The translations under genes and the position numbers were made by a program. Below the pieces are notes generated by a model. The model did not search any database, was not told where the DNA came from, and was given only the letters and a program-made list of their open reading frames with translations. DNA of 64,000 nt from Collimonas antrihumi (lineage in GTDB: Bacteria; Pseudomonadota; Gammaproteobacteria; Burkholderiales; Burkholderiaceae_D), in assembly GCF_018304965.1 (NCBI RefSeq), contig NZ_JAGQED010000003.1, positions 62,001 to 126,000 on the forward strand. Reading direction: 5' to 3'. The first letter of the stretch is position 1. Each line of letters opens with the position of its first letter. Shown in pieces: positions 1-64,000 of this stretch.

Positions 1-354
1 CTGGAAATGCCGCATCTGGCGCCGACGCCCTATATTGAAGGGCATCGCAGCGGTATCGATGCTGCCTTGGCCGAGCAAGGCTTGAAGCGCAATGTGCAGG
101 TGACGATTCCGTATTTTGCGCTGGTGCCGCATGTGCTGGCGAAATCGGATTTGATTTTTACCACCGGCCGGCAATTTGCCGAGCACATCATCGCGGATTG
201 GCCGATAGGCATGTTTACACTGCCGTTCGATATGCCGAAAATGCGTTTTTACATGCTGTGGCATGCGCGCTCGCATGTGGCGCCGGATGTGGTGTGGCTG
301 CGGCGGCTGATTGCCGAAGTGTCGGCCGACCTGGGCAAGTCGGGTAAAAAATAA
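1..354 (+). CDS. LysR-type regulator, C-terminal part (cut by window edge)
   Basis: The reading frame is already open at base 1 and ends at a TAA, so this is the last ~117 codons of a gene that begins outside the window. The segment 'LIFTTGRQFAEH' followed by 'LPFDMPKMRFYMLWHAR' and a closing 'VVWLRRLIAEV' is the end of a LysR substrate-binding domain, where the 'W..R...D....WLR' pattern is typical. The DNA-binding half is not visible, so its target cannot be judged. Family assignment is fairly secure; the effector is unknown. Confidence 0.75.
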   Translation: MEMPHLAPTPYIEGHRSGIDAALAEQGLKRNVQVTIPYFALVPHVLAKSDLIFTTGRQFAEHIIADWPIGMFTLPFDMPKMRFYMLWHARSHVAPDVVWLRRLIAEVSADLGKSGKK

Positions 355-357
355 GAA

Positions 358-478
358 AGAAGGGTGGGCAATGTTGCCCACGCTGTTACCGCGATAACCG
401 GAGTGCCGACTCTCGTGACACGGAAATAGGCATGTACGCGGAGTGAGTTCACGCGTGGGCACCAGTGCCCACACCCTA
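358..478. repeat. Paired GTGGGCA palindromes in intergenic gap
   Basis: The gap between the two convergent genes holds two hairpin-forming palindromes: GTGGGCAA-TG-TTGCCCAC at 364-381 and GTGGGCA-CCAG-TGCCCAC at 455-472. They are flanked by AGGGT on the left and ACCCT on the right, so the whole ~120 bp also reads as an inverted arrangement. This resembles an interspersed palindromic repeat and could double as a terminator for the convergent genes. No U-tract is present. Confidence 0.55.
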
Positions 479-489
479 CATCCGTTACC

Positions 490-1644
<1,155 letters not shown>

Positions 1645-1655
<11 letters not shown>

Positions 1656-3441
1656 CCAGGCCGTTGAACTGCAATGCCGCCAGGCTGGCGTACAAGCCGT
1701 TTTGGGCGACCAGTTCGGCGTGATTGCCGGTTTCGACTATATGGCCGTGTTCCAGCACGATGATGCGGTCGGCGCGCTGCACGGTAGCCAGGCGATGGGC
1801 GATGACCAGGGTAGTGCGGCCGACCATCGCCGCTTCCAGCGCGCCTTGTACGGCGCGTTCAGACTCGGCGTCGAGCGCGCTGGTGGCTTCATCCAGTAGC
1901 AACAGCGGCGGATTTTTCAACAGCGCACGGGCAATCGCAATACGCTGCCGCTGGCCGCCGGACAGACGCACGCCGCGTTCGCCGAGGAATGCCTGGTAGC
2001 CTTCCGGCAGACGTTCAATGAACTCATGGGCGGCAGCCATTTTTGCTGCGGCGATAACTTCTGCGTCGGTGGCGCCGACCCGGCCGTAGCGAATGTTTTC
2101 CATCGCATTGGCGGAGAAAATGATAGTGTCTTGCGGCACGATGCCGATGGCGTTGCGCAAGGTATGCAGATCGAGATATTTGATGTCGACGCCATCGAGC
2201 TTGACGCTGCCTTGCTGCGGATCGTAAAAGCGCAGCAACAGCTGGAACAGGGTGGTTTTGCCGGCGCCGGAAGGGCCGACCAGGGCGACGGTCTCACCCG
2301 GCCGGATGTCCAGCGACAGGCCAGACAGGGCGGCGCTCTCCGGGCGCGACGGATAGCGGAAACCGATGTTTTCCAAAGTTAATGCCGCACCTTGTACAGT
2401 GCGCGGCGGCAGCGTATCCGGCAGCAATACAGATTGCACCGGCGACTGCGCCGACAATAATTCCAGCAACCGTTCAGTGGCGCCGGCGGCGCGTTGAGCA
2501 TCGCCCATGACTTCGGCCAAGGCGCCGATGGAGCCCGCCAGCAACGCGGCGTACAAGATAAACTGGCCGAGCTCGCCGCCGCTCATGCGGCCCTGAACCA
2601 CGGCATGGGCGCCCAGCCAGAGCACAAACACGATGGCGCCGAACACCAGCAGGATCGCCATCATGGTCAGCAGGGAACGCGCGCGGATGCGTTCCATCGC
2701 TGTGCCGAAGGCATTTTCAATCGAGACGTCGAAGCGCTGCGCTTCAATGTTCTCATGGGTGAAGGCTTGCACCGTCGGCATCGCATTGAGAATCTCGCCA
2801 GCCATCGCCGAAGCATCGGCCACCCGGTCCTGCGAGGCGCGCGACAGCTTGCGCACGCGGCGGCCGTACCAGACGATCGGCAGCACCACCAGTGCCAGCA
2901 TGACCAGGATGATCGCGCTCAGCTTGACGCTGGTGATGAACAACATGATCATGCCGCCGATGAATAGCAGGGCGTTGCGCAAGGCCATCGAAATACTGGT
3001 GCCGACCAGCGCCTGGATCAGCGTGGTATCGGTGGTGATACGCGACAGCACTTCGCCAGTCTTGGTGGTTTCAAAAAACTGCGGGCTTTGCGTGACGACG
3101 TGCGAGTAGACCGCGCTGCGCAAGTCGGCCGTGACCCGCTCGCCAAGCCAGGACACCATGTAAAAGCGCGCCGCGGTGGCGACTCCCAACACGCAGGCGA
3201 CGCCGAACAAGGCCAGGAAATACATGTCGATGTGATTGGCGCCCTGAATGCCGCCGGTGCTGAAGCCCAGATCGATCATCTGCCGGAATGCATAGGGAAT
3301 CGCCAGGGTGGCGCCGGCGGCCACCAGCAGAGCCAGGCTGGCCATTACAAATTGCCGTTTATACGGGGCCAGGAAGGGAACCAGCCCGATGAGCGTGCTC
3401 AGACTGCGTTTTTCAGGTTCTTTGGAAGTGATGGTTGTCAT
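1645..3441 (-). CDS. ABC exporter half-transporter (membrane domain fused to ATPase)
   Basis: This ~598-aa protein is an MsbA-like type I exporter subunit that would dimerise in the inner membrane. The N-terminal half (~25-300) carries about six hydrophobic helices with the sequence 'FFETTKTGEVLSRITTDT' typical of the coupling region. The C-terminal ATPase has Walker A 'GPSGAGKTTL', Q-loop 'IVPQDTIIFSANAMENIRYG', signature '[16 protein letters not shown]', Walker B 'LLLLDEATSALD' and H-loop 'IAHRLATV'. The frame is open further upstream, but the family-like start is the ATG at 3441 ('MTTITSKEPEKRSL'); the upstream extension is low-complexity and built from a direct repeat. The substrate is unknown; lipid or drug export are both possible. 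Confidence 0.88.
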
Positions 3442-3502
3442 GTCGGTTTCAGTGGAGGGCAGCGCGATTCGCTGCAAGCTTGGTCTGGCAACGCTATTGC
3501 AA

Positions 3503-3556
3503 GGTCTTGCGACGAGGTCATATAACGAGGCCGAACTGCGTGGTCTTGCGACGAGG
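3503..3556. repeat. 15-bp direct repeat upstream of the ABC exporter
   Basis: GGTCTTGCGACGAGG occurs at 3503-3517 and 3542-3556, 39 bp apart, with a shorter AACGAGGCC between. It lies in the ~400-bp divergent gap (3442-3847) between the exporter and egtD. Apart from this repeat and an A/T-rich stretch near 3640-3710 that probably holds promoters, I see no gene there. Confidence 0.6.
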
Positions 3557-3847
3557 CCTCGCGAAAAATGGTTTTGTGTCAATATTTCATGTATTTGTAT
3601 TGCAATCGGTTAAAAGCCGGGCTCGAAATCGCCTGAAATATGCGTTCATACGCATTCTCTTGAAAGGGAACTTCATCCATTAAACGAATATCGATATACT
3701 TTGTACAGCGTGCCTGGCTTTGCGTAGCAGTTTGCGTTTGCTAGTGTAGTGGATGTTGCGCCGTAGCGCAGGCTCTCAATGGAGCGGAACCGAATTCCTG
3801 TAGTGAAATGTGTAATTTCTTAATGATTGCCATCTCAGGAGAATCCT

Positions 3848-4813
3848 TTGGCTCAATTGTCGCAACCAGCGCAAAATTGCGTTGCGCAGGACGAGATTCA
3901 GCAGCAACTGGTGGCCGGCCTGCTGGCGGCGCACGCACATACCTCTCCCAAATATCTGTACGACGTTCTCGGTTCTCGCCTGTTCGCCGCGATTTGCGAG
4001 CTGCCTGAGTATTATCCGACGCGTACCGAAACGGCGATCTTCGCGCTGCATGCGCAGCAGATTGCCGCTGCCGTCGGACCCGATGCGATTCTGATCGATC
4101 TGGGGGCAGGCAATTGCAGCAAGGCGGCACGGTTGTTTCCGAGTTTGCAGCCCAGGCAATATGTGGCTGTCGATATCTCGGTGCAATTCCTGGAGGAAGC
4201 GGTGAATGCGCTGCAGCAGCAATTTCCCCAGATCGAGATGACCTGCCTGGGCATGGATTTTTCTTCCGAGCTGGAGCTGCCGGCAGCGTTAGGCATGGAT
4301 CGCCGGCAGTTTTTTTATCCGGGGTCATCGATAGGTAATTTCGCGCCGCTGGAGGCGTTGATGTTCCTGCGCCGGATTCGCAAGGGCATCGGCAGCAGCG
4401 ACGGCAGCGGCCTGCTGATCGGGGTCGACCTGATCAAGGACAAGGCGATATTGAATCCGGCATACGACGACTCGCTGGGTGTCACCGCAGCGTTCAACCT
4501 GAATCTGCTGCATCATGTAAATCGCTTGCTGGATGCCGATTTCCGTCCGAAAGACTGGCGTCATCGGGCTTTCTACAATAGCGAACAGCATCGCATAGAA
4601 ATGCATCTGGAAGCCAGGCACGAGCTCACCGTCCATTGGCAGAATGGCGGCGTGCGGCGTTTTGCGCGGGGCGAGCGGATCCATACCGAAAGCAGCTACA
4701 AATACACCCGGGAAGGGTTTGTCGACATGTTGCAGCAAGCCGGATTCGGCGCGGTGCAGACCTGGTGCGATCCGAACAACTGGTTCATGGTTTGCCATGC
4801 CCAGGTAGCCTGA
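3848..4813 (+). CDS. egtD: L-histidine N-alpha-methyltransferase (ergothioneine biosynthesis)
   Basis: EgtD transfers three methyl groups from SAM to the alpha-amino group of histidine, giving hercynine, the first step of ergothioneine synthesis. The family signature 'PKYLYDVLGSRLFAAICELPEYYPTRTE' region is present near residues 34-62, followed by SAM motif I 'IDLGAGNCSKA' around residue 85, 'YVAVDIS' and 'FFYPGSSIGNF'. I chose the TTG at 3848 because AGGAGA (3837-3842) ends 5 nt before it and the resulting 321 aa match the family; an alternative TTG at 3827 overlaps that ribosome-binding site. egtB follows after 20 nt, so the two form an operon. Confidence 0.92.
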   Translation: MAQLSQPAQNCVAQDEIQQQLVAGLLAAHAHTSPKYLYDVLGSRLFAAICELPEYYPTRTETAIFALHAQQIAAAVGPDAILIDLGAGNCSKAARLFPSLQPRQYVAVDISVQFLEEAVNALQQQFPQIEMTCLGMDFSSELELPAALGMDRRQFFYPGSSIGNFAPLEALMFLRRIRKGIGSSDGSGLLIGVDLIKDKAILNPAYDDSLGVTAAFNLNLLHHVNRLLDADFRPKDWRHRAFYNSEQHRIEMHLEARHELTVHWQNGGVRRFARGERIHTESSYKYTREGFVDMLQQAGFGAVQTWCDPNNWFMVCHAQVA

Positions 4814-4833
4814 ACGAGCCTGACAGGAGCGCG

Positions 4834-6084
4834 ATGCAAAAGTTGAAAAATGCGTTGGCAAATAAGCCGGCAAATGAGCTGGCCAGAGCGTTTTCCACGA
4901 TACGCGGCCAGACCGGCAGGCTGGTGCAGCCGTTGTCGGCAGAGGATTGCTGCGTGCAATCGATGCCGGACGCCAGTCCTGCCAAATGGCATCTGGCGCA
5001 TACCACCTGGTTTTTTGAAACCTTCATCCTCGAACAATTTGAAACCGGCTTCCAGCCGTTTCATCCAGCCTTCCGGGTTCTGTTCAATTCGTATTATGAA
5101 GGAGTAGGCGAGCAGCACCCGCGTGCGCAACGCGGTTTGATGACCCGGCCTTCGCTGGCTGAAGTACAGGCTTATCGGCAGAACGTCGATCAACGGCTGC
5201 TGGCTTTGCTGGGGCAAGCACTGGCGCCGGACCTGAGGCAGCAATTGACTGCGCTGGTCGAACTTGGATTGCAGCACGAACAGCAGCATCAGGAATTAAT
5301 GCTGACCGATATCAAGCATTTGCTATCCATGAATCCCTTGCAGCCGCCGTACCTGACGTCGGATGCGATGGCAGAGGCGGCTGATAATACTGCTATGGCG
5401 ACGGCCTTGCAATGGCAGCCATTTGAAGCCGGGATTGTCGAGATCGGGCATGCCGGAAAGGGATTTTTTTTCGATAATGAAACGCCGCGGCACCGGCAGT
5501 TCGTCGAACCGTTTTCCATGGCGTCGCGACTGGTCAGCAACGGCGAATACCTGGCTTTTGTGGAAGCTGGCGGCTACCAGAATCCTTTGTTGTGGCTGGC
5601 TGCCGGCTGGGAATGGGTGCAGCAGCAGAAACTGACGCGGCCGTTATATTGGCAAGCGGCGTATACGCAATTCGATTCTTCCTGGCGCGAATTTACCTTG
5701 CACGGCTTGCAGCCGTTAGCCTTGCATGAGGCGGTCACCCACATTTCCTTTTTTGAAGCCGAGGCTTATGCGCGTTGGGCCGGCGCGCGGTTGCCCACCG
5801 AGGCGGAGTGGGAGCTTGCGGCGGCGGCCCAGGTAGCAGATTCCGCAGCAGATTACTTTGGCGTGGCCTGGCAATGGACCACCAGCAGCTATGCGCCATA
5901 TCCCGGCTATGTAGCATTGCCGGGAGCAGTGGGCGAATACAACGGCAAGTTCATGGTGAATCAATACGTGTTGCGTGGTTCTTCATTAGCCACGCCTGAC
6001 GGCCATGCACGCCTGAGTTATCGTAATTTTTTTCCTGCAACTGCGCGCTGGCAGTTCAGCGGAATCCGGCTGGCGCGTTCCTGA
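4834..6084 (+). CDS. egtB: Ergothioneine synthase EgtB (sulfoxide synthase)
   Basis: EgtB is a non-heme iron enzyme that joins hercynine to a thiol donor with O2. The ATG at 4834 has AGGAG at 4825-4829 and gives 416 aa. The DinB-like N-terminal domain carries the iron ligands 'HLAHTTWF' (H53/H56 region) and 'HEQQHQE' (H148-H152). The C-terminal FGE-sulfatase domain has 'PTEAEWE' and ends with 'YNGKFMVNQ...RGSS.ATP....R.SYRNFFP...RWQFSGIRLAR', diagnostic of EgtB. No EgtC amidohydrolase or EgtE lyase lies beside it, so either cysteine is the donor and a non-specific PLP lyase finishes the pathway, or those genes are elsewhere. A SenA-type selenoneine role is less likely because no senB/senC neighbours are present. 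Confidence 0.9.
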   Translation: MQKLKNALANKPANELARAFSTIRGQTGRLVQPLSAEDCCVQSMPDASPAKWHLAHTTWFFETFILEQFETGFQPFHPAFRVLFNSYYEGVGEQHPRAQRGLMTRPSLAEVQAYRQNVDQRLLALLGQALAPDLRQQLTALVELGLQHEQQHQELMLTDIKHLLSMNPLQPPYLTSDAMAEAADNTAMATALQWQPFEAGIVEIGHAGKGFFFDNETPRHRQFVEPFSMASRLVSNGEYLAFVEAGGYQNPLLWLAAGWEWVQQQKLTRPLYWQAAYTQFDSSWREFTLHGLQPLALHEAVTHISFFEAEAYARWAGARLPTEAEWELAAAAQVADSAADYFGVAWQWTTSSYAPYPGYVALPGAVGEYNGKFMVNQYVLRGSSLATPDGHARLSYRNFFPATARWQFSGIRLARS

Positions 6085-6095
6085 GTCTTTACGGC

Positions 6096-7001
6096 TTACA
6101 GCTTGCTCAAATGCGCGATCAGGAAATCCACAAACACGCGTACAGCAGGTAGCAAGCCTCTCTGGGTCGGATAGACCACCTGCACATGGCCGGCCGGCAT
6201 GGTCCATTCCGGCAGCACATGCACAAGGGTTCCCTGGCGCAGTTCTTCCATGCAGTAATCGCTCGGCAGCATGGTCAAGCCCAGGCTACGCAGCGCCGCC
6301 AGTTTGCGCAACGCAAAATCTTCTACCGCCAGCCGTGGTTCCGCCACCAGTTCGTAACGGTCGTTGTGCGGGCCATCGAGTTGCAGGTGGACGCGGCGGT
6401 CACGCTCGGCGGCGCCGAGGAAGGGCAGTTTCACCAGGTCGCGTGGATGCTGCGGAACTGCGTACCTGGACATCAGATCAGGCGCTGCCACCAGCAGGCC
6501 GGTGGCAGCGCGCAAACGCCTGGTAGCCAGGTTCGGATCTTCATCTTCTGGAGCTCTTACCCTTACTGCGACATCGATCCCTTCTTCCAGCAGGTTGACG
6601 CGGCGGTTGGTAAACACCAGGTCGATATTCACCTTCGGGTAGCGTTCCAGGAATGCCGGCAGCGCTGTGGCCACTTCGGACTGGGCAATCGGCACCACGC
6701 AGCTAACCCGTACCGTGCCGCTCGGTTCCGCCAGCGAGCTGGTGACTGCCAGCTCGGCCGCCTCGGCGGCGGCAATCACTACCTGGCAATGCTGGTAATA
6801 GCGATTGCCGAGGTCGGTCATGGCGATCCCGCGTGTGTTGCGCTGTAGCAACCTGGCACCCAGCCGGCTTTCCAGTTCCGATATGCGCCTGGATAAGCGT
6901 GATTTAGGGATGCCCAGGCTACGGCCGGCAGCTGTAAAACCGCCTTCCTGCACCACATTAGCGAAGAAATACAGATCGTTCAGATCTTGCATGATAATCA
7001 T
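6096..7001 (-). CDS. LysR-type transcriptional regulator, divergent to azoR
   Basis: The protein is ~300 aa with an N-terminal winged helix ('LNDLYFFANVVQEGGFTAAG RSLGIPKSRLSRRIS') of the AaeR/DsdC-like group that regulates adjacent oxidoreductases, and a substrate-binding domain beginning near residue 90. Starts at 7001 ('MIIMQDL') and 6992 are both possible; neither has a strong ribosome-binding site. Being divergently arranged with an azoreductase gene and having a palindrome over its own start, it probably controls itself and azoR in response to quinones or electrophiles. That last point is inference. Confidence 0.85.
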   Translation of the reverse strand: MIIMQDLNDLYFFANVVQEGGFTAAGRSLGIPKSRLSRRISELESRLGARLLQRNTRGIAMTDLGNRYYQHCQVVIAAAEAAELAVTSSLAEPSGTVRVSCVVPIAQSEVATALPAFLERYPKVNIDLVFTNRRVNLLEEGIDVAVRVRAPEDEDPNLATRRLRAATGLLVAAPDLMSRYAVPQHPRDLVKLPFLGAAERDRRVHLQLDGPHNDRYELVAEPRLAVEDFALRKLAALRSLGLTMLPSDYCMEELRQGTLVHVLPEWTMPAGHVQVVYPTQRGLLPAVRVFVDFLIAHLSKL

Positions 7002-7004
7002 CCA

Positions 7005-7024
7005 TTGTTCTGTATATAGAACAA
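7005..7024. promoter_or_regulatory. Palindromic operator candidate at the LysR start
   Basis: TTGTTCT-GTATAT-AGAACAA is a perfect 7-6-7 inverted repeat located 4 nt upstream of the LysR start codon at 7001. A related half site AGTTCTATTA follows near 7046-7055. LysR proteins bind T-N11-A dyads in such divergent regions, so this is a likely autoregulatory site. Confidence 0.6.
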
Positions 7025-7181
7025 TATATCTTATTTTTGCTATCTAGTTCTATTATCGATGCGGAGGTAGCATGTCATCAATGGTTCAGATAACCAGGTA
7101 AATCAAACTCTGTTGGCATCGTGATGTACGGATCGCTATAGATTTTGACCCACTCTTAATTTAATCGAAACGGCATATATC

Positions 7182-7799
7182 ATGAAACTCTTACATATTG
7201 ATTCCAGCATTCTCGGCGACGCTTCTGCCTCACGCCAACTGACCCGTGAAGTAGTGGCAACGCTGCAAGCCGCGGACCCTGATCTTGAACTGACTTACCG
7301 CGACCTCAGCAAAGACGTTACTGCCCATTTGAGCGGCGCGACTTTTGCGGCCAAGGGTACACCTGTGGAAAAACGCAATCTGTCGCAAAAGCTGGAAGTG
7401 GAACTGAACGAAGCGATTCTTAATGAATTCCTGGCAGCCGATGTGATCGTGCTCGGCGCGCCGATGTACAACTTCACCGTGCCGACCCAGCTCAAGGCAT
7501 GGATCGACCAGATTTGTGTCGCCGGCGTTACGTTCCGTTATAGCGACAAGGGCCCTGAAGGCCTGGTCAAAGGCAAGCGCGTCGTGATCGTGTCGACCGC
7601 AGGCGGCAAACATGTAGGCAGCCCTACTGGCATCGCCCATGAAGACTATCTGAAATTGGTGTTCGGCTTCATCGGGATTACCGATATCGAAATAGTTCGC
7701 GCCGACGGCCTTAACTATGGTCCTGAAGCGAAAGAAGCCGGCTTTGCGGCAGCGCGTACGCGTATCAACGATCTGACCAGCGCAGTGGCAATGGCTTGA
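7182..7799 (+). CDS. azoR: FMN-dependent NADH-azoreductase
   Basis: This 205-aa flavodoxin-fold protein is an AzoR/AcpD-type quinone and azo reductase that works as a cytoplasmic dimer and reduces quinones by two electrons. The N-terminus 'MKLLHIDSSILGDASASRQLT' is the FMN phosphate loop, 'APMYNFTVPTQLKAWIDQICVAGVTFRY' the central flavin and dimer motif, and 'VSTAGGKH' the last FMN contact. It stands alone with the divergent LysR upstream and a strong hairpin downstream. Its regulation by that LysR is inferred from the arrangement. Confidence 0.93.
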   Translation: MKLLHIDSSILGDASASRQLTREVVATLQAADPDLELTYRDLSKDVTAHLSGATFAAKGTPVEKRNLSQKLEVELNEAILNEFLAADVIVLGAPMYNFTVPTQLKAWIDQICVAGVTFRYSDKGPEGLVKGKRVVIVSTAGGKHVGSPTGIAHEDYLKLVFGFIGITDIEIVRADGLNYGPEAKEAGFAAARTRINDLTSAVAMA

Positions 7800-7870
7800 T
7801 TGGCCAGGGTTGAATCAAAGACCGCTTACCGCTTGCTGATTAACTGGTAACGGTCTGATCAGTTGGAATG

Positions 7871-7901
7871 GCACGAAAGAGCGCATTGCGCTCTTTCGTG
7901 C
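7871..7901. terminator. Bidirectional hairpin between azoR and the methyltransferase gene
   Basis: A perfect 14-bp stem GCACGAAAGAGCGC / GCGCTCTTTCGTGC with a 3-nt ATT loop sits between the two convergent genes. There is no long U-tract, but the stem strength and position fit a shared transcription terminator. Confidence 0.7.
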
Positions 7902-7909
7902 TATCTGCA

Positions 7910-9235
7910 TTACCGAATTTCATCTGTCGAAACGTGCCGCAGTAACAGCCGCTCCAGCGCATTGAGCGTCTCGAAGGACTCAAGGAAATCGGCAAAAAAA
8001 TCCTGATTGCTCGGCGCTGCGTGGCTAAATTCCGGTTCTTTCCGGATGGTGTCGAAGATTTGCTGGAAGCTGTTCTTGCCGTCGATATGACGTAAAATTT
8101 TTGCTCCGTATTTTCCGGGGTTCACTGTCAGCGCCATTCCTGAATGCTGATGATTGAGAGCAAACGGGCGTCCCTTGTTCGTACCGAATACCTGAGCCAT
8201 CAGCGGGCCGGTTAAAGGCTCGTGATAGAAAAACGGAACGTAATCGGCGTCGCCATACGGCGCTTTGCAGGTTGCCGACCGGGTGACATAAAATGAATGG
8301 GTGATGATGTCGCCAATCAGCAGTTCGCCGATTTCATATTGGCGCCGGGTTGATTGCTTCTTCAGGGTATCCAAATTCCGTGGCGGCTTTTTACCCAAGA
8401 CCATGTGCGGCAGGTAGGGCGAGCGTCCACGTCCAACATCCGTAAGCTCCAGGTTAAGACCGTGCGTATCCTGGATCCAGTCAAACAGCTGTCCCACCGT
8501 GTACGCTCTGTCCTGAGAGTGCAACAGCAAATCGTAGATGCCGGCATCGCCCAATTTATGGTCGTGATGCAGGTCTTCGCCACGCATGAACCAGTTCGAA
8601 GCGGGCAAGGTGTTTAAAATCTCCTTTGTGTTGCCGATCCTGGTGGCTACGTCTAATTCATTGCCACTGTCGCTATCGTCACTATTGTTATTCACCAGGC
8701 GCATCAACTCTTGCATCTGGTAGATGCCGGTGCGGCCATGGGTAGCATAGACCATGAGGCCCATGGCGCCAGTGTCTTTGAGCACGGCACGCAGCATCTT
8801 CAAGCCGGCGTCAGGATTTTCAAGATGGTGCAGGACGCCGCTGCAGTTGATGTAGTCGAATTTGCCTAGTTGAAGTTCGGGCAGGTTCAGCAGCGAATCC
8901 TGGACCCACGTGATATTTTTCAAGCCTCTGATATCTGCTCGCTCACGGGCAAGCGCTATGCTTGCCAGGCTTAAATCCAGATGTACGATTTCAGCATCGG
9001 TGTCGCGTAATTGTTCGGCCAGATAAATTGTAGCGTCACCGGTTCCGCCGCCTGCCACCAAGACCCGGAAGTGTTCCCTGAACGATTGTTTTCCTGAAAA
9101 GCAATAATGATTGATCATCGCCAGGCTTTCCAGCCAGGTTCTTGTCAATTGTTTTTTTTCGTCTTGCGGATTGCAGGGAGGGTAAGGCAGGGATTCATAC
9201 TGATCCCGTACTTTCGGTAGATAGTTGGCGGACAT
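7910..9235 (-). CDS. Class I SAM-dependent methyltransferase with a C-terminal extra domain
   Basis: The 441-aa protein has a Rossmann methyltransferase domain at about residues 50-170: motif I 'VLVAGGGTGDATIYLAEQL', acidic 'IVHLDLSLASIALAR', and 'FDYINCSGVLHHLENPDAGLKMLRAVLKDTG'. Residues ~290-441 form a second region with a winged-helix-like 'ILRHIDGKNSFQQIFDTIRKE', reminiscent of regulatory domains attached to some protein methyltransferases. The N-terminal 'YESLPYPPCNP' is a feature of this subgroup. It is a single gene between two unrelated units, so the substrate cannot be predicted. AGGT lies upstream of the ATG. Confidence 0.8.
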   Translation of the reverse strand: MSANYLPKVRDQYESLPYPPCNPQDEKKQLTRTWLESLAMINHYCFSGKQSFREHFRVLVAGGGTGDATIYLAEQLRDTDAEIVHLDLSLASIALARERADIRGLKNITWVQDSLLNLPELQLGKFDYINCSGVLHHLENPDAGLKMLRAVLKDTGAMGLMVYATHGRTGIYQMQELMRLVNNNSDDSDSGNELDVATRIGNTKEILNTLPASNWFMRGEDLHHDHKLGDAGIYDLLLHSQDRAYTVGQLFDWIQDTHGLNLELTDVGRGRSPYLPHMVLGKKPPRNLDTLKKQSTRRQYEIGELLIGDIITHSFYVTRSATCKAPYGDADYVPFFYHEPLTGPLMAQVFGTNKGRPFALNHQHSGMALTVNPGKYGAKILRHIDGKNSFQQIFDTIRKEPEFSHAAPSNQDFFADFLESFETLNALERLLLRHVSTDEIR

Positions 9236-9439
9236 GTAAGGACCTGGCTGAAGAAAGGTTTCTTGCTAAACAAATCGGGAATCGTATTGTCGCATTTATA
9301 GCCAGGCGGCAGTGCGCAGGATGCCGGTTTGTAGCTGGCGTCCTGCAACCCTGTGCAAGCCCGCGGCACGGTAATACCCGGGCTGTACTGAAATCGATTG
9401 CCGTGTGATCGCCACGACAATCAAATAATCAAAAAAAAA

Positions 9440-11146
9440 CTAGGCCGCCGCTGCGTTGTCGACGATGCCCTGATTGGCCGCGTTGCCGGCAATTTCAATT
9501 TGCCGGTTTACTGCGCTCAAGATAGCTTTGAACGATGCCGTCAAGGTATTGGCGTCGATGCCGACACCGAAACCGGTGGGAGCGTCGTTGAGGCGCAATT
9601 CGATATAGCTGGCGGCCTGTGCGTCGGCGCCGGCGCTGATGGCGTGCTCATGGAAATCCATCAATTTGATATCCAGTCCAAGTGCATTGACGAAGGCGTC
9701 GATCGGGCCGTTGCCATGGCCGCTCGAGGTGTGGACCTGGCCATCGCGGACGATGTCGATTTCGATCTTGACCGGCTGTGCCTGGCTGGAATCTTCGCTC
9801 ATGCGGTGGCCGCGATACACGTAAGGGGTTTGCTTGTCCAGGTACTCTTGCTTGAAGATGGTGTAGATGTCGCTGGCGGCAATTTCCTTGCCGGTTGCAT
9901 CTGCCGCTTTCTGGATCGCACGGCTGAATTCGATTTGCAGGCGGCGTGGCATGGCCAGGCCGTATTCCTGTTCCAGCAGATAGGCCATGCCGCCTTTGCC
10001 GGACTGGCTGTTGACGCGGATCACGGCGTCGTAGCTGCGGCCGAGGTCGGCCGGGTCGATCGGCAAGTAGGGGATTTCCCAGATAGCATCAGCCTTCTGC
10101 GCGGCGAAGCCTTTCTTGATCGCATCCTGATGCGAGCCGGAGAAGGCGGTAAAGACCAGGTCGCCGACATACGGATGACGCGGATGGACCGGGATCTGGT
10201 TGCAGTCTTCGACGCATTGGCGTACTTCGTCGATGTCGGAAAAATCGAGCCCAGGATTGACGCCCTGGGTGTACAAATTCAAAGCCAGCGTCACCAGGTC
10301 GACGTTGCCGGTGCGTTCGCCGTTGCCGAACAAGCAGCCTTCAACCCGGTCGGCGCCAGCCATCACGGCCAGTTCGGCGGCGGCAACGCCGGTGCCGCGG
10401 TCATTGTGTGGATGGACGCTGATGATGGTGGCATCGCGGCGCGCCAGATTGCGGTGCATCCATTCGATCTGGTCGGCAAATACATTCGGTGTGGCGCACT
10501 CGACCGTGCTCGGCAAATTGAGAATGACTTTGCGCGTCGGGCTGGCTTGCCAGGCTTCAACCACGGCATCGCAGATTTCTTTAGAAAAATCCAGCTCGGC
10601 GGTGCTGAAAGTTTCCGGTGAATATTCATAACGCCATTGTGTTTCCGGGCGGGCGTCGGTCAATTCCTTGATCAGGCGCGTGCCGGAGACAGCGATTTCC
10701 ATGACTTCTTCGCGGCTTTTGTTGAACACGATGCGGCGCCAGGCCGGAGAGATCGGGTTATACAGGTGGACGATGGCTTGCTTGGCGTTCTTGAGCGAAT
10801 CGACGGTGCGGCGGATCAGGTCATCGCGCGATTGGGTCAGGACGATGATGGTGACGTCGTCCGGGATGTGGTTTTCTTCAATCAGCTTGCGGACAAAATC
10901 GAAATCGGTTTGCGAACCGGAAGGGAAGCCGACTTCAATTTCCTTGAGGCCTATCTTCACCAGCAACTTGAAGAAGCGCAGCTTGCGATCGGCGTCCATC
11001 GGTTCGATCAGGGCCTGGTTGCCGTCGCGCAGATCGGTGCTCATCCAGATCGGCGGAGCGCTGATGACTTGATTGGGCCAGGTGCGATCACTCAATGGAA
11101 TCGGCGGGAACGGGCGATACTTGACAGCGGGATTGTGCAACATCAT
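9440..11146 (-). CDS. leuA: 2-isopropylmalate synthase
   Basis: LeuA condenses acetyl-CoA with 2-ketoisovalerate, the first committed step of leucine synthesis. The protein is 568 aa, the long form of the enzyme. The catalytic barrel shows '[20 protein letters not shown]', '[18 protein letters not shown]' and '[28 protein letters not shown]', and the C-terminal allosteric leucine-binding domain starts near residue 440 ('[27 protein letters not shown]'). The frame is open further up, but the ATG at 11146 has AGAGAGG 6 nt before it and starts the conserved '[14 protein letters not shown]'. Two leucine-rich leader ORFs precede it, pointing to attenuation control. Confidence 0.95.
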
Positions 11147-11237
11147 GTTAGGCCTCTCTTGGAGCTGGTGAAGTGTGCTGATGAAATGGAACGGAATTCG
11201 GGAGTAGCAAGAAGGCTGCCTGACTGCCACTCGAAAA

Positions 11238-11375
11238 TTAACGCGAGGCCAGGCAACCGATCGGTAGCAGTAGCTGGAGCGATAGCAGTAGCAGCGGTAA
11301 CAAAGCAAGCAAACGCATGGCGACGAGCGTGTTGCTGTAGCGGAAGAAGGTAAAGCGAAGTGGCTTGGAGTACAT
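11238..11375 (-). CDS. Second leucine-rich leader peptide upstream of leuA (45 aa)
   Basis: On the minus strand an ATG at 11375 opens 45 codons ending at TAA (11238-11240), 91 nt before the leuA start. The translation contains 15 leucines, clustered as '[11 protein letters not shown]' and 'LQLLLPIG', four of them encoded by the rare codon CTA, plus TTA and TTG. The N-terminal third ('[16 protein letters not shown]') is not leucine-rich. No strong ribosome-binding site is visible. Composition and place argue for a regulatory leader rather than a functional protein, but it could also pass for a small membrane peptide. Confidence 0.6.
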
Positions 11376-11390
11376 GTGATCTTGCTCTTT

Positions 11391-11416
11391 AAAATCGAGA
11401 TTCATTAACGAATCTC
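11391..11416 (-). terminator. Attenuator-like hairpin between the two leucine leaders
   Basis: Read on the minus strand, GAGATTC-(6 nt)-GAATCTC forms a 7-bp stem followed by GATTTT, the form of a weak intrinsic terminator. It lies 82 nt after the stop of the first leader ORF and 15 nt before the second. It would be the natural place for leucine-dependent termination. No folding energy was computed. Confidence 0.5.
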
Positions 11417-11475
11417 AGTTTTACTGCCGTTGATTTCTTGTCTGGCGCAGTTGGTGCGATTGCTGCCAGTGATGT

Positions 11476-11491
11476 CCCCGTCAGAACGGGG
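11476..11491 (-). other. GC-rich hairpin just after the first leader ORF
   Basis: CCCCGT-4 nt-ACGGGG is a perfect 6-bp stem starting 6 nt after the first leader's stop codon. It is a candidate pause or anti-terminator element whose formation a stalled ribosome could change. It lacks a U-tract, so it is unlikely to terminate by itself. Confidence 0.45.
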
Positions 11492-11497
11492 TCGAGA

Positions 11498-11605
11498 TCA
11501 TAGTGCGCGTAGTAGCGATAGCGCTAGTAGCGGCACTAGCAGCATTGCAGGCAGGGCGCCAGCAACGTGTAGTAGAGAGCAGGATTGGGTGCGTGTGGAA
11601 AACAT
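11498..11605 (-). CDS. leuA leader peptide 1 (35 aa, CTA-codon rich)
   Basis: An ATG at 11605 opens 35 codons to a TGA at 11498-11500. The last 15 residues read 'MLLVPLLALSLLRAL', and nine of the leucine codons in the ORF are CTA, normally a rare codon in genes of this kind. An internal in-frame ATG at 11545 would give just that 15-residue peptide. Runs of a rare leucine codon in a short ORF ahead of leuA are the hallmark of ribosome-mediated transcription attenuation. No ribosome-binding site is clear at either ATG; with the predicted promoter, the longer form could be nearly leaderless. Confidence 0.75.
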   Translation of the reverse strand: MFSTRTQSCSLLHVAGALPAMLLVPLLALSLLRAL

Positions 11606-11611
11606 GCACTT

Positions 11612-11641
11612 AATGTATGAGATAAAGTCGGGCCTTGTCAA
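11612..11641 (-). promoter_or_regulatory. Predicted leuA leader promoter
   Basis: On the minus strand a perfect -35 box TTGACA (11636-11641) is followed 18 nt later by TACATT (11612-11617, four of six matches to TATAAT). Transcription would start near 11605, at or just ahead of leader ORF 1. Spacing is one longer than ideal, so the exact -10 is uncertain. Confidence 0.55.
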
Positions 11642-11714
11642 GCATCACTTGCTGCATGGCGCAAAATATTGACAAATCCGTGTGGATTTTGCATCCAGGC
11701 ACGGACCGGATCAC

Positions 11715-11852
11715 TTAGCGGCCGAACAAGCCAATCAGGCCGATAACTATCAGATACAGCGCGATAATGTAGTTCAGGAGGCGTGGAATCGCCAGGATAA
11801 GCACCCCCGCAATCAACGAGACGATGGGGGTCAGGTGCAGGCCGGAAATCAT
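11715..11852 (-). CDS. DUF3096-type micro membrane protein (45 aa)
   Basis: This short gene encodes 45 residues: 'MISGLHLTPIVSLIAGVLIL' then 'AIPRLLNYIIALYLIVIG LIGLFGR'. The pattern 'LTPI..LIAG.LIL..PRLLNYI.A.YLI..GL.GL' is the DUF3096 family, tiny two-helix inner-membrane proteins of unknown function. AGGAG ends 6 nt before the ATG at 11852, which supports real translation. It is monocistronic, on the same strand as leuA but upstream of the leuA promoter. Confidence 0.85.
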   Translation of the reverse strand: MISGLHLTPIVSLIAGVLILAIPRLLNYIIALYLIVIGLIGLFGR

Positions 11853-12232
11853 ATGCGCTCCTATTTTCGAGTGAAGAATCAGGTTACATCTGCCTCGATA
11901 CTACGTCGCCGACGGAATTTCCATTGTAGGACAAGGCCACCAAACATCGTAGGATTGTGCTGATTTCTGGAAAAAAACGGCTTGGCTATCGACTGTAGCA
12001 GGAGGAGAGACCGTTACAGTGCTGGCTAATGCCGATAAGGACACACACTCCGCCAGATGCACGAGCTGAAACTTGGCGGTTATCGTCAGCAACGGGCAGG
12101 TCGTTGGCGATCACCATTTCAGGTCGGGCAAGAGACGGATTTACTCCCTTCCGGGGGAATACATCGGCGGTTTCGCAAACTTGCTGAAACGCGCATTGGT
12201 TACATTAATAATTGATGTCGGAGGACGTGACG
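11853..12232. other. Intergenic stretch with no recognisable gene
   Basis: About 380 bp between the DUF3096 gene and the Fur-box gene. Only short random frames are present. The stretch next to 11853 should hold the promoter of the DUF3096 gene. I found no palindrome or terminator that stands out. Confidence 0.5.
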
Positions 12233-12571
12233 TCAGAGGGCGCGCGTGCCCGAAATCAGGCGCGTGATGAATGTTGAACGAAGCGCTGAACGGTCATTTT
12301 TTTGCTTGGGTAAGGCACGTTCAATCATCGAGATCCATTGCTCCGACAGTTGCTGGCAAGTGGCGCGCAGCACCGGCGCCAGTCCTGGCCAGTCCGACAG
12401 GGTGCGCAAGTGCCGTTCAATCGTCCTGGCCGACTGCACGCTGGCGTCGCTCGCCAGGTTGTGCATATTGTATTGAGAGATCAGGTGCAACACCGCCGAA
12501 ATCAACAACTCCGGCGGCGTACGATAGTCCTCGGCTACGGCCGGGTCTGCTGCTTTGCGCGAACTGTTCAT
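12233..12571 (-). CDS. Unassigned small protein under a Fur box
   Basis: The product is 112 aa, largely helical by composition, with no signal peptide or membrane segment: 'PPELLISAVLHLISQYNMHNL' then 'TIERHLRTLSDWPGLAPVLR' and 'CQQLSEQWISMIERA'. I do not recognise the family. AAGGAG lies 6 nt before the ATG at 12571, and a classical Fur box lies 27 nt further up, so the gene should be induced by iron starvation. Position resembles the small iron-regulated proteins such as FagA of other proteobacteria, but no similarity could be checked. Confidence 0.7.
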   Translation of the reverse strand: MNSSRKAADPAVAEDYRTPPELLISAVLHLISQYNMHNLASDASVQSARTIERHLRTLSDWPGLAPVLRATCQQLSEQWISMIERALPKQKNDRSALRSTFITRLISGTRAL

Positions 12572-12597
12572 CAAATACTCCTTGAGCGGATATCTTT

Positions 12598-12618
12598 AAA
12601 TGGTAATGATTCTCATTT
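12598..12618 (-). promoter_or_regulatory. Fur box
   Basis: Read on the minus strand, AAATGAGAATCATTACCATTT matches the 6-1-6 Fur pattern (consensus GATAATGATAATCATTATC) with the core TGAGAATCATTA. It lies immediately upstream of the small gene ending at 12571 and is embedded in A/T-rich promoter-like DNA. Confidence 0.8.
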
Positions 12619-12700
12619 AAATTATTATCCAACGCGAGTTTGAATGCAAGCACTTTGCTGTTTTTTTATTTGAGAGGGAGTTTGGGATTACGGGTGCGGC

Positions 12701-13174
12701 TTAAGCGGAAGCAGAAGTGGAAGCAGGGAATGGATTTGGCCGAGGTGGGCAGACCATCAGATGGTCCACACCTTCCCGGCCGACTTCCCTGAAACCCAGC
12801 GTTTCATATAGCCGCTTTGCCGGATTACCGGTCAATACCCTCAGCGTTGTGGGCAATTGATCGCGGCTGGCTTCGTTCAAGACCTTTTCGATGATGGCCC
12901 GGCCCAGACCTTGCCTCTGGAATTCCGGGGCAATCTGGATCTGCGCGATATTCCATCGCGTTGGCTCCTTGTAGGCTTTCAGCAAGCCGATATCCCGGCC
13001 ATTCATGGAGACGATTCGCGCATGTTCGAACAGAGCCTGGATGCGCGCCAGTTGCGCGGCCTCGTCGCGCGCGGCGTTAACCCGCTCCAGGTGCTCGTTC
13101 ATGGTGGCATTGCGCAGCGCGATCAGGAACGGCATGTCCGCTTCGGTAGCATTTCTGAATTCGAGGGCTGGCAT
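12701..13174 (-). CDS. GNAT-family N-acetyltransferase
   Basis: This 157-aa protein has the GNAT fold. The acetyl-CoA loop is 'QIAPEFQRQGLGRAIIEKVL' (Q/RxxGxG type) near residue 85-105, and the C-terminal 'LRVLTGNPAKRLYETLGFREVGREGVDHLMV' is the classic final strand motif 'N..A..LYE.LGF'. It would acetylate a small molecule or protein amine in the cytoplasm. The MITE-like element lies 23 bp upstream of its start and may have displaced or supplied its promoter. Substrate unknown. Confidence 0.85.
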   Translation of the reverse strand: MPALEFRNATEADMPFLIALRNATMNEHLERVNAARDEAAQLARIQALFEHARIVSMNGRDIGLLKAYKEPTRWNIAQIQIAPEFQRQGLGRAIIEKVLNEASRDQLPTTLRVLTGNPAKRLYETLGFREVGREGVDHLMVCPPRPNPFPASTSASA

Positions 13175-13197
13175 GCCGTTCCTTTCCCTTCTGCAGG

Positions 13198-13374
13198 TAA
13201 TGCCGTTAAGTCAAGGTTACCGGTTATAGCGCTTGGCACGTCATTCCCGCGAACGAAGGAATCCATTTTAACCACCATACTCTGCAACATGGATCTCCGC
13301 GTTCGCGGGGATGACGGAGTGACCGCATTGGTCCATCTAAAGAATACCGTTCGTGGCTTAACTTAACGGCATTA
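13198..13374. mobile_element. 177-bp MITE-like element, copy 1
   Basis: The element begins TAATGCCGTTAAGT and ends ACTTAACGGCATTA, a perfect 14-bp terminal inverted repeat (16 bp here when GG/CC outside is counted). Its centre holds the common palindromic pair starting GTCATTCCCGCGAACG and ending CGCGGGGATGAC. The same 177-bp element occurs at 57186-57362 in reverse orientation with about six differences by eye. It encodes no protein. Terminal TA dinucleotides would fit a TA-targeting (IS630/mariner-like) helper, which is inference. Confidence 0.8.
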
Positions 13375-13416
13375 CCTTCTGTAGGTGATTTGCGCCAATC
13401 CGGTTAAAGCTGCGAG

Positions 13417-14733
13417 TTACTTGTTCACCAGGTGCTTCGGCACCGAGAGCGTCAGCAACGCGCCCAGTACCAGCGACGCCGCCAATACAAACATGCCGCT
13501 GTTGGTGCTGTGGGTCTGGTCTTTCAGCCAGCCGACCAGGTAAGGGCTGACGAAACCAGCCAGGTTGCCGAGCGAATTGATCAAAGCAATCCCGGCCGCC
13601 GCCGCCGCGCCGCCGAGAAACGCCGTCGGCAAACTCCAGAACAACGGCAATACGGTAATGATACCAATGGTTGCCAAGGTCAGCGCCGACATGGCTAGCA
13701 GCGTATTGTGATCGTAGACCGTGCTCAGGATCAGGCCGATGCTGCCCAGCAGCGCCGGAATCGCCACATGCCAGCGCCGTTCGCGCCTTGCGTCGGCGCT
13801 TTGGCCGATCAAGATCATCGCTACTGCCGCTGTGGCGTATGGGATGGCCGTCAGCATGCCGATGTTGAAGGTATCGGTGACGCCGGTAGTCTTGATAATG
13901 GTCGGCAGCCAGAAACTGACGCCGTACAAGCCCATGACGAAGCAAAAATAGATCAGCGCCATCAGCCACACGCGAGGATTGGCAAACATCTGGCCCAGGG
14001 AGCCTTCTATCTTCTGGCTGCTTTCTGCCTGTATATGCGATTCGAGCAATTGCTTTTCTTCCTCGCTCAGCCAGCTGGCGCCGCGGATCCGGTCTTGCAA
14101 ATAAAAGATCACGACAACACCCAGCACCAAAGAGGGAATCGCCTCCAGGATAAACATCCATTGCCAACCTGCCAGGCCATGCACGCCAGGCATGGCTTTC
14201 ATGATCCAGCCTGACAGCGGGCCGCCGATGACGCCGGATATCGGTACCCCGGTCATGAACAGCGCCGTCATCTTGCCGCGCCTGTGAGCCGGATACCAAT
14301 AGGTGAGATACAGGATGACGCCGGGGAAGAAGCCGGCTTCGGCCACGCCAAGCAGGAAGCGCATGACATAAAACGTGGTCGGGCTATCGACAAAGATCAT
14401 GGCGCCGGAGATGAGGCCCCAGGTGATCATGATGCGGGCGATCCAGAGCCGGGCGCCGACCTTGTGCAGAATCATGTTGCTGGGTATTTCAAAAATGAAG
14501 TAGCCGAGGAAAAAAATCCCGGCGCCCAGACCGTAGACGGTTTCACTGAATTTCAGGTCGTTCAGCATTTGCAGCTTGGCGAAACCGACATTCACGCGAT
14601 CCAGATAGGAGGCGACATAGCAGAGGAACAGCATGGGCAGCAGGCGCCAGGTCACCTTGGCATAGGTGGCGGCTTCGAATGCTTTGCTGGCGGGAGTGCT
14701 GGTTGAACTTGTTGCGCTTGGAATGTCGGACAT
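13417..14733 (-). CDS. MFS transporter, anion:cation symporter (ACS) type
   Basis: The 438-aa protein has about 12 membrane helices. The N-terminal 'RLLPMLFLCYVASYLDRVNVGFAKLQML' and 'GIFFLGYFIFEIPSNMILHKVGARLWIARIMITWGL' are diagnostic of the ACS family (tartrate, phthalate, glucarate, 4-hydroxyphenylacetate transporters), which import organic anions with protons. A LysR gene is divergently placed 228 bp upstream and probably controls it. No catabolic enzyme sits next to it, so the substrate is open. Confidence 0.9.
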   Translation of the reverse strand: MSDIPSATSSTSTPASKAFEAATYAKVTWRLLPMLFLCYVASYLDRVNVGFAKLQMLNDLKFSETVYGLGAGIFFLGYFIFEIPSNMILHKVGARLWIARIMITWGLISGAMIFVDSPTTFYVMRFLLGVAEAGFFPGVILYLTYWYPAHRRGKMTALFMTGVPISGVIGGPLSGWIMKAMPGVHGLAGWQWMFILEAIPSLVLGVVVIFYLQDRIRGASWLSEEEKQLLESHIQAESSQKIEGSLGQMFANPRVWLMALIYFCFVMGLYGVSFWLPTIIKTTGVTDTFNIGMLTAIPYATAAVAMILIGQSADARRERRWHVAIPALLGSIGLILSTVYDHNTLLAMSALTLATIGIITVLPLFWSLPTAFLGGAAAAAGIALINSLGNLAGFVSPYLVGWLKDQTHSTNSGMFVLAASLVLGALLTLSVPKHLVNK

Positions 14734-14961
14734 GTCTCTCTCTCGGCCTATTGGTTTAGTTGTAAGAACTTATAAGAAACGTATAAAAAACGACAGCTGC
14801 AAATCTCGATTTTGCTATGTTGCTGAAGGGCATTGTAGCCGTACGGGTGCGGAATGGCTACGAGGCGATTTCACGGTTGGCAGGGAGAAGTCGTTTACAC
14901 TGCGAGTGCCAGATGAGTTAGCCGAGCATACCGCCCACACATATCTTGAGGTCCGCGCTTT

Positions 14962-15897
14962 ATGGAATTGCGTCAACTGCGCTATTTTGTCGCCATCGTC
15001 GATCATGGTTCGCTGTCGCGCGCCGCGCGGGTGTTGCATATCGCCCAGCCGGCCTTGACGCAACAGATCAAACAACTGGAAGACGAATTGGCTGCACAGC
15101 TGCTGCATCGCTCCGCACAAGGGGTGATTGCCACCGACGCCGGCAAGATTTTCTACGAGCATGCGCAAGCGATCCTGAAACAGGTAAACGACGCCAAATC
15201 CGCTGTCGCGCAGTCGACCGACAAGCCGACAGGCACGGTCGCCCTGGGCATCCCGCAAAGTGCTTCCGGTACCCTGGCATTGCCCTTGCTGACCGCAATG
15301 CGTGAAAGATATCCGGATATTTCGCTGCAATTGACGGAAGAATTGACCGGCAACCTGATCGAGCAATTGAAGACCGGGCGTCTCAACCTGGCGGTGTTGT
15401 TCGATGACGGCCAGCTGACTGCATTTGCTACGACGCCGCTGGTTGAGGAAGAGATGATGTTTATCACGCGCACCGGCTCTCAGTATGCAACAACCCGCCG
15501 TTCCGTGACTTTCGCACGCGCCGTCAAGGCAAAGCTGATATTGCCCGGCATTCAGCACGGCGTGCGGCCCCGCATCGAGAGCGTGGCCCGGGCTGCCGGC
15601 CTGACGCTTGATAACGTGATCGAAATCAGTTCGGTGACGATCATGAAATCGGCCATCCTGGCGGATATCGGCGCCACCATCTTGCCGGTAGCGCCGCTGC
15701 TGCCGGAAATCAAGCGCGGCGAGATGACGGCTTATGCGATCAGCGGCGCAAAGCTGTCGCGCACGCTGACCTTGTGTTCTTCCAAGAATATTCCGCTGAC
15801 GACTGCGGCGGCTGCGGTTGAGCGGGTGGTGCTGGAGGTGACTGACGAGTTGTGCCGCAGTGGTCAGTGGCTGCATGCAAAAATTCTTGCGCGGTAG
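14962..15897 (+). CDS. LysR-type regulator divergent to the MFS transporter
   Basis: The 311-aa protein opens with the helix-turn-helix 'MELRQLRYFVAIVDHGSLSRAARVLHIAQPALTQQIKQLEDEL', close to the Nac/CbbR-like group, and has a substrate-binding domain from residue ~95 ('GTVALGIPQSASGTLALPLL'). Divergent orientation to the MFS gene suggests it regulates that transporter. The effector cannot be deduced. Confidence 0.88.
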   Translation: MELRQLRYFVAIVDHGSLSRAARVLHIAQPALTQQIKQLEDELAAQLLHRSAQGVIATDAGKIFYEHAQAILKQVNDAKSAVAQSTDKPTGTVALGIPQSASGTLALPLLTAMRERYPDISLQLTEELTGNLIEQLKTGRLNLAVLFDDGQLTAFATTPLVEEEMMFITRTGSQYATTRRSVTFARAVKAKLILPGIQHGVRPRIESVARAAGLTLDNVIEISSVTIMKSAILADIGATILPVAPLLPEIKRGEMTAYAISGAKLSRTLTLCSSKNIPLTTAAAAVERVVLEVTDELCRSGQWLHAKILAR

Positions 15898-16249
15898 GTA
15901 TTGGATGTAATTGACGAAGGCGGTGAGCCATCGTTTTTTCTTATAGCCATATCCAGAATCAGTATTTCCTGAAAATGCGCTGCTCCCTTAGACTTCAATC
16001 ACAGCAGAGTTCAACCTGCGCCGTGTTGCGAGGGCCGCCACCATGGCCACATCGTCTGGCAGTCGGACGCTTTATCGGGTGTCCACATGGCAGATGTTTT
16101 CGGGATCATCATTCTCGAAGTGGTTTAAAAATCGCACATGCCAGGTTTTCTGTTGATGTGCCGTCTGGAATCTGTGCTGCGGCTCCGTCCTGATCAAGCG
16201 GAGCGAGCCGGAACCGAGTTTGATTCCGGCCGCGCTTAGTATTCACCGC
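15898..16249. other. Intergenic stretch without a clear gene
   Basis: About 350 bp between convergent genes. A GCCGGAA / TTCCGGC stem at 16207-16230 could end transcription of the decarboxylase-like gene, but it has no U-tract. Short open frames here show no family pattern I can name. Confidence 0.4.
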
Positions 16250-16639
16250 CTACGAACAGGCCAGCTTATCGTGTTCGGCAAACACTTCTTTCGCCGCAAA
16301 CATGCCATTCAATGCCGCAGGAAAACCGGCATACAGCGCCATCTGGATAATCGTTTCTGTAATCTCCTGGCGTGACAGGCCGACATTCAAGGCGGCTGCC
16401 AGATGCACCTTCAATTGCGGTTGCGCCGTGCCCATGGCAGTAAGCGCCGCCACCGTGGCCAGTTCGCGCTGTTGCAAGCTGAGTCCGGGGCGGGAATAGA
16501 TTTCGCCGAAGCCGAATTCGATGACATAGCGCCCCAGGTCGGGAGAGATGTCGGCCAGGCTGTCGATCACTTTCTCGCCAGCGATATCGTCCACTTCCTT
16601 TAACCGTTGCAAACCTCTTTCGTAAGTGCTTTGTTCCAT
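16250..16639 (-). CDS. Carboxymuconolactone decarboxylase family protein (AhpD-like fold)
   Basis: The 129-aa protein has the CMD-family core 'SLQQRELATVAALTAMGTAQPQLKVHLAAALNVGLSRQEITETIIQMALYAGFPAALNGM'. Many small members are thiol peroxidase partners or stress proteins rather than true decarboxylases. The CXXC of AhpD is absent, so peroxidase activity of that type is unlikely. The ATG at 16639 has GGAGA upstream and is preferred over a TTG four codons earlier. It follows the MerR gene by 27 nt and is presumably its target. Confidence 0.85.
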   Translation of the reverse strand: MEQSTYERGLQRLKEVDDIAGEKVIDSLADISPDLGRYVIEFGFGEIYSRPGLSLQQRELATVAALTAMGTAQPQLKVHLAAALNVGLSRQEITETIIQMALYAGFPAALNGMFAAKEVFAEHDKLACS

Positions 16640-16666
16640 GCGATTCTCCAATATTATCCAAATGCG

Positions 16667-17062
16667 TTATGCGTCGATGGTGGCTTTCAATTTTTGTTCC
16701 AGGCCGGCATAAAGCGCGATTTTGTCGCGTAATATCCCCAGCGTTTCCTGTAACGCCAACAGTTCAGCTTCCAGCGCTACCGTATGCCGTTCCAGCATTA
16801 CCTTGCGCTCTGACACACTGCCAATTTGCTCCCCCAGCCTGCGTAGTTCGGCATAGCGCAGCATTTGCTGTATCGACATGCCTGTGGCGCGCAACCTGAG
16901 CAGGAACTCGATCCAGAGCAGATCTTCCTGGCGATACATGCGATGCTGATTGCTTTGCCTCGGGACAGGATCGATCAAACCTATCTTTTCGTAATAGCGC
17001 AAAGTGTGGATGCTGAGTCCGGTAGCTGCCGCAGCTTGTTGGATCGTAATGGTAGTGGCCAT
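16667..17062 (-). CDS. MerR-family transcriptional regulator
   Basis: The 131-aa protein starts with the MerR winged helix 'TIQQAAAATGLSIHTLRYYEKIGLIDPVPR' and continues with a coiled-coil dimerisation helix 'LGEQIGSVSERKVMLERHTVALEAELLALQETL'. No metal-binding cysteines are present, so it belongs to the group that responds to organic or oxidative signals. A tandem TTAGAGTGCGCTCTA-like dyad lies upstream near 17078-17093, a likely promoter spacer operator. It leads the CMD gene in an operon. Confidence 0.87.
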   Translation of the reverse strand: MATTITIQQAAAATGLSIHTLRYYEKIGLIDPVPRQSNQHRMYRQEDLLWIEFLLRLRATGMSIQQMLRYAELRRLGEQIGSVSERKVMLERHTVALEAELLALQETLGILRDKIALYAGLEQKLKATIDA

Positions 17063-17256
17063 GGAATAAAGTCTAAAAGTTAGAGTGCGCTCTAGGTCAA
17101 GCGTTTATTATCGCAGGGCATCGTTGTACGCGACGTCTACCGATTAAAATTGGCGCACGGCACGGCACGGCATGGCATGGCGCGAATTGTTGCGATAAAA
17201 ATAATATTGGATGGGTGCCCTCCGCCGGGGCAGATTTCAAGAATGATGAAGGACAT

Positions 17257-17925
17257 ATGCATATTCTTTTGGTAGAAGACGATTCAGTGCTGGCAGATGG
17301 CATCTTGCGCATTTTCAAAGGCCACGGCATGGTGGTCGATGTGGTGCAGAACGGTAACGATGCCGACGCGCTGCTACAGCGCACGGAAATTTCAGCGGTG
17401 GTGCTGGATATCGGCTTGCCGGGTATCGACGGTTTCGAGGTGATTCGCCGCCTGCGTGCGCGGGGCAGCCATGTGCCGGTGTTGCTGCTGACCGCCCGTG
17501 ATTCGGTGCAAGACCGGGTCTACGGCCTCGAACTAGGGGCGGATGATTATCTGGTGAAGCCGTTCGCTACCCAGGAACTGGTGGCCCGGGTACGCGCGCT
17601 GCTGCGTCGTAGCGCGCCGCAACCGCTTGAGATGCATTTGGGCGGCTTGTCGCTGAACACTTCATCGCGGCGCGCAAAAATCAACGGCAAGACTATCGAT
17701 CTGTCGGTGCGCGAATGGGCGGTGCTTGAATATCTGCTGCAGCAAGCGTCACGCGTGGTATCGCGGCAGCAGATTATCGACGCCATTTTGCCCTGGGGCG
17801 CAGAGCTGACCCTAAATGCAGTCGAGGTCTACATATCCAGGATCCGCTTGAAAATCGCCGATGCCGGGATCGAGATCCGGACCATACGCGGGTTCGGCTA
17901 CATGTTGGAAAAAACCGAGTCATGA
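17257..17925 (+). CDS. OmpR-type response regulator
   Basis: The 222-aa protein has a receiver domain ('HILLVEDDSVLADGILRIF', phospho-acceptor Asp in 'AVVLDIGLPGIDGFEV', switch residues 'LLLTARD' and 'LVKPFATQELVARVRALLRR') and an OmpR winged-helix domain from ~residue 125 ending 'AVEVYISRIRLKIADAGIEIRTIRGFGYMLE'. It resembles TctD/QseB. The ATG at 17257 has GAAGGA before it; an upstream in-frame GTG is less likely. It overlaps the kinase gene by 4 bp. Confidence 0.92.
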   Translation: MHILLVEDDSVLADGILRIFKGHGMVVDVVQNGNDADALLQRTEISAVVLDIGLPGIDGFEVIRRLRARGSHVPVLLLTARDSVQDRVYGLELGADDYLVKPFATQELVARVRALLRRSAPQPLEMHLGGLSLNTSSRRAKINGKTIDLSVREWAVLEYLLQQASRVVSRQQIIDAILPWGAELTLNAVEVYISRIRLKIADAGIEIRTIRGFGYMLEKTES

Positions 17926-19310
17926 GCATGCCCAGCATCCGTATCAGTCTGCTGAAGTGGCTGATCGTGCCGCTGCTGATTGTCAATTTCGTCGGCGCCG
18001 GCCTGACTTATTGGCTGGCCTGGATTCCAGCCCAGATTGCTTTCGACCAGAGCCTGGCGGATGCCGGCTGGGCCATGATTCCGCGTTTGCACGAGGCCGG
18101 TGCGGAAGTCGAAATCGATTTGTCGAAGCAAGCCGAGCAAGTGTTGCGAGTCGATCATTTCGACGCCATCTTCCTGGTGGTGCGCGACCGCCAGGGCAAG
18201 CTGCTCGCCGGCGACGCAGATTTCCCCGTGTTGCCGCAAAACGAACAATTGAACGATCCGACTCCTTACGACGGCCTCATGCGCGGTGAACCGGTACGGG
18301 TCGTGGCCTTGAAAACCATGATCGGCAATCAGCCGGTATTCATCGGCGTTGCCGAAACTTTACGCAAACGCACGCATATCCGTTCAGTGATATTTTTTGC
18401 GTTGATGCTGCTGGAGGGGGTACTGGCCCTGGTGTTGATTGCCGCCATCTGGCTGGCGGTCAGCAAGGGTCTGCTACCGTTGAAAAAAATGAAACTGGAC
18501 CTGAATGCGCGCAGCGGCGACGACTTGTCGGCACTGGACGAACAACATGTGCCGCTCGAACTTAGCCCGGTAGTCAAGGCCATCAACGGCTTGCTGGACA
18601 AGGTGCAACTGGATGCCAAGGCGCAGCAGAATTTTCTCGCCAATGTCGCACATCAGTTACGCACGCCGCTGGCAGGATTCCGGACCCAGCTGGAATGGCT
18701 GTTGCAGAGGCACGCGAACGAACCGGAAAGCGCGCATTCGATCGCGTTGATGACGTCGTCGACCGAGCGCATGATCCGCCAGACCAATCAATTGCTAACG
18801 CTGGCGCGCGCCGAACCGGCCAAGTTCGAGAAGGAGCGCTTGCGCGTGGTTGAGCTCAACAAACTGGTGGAGGAATCGATCCAGCATTTCGTCGAGCAGG
18901 CGCACACGAAGAATATCGACCTCGGCTTCAATTTGCAGCCGACGCGTGTAATGGGCGATCATTTCCTGTTGCGGGATTTGATCGATAATCTGGTTGACAA
19001 TGCCATCCGCTATTCTCCGCATAACGGCACCGTCACGGTCAATACGCTGCAAGGCAAGGATGGCGGGATTTTTTCGGTTGAGGATTCGGGGCCGGGGATT
19101 GCGCCGTCCGAGCAGGAGTTGATTTTCAACCGCTATCATCGGCTTGACGACCATGTCGCCGGCAACGGCTTAGGCCTGGCGATCGTGCGCGATATCACCA
19201 AAGATCACGGCGCCAGGATCACCGTCGAGCCTGGTGCTGCAGGTGGGACGATTTTTTCGGTGCATTTTCCATTTCCGATTCTGGGCGCACCGGCAAAATT
19301 GCCGGCTTAG
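17922..19310 (+). CDS. Sensor histidine kinase, TctE/QseC type
   Basis: The 462-aa protein has a membrane helix at ~10-33, a periplasmic sensor segment of about 110 residues, a second helix at ~147-172, and a cytoplasmic kinase. The H-box is 'NFLANVAHQLRTPLAGFRTQLEWL', the N-box 'LIDNLVDNAIRYSPHNGTV', and the G-boxes 'FSVEDSGPGIAPSE' and 'GLGLAIVRDITKDHGA'. Its ATG overlaps the regulator stop. The sensed signal is unknown; TctE relatives respond to tricarboxylates, but no transporter lies beside it. Confidence 0.92.
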   Translation: MSMPSIRISLLKWLIVPLLIVNFVGAGLTYWLAWIPAQIAFDQSLADAGWAMIPRLHEAGAEVEIDLSKQAEQVLRVDHFDAIFLVVRDRQGKLLAGDADFPVLPQNEQLNDPTPYDGLMRGEPVRVVALKTMIGNQPVFIGVAETLRKRTHIRSVIFFALMLLEGVLALVLIAAIWLAVSKGLLPLKKMKLDLNARSGDDLSALDEQHVPLELSPVVKAINGLLDKVQLDAKAQQNFLANVAHQLRTPLAGFRTQLEWLLQRHANEPESAHSIALMTSSTERMIRQTNQLLTLARAEPAKFEKERLRVVELNKLVEESIQHFVEQAHTKNIDLGFNLQPTRVMGDHFLLRDLIDNLVDNAIRYSPHNGTVTVNTLQGKDGGIFSVEDSGPGIAPSEQELIFNRYHRLDDHVAGNGLGLAIVRDITKDHGARITVEPGAAGGTIFSVHFPFPILGAPAKLPA

Positions 19311-19442
19311 GTGTTACCCAAGTTCGTTACCCAAGTTTCAGGCACTAAAATAACCCGGCAAAGAACTGATAAGATAGGTTGGTCGTATTTTTTGAAGCAG
19401 GCAGCCCAACCGCTGTCGATTTTCTAACAGGAAGATCTGCTC

Positions 19443-20831
19443 ATGAACTTGTCAAGCCGCCCCGCAGTGCTGGACCTGATCGGCAACACGCCGTTGATAG
19501 AAGTGACGCGGCTCGATACCGGCTGCTGCCAGCTTTTCCTCAAGCTGGAATCGCAAAATCCCGGCGGGTCTATCAAAGACCGTATCGGCCTGTCCATGAT
19601 AGAGGCGGCCGAACAGGATGGCCGTCTGCAAGCTGGCGGCATCGTGATAGAAGCGACCGCCGGCAATACCGGCCTGGGCCTGGCGCTGGTTGCTTGCGCC
19701 AAGGGCTATCGTGTGATCCTGGTGGTGCCGGACAAAATGTCGGTGGAGAAAATACAGCATCTGAAAGCGCTCGGCGCCGAGGTCCATATGACCCGATCGG
19801 ATGTCGGCAAGGGCCATCCCGAGTATTACCAGGATTACGCAGCGCGCCTGGCGCGTGAAATGCCAGGTGCTTTCTATGCCGACCAATTCAACAATCCAAG
19901 CAATCCCCTGGCACATGAACAAAGTACTGCCCCCGAGATTTGGGAGCAATGCGGGCACCAGCTCGACGCCATCGTCTGCGGTGTCGGTTCGGCTGGCACG
20001 CTTACCGGGCTTACGCGTTTTTTCCGCAAGGCGCAGCCGGAGCTGGAGTTTGTCCTGGCCGATCCCAAAGGTTCTATCCTGGCCGAATATGTCAATACCG
20101 GGAAAATAGAATCAATCCCGGGTTCCTGGGCAGTCGAGGGAATCGGCGAGGATTTCGTGCCCGCCATCGCCGATCTGTCCGGCGTCAAGCACACGTATAC
20201 GATCAGCGATGAAGAAAGTTTCAGCAGCGCCCGCGAGCTGGTGCGCGCGGAGGGCATCCTGGGCGGCTCGTCGACCGGCACCTTGCTGGCGGCGGCGCTG
20301 CGTTATTGCCGTGAGCAGAGCAAGCCGAAACGCGTCGTCACAATCGTTTGCGATACCGGCACGCGTTACCTGTCGAAGATGTACAACGACAACTGGATGC
20401 ACGACCAGGGTTTGCTCAAGCGCGAACTGGCGGGCGATTTGCGCGACATCATCGGTCGTCGTTACGACGAGGGCAGCGTCATCAGCGTGGCGCCTGGCGA
20501 TACCTTGATGACAGCGTTTAACCGTATGCGCGGCGCGGAGGTTTCGCAATTGCCGGTGATGGAGGCGGAGGGGAGGGGCCAGCACGTGATCGGGATTATC
20601 GATGAATCCGACGTGCTGCTGAAAGTCGCTGCCGATGCCGCCCATTTCAGCGATCCGGTGAGCAGCACCATGACCAGCGCGATAGAAAAACTGGCGCCGA
20701 CGGCAAGTGTCGATGCGCTACGCAGTACGCTAGCCCGTGGCCTGGTCGCCATCATTGCCGACGGCGACCGCTTCTACGGTTTGATTACCCGTTTCGATCT
20801 GCTCAACCATCTTCGAAGGAGTCTGTCATGA
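19443..20831 (+). CDS. Cystathionine beta-synthase with CBS-domain tail
   Basis: The enzyme joins serine and homocysteine to cystathionine, the first step of reverse transsulfuration. The PLP core has the lysine motif 'NPGGSIKDRIGLSMI', the phosphate cup 'GVGSAGTLTG' and 'EGIGEDFVPA'. The last ~130 residues form a CBS-domain pair ('VISVAPGDTLMTAFNRMRGAEVSQLPVMEA' onward) that may bind an adenosyl ligand. It overlaps the following lyase gene by 4 bp (ATGA), which makes the pathway assignment stronger than sequence alone. An O-acetylserine sulfhydrylase role cannot be excluded. Confidence 0.88.
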   Translation: MNLSSRPAVLDLIGNTPLIEVTRLDTGCCQLFLKLESQNPGGSIKDRIGLSMIEAAEQDGRLQAGGIVIEATAGNTGLGLALVACAKGYRVILVVPDKMSVEKIQHLKALGAEVHMTRSDVGKGHPEYYQDYAARLAREMPGAFYADQFNNPSNPLAHEQSTAPEIWEQCGHQLDAIVCGVGSAGTLTGLTRFFRKAQPELEFVLADPKGSILAEYVNTGKIESIPGSWAVEGIGEDFVPAIADLSGVKHTYTISDEESFSSARELVRAEGILGGSSTGTLLAAALRYCREQSKPKRVVTIVCDTGTRYLSKMYNDNWMHDQGLLKRELAGDLRDIIGRRYDEGSVISVAPGDTLMTAFNRMRGAEVSQLPVMEAEGRGQHVIGIIDESDVLLKVAADAAHFSDPVSSTMTSAIEKLAPTASVDALRSTLARGLVAIIADGDRFYGLITRFDLLNHLRRSLS

Positions 20832-22027
20832 CCATCAGCAACGATGCCGAGCATCCGTCCGACATGCATTTCGCCACCCGCGTGATTCATGCCGGGCAAG
20901 CTCCCGATCCCACTACCGGCGCCATCATGCCGCCGATTTACGCCACCTCGACGTTCGTGCAGCAAAGCCCTGGTGTCAACAAGGGGCTCGATTACGGCCG
21001 CTCCCACAATCCGACACGCTGGGCGCTGGAGCGCTGCGTGGCCGACCTGGAAGAGGGTGCACAGGGTTTTGCCTTCGCATCCGGTATGGCAGCCGCGGCC
21101 AACGTGCTGGAATTGCTCGATAGCGGCGCCCATGTGGTGGCCGGCGACGATTTATACGGCGGCACCTATCGTCTGTTCGACAAGGTGCGCAAGCGCAGCG
21201 CCGGCCTGTCGTTCAGTTTCGTCGACATGGTTGATCCGGCCAATGTGCTGGCAGCGATCCGGCCGGAAACCAGAATGGTCTGGGTCGAAACGCCGACCAA
21301 TCCGATGCTGAAACTGGCTGACCTGGCCGCGATCGCCAAGATCTGCCGTGAGCGTGGCATCATCGCCGTCGCCGACAATACTTTCGCTAGTCCGATGGTG
21401 CAGCGTCCGCTCACCTTCGGCTTCGATGTGGTGCTGCATTCAACCACCAAATATCTGAACGGACATTCCGACATCATCGGCGGCATCGCCGTGGTCGGCC
21501 GCGAAGCACGCCAGGCAGAATGGCGCGAGCGCCTGGCATTCCTGCAAAATGCGGTGGGCGCCATCGCCGGACCGTTCGACAGTTTCCTGGCCCTGCGCGG
21601 TGTCAAGACGCTGGCGTTGCGGGTGGAGCGTCATTGCGAAAATGGGCTCGGACTGGCCAGTTGGCTGGAAAGCCTGCCAGAGGTTAAACGGGTCCACTAT
21701 CCGGGTTTGGCTTCGCATCCGCAGCATGAACTGGCGCAGCGTCAGATGCAGGGTTATGGCGGCATCATCTCGGTAGAACTCAATAGCGACCTGGCCGGCG
21801 CCAAACGTTTCCTGGAACACTGCAAGATTTTTGCACTGGCAGAAAGCCTGGGTGGGGTAGAGAGCTTGATCGAACATCCCGCCATCATGACCCATGCCAC
21901 CATTCCGGCAGAGCATCGGGCCAAGCTCGGGATCAGCGATTCACTGGTCAGGTTGTCGGTCGGAGTAGAAAATATTACCGACCTGAAAAACGATCTGCAG
22001 AGCGCCTTGGCAGCCATGAAAGCATGA
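20828..22027 (+). CDS. Cystathionine gamma-lyase / gamma-synthase family PLP enzyme
   Basis: The 399-aa protein belongs to the Cys/Met metabolism PLP family: 'ATRVIHAGQAPDPTTGAIMPPIYATSTFVQ' at the start, 'YGRSHNPTRWALE', PLP lysine in 'HSTTKYLNGHSDIIGG', and 'SLGGVESLIEHPAIMTHATI' near the end. Beside a cystathionine beta-synthase, it most likely cleaves cystathionine to cysteine, 2-oxobutyrate and ammonia. It overlaps both neighbours by 4 bp, so translation of the three genes is coupled. Confidence 0.9.
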   Translation: MTISNDAEHPSDMHFATRVIHAGQAPDPTTGAIMPPIYATSTFVQQSPGVNKGLDYGRSHNPTRWALERCVADLEEGAQGFAFASGMAAAANVLELLDSGAHVVAGDDLYGGTYRLFDKVRKRSAGLSFSFVDMVDPANVLAAIRPETRMVWVETPTNPMLKLADLAAIAKICRERGIIAVADNTFASPMVQRPLTFGFDVVLHSTTKYLNGHSDIIGGIAVVGREARQAEWRERLAFLQNAVGAIAGPFDSFLALRGVKTLALRVERHCENGLGLASWLESLPEVKRVHYPGLASHPQHELAQRQMQGYGGIISVELNSDLAGAKRFLEHCKIFALAESLGGVESLIEHPAIMTHATIPAEHRAKLGISDSLVRLSVGVENITDLKNDLQSALAAMKA

Positions 22028-22560
22028 GCGGCGCCATGCAGGAGTGGGAAGCCCGTGTAGCTGCGCTGTGGCAACAGGTCGATACGATTTCGCCCATGGC
22101 GCTGGTAAGCGGTATCGATGCGCTGGCGGCAGAGCGGCCGGCGAATGATGCCGTGGCTTTGTTCGAGCGTGCCTGCGCGCGCGATACAGCGGGACTGGAA
22201 TCGGCGGCGGAACCGCTGTATCGGGCCGCCCTGGCGAGCAAAGATCTCGATCCGTATCGCCAGGCTCGCGCCTCGATCCAGCTCGGCAGTACTTTGCGTT
22301 TGCTGGGGCGGCTGGAAGAGAGCGAGCTGCTGCTTGCAGCCCAGCTTGGACGTTATGCAGAAGCTGGTTATGGCACCGCTTTATACGATGAAACGCGGGC
22401 CATTCTTGCGCTTACTTATCTGCTGCAGGGACGAGCAACGGAGGCCGCTTGCCTGGCGCTGGGCACGCTGGCGCCGCATCTTTCGCGCTACAAACGTTCG
22501 GTGGCGGCGAACGCCGCTGAAATTCTCAGGAACACGGTCTCCGTTCCCAGTTGGTCCTGA
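22024..22560 (+). CDS. TPR-fold protein coupled to the transsulfuration genes
   Basis: The 178-aa soluble protein is made of helix-turn-helix repeats: 'LYRAALASKDLDPYRQARASIQLGSTLRLLGRLEESELLLAAQL' is a clear TPR pair, followed by 'ALYDETRAILALTYLLQGRATEAACLALGTLAPHLSRYKRSV'. This resembles the 'tetratrico peptide repeat' family of short bacterial proteins with no known role. Its ATG overlaps the lyase stop, so it is made with the two PLP enzymes and may be a partner of one of them. That link is inference. Confidence 0.8.
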   Translation: MSGAMQEWEARVAALWQQVDTISPMALVSGIDALAAERPANDAVALFERACARDTAGLESAAEPLYRAALASKDLDPYRQARASIQLGSTLRLLGRLEESELLLAAQLGRYAEAGYGTALYDETRAILALTYLLQGRATEAACLALGTLAPHLSRYKRSVAANAAEILRNTVSVPSWS

Positions 22561-22643
22561 TCGTCAGGAAAACTTCAGGGAAATCCCTATTTTGCCGAAG
22601 TATAATTAGAGGATACAAAATGCTTTGTTGAATGGAGATAAAA

Positions 22644-23252
22644 ATGACAATCAAATCCATGCTGGCCATCGTTGCCTGCGGTGCGTTTACCGCCTGTGCG
22701 GCAGGCCCTTACGACAACGGCTATAGCGGATATTCACCTGCGTCACCTGTCTCACCTGCCGTTTCCGGCAGCTATGGCAATGCGCCGACCATCGTCGCTT
22801 ATGGCGGATATGACGACCGTCGCTCGTACGGCGACGACAACGATAACGACTACGGCCGCGGCCGCGGCAATTGGACGCCTCCAGGGAGCTATCGCGATTC
22901 TTGCCGCGATATCGTGGTGCGGCGTGGCATGCTGGAAGCTACTTGCGGCGGCGATAATGGCGGCAGAAGGACGGCGATTCCCCTGTCATCTTGCCGTAGC
23001 GGCAGTTTTGAAAACATCAACGGCAACCTGCAGTGCATGGGCGGGGGTGGCCGCGACTATGGTGGTTCCAACAGAGACTTGCCGCCGGGGAGCTACCTGC
23101 AGTCTTGCTCGGAGATAGGGATTCGAGGCGGTGTGCTGGAAGCAACTTGCGGCGGCGACAACAATCGCAGGATACGCTCTTCAATCTCCCTGCGTTCCTG
23201 CAGAAGCGGTAGCTTCAGCAATATAAACGGCTATCTGCAGTGCGACCGGTAG
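22644..23252 (+). CDS. Lipoprotein with a cyanovirin-N (CVNH) domain
   Basis: The 202-aa precursor has a lipoprotein signal ending at the lipobox 'FTAC' (Cys18), then a Gly/Tyr/Asp-rich linker of about 60 residues. The rest is two ~50-residue repeats, each with 'S[YC]..SC..I..R.G.LEATCGGD' followed by 'SC RSGSF.NING.LQC', the CVNH fold with two cysteine pairs per repeat. CVNH proteins bind mannose-rich glycans. As a lipoprotein it would sit in the outer membrane or periplasm. The ATG at 22644 has GGAGATAAAA before it. The carbohydrate ligand is unknown. Confidence 0.85.
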   Translation: MTIKSMLAIVACGAFTACAAGPYDNGYSGYSPASPVSPAVSGSYGNAPTIVAYGGYDDRRSYGDDNDNDYGRGRGNWTPPGSYRDSCRDIVVRRGMLEATCGGDNGGRRTAIPLSSCRSGSFENINGNLQCMGGGGRDYGGSNRDLPPGSYLQSCSEIGIRGGVLEATCGGDNNRRIRSSISLRSCRSGSFSNINGYLQCDR

Positions 23253-23281
23253 TCAGGTAATCGCCGGCGCAGCTGCAGCAA

Positions 23282-24202
23282 TCAGAGCAGTTCCACGCTT
23301 AGCAGATTGACGTAGCAGCTTTCGCGCGTAGTGCTGACAAAGTCGGCCAGATACGATTGCTGCGACATCTCCGGCAAGCAAGCCGCATATAGCCGCCCGG
23401 TCAGGCCGCCGGCGGTGATTCTCTTGGCCAGCACATAGTCGCGCGTCAGATAATTCTGCGCGGCCCAGATCGGCAGGGTGGCGATGCCGCGGCGGCTGGC
23501 AACCAGCTGCAGCATTGCCACCGTCAACTCTGTGGTACGGCGCGCGGTCTGGACGCCGGCCGGTTTCAGCACCTGGCGTACCACATCGAGCATGTCGTCC
23601 GGCACCGGATAGGTAATCAGCGTGTCGCCGGCAAAATCCTCTGCAACCAGATATTCCTTGCCTGCCAGCGGATGATCATGCGCCACCAGCGCGACGATTT
23701 CGAAGCTGAACAAGGCGTGGTAATCCACCTTTTCGTCAAGGTCGACTTCAGCCACGATCGCGACATCGGCGCGATGCTCATAGAGCAGGCCGACCGGATC
23801 CGCCTGGAAGCCCGAGACGATATCCAGCTCCACTTCCGGCCAGCGCTTGCGAAAAATATCCATGGCCGGCATCAGCCAGTCGAAACAGGTATGGCACTCC
23901 ACTGCAATCCGCAACTGGCCGGCCACGCCCTGCGCCAGCCGCACCAGGTCGCGCTCGCTTTCCGCCACTTGCGGCAATACCGCATCCGCCAGTTTCAGCA
24001 AGCGTTCGCCGGCCGGGGTAAACCGCACCGGCACCGATTTGCGTTCAAACAGCGTGGTGCCGTGATGATCTTCCAATTGCTTGATCTGATGCGACAGCGC
24101 CGACTGGGTCACGTTGAGCAGCGTCGCGGCGCGCAGCAGGTTGCCGGCTTCGCGCAGGGCGTGCAGGGTTTTCAGGTGGCGTAGTTCCAGGATGGATTGC
24201 AT
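23282..24202 (-). CDS. metR: MetR, LysR-type activator of methionine genes
   Basis: The 306-aa protein begins 'LELRHLKTLHALREAGNLLRAATLLNVTQSALSHQIKQLEDHHGTTLFERKSVPVRFTPAGERLLKLADAVLP', the MetR form of the LysR helix-turn-helix. MetR uses homocysteine as coactivator and drives metE. It lies divergently to metE with a MetR-type dyad in between, as in enterobacteria. Length and context agree with the assignment. Confidence 0.92.
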   Translation of the reverse strand: MQSILELRHLKTLHALREAGNLLRAATLLNVTQSALSHQIKQLEDHHGTTLFERKSVPVRFTPAGERLLKLADAVLPQVAESERDLVRLAQGVAGQLRIAVECHTCFDWLMPAMDIFRKRWPEVELDIVSGFQADPVGLLYEHRADVAIVAEVDLDEKVDYHALFSFEIVALVAHDHPLAGKEYLVAEDFAGDTLITYPVPDDMLDVVRQVLKPAGVQTARRTTELTVAMLQLVASRRGIATLPIWAAQNYLTRDYVLAKRITAGGLTGRLYAACLPEMSQQSYLADFVSTTRESCYVNLLSVELL

Positions 24203-24248
24203 ATTGGTTTCTTACTTATTGTTTGATTGTTAATTAAATTTCTGTGTA

Positions 24249-24261
24249 TGAGTAAAATTCA
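24249..24261. promoter_or_regulatory. MetR box in the metR-metE intergenic region
   Basis: TGAGTAAAATTCA matches the MetR consensus TGAAN5TTCA with one mismatch. It lies about 47 bp from the metR start and 88 bp from metE. A weaker half site TTGAATCATAA follows near 24284, which could be a second, lower-affinity site. Confidence 0.6.
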
Positions 24262-24348
24262 AGTTGATTCTTAATATTTATCGTTTGAATCATAATCTAG
24301 GTTGGCCCAACATGCGAGTCATCGAATTTGTTTTTTATGGAGATAAAG

Positions 24349-26637
24349 ATGGCATTGGCACACGTACTAGGGTTTCCGCGCATCGGCGCTCACCGCGAAC
24401 TGAAATTTGCCCAAGAGTCGTTCTGGAAGGGCGCTTCCGATGAAGCTGCATTGCGCGCCACTGGTGCCACATTGCGCGCTCGTCACTGGCAGGCGCAGGC
24501 GGATGCCGGCCTCGACTTCGTGACCGTCGGCGACTTTGCCTGGTACGACCAGGTACTGGGCACGCTGGCGTTGCTGGGCGCGATTCCAAGCCGCTTCGGT
24601 TTCGATCCGAAGCAGTTGACGCTGGCCGACTATTTCACGCTGGCGCGCGGCAGCAAGCATCACTTCGCGATGGAAATGACCAAGTGGTTCGATACCAACT
24701 ACCACTATCTGGTGCCGGAATGGAGCGCCGATGTGCAGTTCGACGGCGGCGTCGACTGGCTGCACGATGAGATTGCCGAAGCACGTGCGCTCGGCCATCG
24801 CGTAAAAGTAGCGCTGGTCGGTCCGCTGACGCTGCTGTATCAAGGCAAGATCAAGTCTGGCATCGCGCATAAGCTGGATCTGTTGCCCAAGGTGCTGGCG
24901 GGATATCAGCAATTGCTGCAGCGTTTACAGCTTGCCGGCATCGAATCGGTACAGATCGATGAGCCGATCCTGGCGCTGGAACTGGACGCCACCTGGCGTG
25001 CCGCCTTTGCCCCTGCCTATGCGCAATTGGCAGGCAAAGCGCCGGCATTGCTGCTGACCACCTATTTCGGCGAAGTCAGCGAACATGCTGAACTGCTGCG
25101 GTCGTTGCCGGTAGCCGGTGTCCATCTGGATCTGGTGCGCGGCGCCGGTCAGCTGGAGCAGATCGCTGCCGGCTGGCCGCAAGACAAGGTGCTGTCGCTG
25201 GGCGTGGTCGATGGCCGCAACCTGTGGCGTACCGACCTGGACCAGGTATTGACCAAGCTCAAGCCGTTGCAGGCGCAACTCGGCGACAGATTGTGGGTGG
25301 CTTCCAGCTGCTCATTGCTGCACGTGCCGGTGGACTTGGCCAACGAGACCAAGCTCGACGACGAATTGAAAAGCTGGCTGGCGTTTGCCACCCAGAAACT
25401 GGCCGAAATCGTCACCCTCAAGCTGGCATTGAATGGCAAGACAGCCGAAGTGGAAGCGCAATTCGTTGCTTCGCGTGCGGCCCAGGCCAGCCGCCGCAGC
25501 TCCAGCCGCATTCACAATCCATTGGTGCAAAAGCGTCTGGCTGCAGTAACGGCGGCCGATGCCGAGCGTTCTGCCGGTTTTGCTGCGCGCATCGCCAGGC
25601 AGCAAGCCAAATGGCAATTGCCGGCTTTCCCGACCACCACCATCGGCTCATTCCCGCAGACGGCGGAAATTCGCCAGGCACGCGCCGCCTACAAGCGCGG
25701 TGAAATAGGTCACCTGGATTACCTCGACAAGATGCGCGAAGAAATCCGCGTCGTGGTGGAGAAGCAGGAACAGCTCGGTCTCGACGTGCTGGTGCATGGC
25801 GAACCGGAACGTAACGACATGGTCGAGTATTTCGGCGAGCAGTTGTGGGGCTACACCTTTACTGCCAACGGCTGGGTGCAAAGCTACGGTTCGCGCTGTG
25901 TCAAACCGCCGATTATTTATGGCGACGTGTATCGTCCGGAAGCGATGACCGTGGGCTGGAGCCAGTTTGCCCAGACCCTGACGAGCAAGCCGATGAAGGG
26001 TATGCTGACCGGTCCGGTGACCATGTTGCAATGGTCCTTCGTGCGTGACGACCAGCCGCGCGAAACCACCGCGCTGCAAATCGCGCTGGCCTTGCGCGAC
26101 GAAGTCTGCGATCTGGAAAAAGCCAACATCGGCATGATCCAGATCGACGAACCGGCTTTCCGTGAGGGCTTGCCGTTGAAATCACGCGACTGGCCGCATT
26201 ACCTGGACTGGGCGGTGCGCGCGTTCAAGATCAGCGCTGCCGGCGTCGGCGACGAAACCCAGATCCATACTCACATGTGCTACTCGGAATTCAACGACAT
26301 CCTGCCGTGGATTGCAGCGATGGATGCCGACGTCATCACCATCGAGACTTCGCGTTCGGATATGGAATTGCTGGATGGTTTCGGACAGTTCGCCTACCCC
26401 AACGACATCGGTCCGGGCGTCTACGACATCCACTCGCCGCGGGTACCGCAAGTCGATGAGATGGAACGCCTGTTGCACAAGGCGCGCGGCGTGATTCCCG
26501 ATGCGCGCTTGTGGGTTAATCCGGATTGCGGCCTGAAGACACGTGGCTGGCCTGAGACTTACGAGGCGCTGGAAAACATGGTACTGGCAGCCAAGCGCCT
26601 GCGTGAGAGCGTGGCGCAGGAGCGTAAGGCGGCATAG
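24349..26637 (+). CDS. metE: Cobalamin-independent methionine synthase
   Basis: MetE transfers the methyl group of 5-methyltetrahydropteroyl-triglutamate to homocysteine. The 762-aa length fits. The N-terminal half starts '[17 protein letters not shown]', and the catalytic half carries the zinc ligands in '[11 protein letters not shown]' (His and Cys) and '[12 protein letters not shown]' (Cys), plus '[13 protein letters not shown]'. The ATG at 24349 follows GGAGATAAAG. A strong hairpin ends the unit. No cobalamin riboswitch is visible upstream, so regulation is by MetR. Confidence 0.97.
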
Positions 26638-26683
26638 TAAGGCTGCATAGCAAAGCGGAAAAACATGCAAGGGTAATAAAATA

Positions 26684-26714
26684 AAAGGGGAGCAAGTGTT
26701 ACTTGCTCCCCTTT
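26684..26714 (+). terminator. Terminator after metE
   Basis: A 14-bp perfect stem, AAAGGGGAGCAAGT / ACTTGCTCCCCTTT with a 3-nt loop, lies 47 nt after the metE stop. The symmetric A and T ends make it work in both directions, so it also serves the convergent clpP-like gene. Confidence 0.85.
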
Positions 26715-26770
26715 ATTCATTGCGCGTCAGGTCAGGTTTCAGGTTGATTGGAACCGATCCTGGTCTGGAG

Positions 26771-27349
26771 TTACGAAAGTTCTCTGGAGCTCACGATTGA
26801 TTTCGACACCAGGCCATACTCTATCGCTTCCGGCGCCGACATCCAGTAATCCCGGTCGATGTCAGCCATCACTTTTTCCGGTTTCTGCCCGGTTTCTTTA
26901 GCGATCAAGGCGCCGATGCGTTCGCGTACGCGAATGATCTCACGCGCCTGGATCGCGATATCGGAAGCCTGGCCGCCAACCCCGCCGCTCGGCTGATGAA
27001 TCAGGAAACGCGTGTTTTGCAAGCAGAAGCGGCGTTCTTTAGGTACTGCCAGGAATACGTTGACTGCCGCGCTGCCAACCCAGCCGCTGCCGATCATGTT
27101 GACCGGCGCGTCGATGAATCGAATGACGTCATGGATCACGTCGCCCGATTCAACGTGCCCGCCGGGTGAGCAGACCAGGAGATTGATCGGTGCTTTGGAT
27201 TCGCCGGACAGGGCTATCAGCTGCCTGACAACATCCCGCGCAAGCGTATCGTTAATTTGGCCGAAGACCAGCACGGTACGTGATTTAAATGCTTTTTCTT
27301 CAAGGAATGCATCGCGCTGAGATGCGTTTGTTTCCACTTTTTCTTCCAT
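26771..27349 (-). CDS. ClpP-like serine protease paralogue
   Basis: The 192-aa protein has the ClpP fold with the full triad: Ser93 in 'GSGWVGSAAVNVFLA', His118 in 'FLIHQPSGGVGGQASDI' and Asp167 in 'IDRDYWMSAPEAIEYGLVS'. The serine motif differs from the usual 'GQAASMGA', and the N-terminal axial-loop region is short and charged ('MEEKVETNASQRDAFLEEKAF'). It is monocistronic, without clpX or tig, so this is a second, stand-alone paralogue rather than the housekeeping ClpP. Whether it couples to ClpA/ClpX or acts alone cannot be told. Confidence 0.85.
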   Translation of the reverse strand: MEEKVETNASQRDAFLEEKAFKSRTVLVFGQINDTLARDVVRQLIALSGESKAPINLLVCSPGGHVESGDVIHDVIRFIDAPVNMIGSGWVGSAAVNVFLAVPKERRFCLQNTRFLIHQPSGGVGGQASDIAIQAREIIRVRERIGALIAKETGQKPEKVMADIDRDYWMSAPEAIEYGLVSKSIVSSRELS

Positions 27350-27402
27350 GATATGCCTCTGAGGTCGATGTTTTAGTTAATCGTCAAACTACCAGTTTAA
27401 AC

Positions 27403-27434
27403 TAAAAAACCCCTCGCAAATTGCGAGGGGTTTT
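27403..27434 (-). terminator. Terminator after metQ
   Basis: ACCCCTCGCAA / TTGCGAGGGGT forms a strong stem flanked by runs of A on one side and TTTTTT on the other. It sits about 50 bp beyond the metQ stop and ends the metNIQ operon. Confidence 0.9.
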
Positions 27435-27486
27435 TTATAGCAGGTTGCCATCGACTAGGGTCGATCAATTAACCGATCTGCGTCAA

Positions 27487-28290
27487 TCAAAACGCCGGCA
27501 CTATAGCGCCTTTGTATTTTTCTTCAATGAATTTCTTCACTTCCGGCGAATTCAATGCCACCGCCAGTTTCTTCACGGCAGCGCTATCCTTGTTGTCCGG
27601 ACGGGCAACCAGCAAGTTGGCGTAAGGCGAATTGGCGTCTTCGATGAACAGCGAATCCTTGACCGGATTGAGCTTGGCTTCGATCGCATAGTTGGTGTTG
27701 ATCAAGGCCAGGTCGACCTGGTTCAGCACGCGTGGCAAGGTCGCCGCTTCAAGTTCCTTGAACTTCAGGTGTTTTGGATTTTCGACGATGTCTTTTTGTG
27801 TAGCCGAGATATTGCCGGGATCTTTGAGTTTCAACAGGCCCTGGCGCGACAGCAACAGCAAGGCGCGTCCGGAGTTGGATGGGTCGTTCGGAATGGCAAC
27901 CGTTGCACCGTCCGGCAAGTCAGCCAGTTTCTTGTACTTGGTCGAGTAACCGGCGAACGGCTCGACGTGTACCTTGGTAACGACTACTTCGACATCGTTC
28001 TTGTGATTCTTCTTGAATTCGTTCAGGTAGGGCAGATGCAGGAAGAAATTGCCGTCGACCCGTTTCTCGTTGGTCTGCACCGCCGGCTGAACGTAGTCGG
28101 TAAATACCTTGACCTGCAGATCGACGCCTTCCTTGGCCAGGATCGGCTTGACGAATTCCAGGATTTCGGCATGCGGTACCGGTGTCGCGGCTATCACCAG
28201 CTTGTCGGCGGCTTGCGCCGGAGCGATCAGGCTGAAGGTCGAGAAAACGGCTGCAGCCAGTCCCAGCGATAACGAAAATTTGCGTGACAT
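27487..28290 (-). CDS. metQ: Methionine ABC transporter substrate-binding protein
   Basis: MetQ (267 aa, NlpA family) binds D/L-methionine in the periplasm and delivers it to MetNI. It has a signal peptide ending 'LIAPAQA-ADK', which looks like a signal peptidase I site: there is no lipobox cysteine, so it is probably soluble rather than a lipoprotein as in E. coli. Family motifs are 'ATPVPHAEILEFVKPIL', 'GATVAIPNDPSNSGRALLLLS' and 'LALINTNYAIEA'. It is separated from metI by a 167-bp gap that contains a palindromic repeat. Confidence 0.93.
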   Translation of the reverse strand: MSRKFSLSLGLAAAVFSTFSLIAPAQAADKLVIAATPVPHAEILEFVKPILAKEGVDLQVKVFTDYVQPAVQTNEKRVDGNFFLHLPYLNEFKKNHKNDVEVVVTKVHVEPFAGYSTKYKKLADLPDGATVAIPNDPSNSGRALLLLSRQGLLKLKDPGNISATQKDIVENPKHLKFKELEAATLPRVLNQVDLALINTNYAIEAKLNPVKDSLFIEDANSPYANLLVARPDNKDSAAVKKLAVALNSPEVKKFIEEKYKGAIVPAF

Positions 28291-28364
28291 ATGAACTCCC
28301 TTTTTGGATTTTAAAAAAAAGACTGTTTAAGTAAATAAAAACACGTAAGTCGTTTTAAATCACC

Positions 28365-28430
28365 GTCATTCCCGCGAACGCGGGAATCCATGTTGACTGT
28401 AGAATGGATCCCCGCGTTCGCGGGGACGAC
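28365..28430. repeat. REP-like palindromic pair inside the met operon
   Basis: A 26-bp palindrome beginning GTCATTCCCGCGAACG (28365-28390) and its partner ending CGCGGGGACGAC (28405-28430) face each other across 14 bp. The same pair occurs at 36205-36271 and inside both MITE-like elements. On the metNIQ transcript it would fold into one or two strong hairpins between metI and metQ. Confidence 0.85.
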
Positions 28431-28457
28431 GAGCTGGTAATAGTTATGCTACGTTGC

Positions 28458-29117
28458 TCATTTGCGTGTGAAATGCTGCACCAGCCGATCGCCGGAAAAC
28501 TGCAATACCTGCACCAGCACCACCAGCACGGCAACCGTGGTGACCATGACTTCAGTCTGGAAGCGCTGGTAACCGAAACGGATCGCCAGGTCTCCCAGGC
28601 CGCCGCCGCCGATCACGCCGGACATGGCGGCATATGACATCAAGGCAATCGCGGTAACCGTTGTGGCGGCGATCAGGCCGGGCAGGGCTTCCGGCAACAG
28701 CGCGCCGAAGATGATCTGGCGCTTGTTGGCGCCCATGGCCTGGCAGGCTTCAACCACACCGCGGTCGATTTCACGCAGCACGTTTTCCACCAGGCGTGCG
28801 AAGAAGGGCGCAGTACCCAGCACCAGCGGTGGAATTGCACCTTGTACGCCGAGCGAGGTGCCGACCAGGATCACCGTGACCGGAATCATCACGATCAGCA
28901 AAATCAGGAATGGCACCGAGCGCAGTACGTTGACGATCAGCGACAGTACCCGGTAAATGCCGCGCTGTTCAAGCAGCTGGCGTTTGCCGGTGATGAACAG
29001 CAGGATTCCGAGCGGCAGGCCGAGCAATATCGTGAACAGCAAGGAAAAACCGGTCATGGCCAGGGTTTCCCAGGTGGCTTGCCAGATGTCGGCCCAGTCG
29101 ATGAGAGAAAAATCCAT
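28458..29117 (-). CDS. metI: Methionine ABC transporter permease
   Basis: MetI (219 aa) forms the membrane channel of the MetNIQ importer. It has five hydrophobic helices and the coupling motif 'EIDRGVVEACQAMGANKRQIIFGALLPEALPGLIAATT' (EAA loop). The start codon overlaps the metN stop by 1 bp, so the two are translationally coupled. Identity as the methionine permease comes from the adjacent metN and metQ. Confidence 0.93.
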   Translation of the reverse strand: MDFSLIDWADIWQATWETLAMTGFSLLFTILLGLPLGILLFITGKRQLLEQRGIYRVLSLIVNVLRSVPFLILLIVMIPVTVILVGTSLGVQGAIPPLVLGTAPFFARLVENVLREIDRGVVEACQAMGANKRQIIFGALLPEALPGLIAATTVTAIALMSYAAMSGVIGGGGLGDLAIRFGYQRFQTEVMVTTVAVLVVLVQVLQFSGDRLVQHFTRK

Positions 29118-30175
29118 TATGCCAATACCTCATGTCGGATATTGTGTTGGTCCAGGGTGGCGAAGACCTGCGCCACATCGGCCGGTTCGCCGCGTAATTC
29201 CACCAGCAGCTGGCCGTAGGGCGTGTCCTTGATGCGCGCGATGGTGCCTTGCAGGATAGTGATCAGCGCCGGCGTGGCGGCTGCGATGCTGCTCAGGATC
29301 GGCTGGTAGGTGATGTCGCCGACATAGGTCAGGCGCACCAGCATTCCGCGCAGCTGGGTGATGCCGGCCAACGTAGATGGCTGCAATGCCGTCTCCGCCA
29401 GGAACATGGCGGGCGCGCTTTCGGCAACCATGCTTTTGGTCACTGCGTGCTGCGGATGGAGAAATACTTCCGCGACATCGCCGGCCTCCACAATGCTGCC
29501 AGCCTCGATTACCGCAACCCGGTCGCAGATATTGCGGATGACCTGCATCTCATGCGTAATCAGCACAATCGTCAGGCCCAGCTTGCGATTGATGTCGAGC
29601 AGCAGGCGCAGGATCGCTTGCGTGGTTTCCGGATCAAGCGCAGAGGTGGCTTCGTCGCATAGCAACAGGTGCGGCGTGTTGGCCAGTGCGCGGGCGATAC
29701 CGACACGCTGCTTCTGGCCACCCGACAATTGCGCGGGATACTTGTCACGGTGTTCGCTCAGGCCGACCAGGTCGAGCAATTCGGTTACCCGGTCGGAGCG
29801 TTCCTGCTGCGTGTACTTGCCGGTAATCTTCAGCGGCCAGTCGATATTGGCGGCCACGGTCTTGGCGTTGAGCAGGTTGAAATGCTGGAAAATCATGCCG
29901 ATCCTCTGGCGCAGCCGATGCAGGCCGTTGTTGTCCAGCGCGGTGATGTCTTCACCCTCGATCGATATTGTCCCGCTGGACGGGCGTTCCAGCATGTTGA
30001 GGGTGCGGATCAAGGTGCTTTTACCGGCGCCGGAGCGGCCGATGATGCCGAAGATTTCGCCTTTCTTGATATGCAGGTTGATGTCGGACAATGCAGCGAC
30101 GGAGATGCCGGCGGCGGTGGGTCTAGCTGTGCGTTCCAGCGGATAGGTTTTATGCAGATGCTCGATACGAATCAC
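29117..30175 (-). CDS. metN: Methionine ABC transporter ATPase with NIL domain
   Basis: MetN (352 aa) powers methionine import. It shows Walker A 'GRSGAGKSTLIRTLN', Q-loop 'MIFQHFNLLNAKTVAANI', signature 'LSGGQKQRVGIARAL' and Walker B 'LLLCDEATSALDPETT'. Residues ~270-350 form the NIL domain that binds methionine and causes trans-inhibition. The insertion 'ERTARPTAAGISVAAL' near residue 17 is a lineage feature. Upstream lies an A/T-rich perfect palindrome. Confidence 0.94.
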   Translation of the reverse strand: MIRIEHLHKTYPLERTARPTAAGISVAALSDINLHIKKGEIFGIIGRSGAGKSTLIRTLNMLERPSSGTISIEGEDITALDNNGLHRLRQRIGMIFQHFNLLNAKTVAANIDWPLKITGKYTQQERSDRVTELLDLVGLSEHRDKYPAQLSGGQKQRVGIARALANTPHLLLCDEATSALDPETTQAILRLLLDINRKLGLTIVLITHEMQVIRNICDRVAVIEAGSIVEAGDVAEVFLHPQHAVTKSMVAESAPAMFLAETALQPSTLAGITQLRGMLVRLTYVGDITYQPILSSIAAATPALITILQGTIARIKDTPYGQLLVELRGEPADVAQVFATLDQHNIRHEVLA

Positions 30176-30237
30176 GGGTTTGTTTCACAGTGTTCAGTCA
30201 GGCATGCAATTTTATCAGCGGTCCTATATACACCAAA

Positions 30238-30263
30238 GTTATATATAGTTATTTATATATAAC
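30238..30263. promoter_or_regulatory. 10-6-10 perfect palindrome upstream of metN
   Basis: GTTATATATA and its exact complement TATATATAAC flank a 6-nt spacer. It lies 63 bp from the metN start and 105 bp from the next gene on the other strand. The size and symmetry suggest a dimeric repressor site; MetJ is not expected in this lineage, so the protein is unknown. Confidence 0.55.
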
Positions 30264-30367
30264 AAATACGCTGTTAAGCCATGCTTCCGTTGCATGAAGA
30301 TGCCGGGGTGAAGGTGTTGGAATGACATCATGCAAAAGATGTTTTTTTATGGCATAGTGGGCTCACT

Positions 30368-30580
30368 ATGAAAGCACTCCAAAGCGAATTGGCCAAAAGA
30401 ATTCTCGCTGACCCTGGCGCGACGCTGCAGTTGCGCGCCTACCTGGCCAGCAAGAACTCCAAATCGTCGCTATCCACTACAGCCGCCACGGTCTCCAATG
30501 ACGAAGACGTGATCAGCTTGCATTCTGCGCAAGAGGGGACTGTCCAGTACCGTATCAAAGTCGTTCCCAAGGCCGCCTGA
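30368..30580 (+). CDS. Small unassigned protein (70 aa)
   Basis: The ATG at 30368 opens 70 codons: a helical start 'MKALQSELAKRILADPGATLQLRAYLASK', a Ser/Thr-rich middle and a strand-like end 'GTVQYRIKVVPKAA'. It has no signal or membrane segment and I recognise no family. It precedes a membrane protein gene by 47 nt on the same strand. No strong ribosome-binding site is visible, so the gene is plausible but not certain. Confidence 0.5.
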   Translation: MKALQSELAKRILADPGATLQLRAYLASKNSKSSLSTTAATVSNDEDVISLHSAQEGTVQYRIKVVPKAA

Positions 30581-30596
30581 GCGGAACAACGAACGT

Positions 30597-30636
30597 AGCC
30601 GCCGAATCTAGCCGCCGAATCTAGCCGATGAATGTA
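30597..30636. repeat. 13-bp tandem repeat at the start of the membrane protein gene
   Basis: TAGCCGCCGAATC occurs twice in a row, then a degenerate TAGCCGATGAATG whose ATG is the start codon at 30628. The repeat fills the place where a ribosome-binding site would be. Confidence 0.6.
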
Positions 30637-31404
30637 GCGCTCCCTGCTTTAATCGTCTTCCTGCTGTTACTCCCCGGTTTTATTGCTCGCTCCCGATTTA
30701 AGCGGGCAGAGCGCATTTCCCTTGATTATTCTCCGTTCGGACAGATTGTCACCGAGGCGATGCTGTGGAACTGCGTTTTCCACCCCTTGTGGTTGCTCGG
30801 GTCTGCAGTGGTATTCGGACATGTGCTGCAACCGCTATTGTTGCTGGAACTGTTGTCATCCGATCCCGCCAGCCAAGCCAGGGCGATCCAGGGGATTGCC
30901 CAGCAATTTCCTTGGATATGCGCGTATTTCCTGAGTTTGTATGCCGGTGCCTGGGTCGTGCCGAATTGTTTTCGGCTCGCCATCACCCGCTTTCGGCTGG
31001 ACCGCTCCGGCGCCGGCTGGTATGTTCCCTGGCTACGCTTTAACCAGGCACCGTGGTACTACTTGCTGACCGGCGCCGATTTCGACCAGGATCGGCAGCC
31101 CGACCTTATCGCTGTATCTGCGATTGTGAATGTGGCTGGCCAGGCAGTATTGTTTACCGGCATCCTGGATGATTTTTTTGTCGATGCCGGCGGCAGCCTG
31201 GATCGCCTCATCTTGTCGCAGGTGATGCGGCGGCCCCTGGTCGCCGACAAGGAAGACAGCACCACCGTAGCAGAGGATCTGGCGCGCTTCTACGGGGTTG
31301 ACGGCGATTATTTCGTGCTGCGTTACAGCGAGGCCATTACGTTGAACATCGAATATATCAAGGTCGACATGGATGTGGCTGATACCGCGGCCCTCAGCAC
31401 ATAG
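30628..31404 (+). CDS. Unassigned integral membrane protein (possibly DUF6338)
   Basis: The 258-aa protein starts with a hydrophobic helix 'ALPALIVFLLLLPGFIARSRF', has further helices near 45-80 and 95-115, then a soluble C-terminal part with 'APWYYLLTGADFDQ' and a strand-rich end. The 'LLPGF..R' start and 'PW.YLL.G' motif resemble the DUF6338 family of unknown function; this is from memory and untested. No partner gene reveals the role. Confidence 0.6.
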   Translation: MNVALPALIVFLLLLPGFIARSRFKRAERISLDYSPFGQIVTEAMLWNCVFHPLWLLGSAVVFGHVLQPLLLLELLSSDPASQARAIQGIAQQFPWICAYFLSLYAGAWVVPNCFRLAITRFRLDRSGAGWYVPWLRFNQAPWYYLLTGADFDQDRQPDLIAVSAIVNVAGQAVLFTGILDDFFVDAGGSLDRLILSQVMRRPLVADKEDSTTVAEDLARFYGVDGDYFVLRYSEAITLNIEYIKVDMDVADTAALST

Positions 31405-31455
31405 GCTGGTTAGCTGCGCTCCGCGCTCATTGCCAACCAAATGCCGATTAATTTA

Positions 31456-31470
31456 TGCAACTCTGTTGCA
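31456..31470. promoter_or_regulatory. TGCAAC-TCT-GTTGCA dyad upstream of a TonB-receptor unit
   Basis: A perfect 6-3-6 dyad lies about 220 bp upstream of the small membrane gene at 31688. Further TTGCAA-like half sites follow at 31477 and 31545. It does not match Fur or the usual Zur pattern. The rest of the 280-bp gap (31405-31687) has no convincing gene. Confidence 0.4.
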
Positions 31471-31687
31471 ATTACCTTGCAAGCAATACCGGTTCGCGAT
31501 TACACTTGCAGCTTGCCGTCTTTGATTCCCGTCGACCACACAAGTTATGCAAGCCACATAAGCCTGGCCAAAACCGCATGTATCTTCAGACCATTCCTGT
31601 CCAGTTATCGCTGCGCTTAGCGCGCGAGACCGGTTCGTCTGCAGATTTGCGAGAGAGCGCCATCTCATGTAGCCGCGCGAGCTTCTC

Positions 31688-32023
31688 ATGCGGCTGATCG
31701 TCGAACCGCATTTCCACGCCCGGCGCCGCTTCAAGCTGCGCTTGCAGCAGTTCGCGCTATGGCTGGCGCTGGCGATCCTGGTGCTGCAACTGGTCGGGAT
31801 GGCATTTCACAATCACAGCCTGGCCGAAACTTCGTCCGACTGCATCAGCTGCGACCTGGCTGCCGATTTCCCGTCCCCTGTCCCATCCAGCCCGGTGCCG
31901 GTGCTGACACCGGTCCTGGTGTTTGCGTATCGCACCGCTATCGAACCGCTCTATGCCTTCATGCCGGCGCAGAAACACTTCCTGATTCCGCATTCTCAAG
32001 CCCCGCCGACCGTCGCCGTCTGA
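31688..32023 (+). CDS. Small His/Cys membrane-anchored protein ahead of a TonB receptor
   Basis: The 111-aa protein has a basic N-terminus, one membrane helix at ~24-43 ('FALWLALAILVLQLVGMAF') and then 'HNHSLAETSSDCISCDL', a cluster of two His and a CxxC, followed by a proline-rich tail. It resembles DUF2946-like proteins that sit beside metal-related TonB receptors, but the match is loose. The gene is 162 bp upstream of a TonB receptor on the same strand. A role in metal sensing or handling is inference. Confidence 0.6.
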   Translation: MRLIVEPHFHARRRFKLRLQQFALWLALAILVLQLVGMAFHNHSLAETSSDCISCDLAADFPSPVPSSPVPVLTPVLVFAYRTAIEPLYAFMPAQKHFLIPHSQAPPTVAV

Positions 32024-32185
32024 CCTTCTGTTATCCCATTATTTCTGACCAGAGACAGCCTTGAAGTTGTCTGGGCGTCATTTCCGGTTCGTGTTGCGGT
32101 GTTTACCGCCGATCTGAAAATGACAGCACGGCAGCTCGGCGATCGGGTTATTCGCGGGGCTATTCCCCCTTATTGGAGTTTGAGA

Positions 32186-34555
32186 ATGAAAACACGCCTG
32201 TTGCGCCTAAGCGCCCTGATTGCGCTTGCCTACGGCTTTGCTGTTCCTGCGGCGTATGCGCAGTCCGCCCCCAAACAAATCAGCGGCGCCATCCATGATG
32301 CGCTCGGCCATCCTTTGCCAGACGCCACCATCGCCTTGAAAGATGCGACCGGCAAGGCCGTAGGCACTACCAAGAGCGATCAGCAAGGGCACTTTGTCTT
32401 TAGCGACATTGCCCCCGGCAGTTATGCCATCAGCGTTGGCAAGCCGTCCTTCCAATCGGAAAACGGCACCGTGACGGTCGCCGACGAGGCCGGCGCAACC
32501 GCCGATATAACCTTGAAAGCCAGCCAGGCAAACACGGTCAAGGCCGACAATGCGGTGGTGGTCACCGCCAATCGGCTGGATCGCGCCAGGAACGGGATCC
32601 AGGTAGAAACCGGCAGCAGCATTTATCGCATCGGCCGCAAGGAAATCGCCGCCATGCCGCAAGGAGAGGACACCGCGTTCAATGAAGTCCTGCTGCGCGC
32701 CCCCGGCGTGGCGCAGGATTCCTTCGGCCAGTTGCATGTGCGAGGCGACCACGCCGATCTGCAATATCGGCTGAACGGCATCATTTTGCCGGAAAGTATT
32801 TCCGGCTTCGGCCAGACGTTGGATACCCGCTTTGTCGACAGCGTCAGCGTCCTTACCGGCGCGTTGCCGGCGCAATATGGCTACCGGACTGCAGGTGTCG
32901 TCGATATTCATACCAAGACCGGCGAACTGGTCAATGGCGGCAATATCGGCGTGCAGATCGGCAGCAACAACACGCGCCAGGTCAGCGGCGATGTCAGCGG
33001 CAGCACCGATTCCTTCAGCTATTACATCAACGGTTCCTTCGAAGCCAACAACCTGGGTATCGAAAATCCTACCGGCGCCTCGCGCGCTTTGCATGACCGG
33101 ACTTTGCAAAACAAGGCTTTCGGTTATTTTTCCTACCTGCTCGATGCGGATACGCGCGTCAGCCTGATCCTGGGTAATTCGGACGGCCGCTTCCAGATAC
33201 CGAACCGCCCGGATCAGACGCCAGGTTTCCAGCTCGACGGCGTAACCGACTTCCCGTCGGCCAACCTGAACGAACGGCAGCGCGAAACCAACCGCTACGG
33301 GATTCTTGCCTTGCAAGGAAAAATCGGCTCCGACATCGACTATCAAGTGGCGGCATTCAGCCGTTACTCGAAAGTGCTGTTCGAGCCGGACCAGGCCGGC
33401 GACCTTATGTATACCGGCGTCGCCTCACGGGTATTGCGGAGCGGTCTGGCGAACGGCTTGCAGGCTGACGGCAGCTACCGTTTGAACGCCAGCCATACGC
33501 TGCGCGCCGGCATCTACACTACGCGCGAGAACCTGAAAAACAGCAGCAATTCCCTGACTTTCCCGGCCGACGACAGCGGCGCTCAAACGTCTACGCAACC
33601 GATCTCGCTGGCCGACAGCAGCCACAAGACCACCAGCCAGACTGGCTTGTATCTGCAAGACGAATGGAAGCTGAGCGATAAGGTAACCGTGAACTACGGC
33701 GCCCGCGCCGACTGGGTGAATGCCTATGTCACCGCCAGCCAGTTCAGTCCGCGCATCGGCGTGGTGTATCAGATGACGCCGCAGACTACCTTCCATGCCG
33801 GTTACGCCAAATACTTCACGCCGCCTGCCAGCGAGCTGATCGGCTCCAGCACCATCGCCAGCTTCAACGGCACTACTAATGCTTCCGCCAGCAGCCGGAA
33901 CGACCCGGTGCAGGCAGAGCGCTCGGACTATTTCGACTTGGGCGTCAATCATCAACTGACGCAGCACCTGACGCTGGGTCTGGATGGCTACTACAAGAAA
34001 GTCAAGAACCTGCTGGACGAGGGGCAGTTCGGATCAGCCTTGCTGTTCACTCCGTTTAACTATGCACAGGGGAAAGTCTACGGCCTGGAGCTGACACTGA
34101 ACTATCGCAAGGATAATCTGGGCGCCTACCTGAATCTGGCGCGCGCCACGGCGTTGGGCAAAAATATTGTATCCGGCCAGTACAACTTTTCGCAGGATAA
34201 GCTCGACTACATCTCCAGCCACTGGGTGCATCTGGATCACGATCAAGCCATCACCGCATCGACCGGCGTCTCCTATCTGTGGCAGGGCACGACATGGACC
34301 GCGGACGCGTTGTTCGGCAGCGGCTTGCGCAGCGGCTTCGCCAATACCGATCACCTGCCTGCGTATACCGAGGTCAACCTGGGCGCCAGCCATGTGTTCA
34401 ACGATAGCCCGATCGGCAAGTTCACTACGCGTTTGAGCGTGATCAATCTGTTCGACAAGGTCTACGAAATCCGCGACGGTTCCGGCATCGGTGTCGGCGC
34501 GCCGCAGTTCGGGCAGCGGCGCGGTTTCTATCTGTCGATGACAAAATCGTTCTGA
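32186..34555 (+). CDS. TonB-dependent receptor with an N-terminal carboxypeptidase-like domain
   Basis: The 789-aa outer-membrane protein has a signal peptide ending 'VPAAYAQ', a beta-sandwich regulatory-like domain at ~30-115 ('ISGAIHDALGHPLPDATIALKDATG', 'GHFVFSDIAPGSYAISV'), a plug ('AAMPQGEDTAFNEVLLRAPGVAQDSFGQLHVRG', 'VSVLTGALPAQYGYRTAGVVDI') and a barrel ending in Phe. GGAG precedes the ATG at 32186 by 7 nt. The N-terminal domain is not the sigma-interacting STN type, so there is no sign of ECF signalling. The substrate is not shown by sequence. Confidence 0.9.
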   Translation: MKTRLLRLSALIALAYGFAVPAAYAQSAPKQISGAIHDALGHPLPDATIALKDATGKAVGTTKSDQQGHFVFSDIAPGSYAISVGKPSFQSENGTVTVADEAGATADITLKASQANTVKADNAVVVTANRLDRARNGIQVETGSSIYRIGRKEIAAMPQGEDTAFNEVLLRAPGVAQDSFGQLHVRGDHADLQYRLNGIILPESISGFGQTLDTRFVDSVSVLTGALPAQYGYRTAGVVDIHTKTGELVNGGNIGVQIGSNNTRQVSGDVSGSTDSFSYYINGSFEANNLGIENPTGASRALHDRTLQNKAFGYFSYLLDADTRVSLILGNSDGRFQIPNRPDQTPGFQLDGVTDFPSANLNERQRETNRYGILALQGKIGSDIDYQVAAFSRYSKVLFEPDQAGDLMYTGVASRVLRSGLANGLQADGSYRLNASHTLRAGIYTTRENLKNSSNSLTFPADDSGAQTSTQPISLADSSHKTTSQTGLYLQDEWKLSDKVTVNYGARADWVNAYVTASQFSPRIGVVYQMTPQTTFHAGYAKYFTPPASELIGSSTIASFNGTTNASASSRNDPVQAERSDYFDLGVNHQLTQHLTLGLDGYYKKVKNLLDEGQFGSALLFTPFNYAQGKVYGLELTLNYRKDNLGAYLNLARATALGKNIVSGQYNFSQDKLDYISSHWVHLDHDQAITASTGVSYLWQGTTWTADALFGSGLRSGFANTDHLPAYTEVNLGASHVFNDSPIGKFTTRLSVINLFDKVYEIRDGSGIGVGAPQFGQRRGFYLSMTKSF

Positions 34556-34741
34556 ATATAAGGCGGGGAGATGACGCCCCGTCTTCGAATGCAGTATTTC
34601 ATAATGCGGAATTTGCGTTTCGTAATATGAAATTCGAAAATGCGAAGCACCATTTGCATATTTCACTCTCAGGAATTTTATTCCGCATCGCGAAAATAGA
34701 AAGTTAAGCTATTGAATTTAAACGAAATAAAAATACTTATG

Positions 34742-34757
34742 TGTCTTATATAAGACA
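34742..34757. promoter_or_regulatory. Perfect 16-bp palindrome upstream of aceA
   Basis: TGTCTTATATAAGACA lies 84 bp upstream of the aceA start in an otherwise A/T-rich gap (34556-34840) without a gene. The form fits a GntR-type operator. It is a likely control site for isocitrate lyase. Confidence 0.6.
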
Positions 34758-34840
34758 TTGTTGCCGCGCACAGATAAGCCTACTATTTAGTCATCGGATT
34801 TGATTTTGCTTTTTGTTTTCAACTTAACAGGAGAACGACG

Positions 34841-36136
34841 ATGACTACACGTGAACAGCAAGTAGCAGCATTGGCCAAGGATTGGGCAGAGAACCCACGC
34901 TGGAAAGGCGTTACCCGCAATTATTCAGCGGAAGACGTGGTTCGTTTGCGCGGTTCGGTACAGATCGAACATTCGCTGGCGAAGCGCGGCGCCGACAAAC
35001 TGTGGACATTGCTGCACGAAGAGCCATTCGTCAACGCCCTCGGCGCACTGACCGGCAATCAAGCTATGCAACAGGTCAAGGCTGGCTTGAAAGCCATCTA
35101 TCTGTCGGGCTGGCAAGTTGCCGGCGACGCTAACCTGGCCGGTGAAATGTATCCTGACCAATCGCTGTATCCAGCCAATTCGGTACCGCTGGTGGTCAAG
35201 CGTATCAACAATACTTTCCAGCGCGCTGATCAGATCCAATGGTCGGAAGGCAAAAACGATATCGATTTTTTCGCGCCTATCGTGGCCGATGCAGAAGCCG
35301 GTTTCGGCGGCGTGCTGAATGCCTACGAACTGATGAAATCGATGATCGATGCCGGCGCAGCCGGTGTTCACTTCGAAGATCAGCTGGCATCCGTCAAGAA
35401 GTGCGGCCACATGGGCGGCAAGGTGCTGGTGCCAAGCCGCGAAGCAGTTGAAAAGCTGAACGCAGCGCGTCTGGCGGCCGACGTTTCGGGTACATCGACT
35501 CTGGTGATCGCTCGTACCGATGCTGAAGCGGCCGATTTGCTGACTTCCGATGTCGATGAAAACGACAAGCCTTTCCTGACTGGCGAGCGTACCGTCGAAG
35601 GTTTCTACAAGACCCGCCCAGGTATCGACCAGGCTGTCTCGCGCGCACTGGCTTACTCGCCATACGCCGATCTGGTGTGGTGTGAAACCGGCAAGCCGGA
35701 CCTGGCTTTCGCCAAGAAATTCGCAGAAGCGGTGCATGCCAGGTTCCCGGGCAAGATGCTGGCGTATAACTGCTCGCCATCGTTCAACTGGAAAAAGAAC
35801 CTGGACGACGCGACCATTGCCAAGTTCCAGAAAGAACTGGGCGCCATGGGTTACAAGTTCCAGTTCATCACGTTGGCCGGTTTCCATGCATTGAACTACT
35901 CGATGTTCAACCTGGCGCACGGTTATGCGCGCAACCAGATGTCCGCATTCGTCGAACTGCAAGAAGCCGAATTCGCCGCCGCCGACAAGGGCTTTACCGC
36001 GGTCAAGCATCAACGCGAAGTCGGCACCGGTTATTTCGATGCAGTGACCCAGGCTATCCAGCAAGGTCAGTCGTCGACCACCGCTTTGCACGGTTCGACT
36101 GAAGATGAGCAATTCTTCGAAGCGAAGGTTGCATAA
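34841..36136 (+). CDS. aceA: Isocitrate lyase
   Basis: AceA splits isocitrate to succinate and glyoxylate, the first glyoxylate-shunt step, needed on acetate or fatty acids. The 431-aa protein has the signature '[13 protein letters not shown]' with the catalytic Cys, 'DADAGFGG'-equivalent '[22 protein letters not shown]', and '[14 protein letters not shown]'. AGGAGAACGACG precedes the ATG. Malate synthase is not next to it. A hairpin and REP-like repeats follow the gene. Confidence 0.97.
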
Positions 36137-36167
36137 AGCGGCTTCGAATAGTTTCTTCCGCGTCATT

Positions 36168-36207
36168 GGCGACCCCGTCTAGGCGACCCCGTCTAGGCGA
36201 CCCCGTC
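36168..36207. repeat. 14-bp tandem repeat after aceA
   Basis: GGCGACCCCGTCTA occurs twice and a third time truncated, directly abutting the REP-like pair at 36205. The last unit supplies the first bases of that palindrome, which suggests slippage at the repeat edge. Confidence 0.7.
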
Positions 36208-36271
36208 ATTCCCGCGCACGCGGGAATCCATTTTAGGCAGCAACTTGGATCCCCGCGTTCGCGGGGATGAC
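36205..36271. repeat. REP-like palindromic pair after aceA
   Basis: A palindrome beginning GTCATTCCCGCGCACG (36205-36230) faces a second one ending CGCGGGGATGAC (36246-36271) over 15 bp. It is the same family as at 28365-28430 and within both MITE-like elements. It may stabilise the 3' end of the aceA mRNA. Confidence 0.85.
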
Positions 36272-36314
36272 GACAGTTTTAGAGGTCGCTGGTATTATCT
36301 TGCCAATAACCTGG

Positions 36315-36345
36315 AAGGCCGCATCTCACAAGGATGCGGCCTTTT
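36315..36345. terminator. Terminator between aceA and the convergent lrp gene
   Basis: AAGGCCGCATC / GATGCGGCCTT with a 7-nt loop, followed by TTTT on the plus strand. It lies 178 nt after aceA, beyond the repeats, and 16 nt before the end of the lrp-type gene, so it can end both. Confidence 0.8.
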
Positions 36346-36360
36346 CATTTGGCTGACGCT

Positions 36361-36837
36361 TTACGCGGCCGGCAACGGCAGCATGTTGGTCGCTTTGATT
36401 TCATCCAGGCAGACGCTGGAACGGACGCCGCTGACGCCGCGCATGCGCATCAGCTTTTCCATCAGAAAATCCGACAGTTCTTTCAAGTCGTGTGCGGTGA
36501 CCTTCAGCACATAATCGAAATCACCGGTAATCGAGTAGCATTCCAGAATCTGCGGCCATTCGTTGATGGCGGTCCTGAATCCGGACAAATCGTTGATATG
36601 ACCTTTTTCCATCGATACGTGGACGAAGGCAATCACGTTTAAGCCGAGGCTGGCGGGGCTCAACCTGGTCTCATAGCCGACTATGAACCCCGCTTCTTCC
36701 AGCCGGCGGTGGCGGCGATGGCATTGGGGCGCCGATAAATTGACGGCTTCCGCCAGCTCTAGATTGGATGCGCGACCATTTTTCTGCAAAAAAGTTAACA
36801 TTTTGCGGTCGATTTGATCGATATCAATTTTGTGCAA
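36361..36837 (-). CDS. Lrp/AsnC-family regulator of the aromatic amino acid block
   Basis: The 158-aa protein has an AsnC helix-turn-helix ('IDQIDRKMLTFLQKNGRASNLELAEAVNLSAPQCHRRHRRLEEAGFI') and a RAM ligand domain ('VIAFVHVSMEKG', 'ECYSITGDFDYVLKV'). The start codon appears to be TTG at 36837 with GAGA a few bases upstream; no ATG fits the conserved N-terminus. It is divergent to the ABC importer gene at 37041. Members of this group respond to amino acids, so regulation of the importer, dehydrogenase and hppD by tyrosine or phenylalanine is a reasonable inference. Confidence 0.88.
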   Translation of the reverse strand: MHKIDIDQIDRKMLTFLQKNGRASNLELAEAVNLSAPQCHRRHRRLEEAGFIVGYETRLSPASLGLNVIAFVHVSMEKGHINDLSGFRTAINEWPQILECYSITGDFDYVLKVTAHDLKELSDFLMEKLMRMRGVSGVRSSVCLDEIKATNMLPLPAA

Positions 36838-37040
36838 TTTATTCTCGATTTATGGGTTTGTAGCGAAATTATATTTCATAACCCGTTAAAAAACGGCCTC
36901 AACTCGCAAACCAATTTTCAACGTTAAAAGCTATACTTTTTTCAAAATACTATATAGCGCCGCAAGGAGAAAACCTTTGTTGCAATATAATAAAGAAGCC
37001 GATTCCCGGCACCCAAACTGACCTATTTGGAGACAAATCC

Positions 37041-38018
37041 ATGAAATTTCCTTTCTTGCGTTCTGCGATCGCATCTGTAGTCTTGCTCAGTCTGGCGGGT
37101 GTATCCGCTTCCGCCGCCTATGCGGCCGACAAAACAGTGGTAGTCACGGCAATCGTTGAACATCCGGCGCTTGATGCTGTGCGCGATGGCGTCAAGGATG
37201 AGTTGAAAGCTTCCGGCTACGAGGCTGGCAAGAATCTGAAATTCGAATACCAAAGCGCGCAAGGCAACAACGCTACGGCGTCGCAGATCGCCCGCAAGTA
37301 TGCCGGTAGCCAGCCGGATGTCGCGGTGGCGATTGCCACTCCTTCCGCGCAGGCGCTGGTGGCTGCCACCAAGACCGTGCCTATCGTGTACGCAGCGGTA
37401 ACCGATCCGGTCGCAGCCAAGCTGGTGAAGAGCTGGGATGCTTCCGGCACCAATGTCACCGGTGTTTCCGACATGTCGCCATTGGCCAAGCAGATCGATC
37501 TGATCCGCCAGGTCGCGCCTAAGGCCAAGCGCATCGGTGTGATCTACAGCCCGGGCGAAGCGAATTCGGTATCCATCGTCGAATCCCTCAAGAAACTGCT
37601 GGCCGGCACCGACCTGACTCTGGTCGAAGCCGCTGCCGCCCGCACCATCGATGTGCCTAGCGCCACGCAGAGCCTGATCGGCAAAGCCGACGTCATTTAC
37701 GCGCCTACCGACAACAATGTCATGTCGGCATTTGAAGGCATTGTCAAAGTGGCGGAACAAGCCAAGTTGCCTATCGTCGCGGCTGACACCGGTGCGGTAA
37801 AGCGCGGTGCGGCAGCTGCCATCGGTTTGAATTATTACGATCTGGGCCGTCAAACCGGCAAGATCGTGGTGCGCATCCTGAAGGGTGAAGCGGCTGGCAA
37901 GATCGCCTCGCAAACCAGCACGACATTTGAACTCTACGTTAATCCTAAAGCTGCGCAAAGACAGGGGCTGACCTTGTCGCCTGAACTGATCAAGTCGGCC
38001 AAGGTTGTCGAACAATAA
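37041..38018 (+). CDS. TrpX-type ABC transporter substrate-binding protein
   Basis: The 325-aa protein has a signal peptide ending 'SAAYAADK' and the ABC_sub_bind fold ('VVVTAIVEHPALDAVRDGVKDEL', 'VPIVYAAVTDPVAAKLV', 'TNVTGVSDMSPLAKQIDLI', 'IYAPTDNNVMSAFEGIV'). This family includes the TrpX proteins of tryptophan/tyrosine importers. With a permease and ATPase directly downstream and aromatic catabolic genes after them, the ligand is most likely an aromatic amino acid. Ligand prediction is inference. Confidence 0.88.
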   Translation: MKFPFLRSAIASVVLLSLAGVSASAAYAADKTVVVTAIVEHPALDAVRDGVKDELKASGYEAGKNLKFEYQSAQGNNATASQIARKYAGSQPDVAVAIATPSAQALVAATKTVPIVYAAVTDPVAAKLVKSWDASGTNVTGVSDMSPLAKQIDLIRQVAPKAKRIGVIYSPGEANSVSIVESLKKLLAGTDLTLVEAAAARTIDVPSATQSLIGKADVIYAPTDNNVMSAFEGIVKVAEQAKLPIVAADTGAVKRGAAAAIGLNYYDLGRQTGKIVVRILKGEAAGKIASQTSTTFELYVNPKAAQRQGLTLSPELIKSAKVVEQ

Positions 38019-38160
38019 GATGTGCGTGGATGGCCGTTGCGGCCATCCATTCGTCTGATTCTGTTTTGTTGGTGAGCCACCTCGCCAGCGGCCTGCAGCC
38101 TGGCTGCGGCGGCCATTGGCGAGGTGGTTCTGTAGCTTATTTAGGAAGTAAAGGAAGTAT

Positions 38161-39108
38161 ATGTCGCTCATCGCTTCGCTTGGCGCCATCGAGATCGGCC
38201 TGATTTTCGGCCTGGTCGCGCTTGGCGTGTTCTTGTCTTTTCGTGTCGTCAATTTTCCCGACCTGACGGTCGACGGCAGTTTTCCCCTCGGCGGCGCAGT
38301 TGCCGCAACGCTGATTGTCTCTGGCTGGAATCCATTCCTCGCTACCTTCGTCGCGCTGCTGGCCGGCGGACTGGCAGGCTGCGTGACCGCCTGTCTGAAT
38401 GTGTATCTCAAGATCATGCAATTGCTGGCCAGTATCCTGGTGATGATTGCGCTGTATTCGGTCAACCTGCGCATCATGGGCAAACCTAACGTGGCGCTGA
38501 TTAGCGAGCCGACGGTGTTCAGCACGATTCGCATCGGCGATTTGCCGGATTACTGGGTGCAGCCGTTGGTGATGGTAGTGATCGTACTGATTGCCAAGAT
38601 CTTGCTGGATGCCTTTTTTGCGTCCGAGACCGGGCTGTCGATGCGTGCCACCGGCGCCAACGCGCGCATGGCGCGCGCCCAGGGCATCTCTACCAATCGC
38701 CAGACTGTCTGGGGCCTGGCTATCTCCAATGCGCTGGTGGCGCTGGCTGGCGCGCTGTATGTACAGACACAGGGCGGCGCCGATATTTCGATGGGCATCG
38801 GCACCATCGTGATCGGACTGGCGGCGGTGATCATCGGCGAAACAGTGGTGCCGGCACGCAGCCTGGTGATCACTACCGCGGCGTGTATCTTCGGCGCCGT
38901 GCTCTATCGCTTTTTCATCGCACTGGCGCTGGATATGGATTTTATCGGCCTCAAGGCGCAGGACCTGAATCTGGTGACGGCATTGCTGGTCGGGTTCGCG
39001 CTGTTGATACCTAACTTCAAGCGCAGCTACGGCCGCATGCGCGGCAACGCGAAACTCAAACCTTCTGGCACCAGTGTCGTGCCGGCCACCCGGGAAGGGG
39101 AAAACTGA
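38161..39108 (+). CDS. ABC transporter permease (TrpY-type)
   Basis: The 315-aa protein has about nine hydrophobic helices and the branched-chain-type permease features 'NFPDLTVDGSFPLGGAVAATLI' and 'GLSMRATGANARMARAQGISTNRQTVWGLAISNALVALAGALYVQ'. It forms the channel for the preceding binding protein. AAGGAAGTAT precedes the ATG. It overlaps the ATPase start by 1 bp. Confidence 0.9.
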   Translation: MSLIASLGAIEIGLIFGLVALGVFLSFRVVNFPDLTVDGSFPLGGAVAATLIVSGWNPFLATFVALLAGGLAGCVTACLNVYLKIMQLLASILVMIALYSVNLRIMGKPNVALISEPTVFSTIRIGDLPDYWVQPLVMVVIVLIAKILLDAFFASETGLSMRATGANARMARAQGISTNRQTVWGLAISNALVALAGALYVQTQGGADISMGIGTIVIGLAAVIIGETVVPARSLVITTAACIFGAVLYRFFIALALDMDFIGLKAQDLNLVTALLVGFALLIPNFKRSYGRMRGNAKLKPSGTSVVPATREGEN

Positions 39109-39902
39109 TGTTGCAATTGAATAATCTGGAAATTACTTTCAATCCCGGCACGCCTATCGAAAACAAGGTGCTGCGCGGTCTTTCGTTAGAGATTCCGTCA
39201 GGGCAGTTTGTCACCGTCATCGGTTCCAACGGCGCCGGCAAGTCGACCATGTTGAATGCGGTCTGCGGCGACCTGATGGTGGATAGCGGCAGCATCACGA
39301 TCGATGGCGCCGATGCTACCCGGCGTACCAGCTGGCAGCGCGCCGATCTGGTGGCGCGGGTGTTCCAGGATCCGATGGCGGGCACTTGCGAAAGCCTGAC
39401 GATTGAAGAAAACATGGCGCTGGCGTGGAAGCGCGGCGCCAAGCGTGGCCTGCGCTTCTCCTTGAACCGTTCCATGCGCGAACTGTTCCGGGAAAAGCTC
39501 AGCATTCTCGGCCTGGGGTTGGAAAACCGTCTGTCCGACCGGATGGGTTTGTTGTCCGGTGGCCAGCGCCAGGCAGTCAGCCTGTTGATGGCTTCGTTGC
39601 AACCGTCGCGCATCTTGCTGCTGGACGAGCATACCGCCGCGCTGGATCCGAAAACCGCGGCCTTCATCCTGGCGCTGACCGCCAAGATCGTCGAGTCCAG
39701 CCAGCTGACGGCAATGATGGTGACGCACAGCATGCGGCAGGCGCTCGATTACGGCACCCGCACGGTGATGCTACACCAGGGAAAAGTGATCCTGGACGTG
39801 CATGGCGAGCAGCGGCGCGGCCTGGATGTGCCGGATCTGCTGCGCATGTTTGAAACCACGCGCGGTGAAAAAATTGATGACGACAAATTGTTGCTCGGCT
39901 AA
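39108..39902 (+). CDS. ABC transporter ATPase (TrpZ-type)
   Basis: The 264-aa protein is the energising subunit: Walker A 'GSNGAGKSTMLNAVCGD', Q-loop 'VFQDPMAGTCESLTIEENMALA', signature 'LSGGQRQAVSLLMASL', Walker B 'ILLLDEHTAALDPKT' and H-loop 'VTHSMRQALDYG'. Its ATG overlaps the permease stop (TGATG), so the two are co-translated. It completes the three-part importer. Confidence 0.93.
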   Translation: MLQLNNLEITFNPGTPIENKVLRGLSLEIPSGQFVTVIGSNGAGKSTMLNAVCGDLMVDSGSITIDGADATRRTSWQRADLVARVFQDPMAGTCESLTIEENMALAWKRGAKRGLRFSLNRSMRELFREKLSILGLGLENRLSDRMGLLSGGQRQAVSLLMASLQPSRILLLDEHTAALDPKTAAFILALTAKIVESSQLTAMMVTHSMRQALDYGTRTVMLHQGKVILDVHGEQRRGLDVPDLLRMFETTRGEKIDDDKLLLG

Positions 39903-39975
39903 ACATGCGGCCGCGCGCAACGTACAACATACAACGTACAACGTTATTGCAGCTACAGATATCCCTAGGAGAAGT

Positions 39976-41238
39976 ATGAAGGCTTTACTCAATGCGTTTG
40001 AAAGCAAAGCGCCGGAAATCGTCTTTGAATGGCATGACGCGGAAACCCCGGCGCGCGGCTGGATTGTCATCAATTCGCTGCGCGGCGGTGCCGCCGGCGG
40101 TGGCACCCGCATGCGCAGCGGCCTGGACCGGCGCGAGGTCGAGTCGCTGGCGAAGACCATGGAAGTCAAATTCACCGTCTCCGGCCCGGCCATCGGCGGC
40201 GCTAAATCGGGCATCGATTTCGATCCTGCCGATCCGCGCAAGGATGGCGTGCTGAGCCGTTGGTACAGGGCGGTGACGCCATTGCTCAAAACCTATTACG
40301 GCACCGGCGGCGATTTGAATGTCGATGAGGTCCATGAGGTGATTCCGATGACCGAAAGTTATGGTCTGTGGCATCCGCAGGAAGGAATCGTAAATGGCCA
40401 TTTCCAGCCTAGCGATAGTGAGCGGATCCAGAAAGTAGGGCAGTTGCGCATGGGCGTGGCCAAGGTGGTGGAAGACGTGCGCTACACGCCGGCTGCCAGC
40501 CGCAAATACCTGGTGGCAGACCTGATCACCGGCTGGGGCGTGGCCGAATCCGTATTGCATTACTACCGCTTGTATGGCGGTAGCGTAGAAGGCAAGCGCG
40601 TGATCGTGCAGGGCTGGGGTAATGTCGGCTCGACTGCTGCGTATTACTTGTCCAAGGCCGGTGCGCGCGTGGTCGGCATCATCGACCGCAATGGCGGCCT
40701 GGTCAATGCCGGCGGCTTCAGCCATGAAGAAGTGCATGCCTTGTTCCTCGCCAAGCAGGGCAACCAGTTGATCGCCGAGAACATGCTGTCCTTCGAGGCT
40801 TGCAATGCAGCGATCTGGAGCATCGGCGCCGATATCTTCCTGCCTTGCGCCGGCTCGCGCCTGGTCAGGCAGGAGCAGGTGGATCAACTGATCGCCAACG
40901 GCCTCGAAGTGGTTTCCAGCGGCGCCAACGTGCCGTTTGCCGACAGCGACATATTCTACGGCCCGATCTATGAGCACGCCGATAACCGCGTCGCCGTGAT
41001 ACCGGATTTTGTCGCCAATTGCGGCATGGCGCGCGCCTTCGCATTCCTGATGCAAAGCCAGGTCGAGATATCGGATGAAGCCATCTTCGGCGACGTCTCG
41101 GCAACGGTGGCCGCCGCTCTTGAAAAATGCCACAGCCATTCCGCCAGCCATACCGGTATTGCGAAAGTGGCTTTTGAAATCGCCTTGCAGCAATTGATTA
41201 CGCCAGAAATCCCGGGGCAAGCTGCTACCCGCAGCTGA
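39976..41238 (+). CDS. Glu/Leu/Phe/Val dehydrogenase family protein
   Basis: The 420-aa protein is an NAD(P)-dependent amino acid dehydrogenase that would deaminate an amino acid to the 2-oxo acid. The catalytic Lys is in 'SGPAIGGAKSGIDFDP', an Asp-containing 'GTGGDLNVDEV' follows, and the nucleotide domain begins 'VIVQGWGNVGSTAAYYLSKAGARVVGIID'. AGGAGA lies 3 nt before the ATG at 39976. Placed directly before hppD, it probably converts phenylalanine or tyrosine to the arylpyruvate. Glutamate as substrate cannot be excluded. Confidence 0.85.
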   Translation: MKALLNAFESKAPEIVFEWHDAETPARGWIVINSLRGGAAGGGTRMRSGLDRREVESLAKTMEVKFTVSGPAIGGAKSGIDFDPADPRKDGVLSRWYRAVTPLLKTYYGTGGDLNVDEVHEVIPMTESYGLWHPQEGIVNGHFQPSDSERIQKVGQLRMGVAKVVEDVRYTPAASRKYLVADLITGWGVAESVLHYYRLYGGSVEGKRVIVQGWGNVGSTAAYYLSKAGARVVGIIDRNGGLVNAGGFSHEEVHALFLAKQGNQLIAENMLSFEACNAAIWSIGADIFLPCAGSRLVRQEQVDQLIANGLEVVSSGANVPFADSDIFYGPIYEHADNRVAVIPDFVANCGMARAFAFLMQSQVEISDEAIFGDVSATVAAALEKCHSHSASHTGIAKVAFEIALQQLITPEIPGQAATRS

Positions 41239-41283
41239 TCCGTTTCGACCCGGTCCACCAGACTTTATTTGCAGGAGTACACC

Positions 41284-42360
41284 ATGTCCGATCTGTTTGA
41301 AAACCCTATGGGCCTGTGCGGCTTTGAATTCGTCGAGTTCGCATCGCCAACGCCGAACGTGCTGGAGCCGGCGTTCGAAGCCATGGGCTTCGTCAAGGTG
41401 GCGCGTCACCGCTCCAAGGATGTGACGCTGTATCGCCAGGGTGATATCAATTTCATCATCAACTACGAGCCGAAAAGTCCTGCTTATTACTTTGCTAAAG
41501 AGCATGGCCCGTCGGCGTGCGGCATGGCGTTTCGTGTCCATGATGCGCACCTGGCTTACCAGCGCGCGCTGGAGCGCGGCGCCGAGCCGATGGAGATCAA
41601 TACCGGTGTGATGGAGCTGCGCTTGCCGGCGATCAAAGGCATCGGCGGCGCGCCGCTGTATCTGATCGATCGTTTCACTCCGGGCAAATCGATCTATGAC
41701 ATCGATTTTGAATTCATCGAGGGCGTCGAGCGCAATCCTGCCGGCGCCGGCCTGAAAACCATCGACCATCTGACCCACAACGTGTACCGCGGCCGGATGG
41801 CGCACTGGGCTGCCTTTTACGAGCGACTGTTCAATTTCCGCGAAGTCCGCTATTTCGACATCAAAGGCGAATACACCGGGCTGACATCCAAAGCGATGAG
41901 CGCGCCAGACGGCAAGATAAGGATTCCCCTAAATGAAGAGTCATCCAAGGGTTCTGGCCAGATCGAAGAATTCCTGATGCAGTTCAATGGCGAAGGGATC
42001 CAGCATATTGCTTTGCAAACAGACAACCTGGTAAAGACCTGGGATGCGTTGAAGAAAATGGGCACGCCGTTCATGACAGCGCCGCCGGCAACCTATTACG
42101 AGATGCTGGAAGGGCGTTTGCCCGGCCACGGCGAGCCGACCGGCGAACTGCAAGCGCGCGGCATCCTGCTGGATGGCGTCTCGGACGACCAGGGTCAACG
42201 CCTGCTGCTGCAGATTTTTTCAGCAACTACCCTGGGTCCGGTGTTTTTCGAGTTTATCCAGCGTAAAGGCGATGAAGGCTTCGGCGAAGGCAATTTCAAG
42301 GCGCTGTTCGAGTCGATCGAGCGCGATCAGATACGCCGCGGCGTCCTGAAATCGGAATAA
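41284..42360 (+). CDS. hppD: 4-hydroxyphenylpyruvate dioxygenase
   Basis: HppD converts 4-hydroxyphenylpyruvate to homogentisate with Fe(II) and O2. The 358-aa protein has two VOC repeats; the Fe ligands are His in 'IDHLTHNV', His in 'QHIALQTDN' and Glu in '[10 protein letters not shown]'. '[17 protein letters not shown]' and '[16 protein letters not shown]' are family hallmarks. AGGAG precedes the ATG at 41284. It follows the dehydrogenase by 45 nt. Homogentisate dioxygenase and later genes are not in this window. Confidence 0.96.
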
Positions 42361-42580
42361 ATCTAGTGGGGTTTTTACAACAGCTTGTCTTGGGGGAAAG
42401 TTGTGCTGATATGATGTCCGTTCAGCCTTACCCCCCCGACAACGCTGAAATGGCAGCACGCTAGTAGCAAGTAGTAAGGGGCAAGTAGAAGTGGCGGTAA
42501 GGCGATGGCTAAGGCGACGTAGCAATATGTGGCCATGCCATCGAAAAAAATCTAAAAATGTTCAACCTATGGAGACGTGC

Positions 42581-43669
42581 ATGAAAAAAATTACTTTGTT
42601 ATTGGCTGCGGCGGGGTTGGTCAGCGGCGGCGCTATGGCGCAAACCAATGTCACCATCTACGGTATTGTCGACACCAGCATCCGATATCTCAGCAGCGAT
42701 AACGCAGCCGGACAGAAAAACTTCATAGTCACGAATGGCGCGATCTCGAACAGTCGTTTGGGCTTCAAAGGCTCTGAAGATCTGGGCGGTGGCCTGAAAG
42801 CGATTTTCCGTCTCGAGAGTGGCTTTAATTCCGACACCGGCGGCATGTCCAGCCCTGGTGTCTTGTTCAACCGTCATTCCTACGTTGGTCTGAAAGGCAG
42901 TTTCGGCCAGATTACCGTGGGCCGTCAACAGACTCCGCTGTTCGATCTCATGGCAGATTACTTCGATCCGCTGACAGTCGGCAATTACGACCAGAATGCA
43001 TGGATGCCAGCTGGCGCGACCCTGGTCCGCAATTCGAACATGCTCAAGTATTACGGCACGTTCGGCGGCCTGGCAGCAGGTGTGAGCTATGCTGCGGGCG
43101 AGCAGGCCGGATCGGTCAGGCGCGGTAGTCAGATCGGCGGCACGCTGGCTTATACCGCTGGCCCGTTTGCCATTGGCGGCGGCTTTCAGCAAACTGTCAG
43201 CCCGACCAATTCGGACTGGAAAGACACTGCCTATAACCTGAGCCTTTCCTACACCTTGGGCGCGGCCAAGCTGTTCGGCGGCTACTATCGGATCAAGGAC
43301 AGCACTGGCACCACTCCTGCGTATTTCGGCGTTTCGAACAGCGTGGCTGCCATGAACGGCGGCATCGGCGGTGTCGAGCGTAAGGACAATGCTTACTTCC
43401 TGGGTGCGACCTTCCAGGCAACTCCAGCCTGGTCGCTGACAGCGGCTGGCTATTACGACAAGAGCAAGAACGTCACGGTCGCGACCTTGGGCAATCTGGG
43501 CGACGGCACTCGTTACGCGCTGGTCGGTGTTGCGGAATATGCCTTGTCCAAACGGACCCAGGTCTACGGTACGGTGGATTACAACAAGGCTAAGAATGCA
43601 GCCTTGTCGGAACTGGTTGGCAAGGATAGCGTGACTGGTGTCGCCGTCGGTATCCGTCACATTTTCTAA
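42581..43669 (+). CDS. Gram-negative porin (Burkholderiales type)
   Basis: The 362-aa precursor has a signal peptide ending 'SGGAMAQ' and the beta-barrel start 'TNVTIYGIVDTSIRYLS', with 'NSRLGFKGSEDLGGGLKAIFRLESGF' and the terminal 'VAVGIRHIF' ending in Phe for outer-membrane assembly. It would form a 16-strand trimeric diffusion pore. GGAGAC precedes the ATG at 42581. The 220-bp gap upstream probably holds its own promoter. It is not necessarily part of the hppD unit. Confidence 0.95.
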   Translation: MKKITLLLAAAGLVSGGAMAQTNVTIYGIVDTSIRYLSSDNAAGQKNFIVTNGAISNSRLGFKGSEDLGGGLKAIFRLESGFNSDTGGMSSPGVLFNRHSYVGLKGSFGQITVGRQQTPLFDLMADYFDPLTVGNYDQNAWMPAGATLVRNSNMLKYYGTFGGLAAGVSYAAGEQAGSVRRGSQIGGTLAYTAGPFAIGGGFQQTVSPTNSDWKDTAYNLSLSYTLGAAKLFGGYYRIKDSTGTTPAYFGVSNSVAAMNGGIGGVERKDNAYFLGATFQATPAWSLTAAGYYDKSKNVTVATLGNLGDGTRYALVGVAEYALSKRTQVYGTVDYNKAKNAALSELVGKDSVTGVAVGIRHIF

Positions 43670-43688
43670 GCAAAGAAATCAAGTAACC

Positions 43689-43714
43689 AAAAGCGCAGCT
43701 TCGGCTGCGCTTTT
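43689..43714. terminator. Terminator between the porin gene and modC
   Basis: AAAAGCGCAGC-TTCG-GCTGCGCTTTT, an 11-bp stem closed by a UUCG-type tetraloop and followed by a T run on the plus strand. It ends the porin transcript, and its A-rich left arm also serves modC from the other strand. Confidence 0.93.
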
Positions 43715-43715
43715 T

Positions 43716-44399
43716 TTACGTCCTGGCGGATGGCGCCGGCGCAATCATGCCGTCGCGGATCTCGAATATTTCGTCACCCAGCAAGGCCAGGTCCGCAGGA
43801 TCGTGGGTGATCACCATCATCGGCACGTTCAATTGCTTTTGCAGCTCGGACAATTCACGGCGCATCCTGTCGCGCAAACTCAAATCCAGCGCAGAAAACG
43901 GTTCGTCCAGCAACAAGATATCCGGTTCGAGCACCAATGCCCTGGCTAGCGCCACGCGTTGTCGCTGGCCGCCCGATAATTGATGCGGATAGCTATTGGC
44001 GGCGGCGCTCAGTTCGAACGAGGCCAGCCATTTCCTTACAGCCGGATGATCCTGCGGGTGGCGCAGATTGAAGCAGCCTGAACGCAAGCCGAAAGCCACG
44101 TTCTGGGCCGCGGTAAGGTGGGGGAACAGAGCGTAGTCCTGGAACAGATAGGCGACCTTGCGCTCTTGTGGCGGCAGACAGATTCCGGCCGCGCTATCGA
44201 ACAATGGCTTTTGCTTGAGGCGTATCAGGCCATCGTCAGGTGTCAGCAAACCGGCGATCGCCTGCAAGGTCAGGCTCTTGCCGGCGCCGGAAGGGCCGTA
44301 AAGCACCACGCGGTCGCTCTCGGTATGCAGGGCGATATCGAGATTGAAGCCGCGATCGTCGGCTTGCAGATGTTTGCGTATACGGATTTCGATGGTCAT
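43716..44399 (-). CDS. modC: Molybdate ABC transporter ATPase, short form without MOP domain
   Basis: The 227-aa protein carries Walker A '[16 protein letters not shown]', Q-loop '[22 protein letters not shown]', signature '[15 protein letters not shown]', Walker B '[12 protein letters not shown]' and H-loop 'ITHDPADL'. Typical ModC is ~350 aa with a C-terminal molybdate-binding MOP domain, which is absent here, so feedback inhibition by that route is lost. It lies 13 nt after modB. Confidence 0.9.
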
Positions 44400-44412
44400 G
44401 GCAAGGTCGTCA

Positions 44413-45093
44413 TCATCGCGATTGCCTGCGCCGCTGGCTTTTCGGCAGCAGGCGGCCGGCGATCAGCAACACCACAATGCAGGTCGCCGAAGTAATCAGC
44501 ACCAGCAGGTTGGCAGTCTGGTCGTCGCCGGCTTGTACGGCCTCATAAATGGCGACCGATAAGGTCTGGGTGCGGCCTGGCAGATTGCCGGCGATCATCA
44601 GGGTGGCGCCGAACTCGCCTAATGCCCGGGCGAAGGCCAGCAATACACCTGCAGCAATACCCTTGGACGCTAACGGCAAAGTGACGCGGAAGAACACGCC
44701 GGCTTGCGACACACCCAGCACGCGGGCGGCATTTTCGAGTTGTACATCGACATTGTCAAAGGCGGCGCGGGCTGATTTCAGGACCAGCGGGAAGGCAACG
44801 ATGGTGGCGGCGATCACCGCGCCTTGCCAGGTGAATACCAGCTCGATGCCCCATTTTTCCAGCCAGGCGCCGAACACGCCGCGGCGGCCCAGCAGCACCA
44901 GCAGATAATAGCCAAGCACTGTCGGCGGCAATACCAGCGGCAGGGTCAGGATAGCATCCACCAGATCGCGCGCTGGCGAGCGCCAGCGCGACAAGCCATA
45001 GGCGGCAGCGACACCGAACAGCATGTTAAGCAGTGTCGCCCAGCCTGCAACTTTCAACGACAGCGTCAGGGCAACCCATACTCCGCTGTTCAT
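44413..45093 (-). CDS. modB: Molybdate ABC transporter permease
   Basis: The 226-aa protein has about five membrane helices, the ModB start '[33 protein letters not shown]' with '[22 protein letters not shown]', and the coupling loop '[28 protein letters not shown]'. It would pass molybdate (or tungstate) through the inner membrane. It sits between modA and modC. Confidence 0.94.
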
Positions 45094-45162
45094 GGTTTTT
45101 GCTTTCTATTCACTGCTTACCCTTGATGCTGTGCTGAAGAGCTTGACGATAACACTCTGTCA

Positions 45163-45936
45163 TCAGGGTTTCAAGAAGCCATAGCGCGCCAGTGTGGCCT
45201 GGCCGGTCGGCGACAGAACATACGCGACGAATTTGGTTGCCATGTCAGCTTGCCTGGTATTGGCGGTGACGGCGATCGGGTAGCTGACTGTGGTTTGGGC
45301 AGGTACGCGCATTGCAACCTTGACCTTGTCCGGCATGATCGCGGCATCGGTGGAAAAAACGAAACCGGCTTCGACTTCGCCGCGCGCCACATAATCCAGG
45401 CTCTGCCGTACGTTTTGCGCTGGCACGCCCTTGGCGGCAACCGCATCCCACAGGTTCGCGTGTTCCAGCGCAGCCTTGGTGTAACGGCCGACCGGCACCG
45501 AAGCCGGATTGCCGTATGCGATGCGCTTGACCGCCGGCTGGGTCAGATCCTGCAATTGCTGGATGTGCAGCTGGCTATCGGCCGGCACGATCAGCACGAT
45601 CTGGTTATTCGCAAAGTTCTTGCGGCTGCCGGCGACCACCGCTTTTTCAGCTTCGGCCTTGTTCATGGCTTCCTGGTCGGCGGAAGCAAATACGTCTGCC
45701 GGCGCGCCTTTGACGATTTGCTGCAGCAAGACGTCGGATGCAGCGAAGTTGAGTATCACCTTGGTATCCGGATATTGGGCTTCAAACGACTGGCCCAGAT
45801 CTCTGAAAGCATTGGTCAGGCTGGCGGCAGCCGAAACTACCAGATCGGCCGCATGCACTGCCGGCGTCAGCAGCATCAGAGGGAGGGCGCTAGCAAGAAC
45901 GAGGCGTTTAAGAGGAAGTAACATCCGAAGCAACAT
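45163..45936 (-). CDS. modA: Molybdate-binding periplasmic protein
   Basis: ModA (257 aa) has a signal peptide ending 'PAVHAADL' and the oxyanion-binding pattern 'VVSAAASLTNAFRDLGQSFEAQYP', 'LNFAASDVLLQQIVKGAPADVFASAD', 'GNPASVPVGRYTKAAL' and 'EAGFVFSTDA'. AGGAG lies 8 nt before the ATG at 45936; an earlier in-frame ATG adds a non-signal-like extension. It leads the modABC operon and is divergent from modE. Confidence 0.94.
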   Translation of the reverse strand: MLLRMLLPLKRLVLASALPLMLLTPAVHAADLVVSAAASLTNAFRDLGQSFEAQYPDTKVILNFAASDVLLQQIVKGAPADVFASADQEAMNKAEAEKAVVAGSRKNFANNQIVLIVPADSQLHIQQLQDLTQPAVKRIAYGNPASVPVGRYTKAALEHANLWDAVAAKGVPAQNVRQSLDYVARGEVEAGFVFSTDAAIMPDKVKVAMRVPAQTTVSYPIAVTANTRQADMATKFVAYVLSPTGQATLARYGFLKP

Positions 45937-46147
45937 CGCAATATCTCCTGGGCGGCAAATGGCAAAAAGGCAAAAAGGCAAAAACGAAATATATGGCAGG
46001 ATACAGCGCAGGTCAACTTTAATAATATTTGCACCGAGTTGAAACGGGGTTGGAAGCGCGTTGAAACACCGTGAAATCCTGCTGGCGCAGCGTGCTTGTC
46101 AATAAAATACCTGAATCGCTGCCGGCCTCCTTGCTACAATCCCGCAT

Positions 46148-46516
46148 ATGGCAAATTCCAAATCGATTCGACTCAGAGTGATGCAGGGCGACGCAATCGC
46201 CTTCGGTCCTGGCAAGGCGGCGCTGTTGCTAGCCATCCATCAAAGCGGTTCGATTTCTGCTGCTGCGCGCGCTATCGGCATGTCTTATCGCCGCGCCTGG
46301 CTGCTGGTAGAGGCAATGAACCAATGCTTCAAGTCGCCGCTGGTGGCGACCGCGACTGGCGGCGCAAAAGGCGGCGGCGCACAAGTCACGCCAATCGGGC
46401 ATGAGATCATCGCCCGTTATCAAGCAATGCAAATCAAGGCGGAAGCGGCGGTGGCTGCCGATATGGCGTATTTCGACGCGCTGATGGCGGCGCCTGATAG
46501 CCCGGCAGCCCAGTAG
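46148..46516 (+). CDS. modE: ModE-type regulator, DNA-binding domain only
   Basis: The 122-aa protein is the ModE N-terminal domain: 'GPGKAALLLAIHQSGSISAAARAIGMSYRRAWLLVEAMNQCF' followed by 'VATATGGAKGGGAQVTPIGHEIIARYQ'. The molybdate-binding di-MOP half found in E. coli ModE is missing. It is divergent to modA. The 210-bp gap between holds three GGCAAAAA repeats at 45960-45985 and a weak ATATAT-N6-ATA match at 45990, but no clear ModE box. Confidence 0.88.
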   Translation: MANSKSIRLRVMQGDAIAFGPGKAALLLAIHQSGSISAAARAIGMSYRRAWLLVEAMNQCFKSPLVATATGGAKGGGAQVTPIGHEIIARYQAMQIKAEAAVAADMAYFDALMAAPDSPAAQ

Positions 46517-46566
46517 CCAGGTAACGCGGCAGTATCCCAACCACTATCTCCTTGCCATCGCACATT

Positions 46567-48318
46567 ATGCTCCCACGTAGCACGCTCTTAAGATACCGGA
46601 TTCGCCTGCAGCGGCAGTTCCATTTTTCGGAAAGCCACTCGATGCTGTTATGGGCAGCGGTGGTTGGTTTCCTGGGGGCGCTGGCGACGATGCTTTTCCG
46701 TGAGTGCATCTACGGCTTGCAGCAGCTGCTGACTGGCCAGAGCGGCAGTTTTGTCGCCATGGCCAAAAGCTTGCCGTGGCCGATGCGGTTGTTGTTGCCG
46801 GCCGCCGGTGGCTTGATAGCCGGCGCGATCCTGTTGCTGGCGAAGCGCATGCCGTCCAGCGCTACCTCGGACTACATGGAAGCGGTAGCGATTGGCGACG
46901 GCAACATTCCGGTGCGGCAGAGTTTGTTGCGTAGTTTGTCTTCGCTGGCGACAGTGGTCAGCGGCGGTTCGATCGGGCGCGAAGGGCCGATGGTGCAGCT
47001 GGCGGCGCTGGCGGCATCGCTGGTGGGCCGTTTCACGCACTTCAACCCGGCGCGCTTGCGCCTGCTGGTGGCGTGCGGCGCGGCGGCCGGGATTACCTCT
47101 GCCTACAACGCGCCGATTGCCGGCGCATTTTTCGTGACTGAAATCGTGCTGGGTGCGATTGTCATGGAGAGTTTCGGGCCGGTGGTGGTGGCCTCGGTGG
47201 TCGCCAACATCACCATGCGCGAATTGCCCGGCTACCATCCGGCCTATGAGATGCCGCCGTTCCCGCCGATCGCCGGCATCGAGATCTTGTGGTTCGTGTT
47301 GCTAGGCATTATGGCCGGCATCGCCGCACCGCAATTCCTGCGTTTGCTGGGATTTTCCAAAAAACTGTTTACCAAGACCGCGTTGCCGTTACCGCTTCGG
47401 CTGGGCCTGGGTGGCTTGCTGGTAGGCCTGATTTCGATCTGGGTGCCGGAGGTCTGGGGTAACGGCTATAGCGTGGTCAATTCGCTGCTGCATACGCCTT
47501 GGCTGTGGTGGAGCGTATTGCTGATGCTGTTGTTCAAGGTGGTGGCCACCGCTATCACCACCGGCTCCGGCGCGGTCGGCGGCATCTTCACGCCGACGCT
47601 GTTTGTCGGCGCCGCCATCGGTTATCTGTTTGGCCAGGCGTTGCATGTCGTGCTGCCAGCCACCACCTCGGCGCCGTTTGCCTATGCGATGGTGGGCATG
47701 GGCGCGTTCCTGGCGGCGGCGACCAGCGCGCCGCTGATGGCGATCCTGATGATTTTCGAGATGACCTTGAGCTATCAGGTGGTGTTGCCGCTGATGTTGT
47801 CCTGCGTGGTGGCTTACTTCATTGCGCGCAGTATCAACGGCGCTTCCATGTACGACATCACGATCAAGCGGAATCGCGACGCGCAAGAGCGGATACGCCT
47901 GCGCGGCATCCACATGAGCGAACTGATCCGGCCGGCGGATACCGTGCTGCCGCTGACGGCATCGTTTGCTGAAATCAGCGGGCTGTTCCTGAAATATCCG
48001 GTTAAATATATTTACATCGTCGACCAGCGCTATCGCTATTGCGGCGTGGTGGCGTTGCAAGACATTACTTCCTGCCTGCTGGAGAAGAGCGATACGCAAA
48101 CGCGGGTGGCGGAAGATTTTGTGCGGCGCGAATTCCTGCATGTGGTGACGCCGGAGATGTCCCTGGGGGATGCGTTGCAGTCTTTCCTGGATCATCAGGG
48201 CGAGCGGTTGCCGGTGGTGCGCAGCCATGAGGATCCGGAATTGTTGGGCGCGGTCTACAAGACCTCCTTGCTGGATGCGTATTTCCGGCTGGATCGCGCG
48301 CAAGAGCTGCATGCATAG
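46567..48318 (+). CDS. ClcB-like ClC channel/antiporter with CBS domains
   Basis: The ~583-aa protein has the ClC fold: about 10-12 membrane helices, the ion-pathway motifs 'VSGGSIGREGPMVQLAA' (GREGP), 'SAYNAPIAGAFFVTEI' and 'TTGSGAVGGIFTPTLFVGAAIGYL', followed by a cytoplasmic CBS pair from residue ~445 ('MSELIRPADTVLPLTASFAEISGLF'). It would move chloride across the inner membrane. The ATG at 46567 is chosen; a TTG five codons earlier is possible, and neither has a clear ribosome-binding site. Confidence 0.9.
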   Translation: MLPRSTLLRYRIRLQRQFHFSESHSMLLWAAVVGFLGALATMLFRECIYGLQQLLTGQSGSFVAMAKSLPWPMRLLLPAAGGLIAGAILLLAKRMPSSATSDYMEAVAIGDGNIPVRQSLLRSLSSLATVVSGGSIGREGPMVQLAALAASLVGRFTHFNPARLRLLVACGAAAGITSAYNAPIAGAFFVTEIVLGAIVMESFGPVVVASVVANITMRELPGYHPAYEMPPFPPIAGIEILWFVLLGIMAGIAAPQFLRLLGFSKKLFTKTALPLPLRLGLGGLLVGLISIWVPEVWGNGYSVVNSLLHTPWLWWSVLLMLLFKVVATAITTGSGAVGGIFTPTLFVGAAIGYLFGQALHVVLPATTSAPFAYAMVGMGAFLAAATSAPLMAILMIFEMTLSYQVVLPLMLSCVVAYFIARSINGASMYDITIKRNRDAQERIRLRGIHMSELIRPADTVLPLTASFAEISGLFLKYPVKYIYIVDQRYRYCGVVALQDITSCLLEKSDTQTRVAEDFVRREFLHVVTPEMSLGDALQSFLDHQGERLPVVRSHEDPELLGAVYKTSLLDAYFRLDRAQELHA

Positions 48319-48512
48319 CGCAGTCTGAAACAGAAAATTTGCGGACAATATTGCCAGTTTGATATTTATTTTAGTGGCTCTGAGGCAATATTTCACATAA
48401 ATTTGCTGTCCAGACACTGCGCGGCAGCAAGCTTTGCTCTATATTGGACGCCGGGCCGCCGGTTTTACTACAACAAGCGGCCCGCAGCCAATAACAACTC
48501 TTAGGAGCTTCA

Positions 48513-48767
48513 ATGGAAATTCTGTGGACAATTGTCGTAGGTTTCATAGTTGGCGTGATTGCTAAGTTGATTCATCCAGGGAAGGAGAACATGGGTTTTA
48601 TCATGACTACCTTGCTGGGCATTGCCGGTTCGTTTTTGGCGGGTTATGTCGGCCAGGCTCTGGGCTGGTACCACGCCGGCCAAGGCGCGGGCTTCATCGG
48701 CTCCATCGTTGGCGCTTTCATCCTGTTGCTGATCTACGGCTTTGTCAAAGGCAAGGCAGCGAGCTGA
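48513..48767 (+). CDS. GlsB/YeaQ/YmgE-family membrane protein
   Basis: This 84-aa protein has three hydrophobic segments and the family pattern 'TIVVGFIVGVIAKLIHPGKENMGFIMTTLLGIAGSFLAGYVGQALGWY', then 'GFIGSIVGAFILLLIYG'. Such proteins are transglycosylase-associated-like stress membrane proteins of unknown mechanism. AGGAGCTTCA precedes the ATG. It overlaps the next gene by 1 bp, so both are made together. Confidence 0.9.
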   Translation: MEILWTIVVGFIVGVIAKLIHPGKENMGFIMTTLLGIAGSFLAGYVGQALGWYHAGQGAGFIGSIVGAFILLLIYGFVKGKAAS

Positions 48768-49306
48768 TGCTAGACCGGCTGCGCGGGCGCAAGCCTGCCA
48801 AGGAGGTAGCGGGAATCCTGATTCCCGCTTCCGAACATGCGCTGCACACGGTGCGTCAGCGCTGCCGGCAGATGGTGGCCAAGCGCGCGCTGCTGTCTGC
48901 CGGCGCTTCGGCGCTGCCGATCATGGGCGTCGATATCGCAGTCGATATCCATTTGCTGTCGCGCCTGATCGAAGACATCAATGCCGAATTCGGCATGACG
49001 CCGCAACAGATCGAAAAACTCCAGCCTAAACTCAAGGTGGCAACCTATAGCACGATCGTCGGCCTCGGCAGCACGCTGGTGGGCCGGATGGTGACACGTG
49101 AGCTGATGCTTAAAATCCTCACGCGCAGCGGCGTCAAGCTGGTGTCGAAGAACGCTACCCGGCTGGTGCCTATCGCCGGCCAGATGGTGTCGGCGGCGAT
49201 TGGTTTTTCTGCATTCCGGGCTATCGGAAACCGGCATATCGAAGCTTGCGTCAAGGTGGCCGAAGAGATGTTGAAAATGCAAGCTGAAGATCGCTTGGTC
49301 GAATAG
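48767..49306 (+). CDS. Membrane-associated protein of unknown role, coupled to the GlsB-type gene
   Basis: The 179-aa protein has an amphipathic helical start, 'RALLSAGASALPIMGVDIAVDIHLLSRLIEDINAEFGMTPQQIEKL', a glycine-containing hydrophobic segment 'TIVGLGSTLVGRMV' and a second one 'RLVPIAGQMVSAAIGFSAFRAIG'. The pattern of DUF697/YcjF-like proteins is suggested but not established. Its ATG overlaps the upstream stop (TGATG), so the two likely act in the same membrane response. Confidence 0.75.
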   Translation: MLDRLRGRKPAKEVAGILIPASEHALHTVRQRCRQMVAKRALLSAGASALPIMGVDIAVDIHLLSRLIEDINAEFGMTPQQIEKLQPKLKVATYSTIVGLGSTLVGRMVTRELMLKILTRSGVKLVSKNATRLVPIAGQMVSAAIGFSAFRAIGNRHIEACVKVAEEMLKMQAEDRLVE

Positions 49307-49495
49307 CTTTTCGAATAGCTTTTTCTTATCGATTGCTGCAATGTTAGAATGCGGGTCGTTTGCGCACGGGGCGCTTTGCTGCACTACTTTTTGCACTACG
49401 CAGTTCCCAAGCCACCTCGCCGCACTTCTGCACAGTAGCCGACCGCTTCTTTGATGTAGAGTGTGGCAACACACTTCACCACGATAGAGTTTCCT

Positions 49496-50404
49496 ATGTT
49501 GAGTTACCGCCATGCCTTCCATGCGGGCAATCATGCCGATGTGCTGAAGCACTTGGTCACCATCCAGTTATTGCGTTACCTGGGCCAGAAAGATACCTCC
49601 TACATGGTCATCGACACCCATGCCGGCGCTGGCGTATATGCGCTGGATGGCGGTTATGCGTCGAAAAACGCCGAGTTCGAGACTGGTATCAGCCGCCTTT
49701 GGGATCGCAAGGATCTGCCGCCGGCGGTGGCGGAGTATGTAGACGTAGTCCGCCAGTTGAACCCCGACGGCAAGCTGCGCTACTACCCGGGCTCACCATA
49801 TTGCGCCGATGCCGTCATGCGTGAGCAGGATCGCCTGCGCCTGTTTGAGCTGCATCCGAGCGACGGCAAGATCCTGACCGATAATTTCCGCCGCCTGGAG
49901 GCCGAGCGCAACCCGCGCGGCAATGGCCGCGGTAAACGCGTCATGATCCATCTGGGCGATGGCTTCCTCGGCCTGAAGGCATTGCTGCCGCCGCCATCGC
50001 GCCGCGGCCTGGTGCTGATCGATCCGCCGTATGAGGTCAAGGAAGATTACCGCCACGTCAAGAACACCATTGAAGACGCGCTGATCCGTTTTTCCACCGG
50101 CACCTACGCCGTCTGGTATCCGCTGTTGAACCGGATGGAGTCACGCCAGATGCCGGACAAGCTGAAGCGCATGAAAGCCAACGGCTGGCTGAACGTCACG
50201 CTGACGGTGAAGACGCCATCGCCGGACGGCTTCGGCTTGCACAGCAGCGGCATGTTCGTGATCAACCCGCCATGGACGCTGGAGCCGATGCTGAAAGAAT
50301 TGATGCCTTACCTGGTCAAGGTGCTGGGCACCGATTCCGGCGCCGGCTTTACGCTGGAATCGGGACAGACCAAGGCTGTCGATACCGGCACTCGCCGCGT
50401 ATAA
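49496..50404 (+). CDS. rlmJ: 23S rRNA (adenine(2030)-N6)-methyltransferase
   Basis: RlmJ (302 aa) methylates A2030 of 23S rRNA. The start 'MLSYRHAFHAGNHADVLKHLV' is strongly conserved, motif X/I is 'DTHAGAGVYAL', and the catalytic DPPY motif is 'VLIDPPYEVKEDY'. The ATG at 49496 begins exactly at the conserved N-terminus; a longer frame from 49463 is unlikely. It is a stand-alone gene. Confidence 0.95.
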   Translation: MLSYRHAFHAGNHADVLKHLVTIQLLRYLGQKDTSYMVIDTHAGAGVYALDGGYASKNAEFETGISRLWDRKDLPPAVAEYVDVVRQLNPDGKLRYYPGSPYCADAVMREQDRLRLFELHPSDGKILTDNFRRLEAERNPRGNGRGKRVMIHLGDGFLGLKALLPPPSRRGLVLIDPPYEVKEDYRHVKNTIEDALIRFSTGTYAVWYPLLNRMESRQMPDKLKRMKANGWLNVTLTVKTPSPDGFGLHSSGMFVINPPWTLEPMLKELMPYLVKVLGTDSGAGFTLESGQTKAVDTGTRRV

Positions 50405-50438
50405 GACTGAGTGCAAGGCTGTAGATTTGAGCCCAGGT

Positions 50439-50924
50439 TCAGATTTCAGGTTTGAACGTCAGCACGGCGCCGTTCATGCAATAACGCAGCCCGGTAGGTT
50501 TCGGGCCATCGTCAAATACGTGGCCCAGATGGCCGCCGCAACGGCGGCAATGCACTTCGGTGCGCTTCATGCCGAACGTGGTATCGGTCCTGGTGGCAAT
50601 CGCGTTTGGCAGCGGTTGCCAGAAGCTGGGCCAACCGGTGCCGCTATCGAATTTGTTCCTGGACGAAAAAGCCGCTAAATCGCAACCGGCGCAAAAATAG
50701 GTGCCTGCGCGTTTTTCATGGTCGAGCGGGCTGGAAAACGGCCGCTCCGTACCTTCCTGCCGCAAGATTGCATACTGGACTGCCGTCAGCCGTTGTTTCC
50801 ATTCGGCATCGGTGTGGGTGATTTCAAAGGTTTCAGCGGCAAACCCCCGCCGCCCAAGGATTGCCAGGCCACCCGTCAACATCGCTGCGCCAGTTCTCAA
50901 GATCATATTGCGTCGGCTAACCAT
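50439..50924 (-). CDS. msrB: Exported methionine-R-sulfoxide reductase
   Basis: MsrB reduces methionine-R-sulfoxide in proteins. The 161-aa form here has an N-terminal export signal with a twin-Arg-like '[10 protein letters not shown]' and a hydrophobic core ending 'RRGFAAET', so it should act outside the cytoplasm. Zinc-site cysteines are in 'CAGCDL' and '[12 protein letters not shown]', and the catalytic Cys149 is in 'GLRYCMN'. AAGGAGG lies 7 nt before the ATG at 50924. Confidence 0.93.
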
Positions 50925-51130
50925 GAGCGCACCTCCTTTGGATTTCAAATTGCGTCATATTGGTATACGAAGAAATAGGAGTTGTGGATGCAAAGGTCGA
51001 TATTGCTCACGCTCTAATTCCAATCTAATCAAAAAGACGGATAATGCGAGTCCTGTTTTAATCGCCTCCGGATTTTTAGACTTCATATATACGCGTTAAT
51101 CAATTGGCATGTATATATAACAACAAAATA

Positions 51131-53416
51131 ATGATAAATATAAAAGAATCTCACTCTGTAGCTAACCGCACCCGCACGTTGCCATTGCCAGCCAGAAAAA
51201 AACTGTTGATTACATTAATTGCCGCAGCCACCGCCCACATGGCGCATGCGCAAAGCATTTCCGATCAAAAAGAGACTGCGGAAAATGTTCCCGCACAGAC
51301 CGGGCAAGCGCAGACCAAAGTGGACAGCGCCCCGACGTTGCCGACCATCACCGTAACCGGTGCCGGACCCGGCGCCGATAGTTATCGCAAGAGATCAGCT
51401 TCGGTTGGGACATTTGGCGAGGCTTCCTTGCTGGATACACCGGCTTCGATTTCAGTCATCACGCGTGGCCAGCTGGACGACCAGCAGTCGCGTTTGCTGA
51501 GTGAAGTAGTGCGCAACGATGCCGCGGTCGGCGACAATTACGCGCCGGTCGGCTACTACGAAAACTTTACCATTCGCGGGTTTGCGCTGGATCTGGCATC
51601 GAGTTACCAGATCAATGGCATGAGCATTGCCGGCGAGCAGAATGTGGCGCTTGAAAATAAAGAGAGCGTTGAAATCCTGAAGGGACTGGCCGGCCTGCAA
51701 AGCGGCATGGCTGCTCCCGGCGGCCTGATCAACTATGTGACCAAGCGTCCGGCCGATGTGCGCTCTGTCACGCTTGAGACGGACTCGCGCGGCTCGCGGT
51801 ACCTGGCGGCCGATATCGGCACCTTGTTCGGCGAGCAAAAACAGTTCGGCATCCGCATCAACGCCGCCCACGAAAGCCTGCATTCGTATGTGAACGACGC
51901 CGACGGCGAGCGCAATTTCGCTTCGCTGGCCGCCGACTGGGTGATCACACCGCAGGCGCGGCTGCAATTCGACGCCGAGTATCAGCATCGCGAGCAACGC
52001 TCCGCACCGGGCTACCAGTTGTTGGGGGGCACGGTCATCCCAAGCAATGTCTCGCCGGAAAAATTGCTCGGCGCGCAACCGTGGGCCAAGCCGGTAACGA
52101 TCAACTCGGTCAACCTGAACCTTCGCCTGGATCTTGACCTGACACCGGACTGGCACGCGTATATGGCGGCCAGCCGCAGCCGGGTGGTGATCGACGATAA
52201 CTCGGCATTTCCGTATGGTTGCGGTTATGGCGCCACCTGCGGCGACGGCGGGACGCCAGCGCGTTATTTCAGTGCCGGCGGCGATTTCGATATCTACGAT
52301 TATCGTTTTCCTGACGACACGCGACGTAACGACCAGTTGCAGGCGGTGCTGCAAGGGCATCTCGATACCGGCAAGCTGCGTCACGACCTGACCTTGGGGG
52401 GAAGCATGTTCCGCCGCACCGTGGCGCAGAGCGATGGCGTCAATGAATTTGTCGGCAGCGACAATATCTACAACCCGAATCCGATCGTCTATGCGCCGTC
52501 GCCGTTGACGCCGGACGCTTCCTATCTGCGCCTGGATAGCCGGCAGAAGGCTTTGTTTGCGGTCGATCGCCTGAGTTTCAATCCGCAATGGCAACTGATC
52601 GCAGGCGCCCGCCAGGTGTGGGTAAATGAACGGGCGCTGGATATTACCGGCGCGGCTACGCGCACCACAGAAAAATCATTGCTGTTGCCGCAGATCGCCC
52701 TGGTATACAAACCGCAAGCGGACCTGACGCTGTACACCAGCTACAGCAAGGGTTTGACGATGGGCGGCCAGGCGCCGTGGTGGACCGAGAATGCCTTTAC
52801 CTTCTTGCCGCCGACCGTGTCGCGTCAGGTTGAAGCCGGCGTCAAATACGACTGGCGCGACCAGCTCAGCCTGAGCGCAGCCATATTCCAGATGACCAAG
52901 CCTTACGAATATCCAATGCCGGACGAGAATGGTTTTACCTATGTCCAGCAAGGTACCGAAACGCATCGCGGGATAGAACTGAGCGCAGCCGGCCAGGTCA
53001 CCAAGCAACTGCGGCTGACGGCCAGCATGGCCATGATTCAGGCACGCGCTGAGGATACCGGCACACCGGCTTATGACGGCCATCAAGCCATCAACGTGCC
53101 GCGGCTGCGCGCCGCCCTGTATGCAGCCTACACGGTGCCGCAGATTACCGGCCTGAGTGTGCTAGGCGGTTGGCAATACAGCGGCACCAAAGCGGCCACG
53201 CGGGAAGGCAACGTCGACGTGCCGGCTTATTCTTTGTTCAATGCCGGCTTGCGTTACAAGACCAGCTTGTCGGGGCATGCTACGGTGGTGCGCCTGAGCG
53301 TGGATAATCTGTTCGACAAGCGTTATTGGAAAGATGTCGGCGAATACATCGGTGACGGCTATCTGCATCTGGGCGCACCGCGTACCGCCCGCTTGTCGGT
53401 TCAGTACGACTTTTGA
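51131..53416 (+). CDS. TonB-dependent siderophore-type receptor leading a kinase-PnuC operon
   Basis: The ~761-aa outer-membrane protein has a signal peptide ending 'AHMAHAQ', a plug ('FGEASLLDTPASISVITRGQLDDQQSRLLSEVVRNDAAVG', 'ENFTIRGFAL', 'EILKGLAGLQSGMAAPGGLINYVTKRP') and a barrel ending 'LSVQYDF'. The plug has the sequence style of siderophore receptors. The start is uncertain: ATG at 51131 or TTG at 51104, neither with a good ribosome-binding site. No Fur box or TPP riboswitch is visible upstream, and the next two genes are a kinase and a PnuC permease, so the cargo may be a vitamin or nucleoside rather than a siderophore. Confidence 0.88.
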   Translation: MINIKESHSVANRTRTLPLPARKKLLITLIAAATAHMAHAQSISDQKETAENVPAQTGQAQTKVDSAPTLPTITVTGAGPGADSYRKRSASVGTFGEASLLDTPASISVITRGQLDDQQSRLLSEVVRNDAAVGDNYAPVGYYENFTIRGFALDLASSYQINGMSIAGEQNVALENKESVEILKGLAGLQSGMAAPGGLINYVTKRPADVRSVTLETDSRGSRYLAADIGTLFGEQKQFGIRINAAHESLHSYVNDADGERNFASLAADWVITPQARLQFDAEYQHREQRSAPGYQLLGGTVIPSNVSPEKLLGAQPWAKPVTINSVNLNLRLDLDLTPDWHAYMAASRSRVVIDDNSAFPYGCGYGATCGDGGTPARYFSAGGDFDIYDYRFPDDTRRNDQLQAVLQGHLDTGKLRHDLTLGGSMFRRTVAQSDGVNEFVGSDNIYNPNPIVYAPSPLTPDASYLRLDSRQKALFAVDRLSFNPQWQLIAGARQVWVNERALDITGAATRTTEKSLLLPQIALVYKPQADLTLYTSYSKGLTMGGQAPWWTENAFTFLPPTVSRQVEAGVKYDWRDQLSLSAAIFQMTKPYEYPMPDENGFTYVQQGTETHRGIELSAAGQVTKQLRLTASMAMIQARAEDTGTPAYDGHQAINVPRLRAALYAAYTVPQITGLSVLGGWQYSGTKAATREGNVDVPAYSLFNAGLRYKTSLSGHATVVRLSVDNLFDKRYWKDVGEYIGDGYLHLGAPRTARLSVQYDF

Positions 53417-53435
53417 TCCGGATCAGGAACGCCGC

Positions 53436-54659
53436 ATGAGCGACCCAAGACAAGATGACGCAACCGGCCAAGGCGTGCCTGCGGTGTTGAGCCACGGCAT
53501 GGGGCTGGATGCGGTGGCGTCGAGCTGGCCGGCATTGACCCTGGATGAAGTGGCGCGGCTATTGCGCCACTATCCGCAGGTCGCGCAGGTCGGCGCAGTC
53601 ACGCGCCTGAATTGGCACAGCCCGCGGCCGTTTTCCAGTGCTTGCGTCGCGGACACGGAATCGGGCCCGGTATTTGTAAAGCGCTTGTTGCGAGTGATCC
53701 GGACTGCGGACGAGTTGACGGATGAACACCGCTTCATGGCCCATCTGCGGCTGCATGGAATGGCAGTCAGCGACGTATTGCAAGCCAGCGACGGCAGCAC
53801 CGCCCATGCCGAAGGTGACTGGACGTACGAGGTGCAGCGCGTCGGGCCCGGCGTTGACCGCTATCGCGATGCGACCTCATGGACTCCTTTCATCAACACT
53901 GCGGATGCGGCGGCTGCAGGCAGCGCGCTGGCCCGGCTGCATCTCGCGGCGCGCGGTTACGATGCGCCTGCGCGCAGCATCAAATTGCTGGCGTCCGGCT
54001 TTACCCTGTTCAATACTGAAGAGCCGCAAGAAGTGCTGAGCAGGATCGGGGATTACATACAGGAGCGGCCGGCATTGGCAGACTACCTGGCGCAGCGTGA
54101 CTGGCAACAGGAAGTGATGCGCGTGCTGTTGCCGTTCCATGCACGCTTAAGCCCCATGTTGCACGGCTTGACGCCCTTATGGACGCATAACGACTGGCAT
54201 GCTTCCAATTTGCTGTGGCAAGCGGACGGACCGGTTGCGGTAGCAACCGTGCTGGATTTCGGGCTGGCCGATCGTACCTGCGCCGTCTACGATCTTGCCA
54301 TCGCCATCGAGCGCAACCTGATCGAGTGGCTGGCCCTGCCATCGATGCCTGTCGATCGACGCAGCCTGGTGCATATCGATCAATTGGATGCCATGCTCGA
54401 TGCGTACGAGGCGGTAAGTCCGTTGTCAGCGCTGGAGGCGGCCGCCTTGCCGGCATTGCTACCTTTGGCGCATGCTGAATTTGCGCTGTCGGAGCTGGCG
54501 TATTTTCATGGTGTGCAGAAATCTGCAGAGAACTCGGCGCTGGCCTACGATACTTATTTCCTCGGCCATGCCGAGTGGTTCAATAGCGATGCCGGCCAAT
54601 ATCTGCTGGATCATCTGCAGCGCCGCAGCGACCGTAAAAACAATCTACAGGAGTCCTGA
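53436..54659 (+). CDS. APH-fold small-molecule kinase
   Basis: The 407-aa protein has the aminoglycoside/choline kinase fold: catalytic loop 'LWTHNDWHASNLLW' (HxDxxxxN) and metal motif 'VLDFGLADRTCAVYDLAIAIE', with 'EVQRVGPGVDRYRDATSWTPF' before them. Both catalytic Asp are present, so it should be active. The fold includes thiamine, choline and nucleoside-type kinases. It starts 20 nt after the receptor gene (AGGAA before ATG) and overlaps pnuC, so it most likely phosphorylates the compound brought in by the PnuC protein and traps it in the cell. The substrate is inferred, not shown. Confidence 0.82.
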   Translation: MSDPRQDDATGQGVPAVLSHGMGLDAVASSWPALTLDEVARLLRHYPQVAQVGAVTRLNWHSPRPFSSACVADTESGPVFVKRLLRVIRTADELTDEHRFMAHLRLHGMAVSDVLQASDGSTAHAEGDWTYEVQRVGPGVDRYRDATSWTPFINTADAAAAGSALARLHLAARGYDAPARSIKLLASGFTLFNTEEPQEVLSRIGDYIQERPALADYLAQRDWQQEVMRVLLPFHARLSPMLHGLTPLWTHNDWHASNLLWQADGPVAVATVLDFGLADRTCAVYDLAIAIERNLIEWLALPSMPVDRRSLVHIDQLDAMLDAYEAVSPLSALEAAALPALLPLAHAEFALSELAYFHGVQKSAENSALAYDTYFLGHAEWFNSDAGQYLLDHLQRRSDRKNNLQES

Positions 54660-55261
54660 TGTCAGGCTTGGAAATCAGTGCAGTCATCATCAGCGCCTTG
54701 GCAGTGTGGCTGACTGCGCGCCGCCATTTGTGGTGCTGGCCGATCGGCCTGGTCTCGGTGCTGCTGTATGCACGGATATTCCTGGACGCGAAACTGTATT
54801 CGGACTTGTTGCTGCAATTGATCTTTGCGGTCATGCAGTTGTACGGCTGGTGGCAGTGGAGCAGGGCCGGGGCGGACCAGAACAATAGCCAGCCAGACAC
54901 CCGTCATATTCAACCGCAGCGCTTGCCGAAATCCGGCTTGCTGGCAGGCCTGCTGGCCGGGGCGCTAGGGAGCGTGGTGCTGGGTTATGTCATGGCCAGT
55001 TTTACCGATGCGCACATTCCTTGGCTGGATTCGGCGCTGACCAGTTTCAGCCTGGTGGCCCAGTTCTGGATGGCGCGCAAATACGTCGCCAACTGGTGGC
55101 TGTGGATCGTGGTCGACATCATCTATGTCGGCGTATATATCTACAAAGACCTGAATCTGACCGCGGGTTTGTATGCCGCGTTCATCGTGCTGGCCATTAT
55201 CGGCTTGCGCAACTGGCAGCGGCAACTGGTTGGCAATCAACCTGCAGCCGCCGCGGCATAA
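54659..55261 (+). CDS. pnuC: PnuC-family vitamin/nucleoside permease
   Basis: The 200-aa protein has seven membrane helices and the PnuC hallmarks 'WPIGLVSVLLYARIFLDAKLYSDLLLQLIFAVMQLYGWWQW' and 'ANWWLWIVVDIIYVGVYIYKDLNLTAGLYAAFIVLAIIGLRNW'. Family members are energy-independent carriers for nicotinamide riboside, thiamine, riboflavin or deoxynucleosides that depend on intracellular phosphorylation. The overlap with the kinase gene (TGATG) fits that mechanism. The symbol follows the family; the actual vitamin could differ. Confidence 0.88.
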   Translation: MSGLEISAVIISALAVWLTARRHLWCWPIGLVSVLLYARIFLDAKLYSDLLLQLIFAVMQLYGWWQWSRAGADQNNSQPDTRHIQPQRLPKSGLLAGLLAGALGSVVLGYVMASFTDAHIPWLDSALTSFSLVAQFWMARKYVANWWLWIVVDIIYVGVYIYKDLNLTAGLYAAFIVLAIIGLRNWQRQLVGNQPAAAAA

Positions 55262-55546
55262 TTCAAGCTGCCACGCTCCGCAAGGCCTATTGAGGTGAAC
55301 AATAAGGGGTTGCACTACACCGTAGACCAACTCAAGCCGGACAAAAGGCCGCGCCGCGCAACCGCTACTATCGCGACAATCCGCCCACCGCCGTGGTCGC
55401 TCAAGGCGTCATGGCAGCAAAGAAAATGTCCGCTCTAAAGCGTAGTCGAGGTGTCTAAAATGCTCAAAAAAGCGGACATCTCAACTTTGCTCAAAGCGGA
55501 CATTTCAACTTTGCCTTTACACACCCAACAAAATCCTGGCGGCAGA
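55262..55546. other. Gap with IS-end-like direct repeats
   Basis: GCGGACATYTCAACTTTGC occurs twice, at 55472-55490 and 55496-55514, with a related ATGTCCGCTCTAAAGC in the opposite sense at 55427-55442. Such multiple 'GCGGACATTTC' units are typical of the ends of IS21-like elements, so this may be a decayed insertion. The remaining bases open short frames without a recognisable protein. No transposase remnant can be named. Confidence 0.45.
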
Positions 55547-56473
55547 TTAGCGTTTTGCCAATGCGGCGCGCTGGTGCAACAAGGTCAGCCAGCGTTCGCC
55601 GCATTCAGCATCGCTGATACACAGCGCGTAGTCGGTGACGGTGCGGGCAGCGCGTTCCAGCAGTTGGATATCCGCTTCGTGCTGGCGCGCGACGTGCGGA
55701 TCTTCCAGAAACAGGACGCGCCGGCATTGCTGGCGATCCAGGATCAGTTCAGCGATCTGGGCATCGCCGCCCAGCGGGCCGCTGAGGAAGGGTTTTACCC
55801 AGTTGCGTCCGGCTTCCTCGCCTTTGATTTTTTGCGCCAGCTTATTGAGCAGGCTGCCGGTGGTGCCGGTGGCGCAGCGAAATGCAAACTGGTCGAGCAG
55901 CGGGAAATGACGTTCCGCAATGTCCAGCATCCGCTCTTTCATGGCGTCGTGTGCAATCAGCGCGATGCCTTCCTGCCCCAGATTGAAAGTCGGGTCGAGT
56001 TCTGGATTCGGTGCAGCGCCGGCCGCCATGCCTTCCAGCTCCAGCCATTCGCGGGCGCCGGCCAGCGTCGATAAAAACGGCTTTCCGTGAATCACGCATT
56101 GCCGCTTCAAGGCTACCGCTTCCGGAAAGGTCGACGACGGATCGACCGGATCCATCAGGTAGATCACCGCATCCAGGTTGCGCGCCGGATCGGCGTCGAC
56201 CACCCGTGACACCAGTTTCATCAGGCCGCCGTGACGGCCGTAAGGGAAGCGTTCGATATGCGGGTAGTCAACCAGCAAGCCGAGCTGCTGCATGGCGTCC
56301 AGCGTGCGGCCGACCACGATCAGTTGCGGCTTCAATTGCTGCTCGATGAGATGGCGGCTGCCCGTGAGCAGTTGCGCCAGCGCCGAATCGGGGCCGTGCT
56401 GATGGCTACGGCTGGTGGCGAGGCCGATCCGGAAAGGAGAGGAAGAGGCATTGCGGGAAGAATTGGCAGGCAT
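55547..56473 (-). CDS. mgsA: Methylglyoxal synthase with a degenerate duplicated N-terminal domain
   Basis: The enzyme turns dihydroxyacetone phosphate into methylglyoxal and phosphate. The protein is 308 aa, twice the usual ~150. The C-terminal half is complete: 'ALIAHDAMKE' (AHD 174-176), 'ATGTTGSLL' (203-206), 'SGPLGGDAQI' (231-237) and 'EDPHVARQHEAD' with H265 and D268 matching the family's catalytic pair. The N-terminal half has the same fold cues ('LIVVGRTLDA', 'PYGRHGGLMKL', 'YLMDPVDPSSTFPEAV') but lacks the His/Asp pair. The ATG at 56473 lacks a clear ribosome-binding site. It is divergent to greB. Confidence 0.85.
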   Translation of the reverse strand: MPANSSRNASSSPFRIGLATSRSHQHGPDSALAQLLTGSRHLIEQQLKPQLIVVGRTLDAMQQLGLLVDYPHIERFPYGRHGGLMKLVSRVVDADPARNLDAVIYLMDPVDPSSTFPEAVALKRQCVIHGKPFLSTLAGAREWLELEGMAAGAAPNPELDPTFNLGQEGIALIAHDAMKERMLDIAERHFPLLDQFAFRCATGTTGSLLNKLAQKIKGEEAGRNWVKPFLSGPLGGDAQIAELILDRQQCRRVLFLEDPHVARQHEADIQLLERAARTVTDYALCISDAECGERWLTLLHQRAALAKR

Positions 56474-56592
56474 ATGACGGAATCTAAAGTCAACACGGGC
56501 AACATTGCACCAGCCCGACTTTACCATACCGCAATGCAAGAAAAGCCATGCTTCAGAGTCAAATCTGTAGTCGCGGCGCAATTGGAACTACA

Positions 56593-57171
56593 ATGTCAGC
56601 TATGAACAAGGCATTTGTAAAAGAATCTGAAGGCGATGACGACGATCTGGAATTCGGACTGCCGCCGATCCCGCCCGGCACCAGGAATTACATGACGCCG
56701 GAAGGCTATCAACGCATGAAAGACGAGCTGTTGCGTCTGATTGATGTGGATCGGCCGGAAGTGGTGCGCATCGTTTCCTGGGCCGCCTCGAACGGCGATC
56801 GTTCCGAAAACGGCGATTATATTTATGGCAAGCGCCGGCTGCGTGAAATCGACCGCCGCATCCGCTTTTTAACCAAGCGCCTGGATTTGGCCGAAGTGGT
56901 CGATCCGAGCGTGCATCACGGCCGCGACCAGGTATTTTTTGGCGCCACGGTGACTTACCAGAATCACGCCGGCGAAGAGCACACGGTGACCATCGTCGGC
57001 ATCGATGAACTCGATCCCTTGCATGGCAAGATCAGCTGGATTTCTCCGGTGGCGCGTGCGTTGACCAAGGCCCATGAAGGCGAGAGCGTGACCTTGCTGA
57101 CGCCGGCCGGGCTTGATGAACTGGAAATATTGGCGGTTAGTTATCCTGAAGCTGGAAAAGTTGGTGGTTAG
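56593..57171 (+). CDS. greB: Transcription elongation factor GreB
   Basis: GreB (192 aa) rescues backtracked RNA polymerase by stimulating transcript cleavage. The N-terminal coiled coil holds 'NYMTPEGYQRMKDELLRL', 'VVRIVSWAASNGDRSENGDYIYGKRRLREIDRRIRFL' (basic patch and tip acidic residues), and the C-terminal FKBP-like domain 'VFFGATVTYQN...GKISWISPVARALTKAHEGE'. A 25-residue acidic N-terminal extension ('ESEGDDDDLEFGLPPIPPG') is longer than in E. coli but common in betaproteobacteria. Confidence 0.95.
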   Translation: MSAMNKAFVKESEGDDDDLEFGLPPIPPGTRNYMTPEGYQRMKDELLRLIDVDRPEVVRIVSWAASNGDRSENGDYIYGKRRLREIDRRIRFLTKRLDLAEVVDPSVHHGRDQVFFGATVTYQNHAGEEHTVTIVGIDELDPLHGKISWISPVARALTKAHEGESVTLLTPAGLDELEILAVSYPEAGKVGG

Positions 57172-57185
57172 CTACCCACAGTTCT

Positions 57186-57362
57186 TAATGCCGTTAAGTT
57201 AAGCCGCGAACGGTATTCTTTAGATGGACCAATGCGGTCACTGCGTCATCCCCGCGAACGCGGGGATCCATGTTGCACAGTATGGTGGTTAAAATGGATT
57301 CCCGCGTTCGCGGGAATGACGTGCCAAGCGCTATAACCGGTAACCTTGACTTAACGGCATTA
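57186..57362. mobile_element. 177-bp MITE-like element, copy 2
   Basis: The element is bounded by TAATGCCGTTAAGT and ACTTAACGGCATTA, a perfect 14-bp terminal inverted repeat. It is the reverse complement of the element at 13198-13374, same length and about 97% identical by eye. It lies in the short gap between the convergent greB and GST genes. The internal palindromic pair is intact (GTCATCCCCGCGAACG... to ...CGCGGGAATGAC), whereas copy 1 has two changes in one arm. No protein is encoded. Confidence 0.85.
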
Positions 57363-57373
57363 CCCACAGTTCT

Positions 57374-58066
57374 TTATCTTTTTTGATATTGCTGAGCGCC
57401 AAACAGGATATCCCGCGCCTTGTCGTCGGTCAGTGGCTTGCGGGCCGAGGCCAGCACTTCGACGCCGCGCTTGACCGCAGGGCGCGCGCTGATCGTATCG
57501 AACCAGGCTTTCAGATGCGGAAAGTCGCCCAGTTCTATGCCCTGGTTTTTCCAGGAACGAATCCATGGGAAAGTGGCGATGTCGGCGATCGTATATTCAT
57601 TGCCGGCGAGGTAATGGTGTTGTGATAATTGCTTGTCGATCACGCCATAGATGCGCTTGGCTTCGTTGGTATAGCGATTGACGGCGTACTCTATCTTTTC
57701 CGGCGCGTAGATGCGGAAATGGTGAGTCTGGCCCAGCATTGGTCCGACTCCGCCCATCTGGAACATCAGCCATTGCAGGGTGTTGAATTTCTCGCGATCG
57801 GTATGGCCGAGGAATTTACCGCTCTTGCCGGCCAGGTAAACCAGGATCGCGCCCGACTCGAACAGGGAAATCGGCTTGCCGTCCGGGCCGTCGGCATCGA
57901 CGATGGCCGGAATCTTGTTGTTGGGTGAAATCGACAGGAAGTCCGGCTTGAACTGGTCGCCGGCGCCGATGTCGACTGCGTGCACACGATAGGGCAGGCC
58001 CAATTCTTCCAGCAGGATGTGTACCTTGTGACCGTTCGGTGTGGCCCAGCTATAGACATCGATCAT
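57374..58066 (-). CDS. Glutathione S-transferase, YghU/YfcG (Nu-class)
   Basis: The 230-aa protein has a thioredoxin-fold N-domain beginning 'MIDVYSWATPNGHKVHILLEELGLPYRVHAVDIGAGDQFKPDFLSISPNNKIPAIVD', with 'SLFESGAILVYLA', and an all-helical C-domain with 'LAGNEYTIADIATFPWIRSW'. The 'TPNGHKV' active-site loop is that of disulfide-bond reductase type GSTs. AAGGAA lies 6-7 nt before the ATG at 58066; the ATG two codons upstream abuts it and is less likely. Confidence 0.92.
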   Translation of the reverse strand: MIDVYSWATPNGHKVHILLEELGLPYRVHAVDIGAGDQFKPDFLSISPNNKIPAIVDADGPDGKPISLFESGAILVYLAGKSGKFLGHTDREKFNTLQWLMFQMGGVGPMLGQTHHFRIYAPEKIEYAVNRYTNEAKRIYGVIDKQLSQHHYLAGNEYTIADIATFPWIRSWKNQGIELGDFPHLKAWFDTISARPAVKRGVEVLASARKPLTDDKARDILFGAQQYQKR

Positions 58067-58130
58067 GACCATTTCCTTTTTGTATGTGGTGGTGCTTGCG
58101 TTGTTTGTTTCGTGCGCGTTTGAAATGTGT

Positions 58131-59333
58131 TCAGATTTTTGCCAATCGCTGCAGCGCCTGCTGCAAGGTCTGGTCTTGTTTGGCGAAGCAGAAACGGACG
58201 ATGCCCGATTCACGCGGAGATTGATAGAACGCTGATACCGGAATTGCAGCGACGCCGATTTCAGAAGTCAGCCAGATCGCGAATTCGGCCTCGCTCAACG
58301 ATGAGATGGCGGAGTAATCGACGCACAGGAAATAGGTGCCGTCGGCCGGTAGCAGTTTAAAGCGCGTTTGCTTCAAGCCATCGCGAAACAGGTCGCGCTT
58401 GTGTTGATAAAACGCCGGCAGTTCCAGGTAGGGCGCGGGATTTTGCATGTACTGCGCAATGCCATGCTGCACCGGCGTGTTGACGGTGAAAACATTGTAT
58501 TGATGAACTTTGCGGAATTCCGCGGAAAGCGCCGCCGGCGCCGCCACATAGCCGATTTTCCAGCCGGTGACGTGATAGGTCTTGCCAAAACTGGAAACGA
58601 CAAAGGCGCGCGCCGCGAGTTCGGGATGGCGGCAAATCGATTCGTGGCGTACACCGTCGAACACCATGTGCTCATAGACTTCATCTGACAAGATCAGGAT
58701 TCCGGTCCCGCGCACGATATCTTTCAGCGCTTCGATATCGGCCAGGGTCAGTACGCTGCCGGTCGGATTGTGCGGCGAATTGATCATGATCATGCGGGTG
58801 CGCGGGCTGACTGCCGCTGCAATCCGGTCCCACGGTATGGCGTAACCATCGGCGCCCAGCGTCATTTGCACTAGCACCGGCTTGCCGCCGGCCAGTTCGA
58901 TGGCTGGCGCATAGCTGTCGTACGCCGGTTCAATCACGATCACTTCGTCGCCCGTATGCACCGCGCACAGGATGGCGGTCAGCAAGCCCTGGGTGGCGCC
59001 GGCGGTGACGGTGATGTCGGTGGCCGGATCGTAGCTGTGGCCGTACAGTTTTTCGATTTTAGCGGCGATGGCCTGGCGCAAAGCCGGCACACCTGCCATC
59101 GGCGGGTACTGGTTGAAGCCGTTCTTCATGGCGTCGGTAACCGCATCGACCAAGACCGGATCGCAATCGAAGTCGGGGAATCCTTGCCCCAGGTTCACCG
59201 CCGATTTTTCGCTGGCGAGCGTCGACATCACCGTAAAAATAGTGGTGCCGACCTTGGGGAGTTTGGATTGAAGCTGTTTGGCAGCGCGGTCTGCGGCAAT
59301 GTCGCCGCCAGGAATTCTTAAATCACGGTTCAT
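58131..59333 (-). CDS. Class I/II aminotransferase, YbdL-like (methionine aminotransferase)
   Basis: The 400-aa PLP enzyme has 'VNLGQGFPDFDCDP', 'TVTAGATQGLLTAILC', 'INSPHNPTGSVL', 'LSDEVYEHMVFDG' and the PLP lysine in 'VSSFGKTYHVTGWKIGYV'. The 'MSTLASEKSAVNLGQGFPDF' start and 'GTYFLCVDYS' are close to YbdL, which uses methionine and aromatic amino acids with 2-oxo acids. It may complete methionine salvage or support aromatic transamination. It sits 64 bp upstream of the GST gene on the same strand. Confidence 0.88.
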   Translation of the reverse strand: MNRDLRIPGGDIAADRAAKQLQSKLPKVGTTIFTVMSTLASEKSAVNLGQGFPDFDCDPVLVDAVTDAMKNGFNQYPPMAGVPALRQAIAAKIEKLYGHSYDPATDITVTAGATQGLLTAILCAVHTGDEVIVIEPAYDSYAPAIELAGGKPVLVQMTLGADGYAIPWDRIAAAVSPRTRMIMINSPHNPTGSVLTLADIEALKDIVRGTGILILSDEVYEHMVFDGVRHESICRHPELAARAFVVSSFGKTYHVTGWKIGYVAAPAALSAEFRKVHQYNVFTVNTPVQHGIAQYMQNPAPYLELPAFYQHKRDLFRDGLKQTRFKLLPADGTYFLCVDYSAISSLSEAEFAIWLTSEIGVAAIPVSAFYQSPRESGIVRFCFAKQDQTLQQALQRLAKI

Positions 59334-59429
59334 CTGCTATCAATCTCGGAGTCTGTCTGAATCTGGCATTTTAGCGTTTTGTCCGAGACTGCACAGCCGG
59401 TTGCGAATTTCTGTGGGCTAAAGAACGGA

Positions 59430-59966
59430 CTAGAAACCCACCGCGGCCGGCAAGCCCCATGCCTGCGGCGGAATGATGGCGAAAAGGCCTATCTTGGCCG
59501 TCTTGCGCGCCAGTTTCAGCAACGCTTTGTCTTTGGTGATCAAGGTAGTGGCGTGGGCGCCCAACGCCAGTTCGAGGAATTTCTGGTCGTCCGGATCCGT
59601 GCAGATGGGCAGGCGGATGTCGGTGCGCGGTGTCAGCGCTTCGGCTGCCAGGCAGGTGATCAAGGTGTCAAATTCGGCATTGAAGGCGGCCCGGGTGTCA
59701 TCGGTGATGGGGAGATGTGAATAATGCAACACCATTTGCCATTCCTGGCGGCAGTCGGCGCGGGTGACAGCTTCGACTGCGCCGCTTTGCAATGCCGCCA
59801 TCAAGCCGGCCCACCGCGGATCGTGGAAAACAAACAGATCGAGGCAGACATTGGTGTCGATGACGATGCGTGGTTTGCCTTGGCGGCTTTGGGCTGTTGC
59901 GGGTGTGTCGGCGGGTAGGTCGCCGGGTAGGTCAGCGGGGAGGTCAGCGGGTAGGTCAGAATTCAT
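59430..59966 (-). CDS. PIN-domain protein (putative endoribonuclease) with repeat-rich N-terminus
   Basis: The 178-aa protein has the PIN fold: 'RIVIDTNVCLDLFVF' (Asp37), 'CTDPDDQKFLELALGAHATTLITKDKALLKL' with the remaining acidic residues of the metal site. PIN proteins of the PilT class cut RNA, often as VapC-like toxins, but no antitoxin gene lies beside this one. The first ~20 residues are a Leu-Pro-Ala/Gly-Asp repeat made by a 12-bp tandem duplication, so their number may vary between strains. The ATG at 59966 is preferred over a TTG five codons upstream. Confidence 0.8.
   Translation of the reverse strand: MNSDLPADLPADLPGDLPADTPATAQSRQGKPRIVIDTNVCLDLFVFHDPRWAGLMAALQSGAVEAVTRADCRQEWQMVLHYSHLPITDDTRAAFNAEFDTLITCLAAEALTPRTDIRLPICTDPDDQKFLELALGAHATTLITKDKALLKLARKTAKIGLFAIIPPQAWGLPAAVGF
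59912..59959. repeat. 12-bp tandem repeat (x4) in the PIN gene start
   Basis: The unit GGTAGGTCAGCG (with small changes) occurs four times and encodes the Leu-Pro-Ala-Asp-type repeats at residues 4-20 of the PIN protein. Multiples of 12 bp keep the frame open, so copy-number changes would alter only the N-terminal length. Confidence 0.75.
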
Positions 59967-60177
59967 GCGGATTTCCATCAAGCGGTAGCGCGCATTTTAC
60001 CTCGGCCGCCAGTCCGTCAAGCCATCTTCCGGCAGGAGCGAGAAAGTGGCGGCGGAATGATGTACGTCGCCAGGCCAACGGGCCGAGACGTAATTACCGT
60101 TCGGTAGACAATTATCATCCTAGTGCTTATGCTCCCATGCTACAGGTAAATTCCCACCCAAAGGAAAAACGAAGCCC

Positions 60178-60687
60178 ATGAAAGTTCTTGAGACAGAGCG
60201 TTTGATTTTGCGTACCTTGAATGAGGACGATGCTGAATTTTATCTACGGCTGGTGAACCAGCCTTCATGGCTGCGGTTCATCGGCGACCGCGGCATCAGA
60301 ACGCTGGAAGCGGCACGCGAGGCGCTCCTGAACGGCCCGATAGCAGCACAGGAGCGTTATGGATTCAGTTTCTACATGACTGAATTGAAAGATGGCGCGC
60401 AGCCGATAGGCATATGCGGCCTGATCAAAAGAGAGACTTTGCCGGACGTCGATATCGGCTATGCCTTTCTGCCGGAGTTTTGGGGCAATGGTTACGCCTA
60501 CGAGGCTGCATCGGCCGTACTGGAGCATGGCCGTCGGACTTGCGGCCTGCAGCGGATAGTCGCCATTACCGCGCCGGACAATCACCAATCGATCAAAGTG
60601 CTGGAAAAAATAGGCCTGAAATTTGAAAAAATGCTGCAGCTCAAGGATGACGGTTCGGAGACGAAATTGTTTGCCAGTCAATTTTAG
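60178..60687 (+). CDS. RimJ/RimL-type GNAT acetyltransferase
   Basis: The 169-aa protein begins 'VLETERLILRTLNEDDAEFYLRLVNQPSWLRFIGDRG', the RimJ/RimL signature, with acetyl-CoA loop 'GYAFLPEFWGNGYAYEAASAVLEHG' and the closing 'VAITAPDNHQSIKVLEKIGLKFE'. It would acetylate a protein N-terminus, an amino group of a small molecule or a toxin. The gene stands alone. The ribosome-binding site is weak. Confidence 0.88.
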   Translation: MKVLETERLILRTLNEDDAEFYLRLVNQPSWLRFIGDRGIRTLEAAREALLNGPIAAQERYGFSFYMTELKDGAQPIGICGLIKRETLPDVDIGYAFLPEFWGNGYAYEAASAVLEHGRRTCGLQRIVAITAPDNHQSIKVLEKIGLKFEKMLQLKDDGSETKLFASQF

Positions 60688-60787
60688 TGCCGCTGGCCCG
60701 GGTGAAAAGCGCTGCCGGCGTTAGCGTGCTATGGTGAGCATTCGCGATGTCACTGGTTATCAGTTGCTGTCACTTCGGGAGGCGAAC

Positions 60788-61039
60788 ATGAAGCTAATCG
60801 AGCCGGACGAAAAGAAGGATTTCCATGCGATCTTGTCGGCGCAGAATCTGGCTGCCGACGATTTTGAATTGCATGAGGTGGATACGACGGATCCCAAAAC
60901 CGATGAAATATTCGCGCTTACCGGCTTTGTCACTGTCAGCAGGAAATCCACCGGCCGCAAAAAACAATATCCGACCGGAGACGGTTCGATCTGGGTTGCT
61001 GAATTCGAGCGCGATCTGTCGCAAGGCGTTTTTGACTGA
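60788..61039 (+). CDS. Small conserved-looking cytoplasmic protein (83 aa)
   Basis: GGGAGG lies before the ATG at 60788, which supports translation; an upstream in-frame GTG/ATG at 60731 has none. The product '[20 protein letters not shown]' goes on to '[19 protein letters not shown]' and '[15 protein letters not shown]', mixed alpha/beta without signal or membrane segment. The repeated pattern of such proteins in betaproteobacterial genomes is familiar to me, but I know of no assigned function. Confidence 0.65.
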
Positions 61040-61140
61040 GTGACGATAGCAGTTGCCGATGGCGGCATCGCCAGCGCCGAACGGTTTGTTTCGGTATCAT
61101 TGCGGACATTCTTCTGTTTTTTTGTTTATTTGGATGTCAC

Positions 61141-61917
61141 ATGCTGATCGTTTTGTCGCCCGCAAAGTCCCTTGATTACAACACTCCCAGCACGACCGAA
61201 ACGCACACTACCCCGGATTTCATCGACCACTCGGCAGAGTTGATCAGCGTCTTGACGCAACTGTCGCCAGCCCAGATCGGCAGCATGATGAAGATCTCCG
61301 ATCCGCTGGCGCAGCTGAATACGGCGCGTTTTGCGTCGTGGTCGAAGAAATTCACCAGCAGTAATTCCAAGCAGGCGATCATGGCCTTCAACGGCGATGT
61401 CTACGAAGGTCTGGATGCGGCCTCCTTGAACACTACCCAGTTGAACTATGCGCAGAGCCGCATCCGGATTCTGTCAGGCTTGTATGGCGTGTTGCGGCCG
61501 CTGGACCGGATGCAGCCGTATCGGCTGGAAATGGGCACCAGCCTGGCCAACCCGCGCGGCAAGAATCTCTACGCTTTCTGGGGCGATACGGTGACCCAGG
61601 CGTTAAACCAGCAGCTGAGCCAGCAAAAATCCGACACGCTGGTGAACCTGGCGTCCGAGGAATATTTCAAGGTGGTCCGGCCGCAAGTGCTCGACGCCAG
61701 TATCGTCACGCCGGTATTCGAGGATTGGAAAAACGGCAGATACAAGATTATTTCCTTCTATGCCAAACGGGCGCGCGGCATGATGGCGCGCTACGCCGCA
61801 TTGAACAAAATCACCAATGCGGAAAAACTCAAGGCATTCGACCTGGGCGGCTATCAATATATCCCGCAGGATTCCGATAGCAGCCGCTGGATGTTCCGCC
61901 GACGCGTGGCGGAATAG
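61141..61917 (+). CDS. yaaA: Peroxide stress protein YaaA
   Basis: YaaA (258 aa, DUF328) lowers free iron and limits DNA and protein damage during H2O2 stress. Hallmarks are the start '[13 protein letters not shown]', '[15 protein letters not shown]', '[31 protein letters not shown]' and '[17 protein letters not shown]' near the end. Its stop codon touches the start of a dehydratase remnant. No OxyR box was identified upstream. Confidence 0.95.
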
Positions 61918-62213
61918 GCGCCCAAACGCAGCACGTCGGCAAGCTGGTGTTGTCGATTCTGAAAATGTGTGTAAAAGACATCGTTACCGTGAGCGACGAT
62001 CAATTGCGCACGCAAATGCAGTTTTTTGCCGAACGGATGAAGATCGTGGTCGAGCCGGCCGGTTGCCTGGCTGCGGCCGCAGTGATGCACCGGGTCGTGG
62101 CGTTTTCGGGAGCAAGAGTCGGCGTAATGGTGAGTGGCGGCAATGTCGATATGGCACTTTTTGCGCGGAGTATTGCTGCTGCGAAAGCATTTTCTTGCGT
62201 TGCCTGGCGCTAG
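61917..62213 (+). pseudogene. C-terminal remnant of a threonine dehydratase/serine racemase-type gene
   Basis: From the base of the yaaA stop, one frame reads '[20 protein letters not shown]' and continues 'DIVTVSDDQLRTQMQFFAERMKIVVEPAGCLAAAAVM' and 'GVMVSGGNVDMALFA'. These match the end of the catalytic domain of type II PLP threonine/serine dehydratases ('DIVTVSD..L..QMRFFAER.K.VVEP.G', 'G...SGGNVD'). The PLP-lysine half is missing and no start fits, so it is a deletion remnant. It ends in foreign-looking residues near 62200. Confidence 0.75.
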
Positions 62214-62336
62214 AATCATGCTGTCAGCCCATGGCTCGACTGTAAAATCGGCCGCCATATATTTCTTGCCGGTTTGACCGCTTTCCCTCCGACGCGTTAG
62301 AATGCCGGGTTATTGAAAACCTAGGCCTTGGTAAAT

Positions 62337-63086
62337 ATGCGTCGTAAACTTGTAGCGGGTAACTGGAAGATGAATGGCAGTCTGGTTGCCAATGCTGCAT
62401 TGATAGCGGAAATCAAGGCTGGCCTGACGGCGCAGGCTTGCGATATCGCCTTATGCGTACCGGCCCCTTATTTCGCCCAATGCCAGGCTGAGCTTGCCGG
62501 ATCGGCAATTGCCTGGGGTGCTCAAGACGTTTCCGCGCACGCCGCAGGTGCTTATACCGGCGAAGTCGCGGTCAGCATGTTGCAGGATTTTGCATGTCAG
62601 TACGCTATCGTCGGCCATTCCGAGCGGCGCGCTTATCATGCTGAAAGCGATGCGTTGGTGGCGCAGAAGGCAGTACGTGCTCTGCAGGCCGGCGTTACAC
62701 CTATCGTATGCGTCGGCGAAACTTTGGCCGAGCGTGAAGCCGGCCAGACCGAGGCTGTAGTAGGGCGGCAGCTGGCAGCGGTGCTGGATGTGCTGGATGC
62801 TGCTGATCTGGCGAAGGTTGTGGTGGCGTACGAACCAATGTGGGCAATCGGGACCGGCAAGACGGCGACTCCGCAAATGGCGCAAGATGTGCACTCGGCC
62901 TTGCGCGCAAAACTGGCTGGGAAAAATCCTGCGGCTGCGGTCGAGGTAAAGATTTTGTATGGCGGTAGCATGAAGCCTGACAATGCCGCCGAATTGCTGG
63001 CCATGCCGGATATAGATGGTGGTTTGATCGGTGGCGCAGCGTTGAAGGCGGTTGATTTTCTGGCGATCGTCGCTGCAGCCCGGTAG
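62337..63086 (+). CDS. tpiA: Triosephosphate isomerase
   Basis: TpiA (249 aa) interconverts dihydroxyacetone phosphate and glyceraldehyde 3-phosphate. It has '[12 protein letters not shown]' at the start, the catalytic His in 'AIVGHSERR', catalytic Glu in '[16 protein letters not shown]', and the phosphate loop '[31 protein letters not shown]'. The ATG at 62337 is chosen over a TTG three codons earlier. The order tpiA-secG-tRNA-Leu-nuo is typical of this group. Confidence 0.97.
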
Positions 63087-63110
63087 TCCGGATTTGGTAA
63101 TTTAGTAAAA

Positions 63111-63150
63111 ACAAAGAATCATAAAGAATCACAAAGAATCACAAAGAATC
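63111..63150. repeat. 10-bp tandem repeat (x4) between tpiA and secG
   Basis: AYAAAGAATC is repeated four times without interruption, ending 22 bp before the secG start. It could vary in copy number by slippage and would lie in the leader of secG if transcription starts upstream. Confidence 0.85.
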
Positions 63151-63172
63151 AACTCTCATTGGAAATCATTAA

Positions 63173-63601
63173 ATGAACACAGTATTTAACATCATTGTCA
63201 TCGTTCAGGTGTTGTCGGCGTTGACGATTATCGGCCTTGTGCTGCTGCAGCATGGCAAGGGTGCCGATATGGGTGCGGCTTTCGGCTCCGGCGCTTCAGG
63301 TAGTTTGTTTGGCGCCACCGGTTCTTCGAATTTCCTGTCGAAGTCGACCGGCCTGGCGGCGGCGATTTTCTTTATCGCGACTTTGGCGTTGGTGTACCTG
63401 GGTAATCATCGTTCGGCAGTGACCGGCGGCGTGATGGAAAATCTGCCGGCAGCTTCGGCGCCTGCACCTGCAGCAGCAATTCCAGCGACATCGGCAGAGC
63501 CGGTTGCGGCGCCTGCAGCTGCTTCCGGATCGGCTAGTGCGGCTGCTTCCGTGCCTGCACCGTCGACGGGTAGCGCGCAGTCGAATCAAATTCCTAAATA
63601 A
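63173..63601 (+). CDS. secG: Preprotein translocase subunit SecG
   Basis: SecG (142 aa) is a small part of the SecYEG channel. It has two membrane helices, 'IIVIVQVLSALTIIGLVLLQHGKGADMGAAFGSGASGSLFGATG' and 'AAAIFFIATLALVYLG', joined by the conserved glycine-rich loop. The C-terminal ~60 residues are an Ala/Pro/Ser-rich tail common in betaproteobacterial SecG. GGAAAT lies just upstream of the ATG. Confidence 0.95.
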   Translation: MNTVFNIIVIVQVLSALTIIGLVLLQHGKGADMGAAFGSGASGSLFGATGSSNFLSKSTGLAAAIFFIATLALVYLGNHRSAVTGGVMENLPAASAPAPAAAIPATSAEPVAAPAAASGSASAAASVPAPSTGSAQSNQIPK

Positions 63602-63645
63602 GTAGTCTTAAGAGTGAAATTGCTGACTTTTAACTCGATTGTGCA

Positions 63646-63675
63646 TTGAACAAAAGTACCAAATCAGGTTAAAAT
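63646..63675 (+). promoter_or_regulatory. Promoter of the tRNA-Leu gene
   Basis: TTGAAC (63646-63651) and TAAAAT (63670-63675) are separated by 18 bp. Transcription would start near 63682, a few bases before the mature 5' end of the tRNA. Confidence 0.7.
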
Positions 63676-63685
63676 AGTCGCTTAT

Positions 63686-63770
63686 GCCGACGTGGTGAAA
63701 TTGGTAGACACGCTATCTTGAGGGGGTAGTGGCGAAAGCTGTGCGAGTTCGAGTCTCGCCGTCGGCACCA
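63686..63770 (+). tRNA. tRNA-Leu (anticodon GAG)
   Basis: The 85-nt gene folds as a class II tRNA: acceptor GCCGACG pairs with CGTCGGC, the anticodon loop is TTGAGGG with GAG at its centre closed by CTATC/GGTAG, a variable arm follows, the T arm contains GTTCGAGTC, and the encoded 3' end is ACCA. It reads CUC and CUU leucine codons. Confidence 0.96.
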
Positions 63771-63914
63771 AAGAATATGAGGCCAGCAACGGTTGCCCCT
63801 GCGCTGGCTTTTTGTCGAGGAACTTGTGGCGTGGTTTGCCGGATTGGGGGCGTCAGGTTTGAGAATTCGAACCGGCAAATCATTCTGCTAATCGTTCAAA
63901 CTACTGGCGCAAAA

Positions 63915-64000
63915 TCGTGAACCTCGAAAATTATTTTCCCGTCCTGCTGTTTATTCTGATCGGTATCGCGGTTGGCATTGCCCCGCAAGTGCTCGGTCGT
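63915..64000 (+). CDS. nuoA: NADH-quinone oxidoreductase subunit A (cut by window edge)
   Basis: A GTG at 63915 opens a frame reading '[20 protein letters not shown]' and 'APQVLGR', the start of NuoA, a three-helix membrane subunit of complex I. The frame continues past the window end. The position directly after tpiA-secG-tRNA-Leu is the usual place of the nuo operon in Oxalobacteraceae. No strong ribosome-binding site precedes the GTG. Confidence 0.85.

Follow-up and report, generated by a model that had tools for sequence, protein, structure and literature searches.

On the minus strand of the window (the whole stretch of 64,000 nucleotides of Collimonas antrihumi DNA that was analysed), two short leucine-rich open reading frames (ORFs) lie in series 5' of leuA. 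Read toward that gene, the features are a promoter, leader 1, a hairpin, a second hairpin followed by GATTTT, leader 2, a pseudoknot, a C-rich linker and leuA itself (Table 1); the pseudoknot (11258-11202) overlaps the end of leader 2. Both ORFs had been reported in the preliminary description, whose coordinates and codon counts proved right: nine CTA codons in leader 1, and 15 leucines, four of them CTA, in leader 2. Because CTA makes up only 2.2% of the leucine codons in the 22 long ORFs of the window (10,571 codons), its share in leader 1, 9 of 11 leucine codons, is far from chance; the share in leader 2 is 4 of 15. Just upstream of the leuA promoter, a 45-residue hydrophobic ORF, MISGLHLTPIVSLIAGVLILAIPRLLNYIIALYLIVIGLIGLFGR (11715-11852, minus strand), resembles a small membrane protein.

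Table 1. Features of the leuA upstream region in the window, in the order of the minus-strand transcript.
Feature	Position	Strand	Basis
Sigma-70 promoter, TTGACA (11641-11636), 18 nt, TACATT (11617-11612)	11612..11641	-	Promoter scan; like geometry in 77 of 80 relatives
Leader 1 ORF, MFSTRTQSCSLLHVAGALPAMLLVPLLALSLLRAL, 35 codons, 11 Leu, 9 CTA; predicted leaderless	11498..11605	-	ORF list and relatives
Hairpin CCCCGTTCTGACGGGG, immediately 3' of leader 1	11476..11491	-	Bases invariant in 7 aligned genus members (one with two extra G)
Candidate leader 1 terminator, GAGATTCGTTAATGAATCTC then GATTTT	11391..11416	-	Genus alignment; weak
Leader 2 ORF, 45 codons, 15 Leu, 4 CTA	11238..11375	-	ORF list and relatives
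Last CTA codon of the leader 2 Leu run, starting 9 nt before stem A	11265..11267	-	Leu at -9 in 71 of 78 loci, CTA at -8 in the other 7
Pseudoknot stem A, 5' strand, GGTTGCCTGGC	11248..11258	-	Pairing search, 78-row alignment, covariation
Pseudoknot stem B, 5' strand, (GA)GTGGC	11226..11232	-	Pairing search and covariation
Pseudoknot stem A, 3' strand, GTCAGGCAGCC	11214..11224	-	Pairing search and covariation
Pseudoknot stem B, 3' strand, GCTAC(TC)	11202..11208	-	Pairing search and covariation
C-rich, G-poor linker with the leuA ribosome-binding site	11147..11201	-	Sequence, composition
leuA, 2-isopropylmalate synthase, TIGR00970 type (start 11146, end 9440)	9440..11146	-	794.5 bits, cut-off 697.4

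For comparison within the family, 145 Oxalobacteraceae genomes were searched, of which 105 had a leuA of the TIGR00970 type and 102 had enough upstream DNA, G025, G087 and L078 being left out as cut by contig ends. One member of the window's genus (G083), with a genome of 1.7 Mb at 99% completeness against 4.7-5.7 Mb in the other members searched, lacks a leuA of this type at E <= 1e-150 and has apparently undergone strong genome reduction.

A search that considered base pairing only, with a strict rule demanding two crossing helices, detected an H-type pseudoknot at 78 of the 102 family loci. Over these 78 loci, stem A measures 11-13 bp, loop 1 9-19 nt, stem B 5-7 bp, loop 2 0-2 nt and loop 3 3-7 nt. 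The rule was passed by 6 of 2,040 dinucleotide shuffles of the family's upstream regions and by 29 of 1,110 overlapping slices of the window, including the slice that is the element, a rate that makes single cases outside the aligned set weaker. In the 78-row alignment 97.4% of the cells are paired, and double-sided changes occupy 51 cells, as compared with 8.9 in shuffles. Counted by pair, both sides have changed in 9 of 16, against a shuffled mean of 3.4 and a maximum of 5 when the partners were slid; these changes fall on 8 of the 11 pairs of stem A and on 1 of the 5 pairs of stem B, which is nearly invariant. A covariance model built from the 78 loci (R1) matches the window at 11288-11198 with 76.5 bits, this locus being among those used to build it, and no Rfam family matches the element or the leaders. 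A loop 3 of 3-7 nt leaves little length to span a stem A of 11 bp, so that the two stems may be mutually exclusive rather than coexisting. The pseudoknot is not universal in Oxalobacteraceae: 24 of the 102 loci fail the strict rule, two of which (L090 and L094) keep a diverged form when judged by eye, leaving 22 without it by the rule.

The placement of leader 2 relative to this structure is closely constrained. Every one of the 78 strict loci has an ORF that reaches or enters stem A, in 71 of them in the frame of a leucine codon that starts 9 nt before the stem (the -9 frame), in six in another frame and, in L030, doubtfully. The leucine codon at -9 is CTA in 70 of those 71 loci, and the remaining seven, all from one genus (of the type of the named Herbaspirillum frisingense locus), have a CTA starting 8 nt before stem A, their leader 2 frame being shifted and six of the seven ORFs ending in CTA-TGA directly beside the stem. 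Within the last 21 codons, the -9 frame contains a stop at none of the loci, as against 10 and 47 loci for the other two frames; an ATG at least 15 codons upstream yet past the leader 1 stop is available in 68 loci, against 2 and 9; and the mean number of leucines per 15 codons is 4.94, against 0.73 and 1.26, with at least five leucines in the last 15 codons at 43 of the 78 loci. The stop codon itself ranges from -5 to +99 nt relative to the start of stem A, most commonly at +12 (30 loci) and +18 (29 loci). The leucine codon thus shifts by no more than 1 nt even where frame and stop differ, an observation that indicates the position of the ribosome as the selected feature.

These comparisons also bear on whether the peptide could be what is conserved. 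Leucine-rich ORFs are frequent in the family's upstream regions, and among them the end of leader 2 was conspicuous. A PIGCLA-like motif closes leader 2 at 59 of the 102 loci (a few of them in other frames or contexts), as would be expected if the DNA were kept for a functional or ribosome-arresting peptide ending in LPIGCLASR or similar. The DNA encoding the motif is, at the same time, one strand of a helix, and the residues over stem A (GC, GY, GD, AC) change along with their RNA partners; moreover, the stop wanders as described and the Herbaspirillum-type ORFs end before the motif. On these three grounds we rejected the arrest peptide, which we consider highly improbable, and leader 2 appears to keep a leucine codon and an RNA structure rather than a peptide end.

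Leader 2 also departs from what a leucine attenuator would be expected to contain. Neither inspection of the sequence nor a terminator scan revealed a hairpin with a U-tract between the pseudoknot and leuA in the window; a few relatives have four or five T in loop 3 of the pseudoknot. The preliminary description had suggested that a double leader could give a two-stage leucine response, and this is partly supported: both leaders are conserved, but leader 2, followed by a covarying pseudoknot in place of a U-tract terminator, does not look like a classical attenuator and is no second copy of leader 1.

A pseudoknot with neither a terminator nor a ribosome-binding-site hairpin linked to it might instead be the binding site of a protein or a small molecule, with leader 2 incidental or weakly involved. 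The bases CCGATC before stem A and GCG in loop 1, well kept although they lie outside the stems, would suit such a site, and for the actinobacterial LEU element, discussed below, the available text of PMC1262725 argues for a protein partly since Streptomyces leader mutations misfit classical attenuation. An element that only bound a ligand would, however, have no reason to keep a leucine codon at -9 or -8 at every one of the 78 loci, placed within 1 nt despite the moved frame and stop, nor for a -9 frame that is free of stops when the other frames are not. We therefore regard a pure binding site as unlikely, if still deserving of consideration, and the fixed spacing between leucine codon and stem A favours the ribosome over a bound protein.

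How such a pseudoknot might act on leuA was sought in the sequence that follows it. The linker has a C-over-G skew of 0.40, and the skew exceeds 0.3 at 46 of the 78 loci, as compared with 0.13 and 0.08 for fixed stretches of pseudoknot-free loci; this C-rich, G-poor composition, from which alone a Rho step is drawn, fits a Rho site and proves nothing. Sequestration of the leuA ribosome-binding site was rejected, its unpaired probability being 0.48 with the element and 0.52 without it (first 40 of the 78 loci, pseudoknot-free folding model), and a folding test found no excess folding from A' to leuA. A frameshift fusion of leader 2 to leuA was likewise rejected: in the window the leuA frame does run through leader 2 without a stop, but in many relatives the open stretch of that frame upstream of leuA is short or absent.

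Leader 1 was surveyed at 80 Oxalobacteraceae pseudoknot loci, namely the 78 strict ones together with the two added by eye. At each locus the leucine-rich ORFs were ranked by the score of a promoter within 30 nt and the top one was kept, a procedure biased toward ORFs near promoters and not toward any particular spacing. Leader 1 was present at 77 of the 80 loci (75 of the 78 strict ones) as a leucine-rich ORF with at least two CTA codons starting 5-12 nt past a -10 hexamer. Of these 77 loci, 58 have 6 nt and 12 have 7 nt between the -10 hexamer and the ATG (70 together), and the -35 hexamer is a perfect TTGACA in 74. In the window, too, the ATG stands 6 nt past TACATT, which places the predicted transcription start at about its A. 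Transcription usually begins about 7 nt past the -10 box, and an ATG at that place should belong to a leaderless ORF; leader 1 is thus probably leaderless. The refuting condition named in the preliminary description, that relatives lack or break leader 2, was checked, and the tandem survives it in most of the family. Its remark that neither ORF has a strong ribosome-binding site holds for leader 2, where a weak AAAGAG stands 9 nt before the ATG (AGGAAAG in many relatives; an alternative in-frame ATG at 11405 would yield 55 residues), and loses its force for leader 1, which would need no such site if leaderless. Two further Oxalobacteraceae loci, L058 and L073, keep a leader 1-like ORF and have lost the pseudoknot, possibly as natural deletions of a second stage; in L058 an ATG after AGGAAAG, resembling the start of leader 2, persists before a different sequence.

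The E. coli leuL type represents the classical ribosome-mediated attenuators of leu and ilv operons. Leader 1 is like it in having a run of rare leucine codons and, in its own genus, a hairpin with a short U-run downstream; the differences are that leader 1 is predicted to be leaderless, that leader 2 is without a terminator and that Rfam holds no matching leader. The candidate terminator is a weak one. Across seven aligned members of the genus its arms vary while the hairpin is kept, followed by ATTTT in six and ATGTT in one, and the folding energy is -4.2 to -6.8 kcal/mol in six genus relatives. In the window itself, our survey of terminator hairpins preferred another site, and a consensus terminator scan listed the 11391-11416 stem on the plus strand only, not on the minus strand. 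In five of the seven genus members GATCTC at the leader 1 stop could pair with GAGATT of the terminator's 5' arm, a candidate antiterminator that the other two have lost. Across the family, a hairpin of at most -6 kcal/mol with at least four U in the next eight bases was found at 33 of 75 loci, several inside leader 2 and chance-like, and for most other genera this survey gave no evident leader 1 terminator. Classical attenuation by leader 1 is thus backed, and not strongly, in the window's genus only.

To follow the element beyond the family, we ran R1 over 300 Burkholderiales genomes and obtained 23 matches in 22 genomes, all in loci that hold leuA, the start of which was recognised in 22; a leuA of the TIGR00970 type occurs in 100 of 300 Burkholderiales genomes drawn in the same way. 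At phylum level 3 of 299 genomes were matched, none of them new. Neither search gave the element any gene context other than leuA, under stricter filters that lose weak matches. Among 60 upstream regions fetched for leuA loci outside the family and without an R1 match, the element was found in one (L191); high fold scores in L168, L169 and L172 were set aside as terminator-like or due to chance.

A wider sample comprised 80 named leuA loci among those listed, with folds judged by eye. The element was recognised in Herbaspirillum, Herminiimonas, Noviherbaspirillum, Massilia, Duganella, Undibacterium, Cupriavidus, Pandoraea, Achromobacter (2 of 3), Castellaniella, Paralcaligenes, Paracandidimonas, Methylobacillus (2), Zoogloea (with a stem B of 4 bp) and Burkholderia (1 of 2), and not in the leuA loci of Pseudomonas, Halomonas, Comamonadaceae or cyanobacteria. 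By the same judgement, high fold scores in L225, L228, L231, L238, L239, L250, L260, L262 and L273 were not counted. No such fold was found at the Burkholderia cenocepacia leuA locus. The tandem occurs in Oxalobacteraceae, Methylobacillus, Zoogloea, the families f21 (L133), f25 and f35, Burkholderia sp. Ac-20365 and some metagenome-assembled genomes (MAGs; L222, L230, L253). Leader 1 was not found in Cupriavidus, Pandoraea or the Alcaligenaceae-type loci, apart from L253 (a MAG labelled Bordetella), when a promoter score of at least 8 of 12 was required, which misses weaker promoters. Outside the family, 18 of 42 loci have a leucine codon exactly at -9 and most of the rest have one between -6 and -12, within an examined range of -13 to -5. 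Two genomes carry two copies of leuA: in G346, where both are of this type, one copy follows the pseudoknot (L120) and the other (L192, C2:1030-1790) a different leucine-rich stretch, a natural side-by-side comparison; in G375 each copy (L136, L122) stands behind a pseudoknot element, the second being cut by a contig end.

On a LeuA tree the element is concentrated in one betaproteobacterial clade (57 of 64 rows), with 18 label changes overall. The tree holds 139 rows and 199 of 206 columns of the N-terminal part, and was used for clustering only, with rough automatic labels: L005, L106, L111, L113, L133, L135, L223, L261 and L275, among others, are labelled negative despite a fold seen otherwise, and a Leptolyngbya (L225) and a Halomonas (L239) carry doubtful positive labels.

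This distribution can be set against the possibility that leader 2 is a relic, leader 1 being the sole regulator and the pseudoknot an element for mRNA stability or ribosome loading. The weak ribosome-binding site of leader 2 in the window's genus would agree with this, as would the four Methylobacillus-type loci (L131, L135, L215 and L223) that have only one leucine left in the last 13 codons. In these four, however, the lone leucine codon still stands at -9, and the pseudoknot leader persists in Cupriavidus, Pandoraea and nearly all Alcaligenaceae-type loci, where leader 1 was not found. We consider the relic improbable.

The nearest known counterpart is the LEU element of Actinobacteria (Seliverstov et al. 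2005, PMC1262725), described in the available text as a leuA leader with a leucine run, a pseudoknot and a base stem between the leucine run and the leuA ribosome-binding site; an alternative hairpin on the same base stem is also described there, and the mechanism is left open, with a binding protein favoured. So far as that text goes, the likeness extends to the same leuA subfamily downstream, a short ORF with a leucine run, an H-type pseudoknot right after the leucine codons and no reported intrinsic terminator. We fetched four actinobacterial leuA loci from a plasmid collection, which also supplied the alphaproteobacterial ones, and found LEU-like anatomy in all four: Nonomuraea, Microbacterium (loop 2 of 3 nt), Nocardia and Tsukamurella, the last recognised on refolding after a poor first fold. 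A like anatomy was seen in two of three alphaproteobacterial loci (Shinella and Rhizobium, not Sphingomonas). Five of these six loci have their last leucine codon 6-8 nt before the stem; Microbacterium was misfolded in that analysis. Two Sphingomonas loci (L112, L232), which we did not count, show a strong stem A-like helix directly after CGA-CTT-ATC, which includes a leucine codon, with no clear stem B, and are perhaps a simpler cousin.

There are also differences. At the level of sequence, R1 finds none of the four actinobacterial loci (L105-L108) at E values up to 10 and gives no match to the alphaproteobacterial ones. For a base stem between the leucine run and the leuA Shine-Dalgarno sequence, 13 of the 78 loci fell in the best 5% of shuffles, with a median rank of 0.60, which is not above chance; the test is a weak one, as only a single actinobacterial control of three approached 5% (17 of 300, as compared with 44 and 140 for the other two). 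Moreover, leader 2 occupies the second place in a tandem and lacks the leaderless arrangement that the available part of PMC8079986 reports for the Streptomyces lividans leuA leader, which is also reported to have no typical Rho-independent terminator. The leader 2 element may work like the LEU element, and homology between the two is only possible.

For two short ORFs in series within one leader, each a proposed attenuator, a precedent is the Salmonella mgtCBR leader. According to the available text of PMC3641672, its tandem attenuators differ in the signal that they sense, ATP for one and proline for the other, and its authors call it a "singular example". Here, in contrast to that pair of signals (PMC3641672), both ORFs are leucine-rich and the second is tied to a pseudoknot. 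Among the open-access papers listed by our searches we found neither a published tandem or proteobacterial LEU-type pseudoknot nor a published pair of stacked sensors for one amino acid that use two different RNA devices.

Taken as a whole, the locus is best read as two leucine-sensing leaders in series on one transcript, a leaderless attenuator followed by a ribosome-gated pseudoknot without an intrinsic terminator, a reading to which we assign a probability of about 0.58. Comparative sequence supports both ORFs, the leaderless promoter geometry, the covariation of the pseudoknot and the fixed distance of the leucine codon. According to this model, translation of leader 1 would begin at the extreme 5' end of the mRNA. 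With a ribosome held on its CTA codons, the bases at the leader 1 stop would be available for pairing with the terminator's 5' arm, and a ribosome reaching that stop would let the terminator form. Transcripts that pass leader 1 would reach leader 2, whose last leucine codon ends 6 nt before stem A. In frameshift signals the ribosome abuts a downstream pseudoknot at 5-9 nt, and because the 6-nt gap is about that distance, a leader 2 ribosome awaiting leucyl-tRNA on the last leucine codon would sit flush against the intact pseudoknot. With leucine at hand, it would proceed, open stem A and in most loci stop in loop 1, covering stem A and part of stem B. Depending on whether it is formed or opened, the pseudoknot would then set the expression of leuA, with no intrinsic terminator involved; most likely it would do so by masking or exposing a stretch of the C-rich linker on which Rho loads. 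In this scheme we infer translation, stalling, terminator use, the part of Rho, the sign of the response and additivity. The ribosome-gated reading would be wrong if a result from Streptomyces cited in the available text of PMC1262725, namely that mutation of the leucine codons was without influence on regulation, also holds for this element.

As judged from sequence comparison, a two-stage response to leucine is plausible. Leader 1 stands as a conserved, probably leaderless leader peptide outside Actinobacteria, and leader 2 with its pseudoknot as a proteobacterial counterpart of the LEU element in the sense of a likeness in anatomy; the 78-row covarying alignment and the fixed leucine-codon distance make the LEU-type mode of action testable. 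Tentatively, and at somewhat less than even odds, leader 2 and its pseudoknot may be members of a broadly distributed, as yet unnamed class of pseudoknot attenuators gated by the ribosome in Beta- and Alphaproteobacteria and Actinobacteria that need no intrinsic terminator and that in many betaproteobacteria are stacked behind a leaderless classical attenuator, so that leucine would be read twice, by two physical mechanisms, on one mRNA. The tandem would thereby offer a natural case of two sensors for one amino acid in series.
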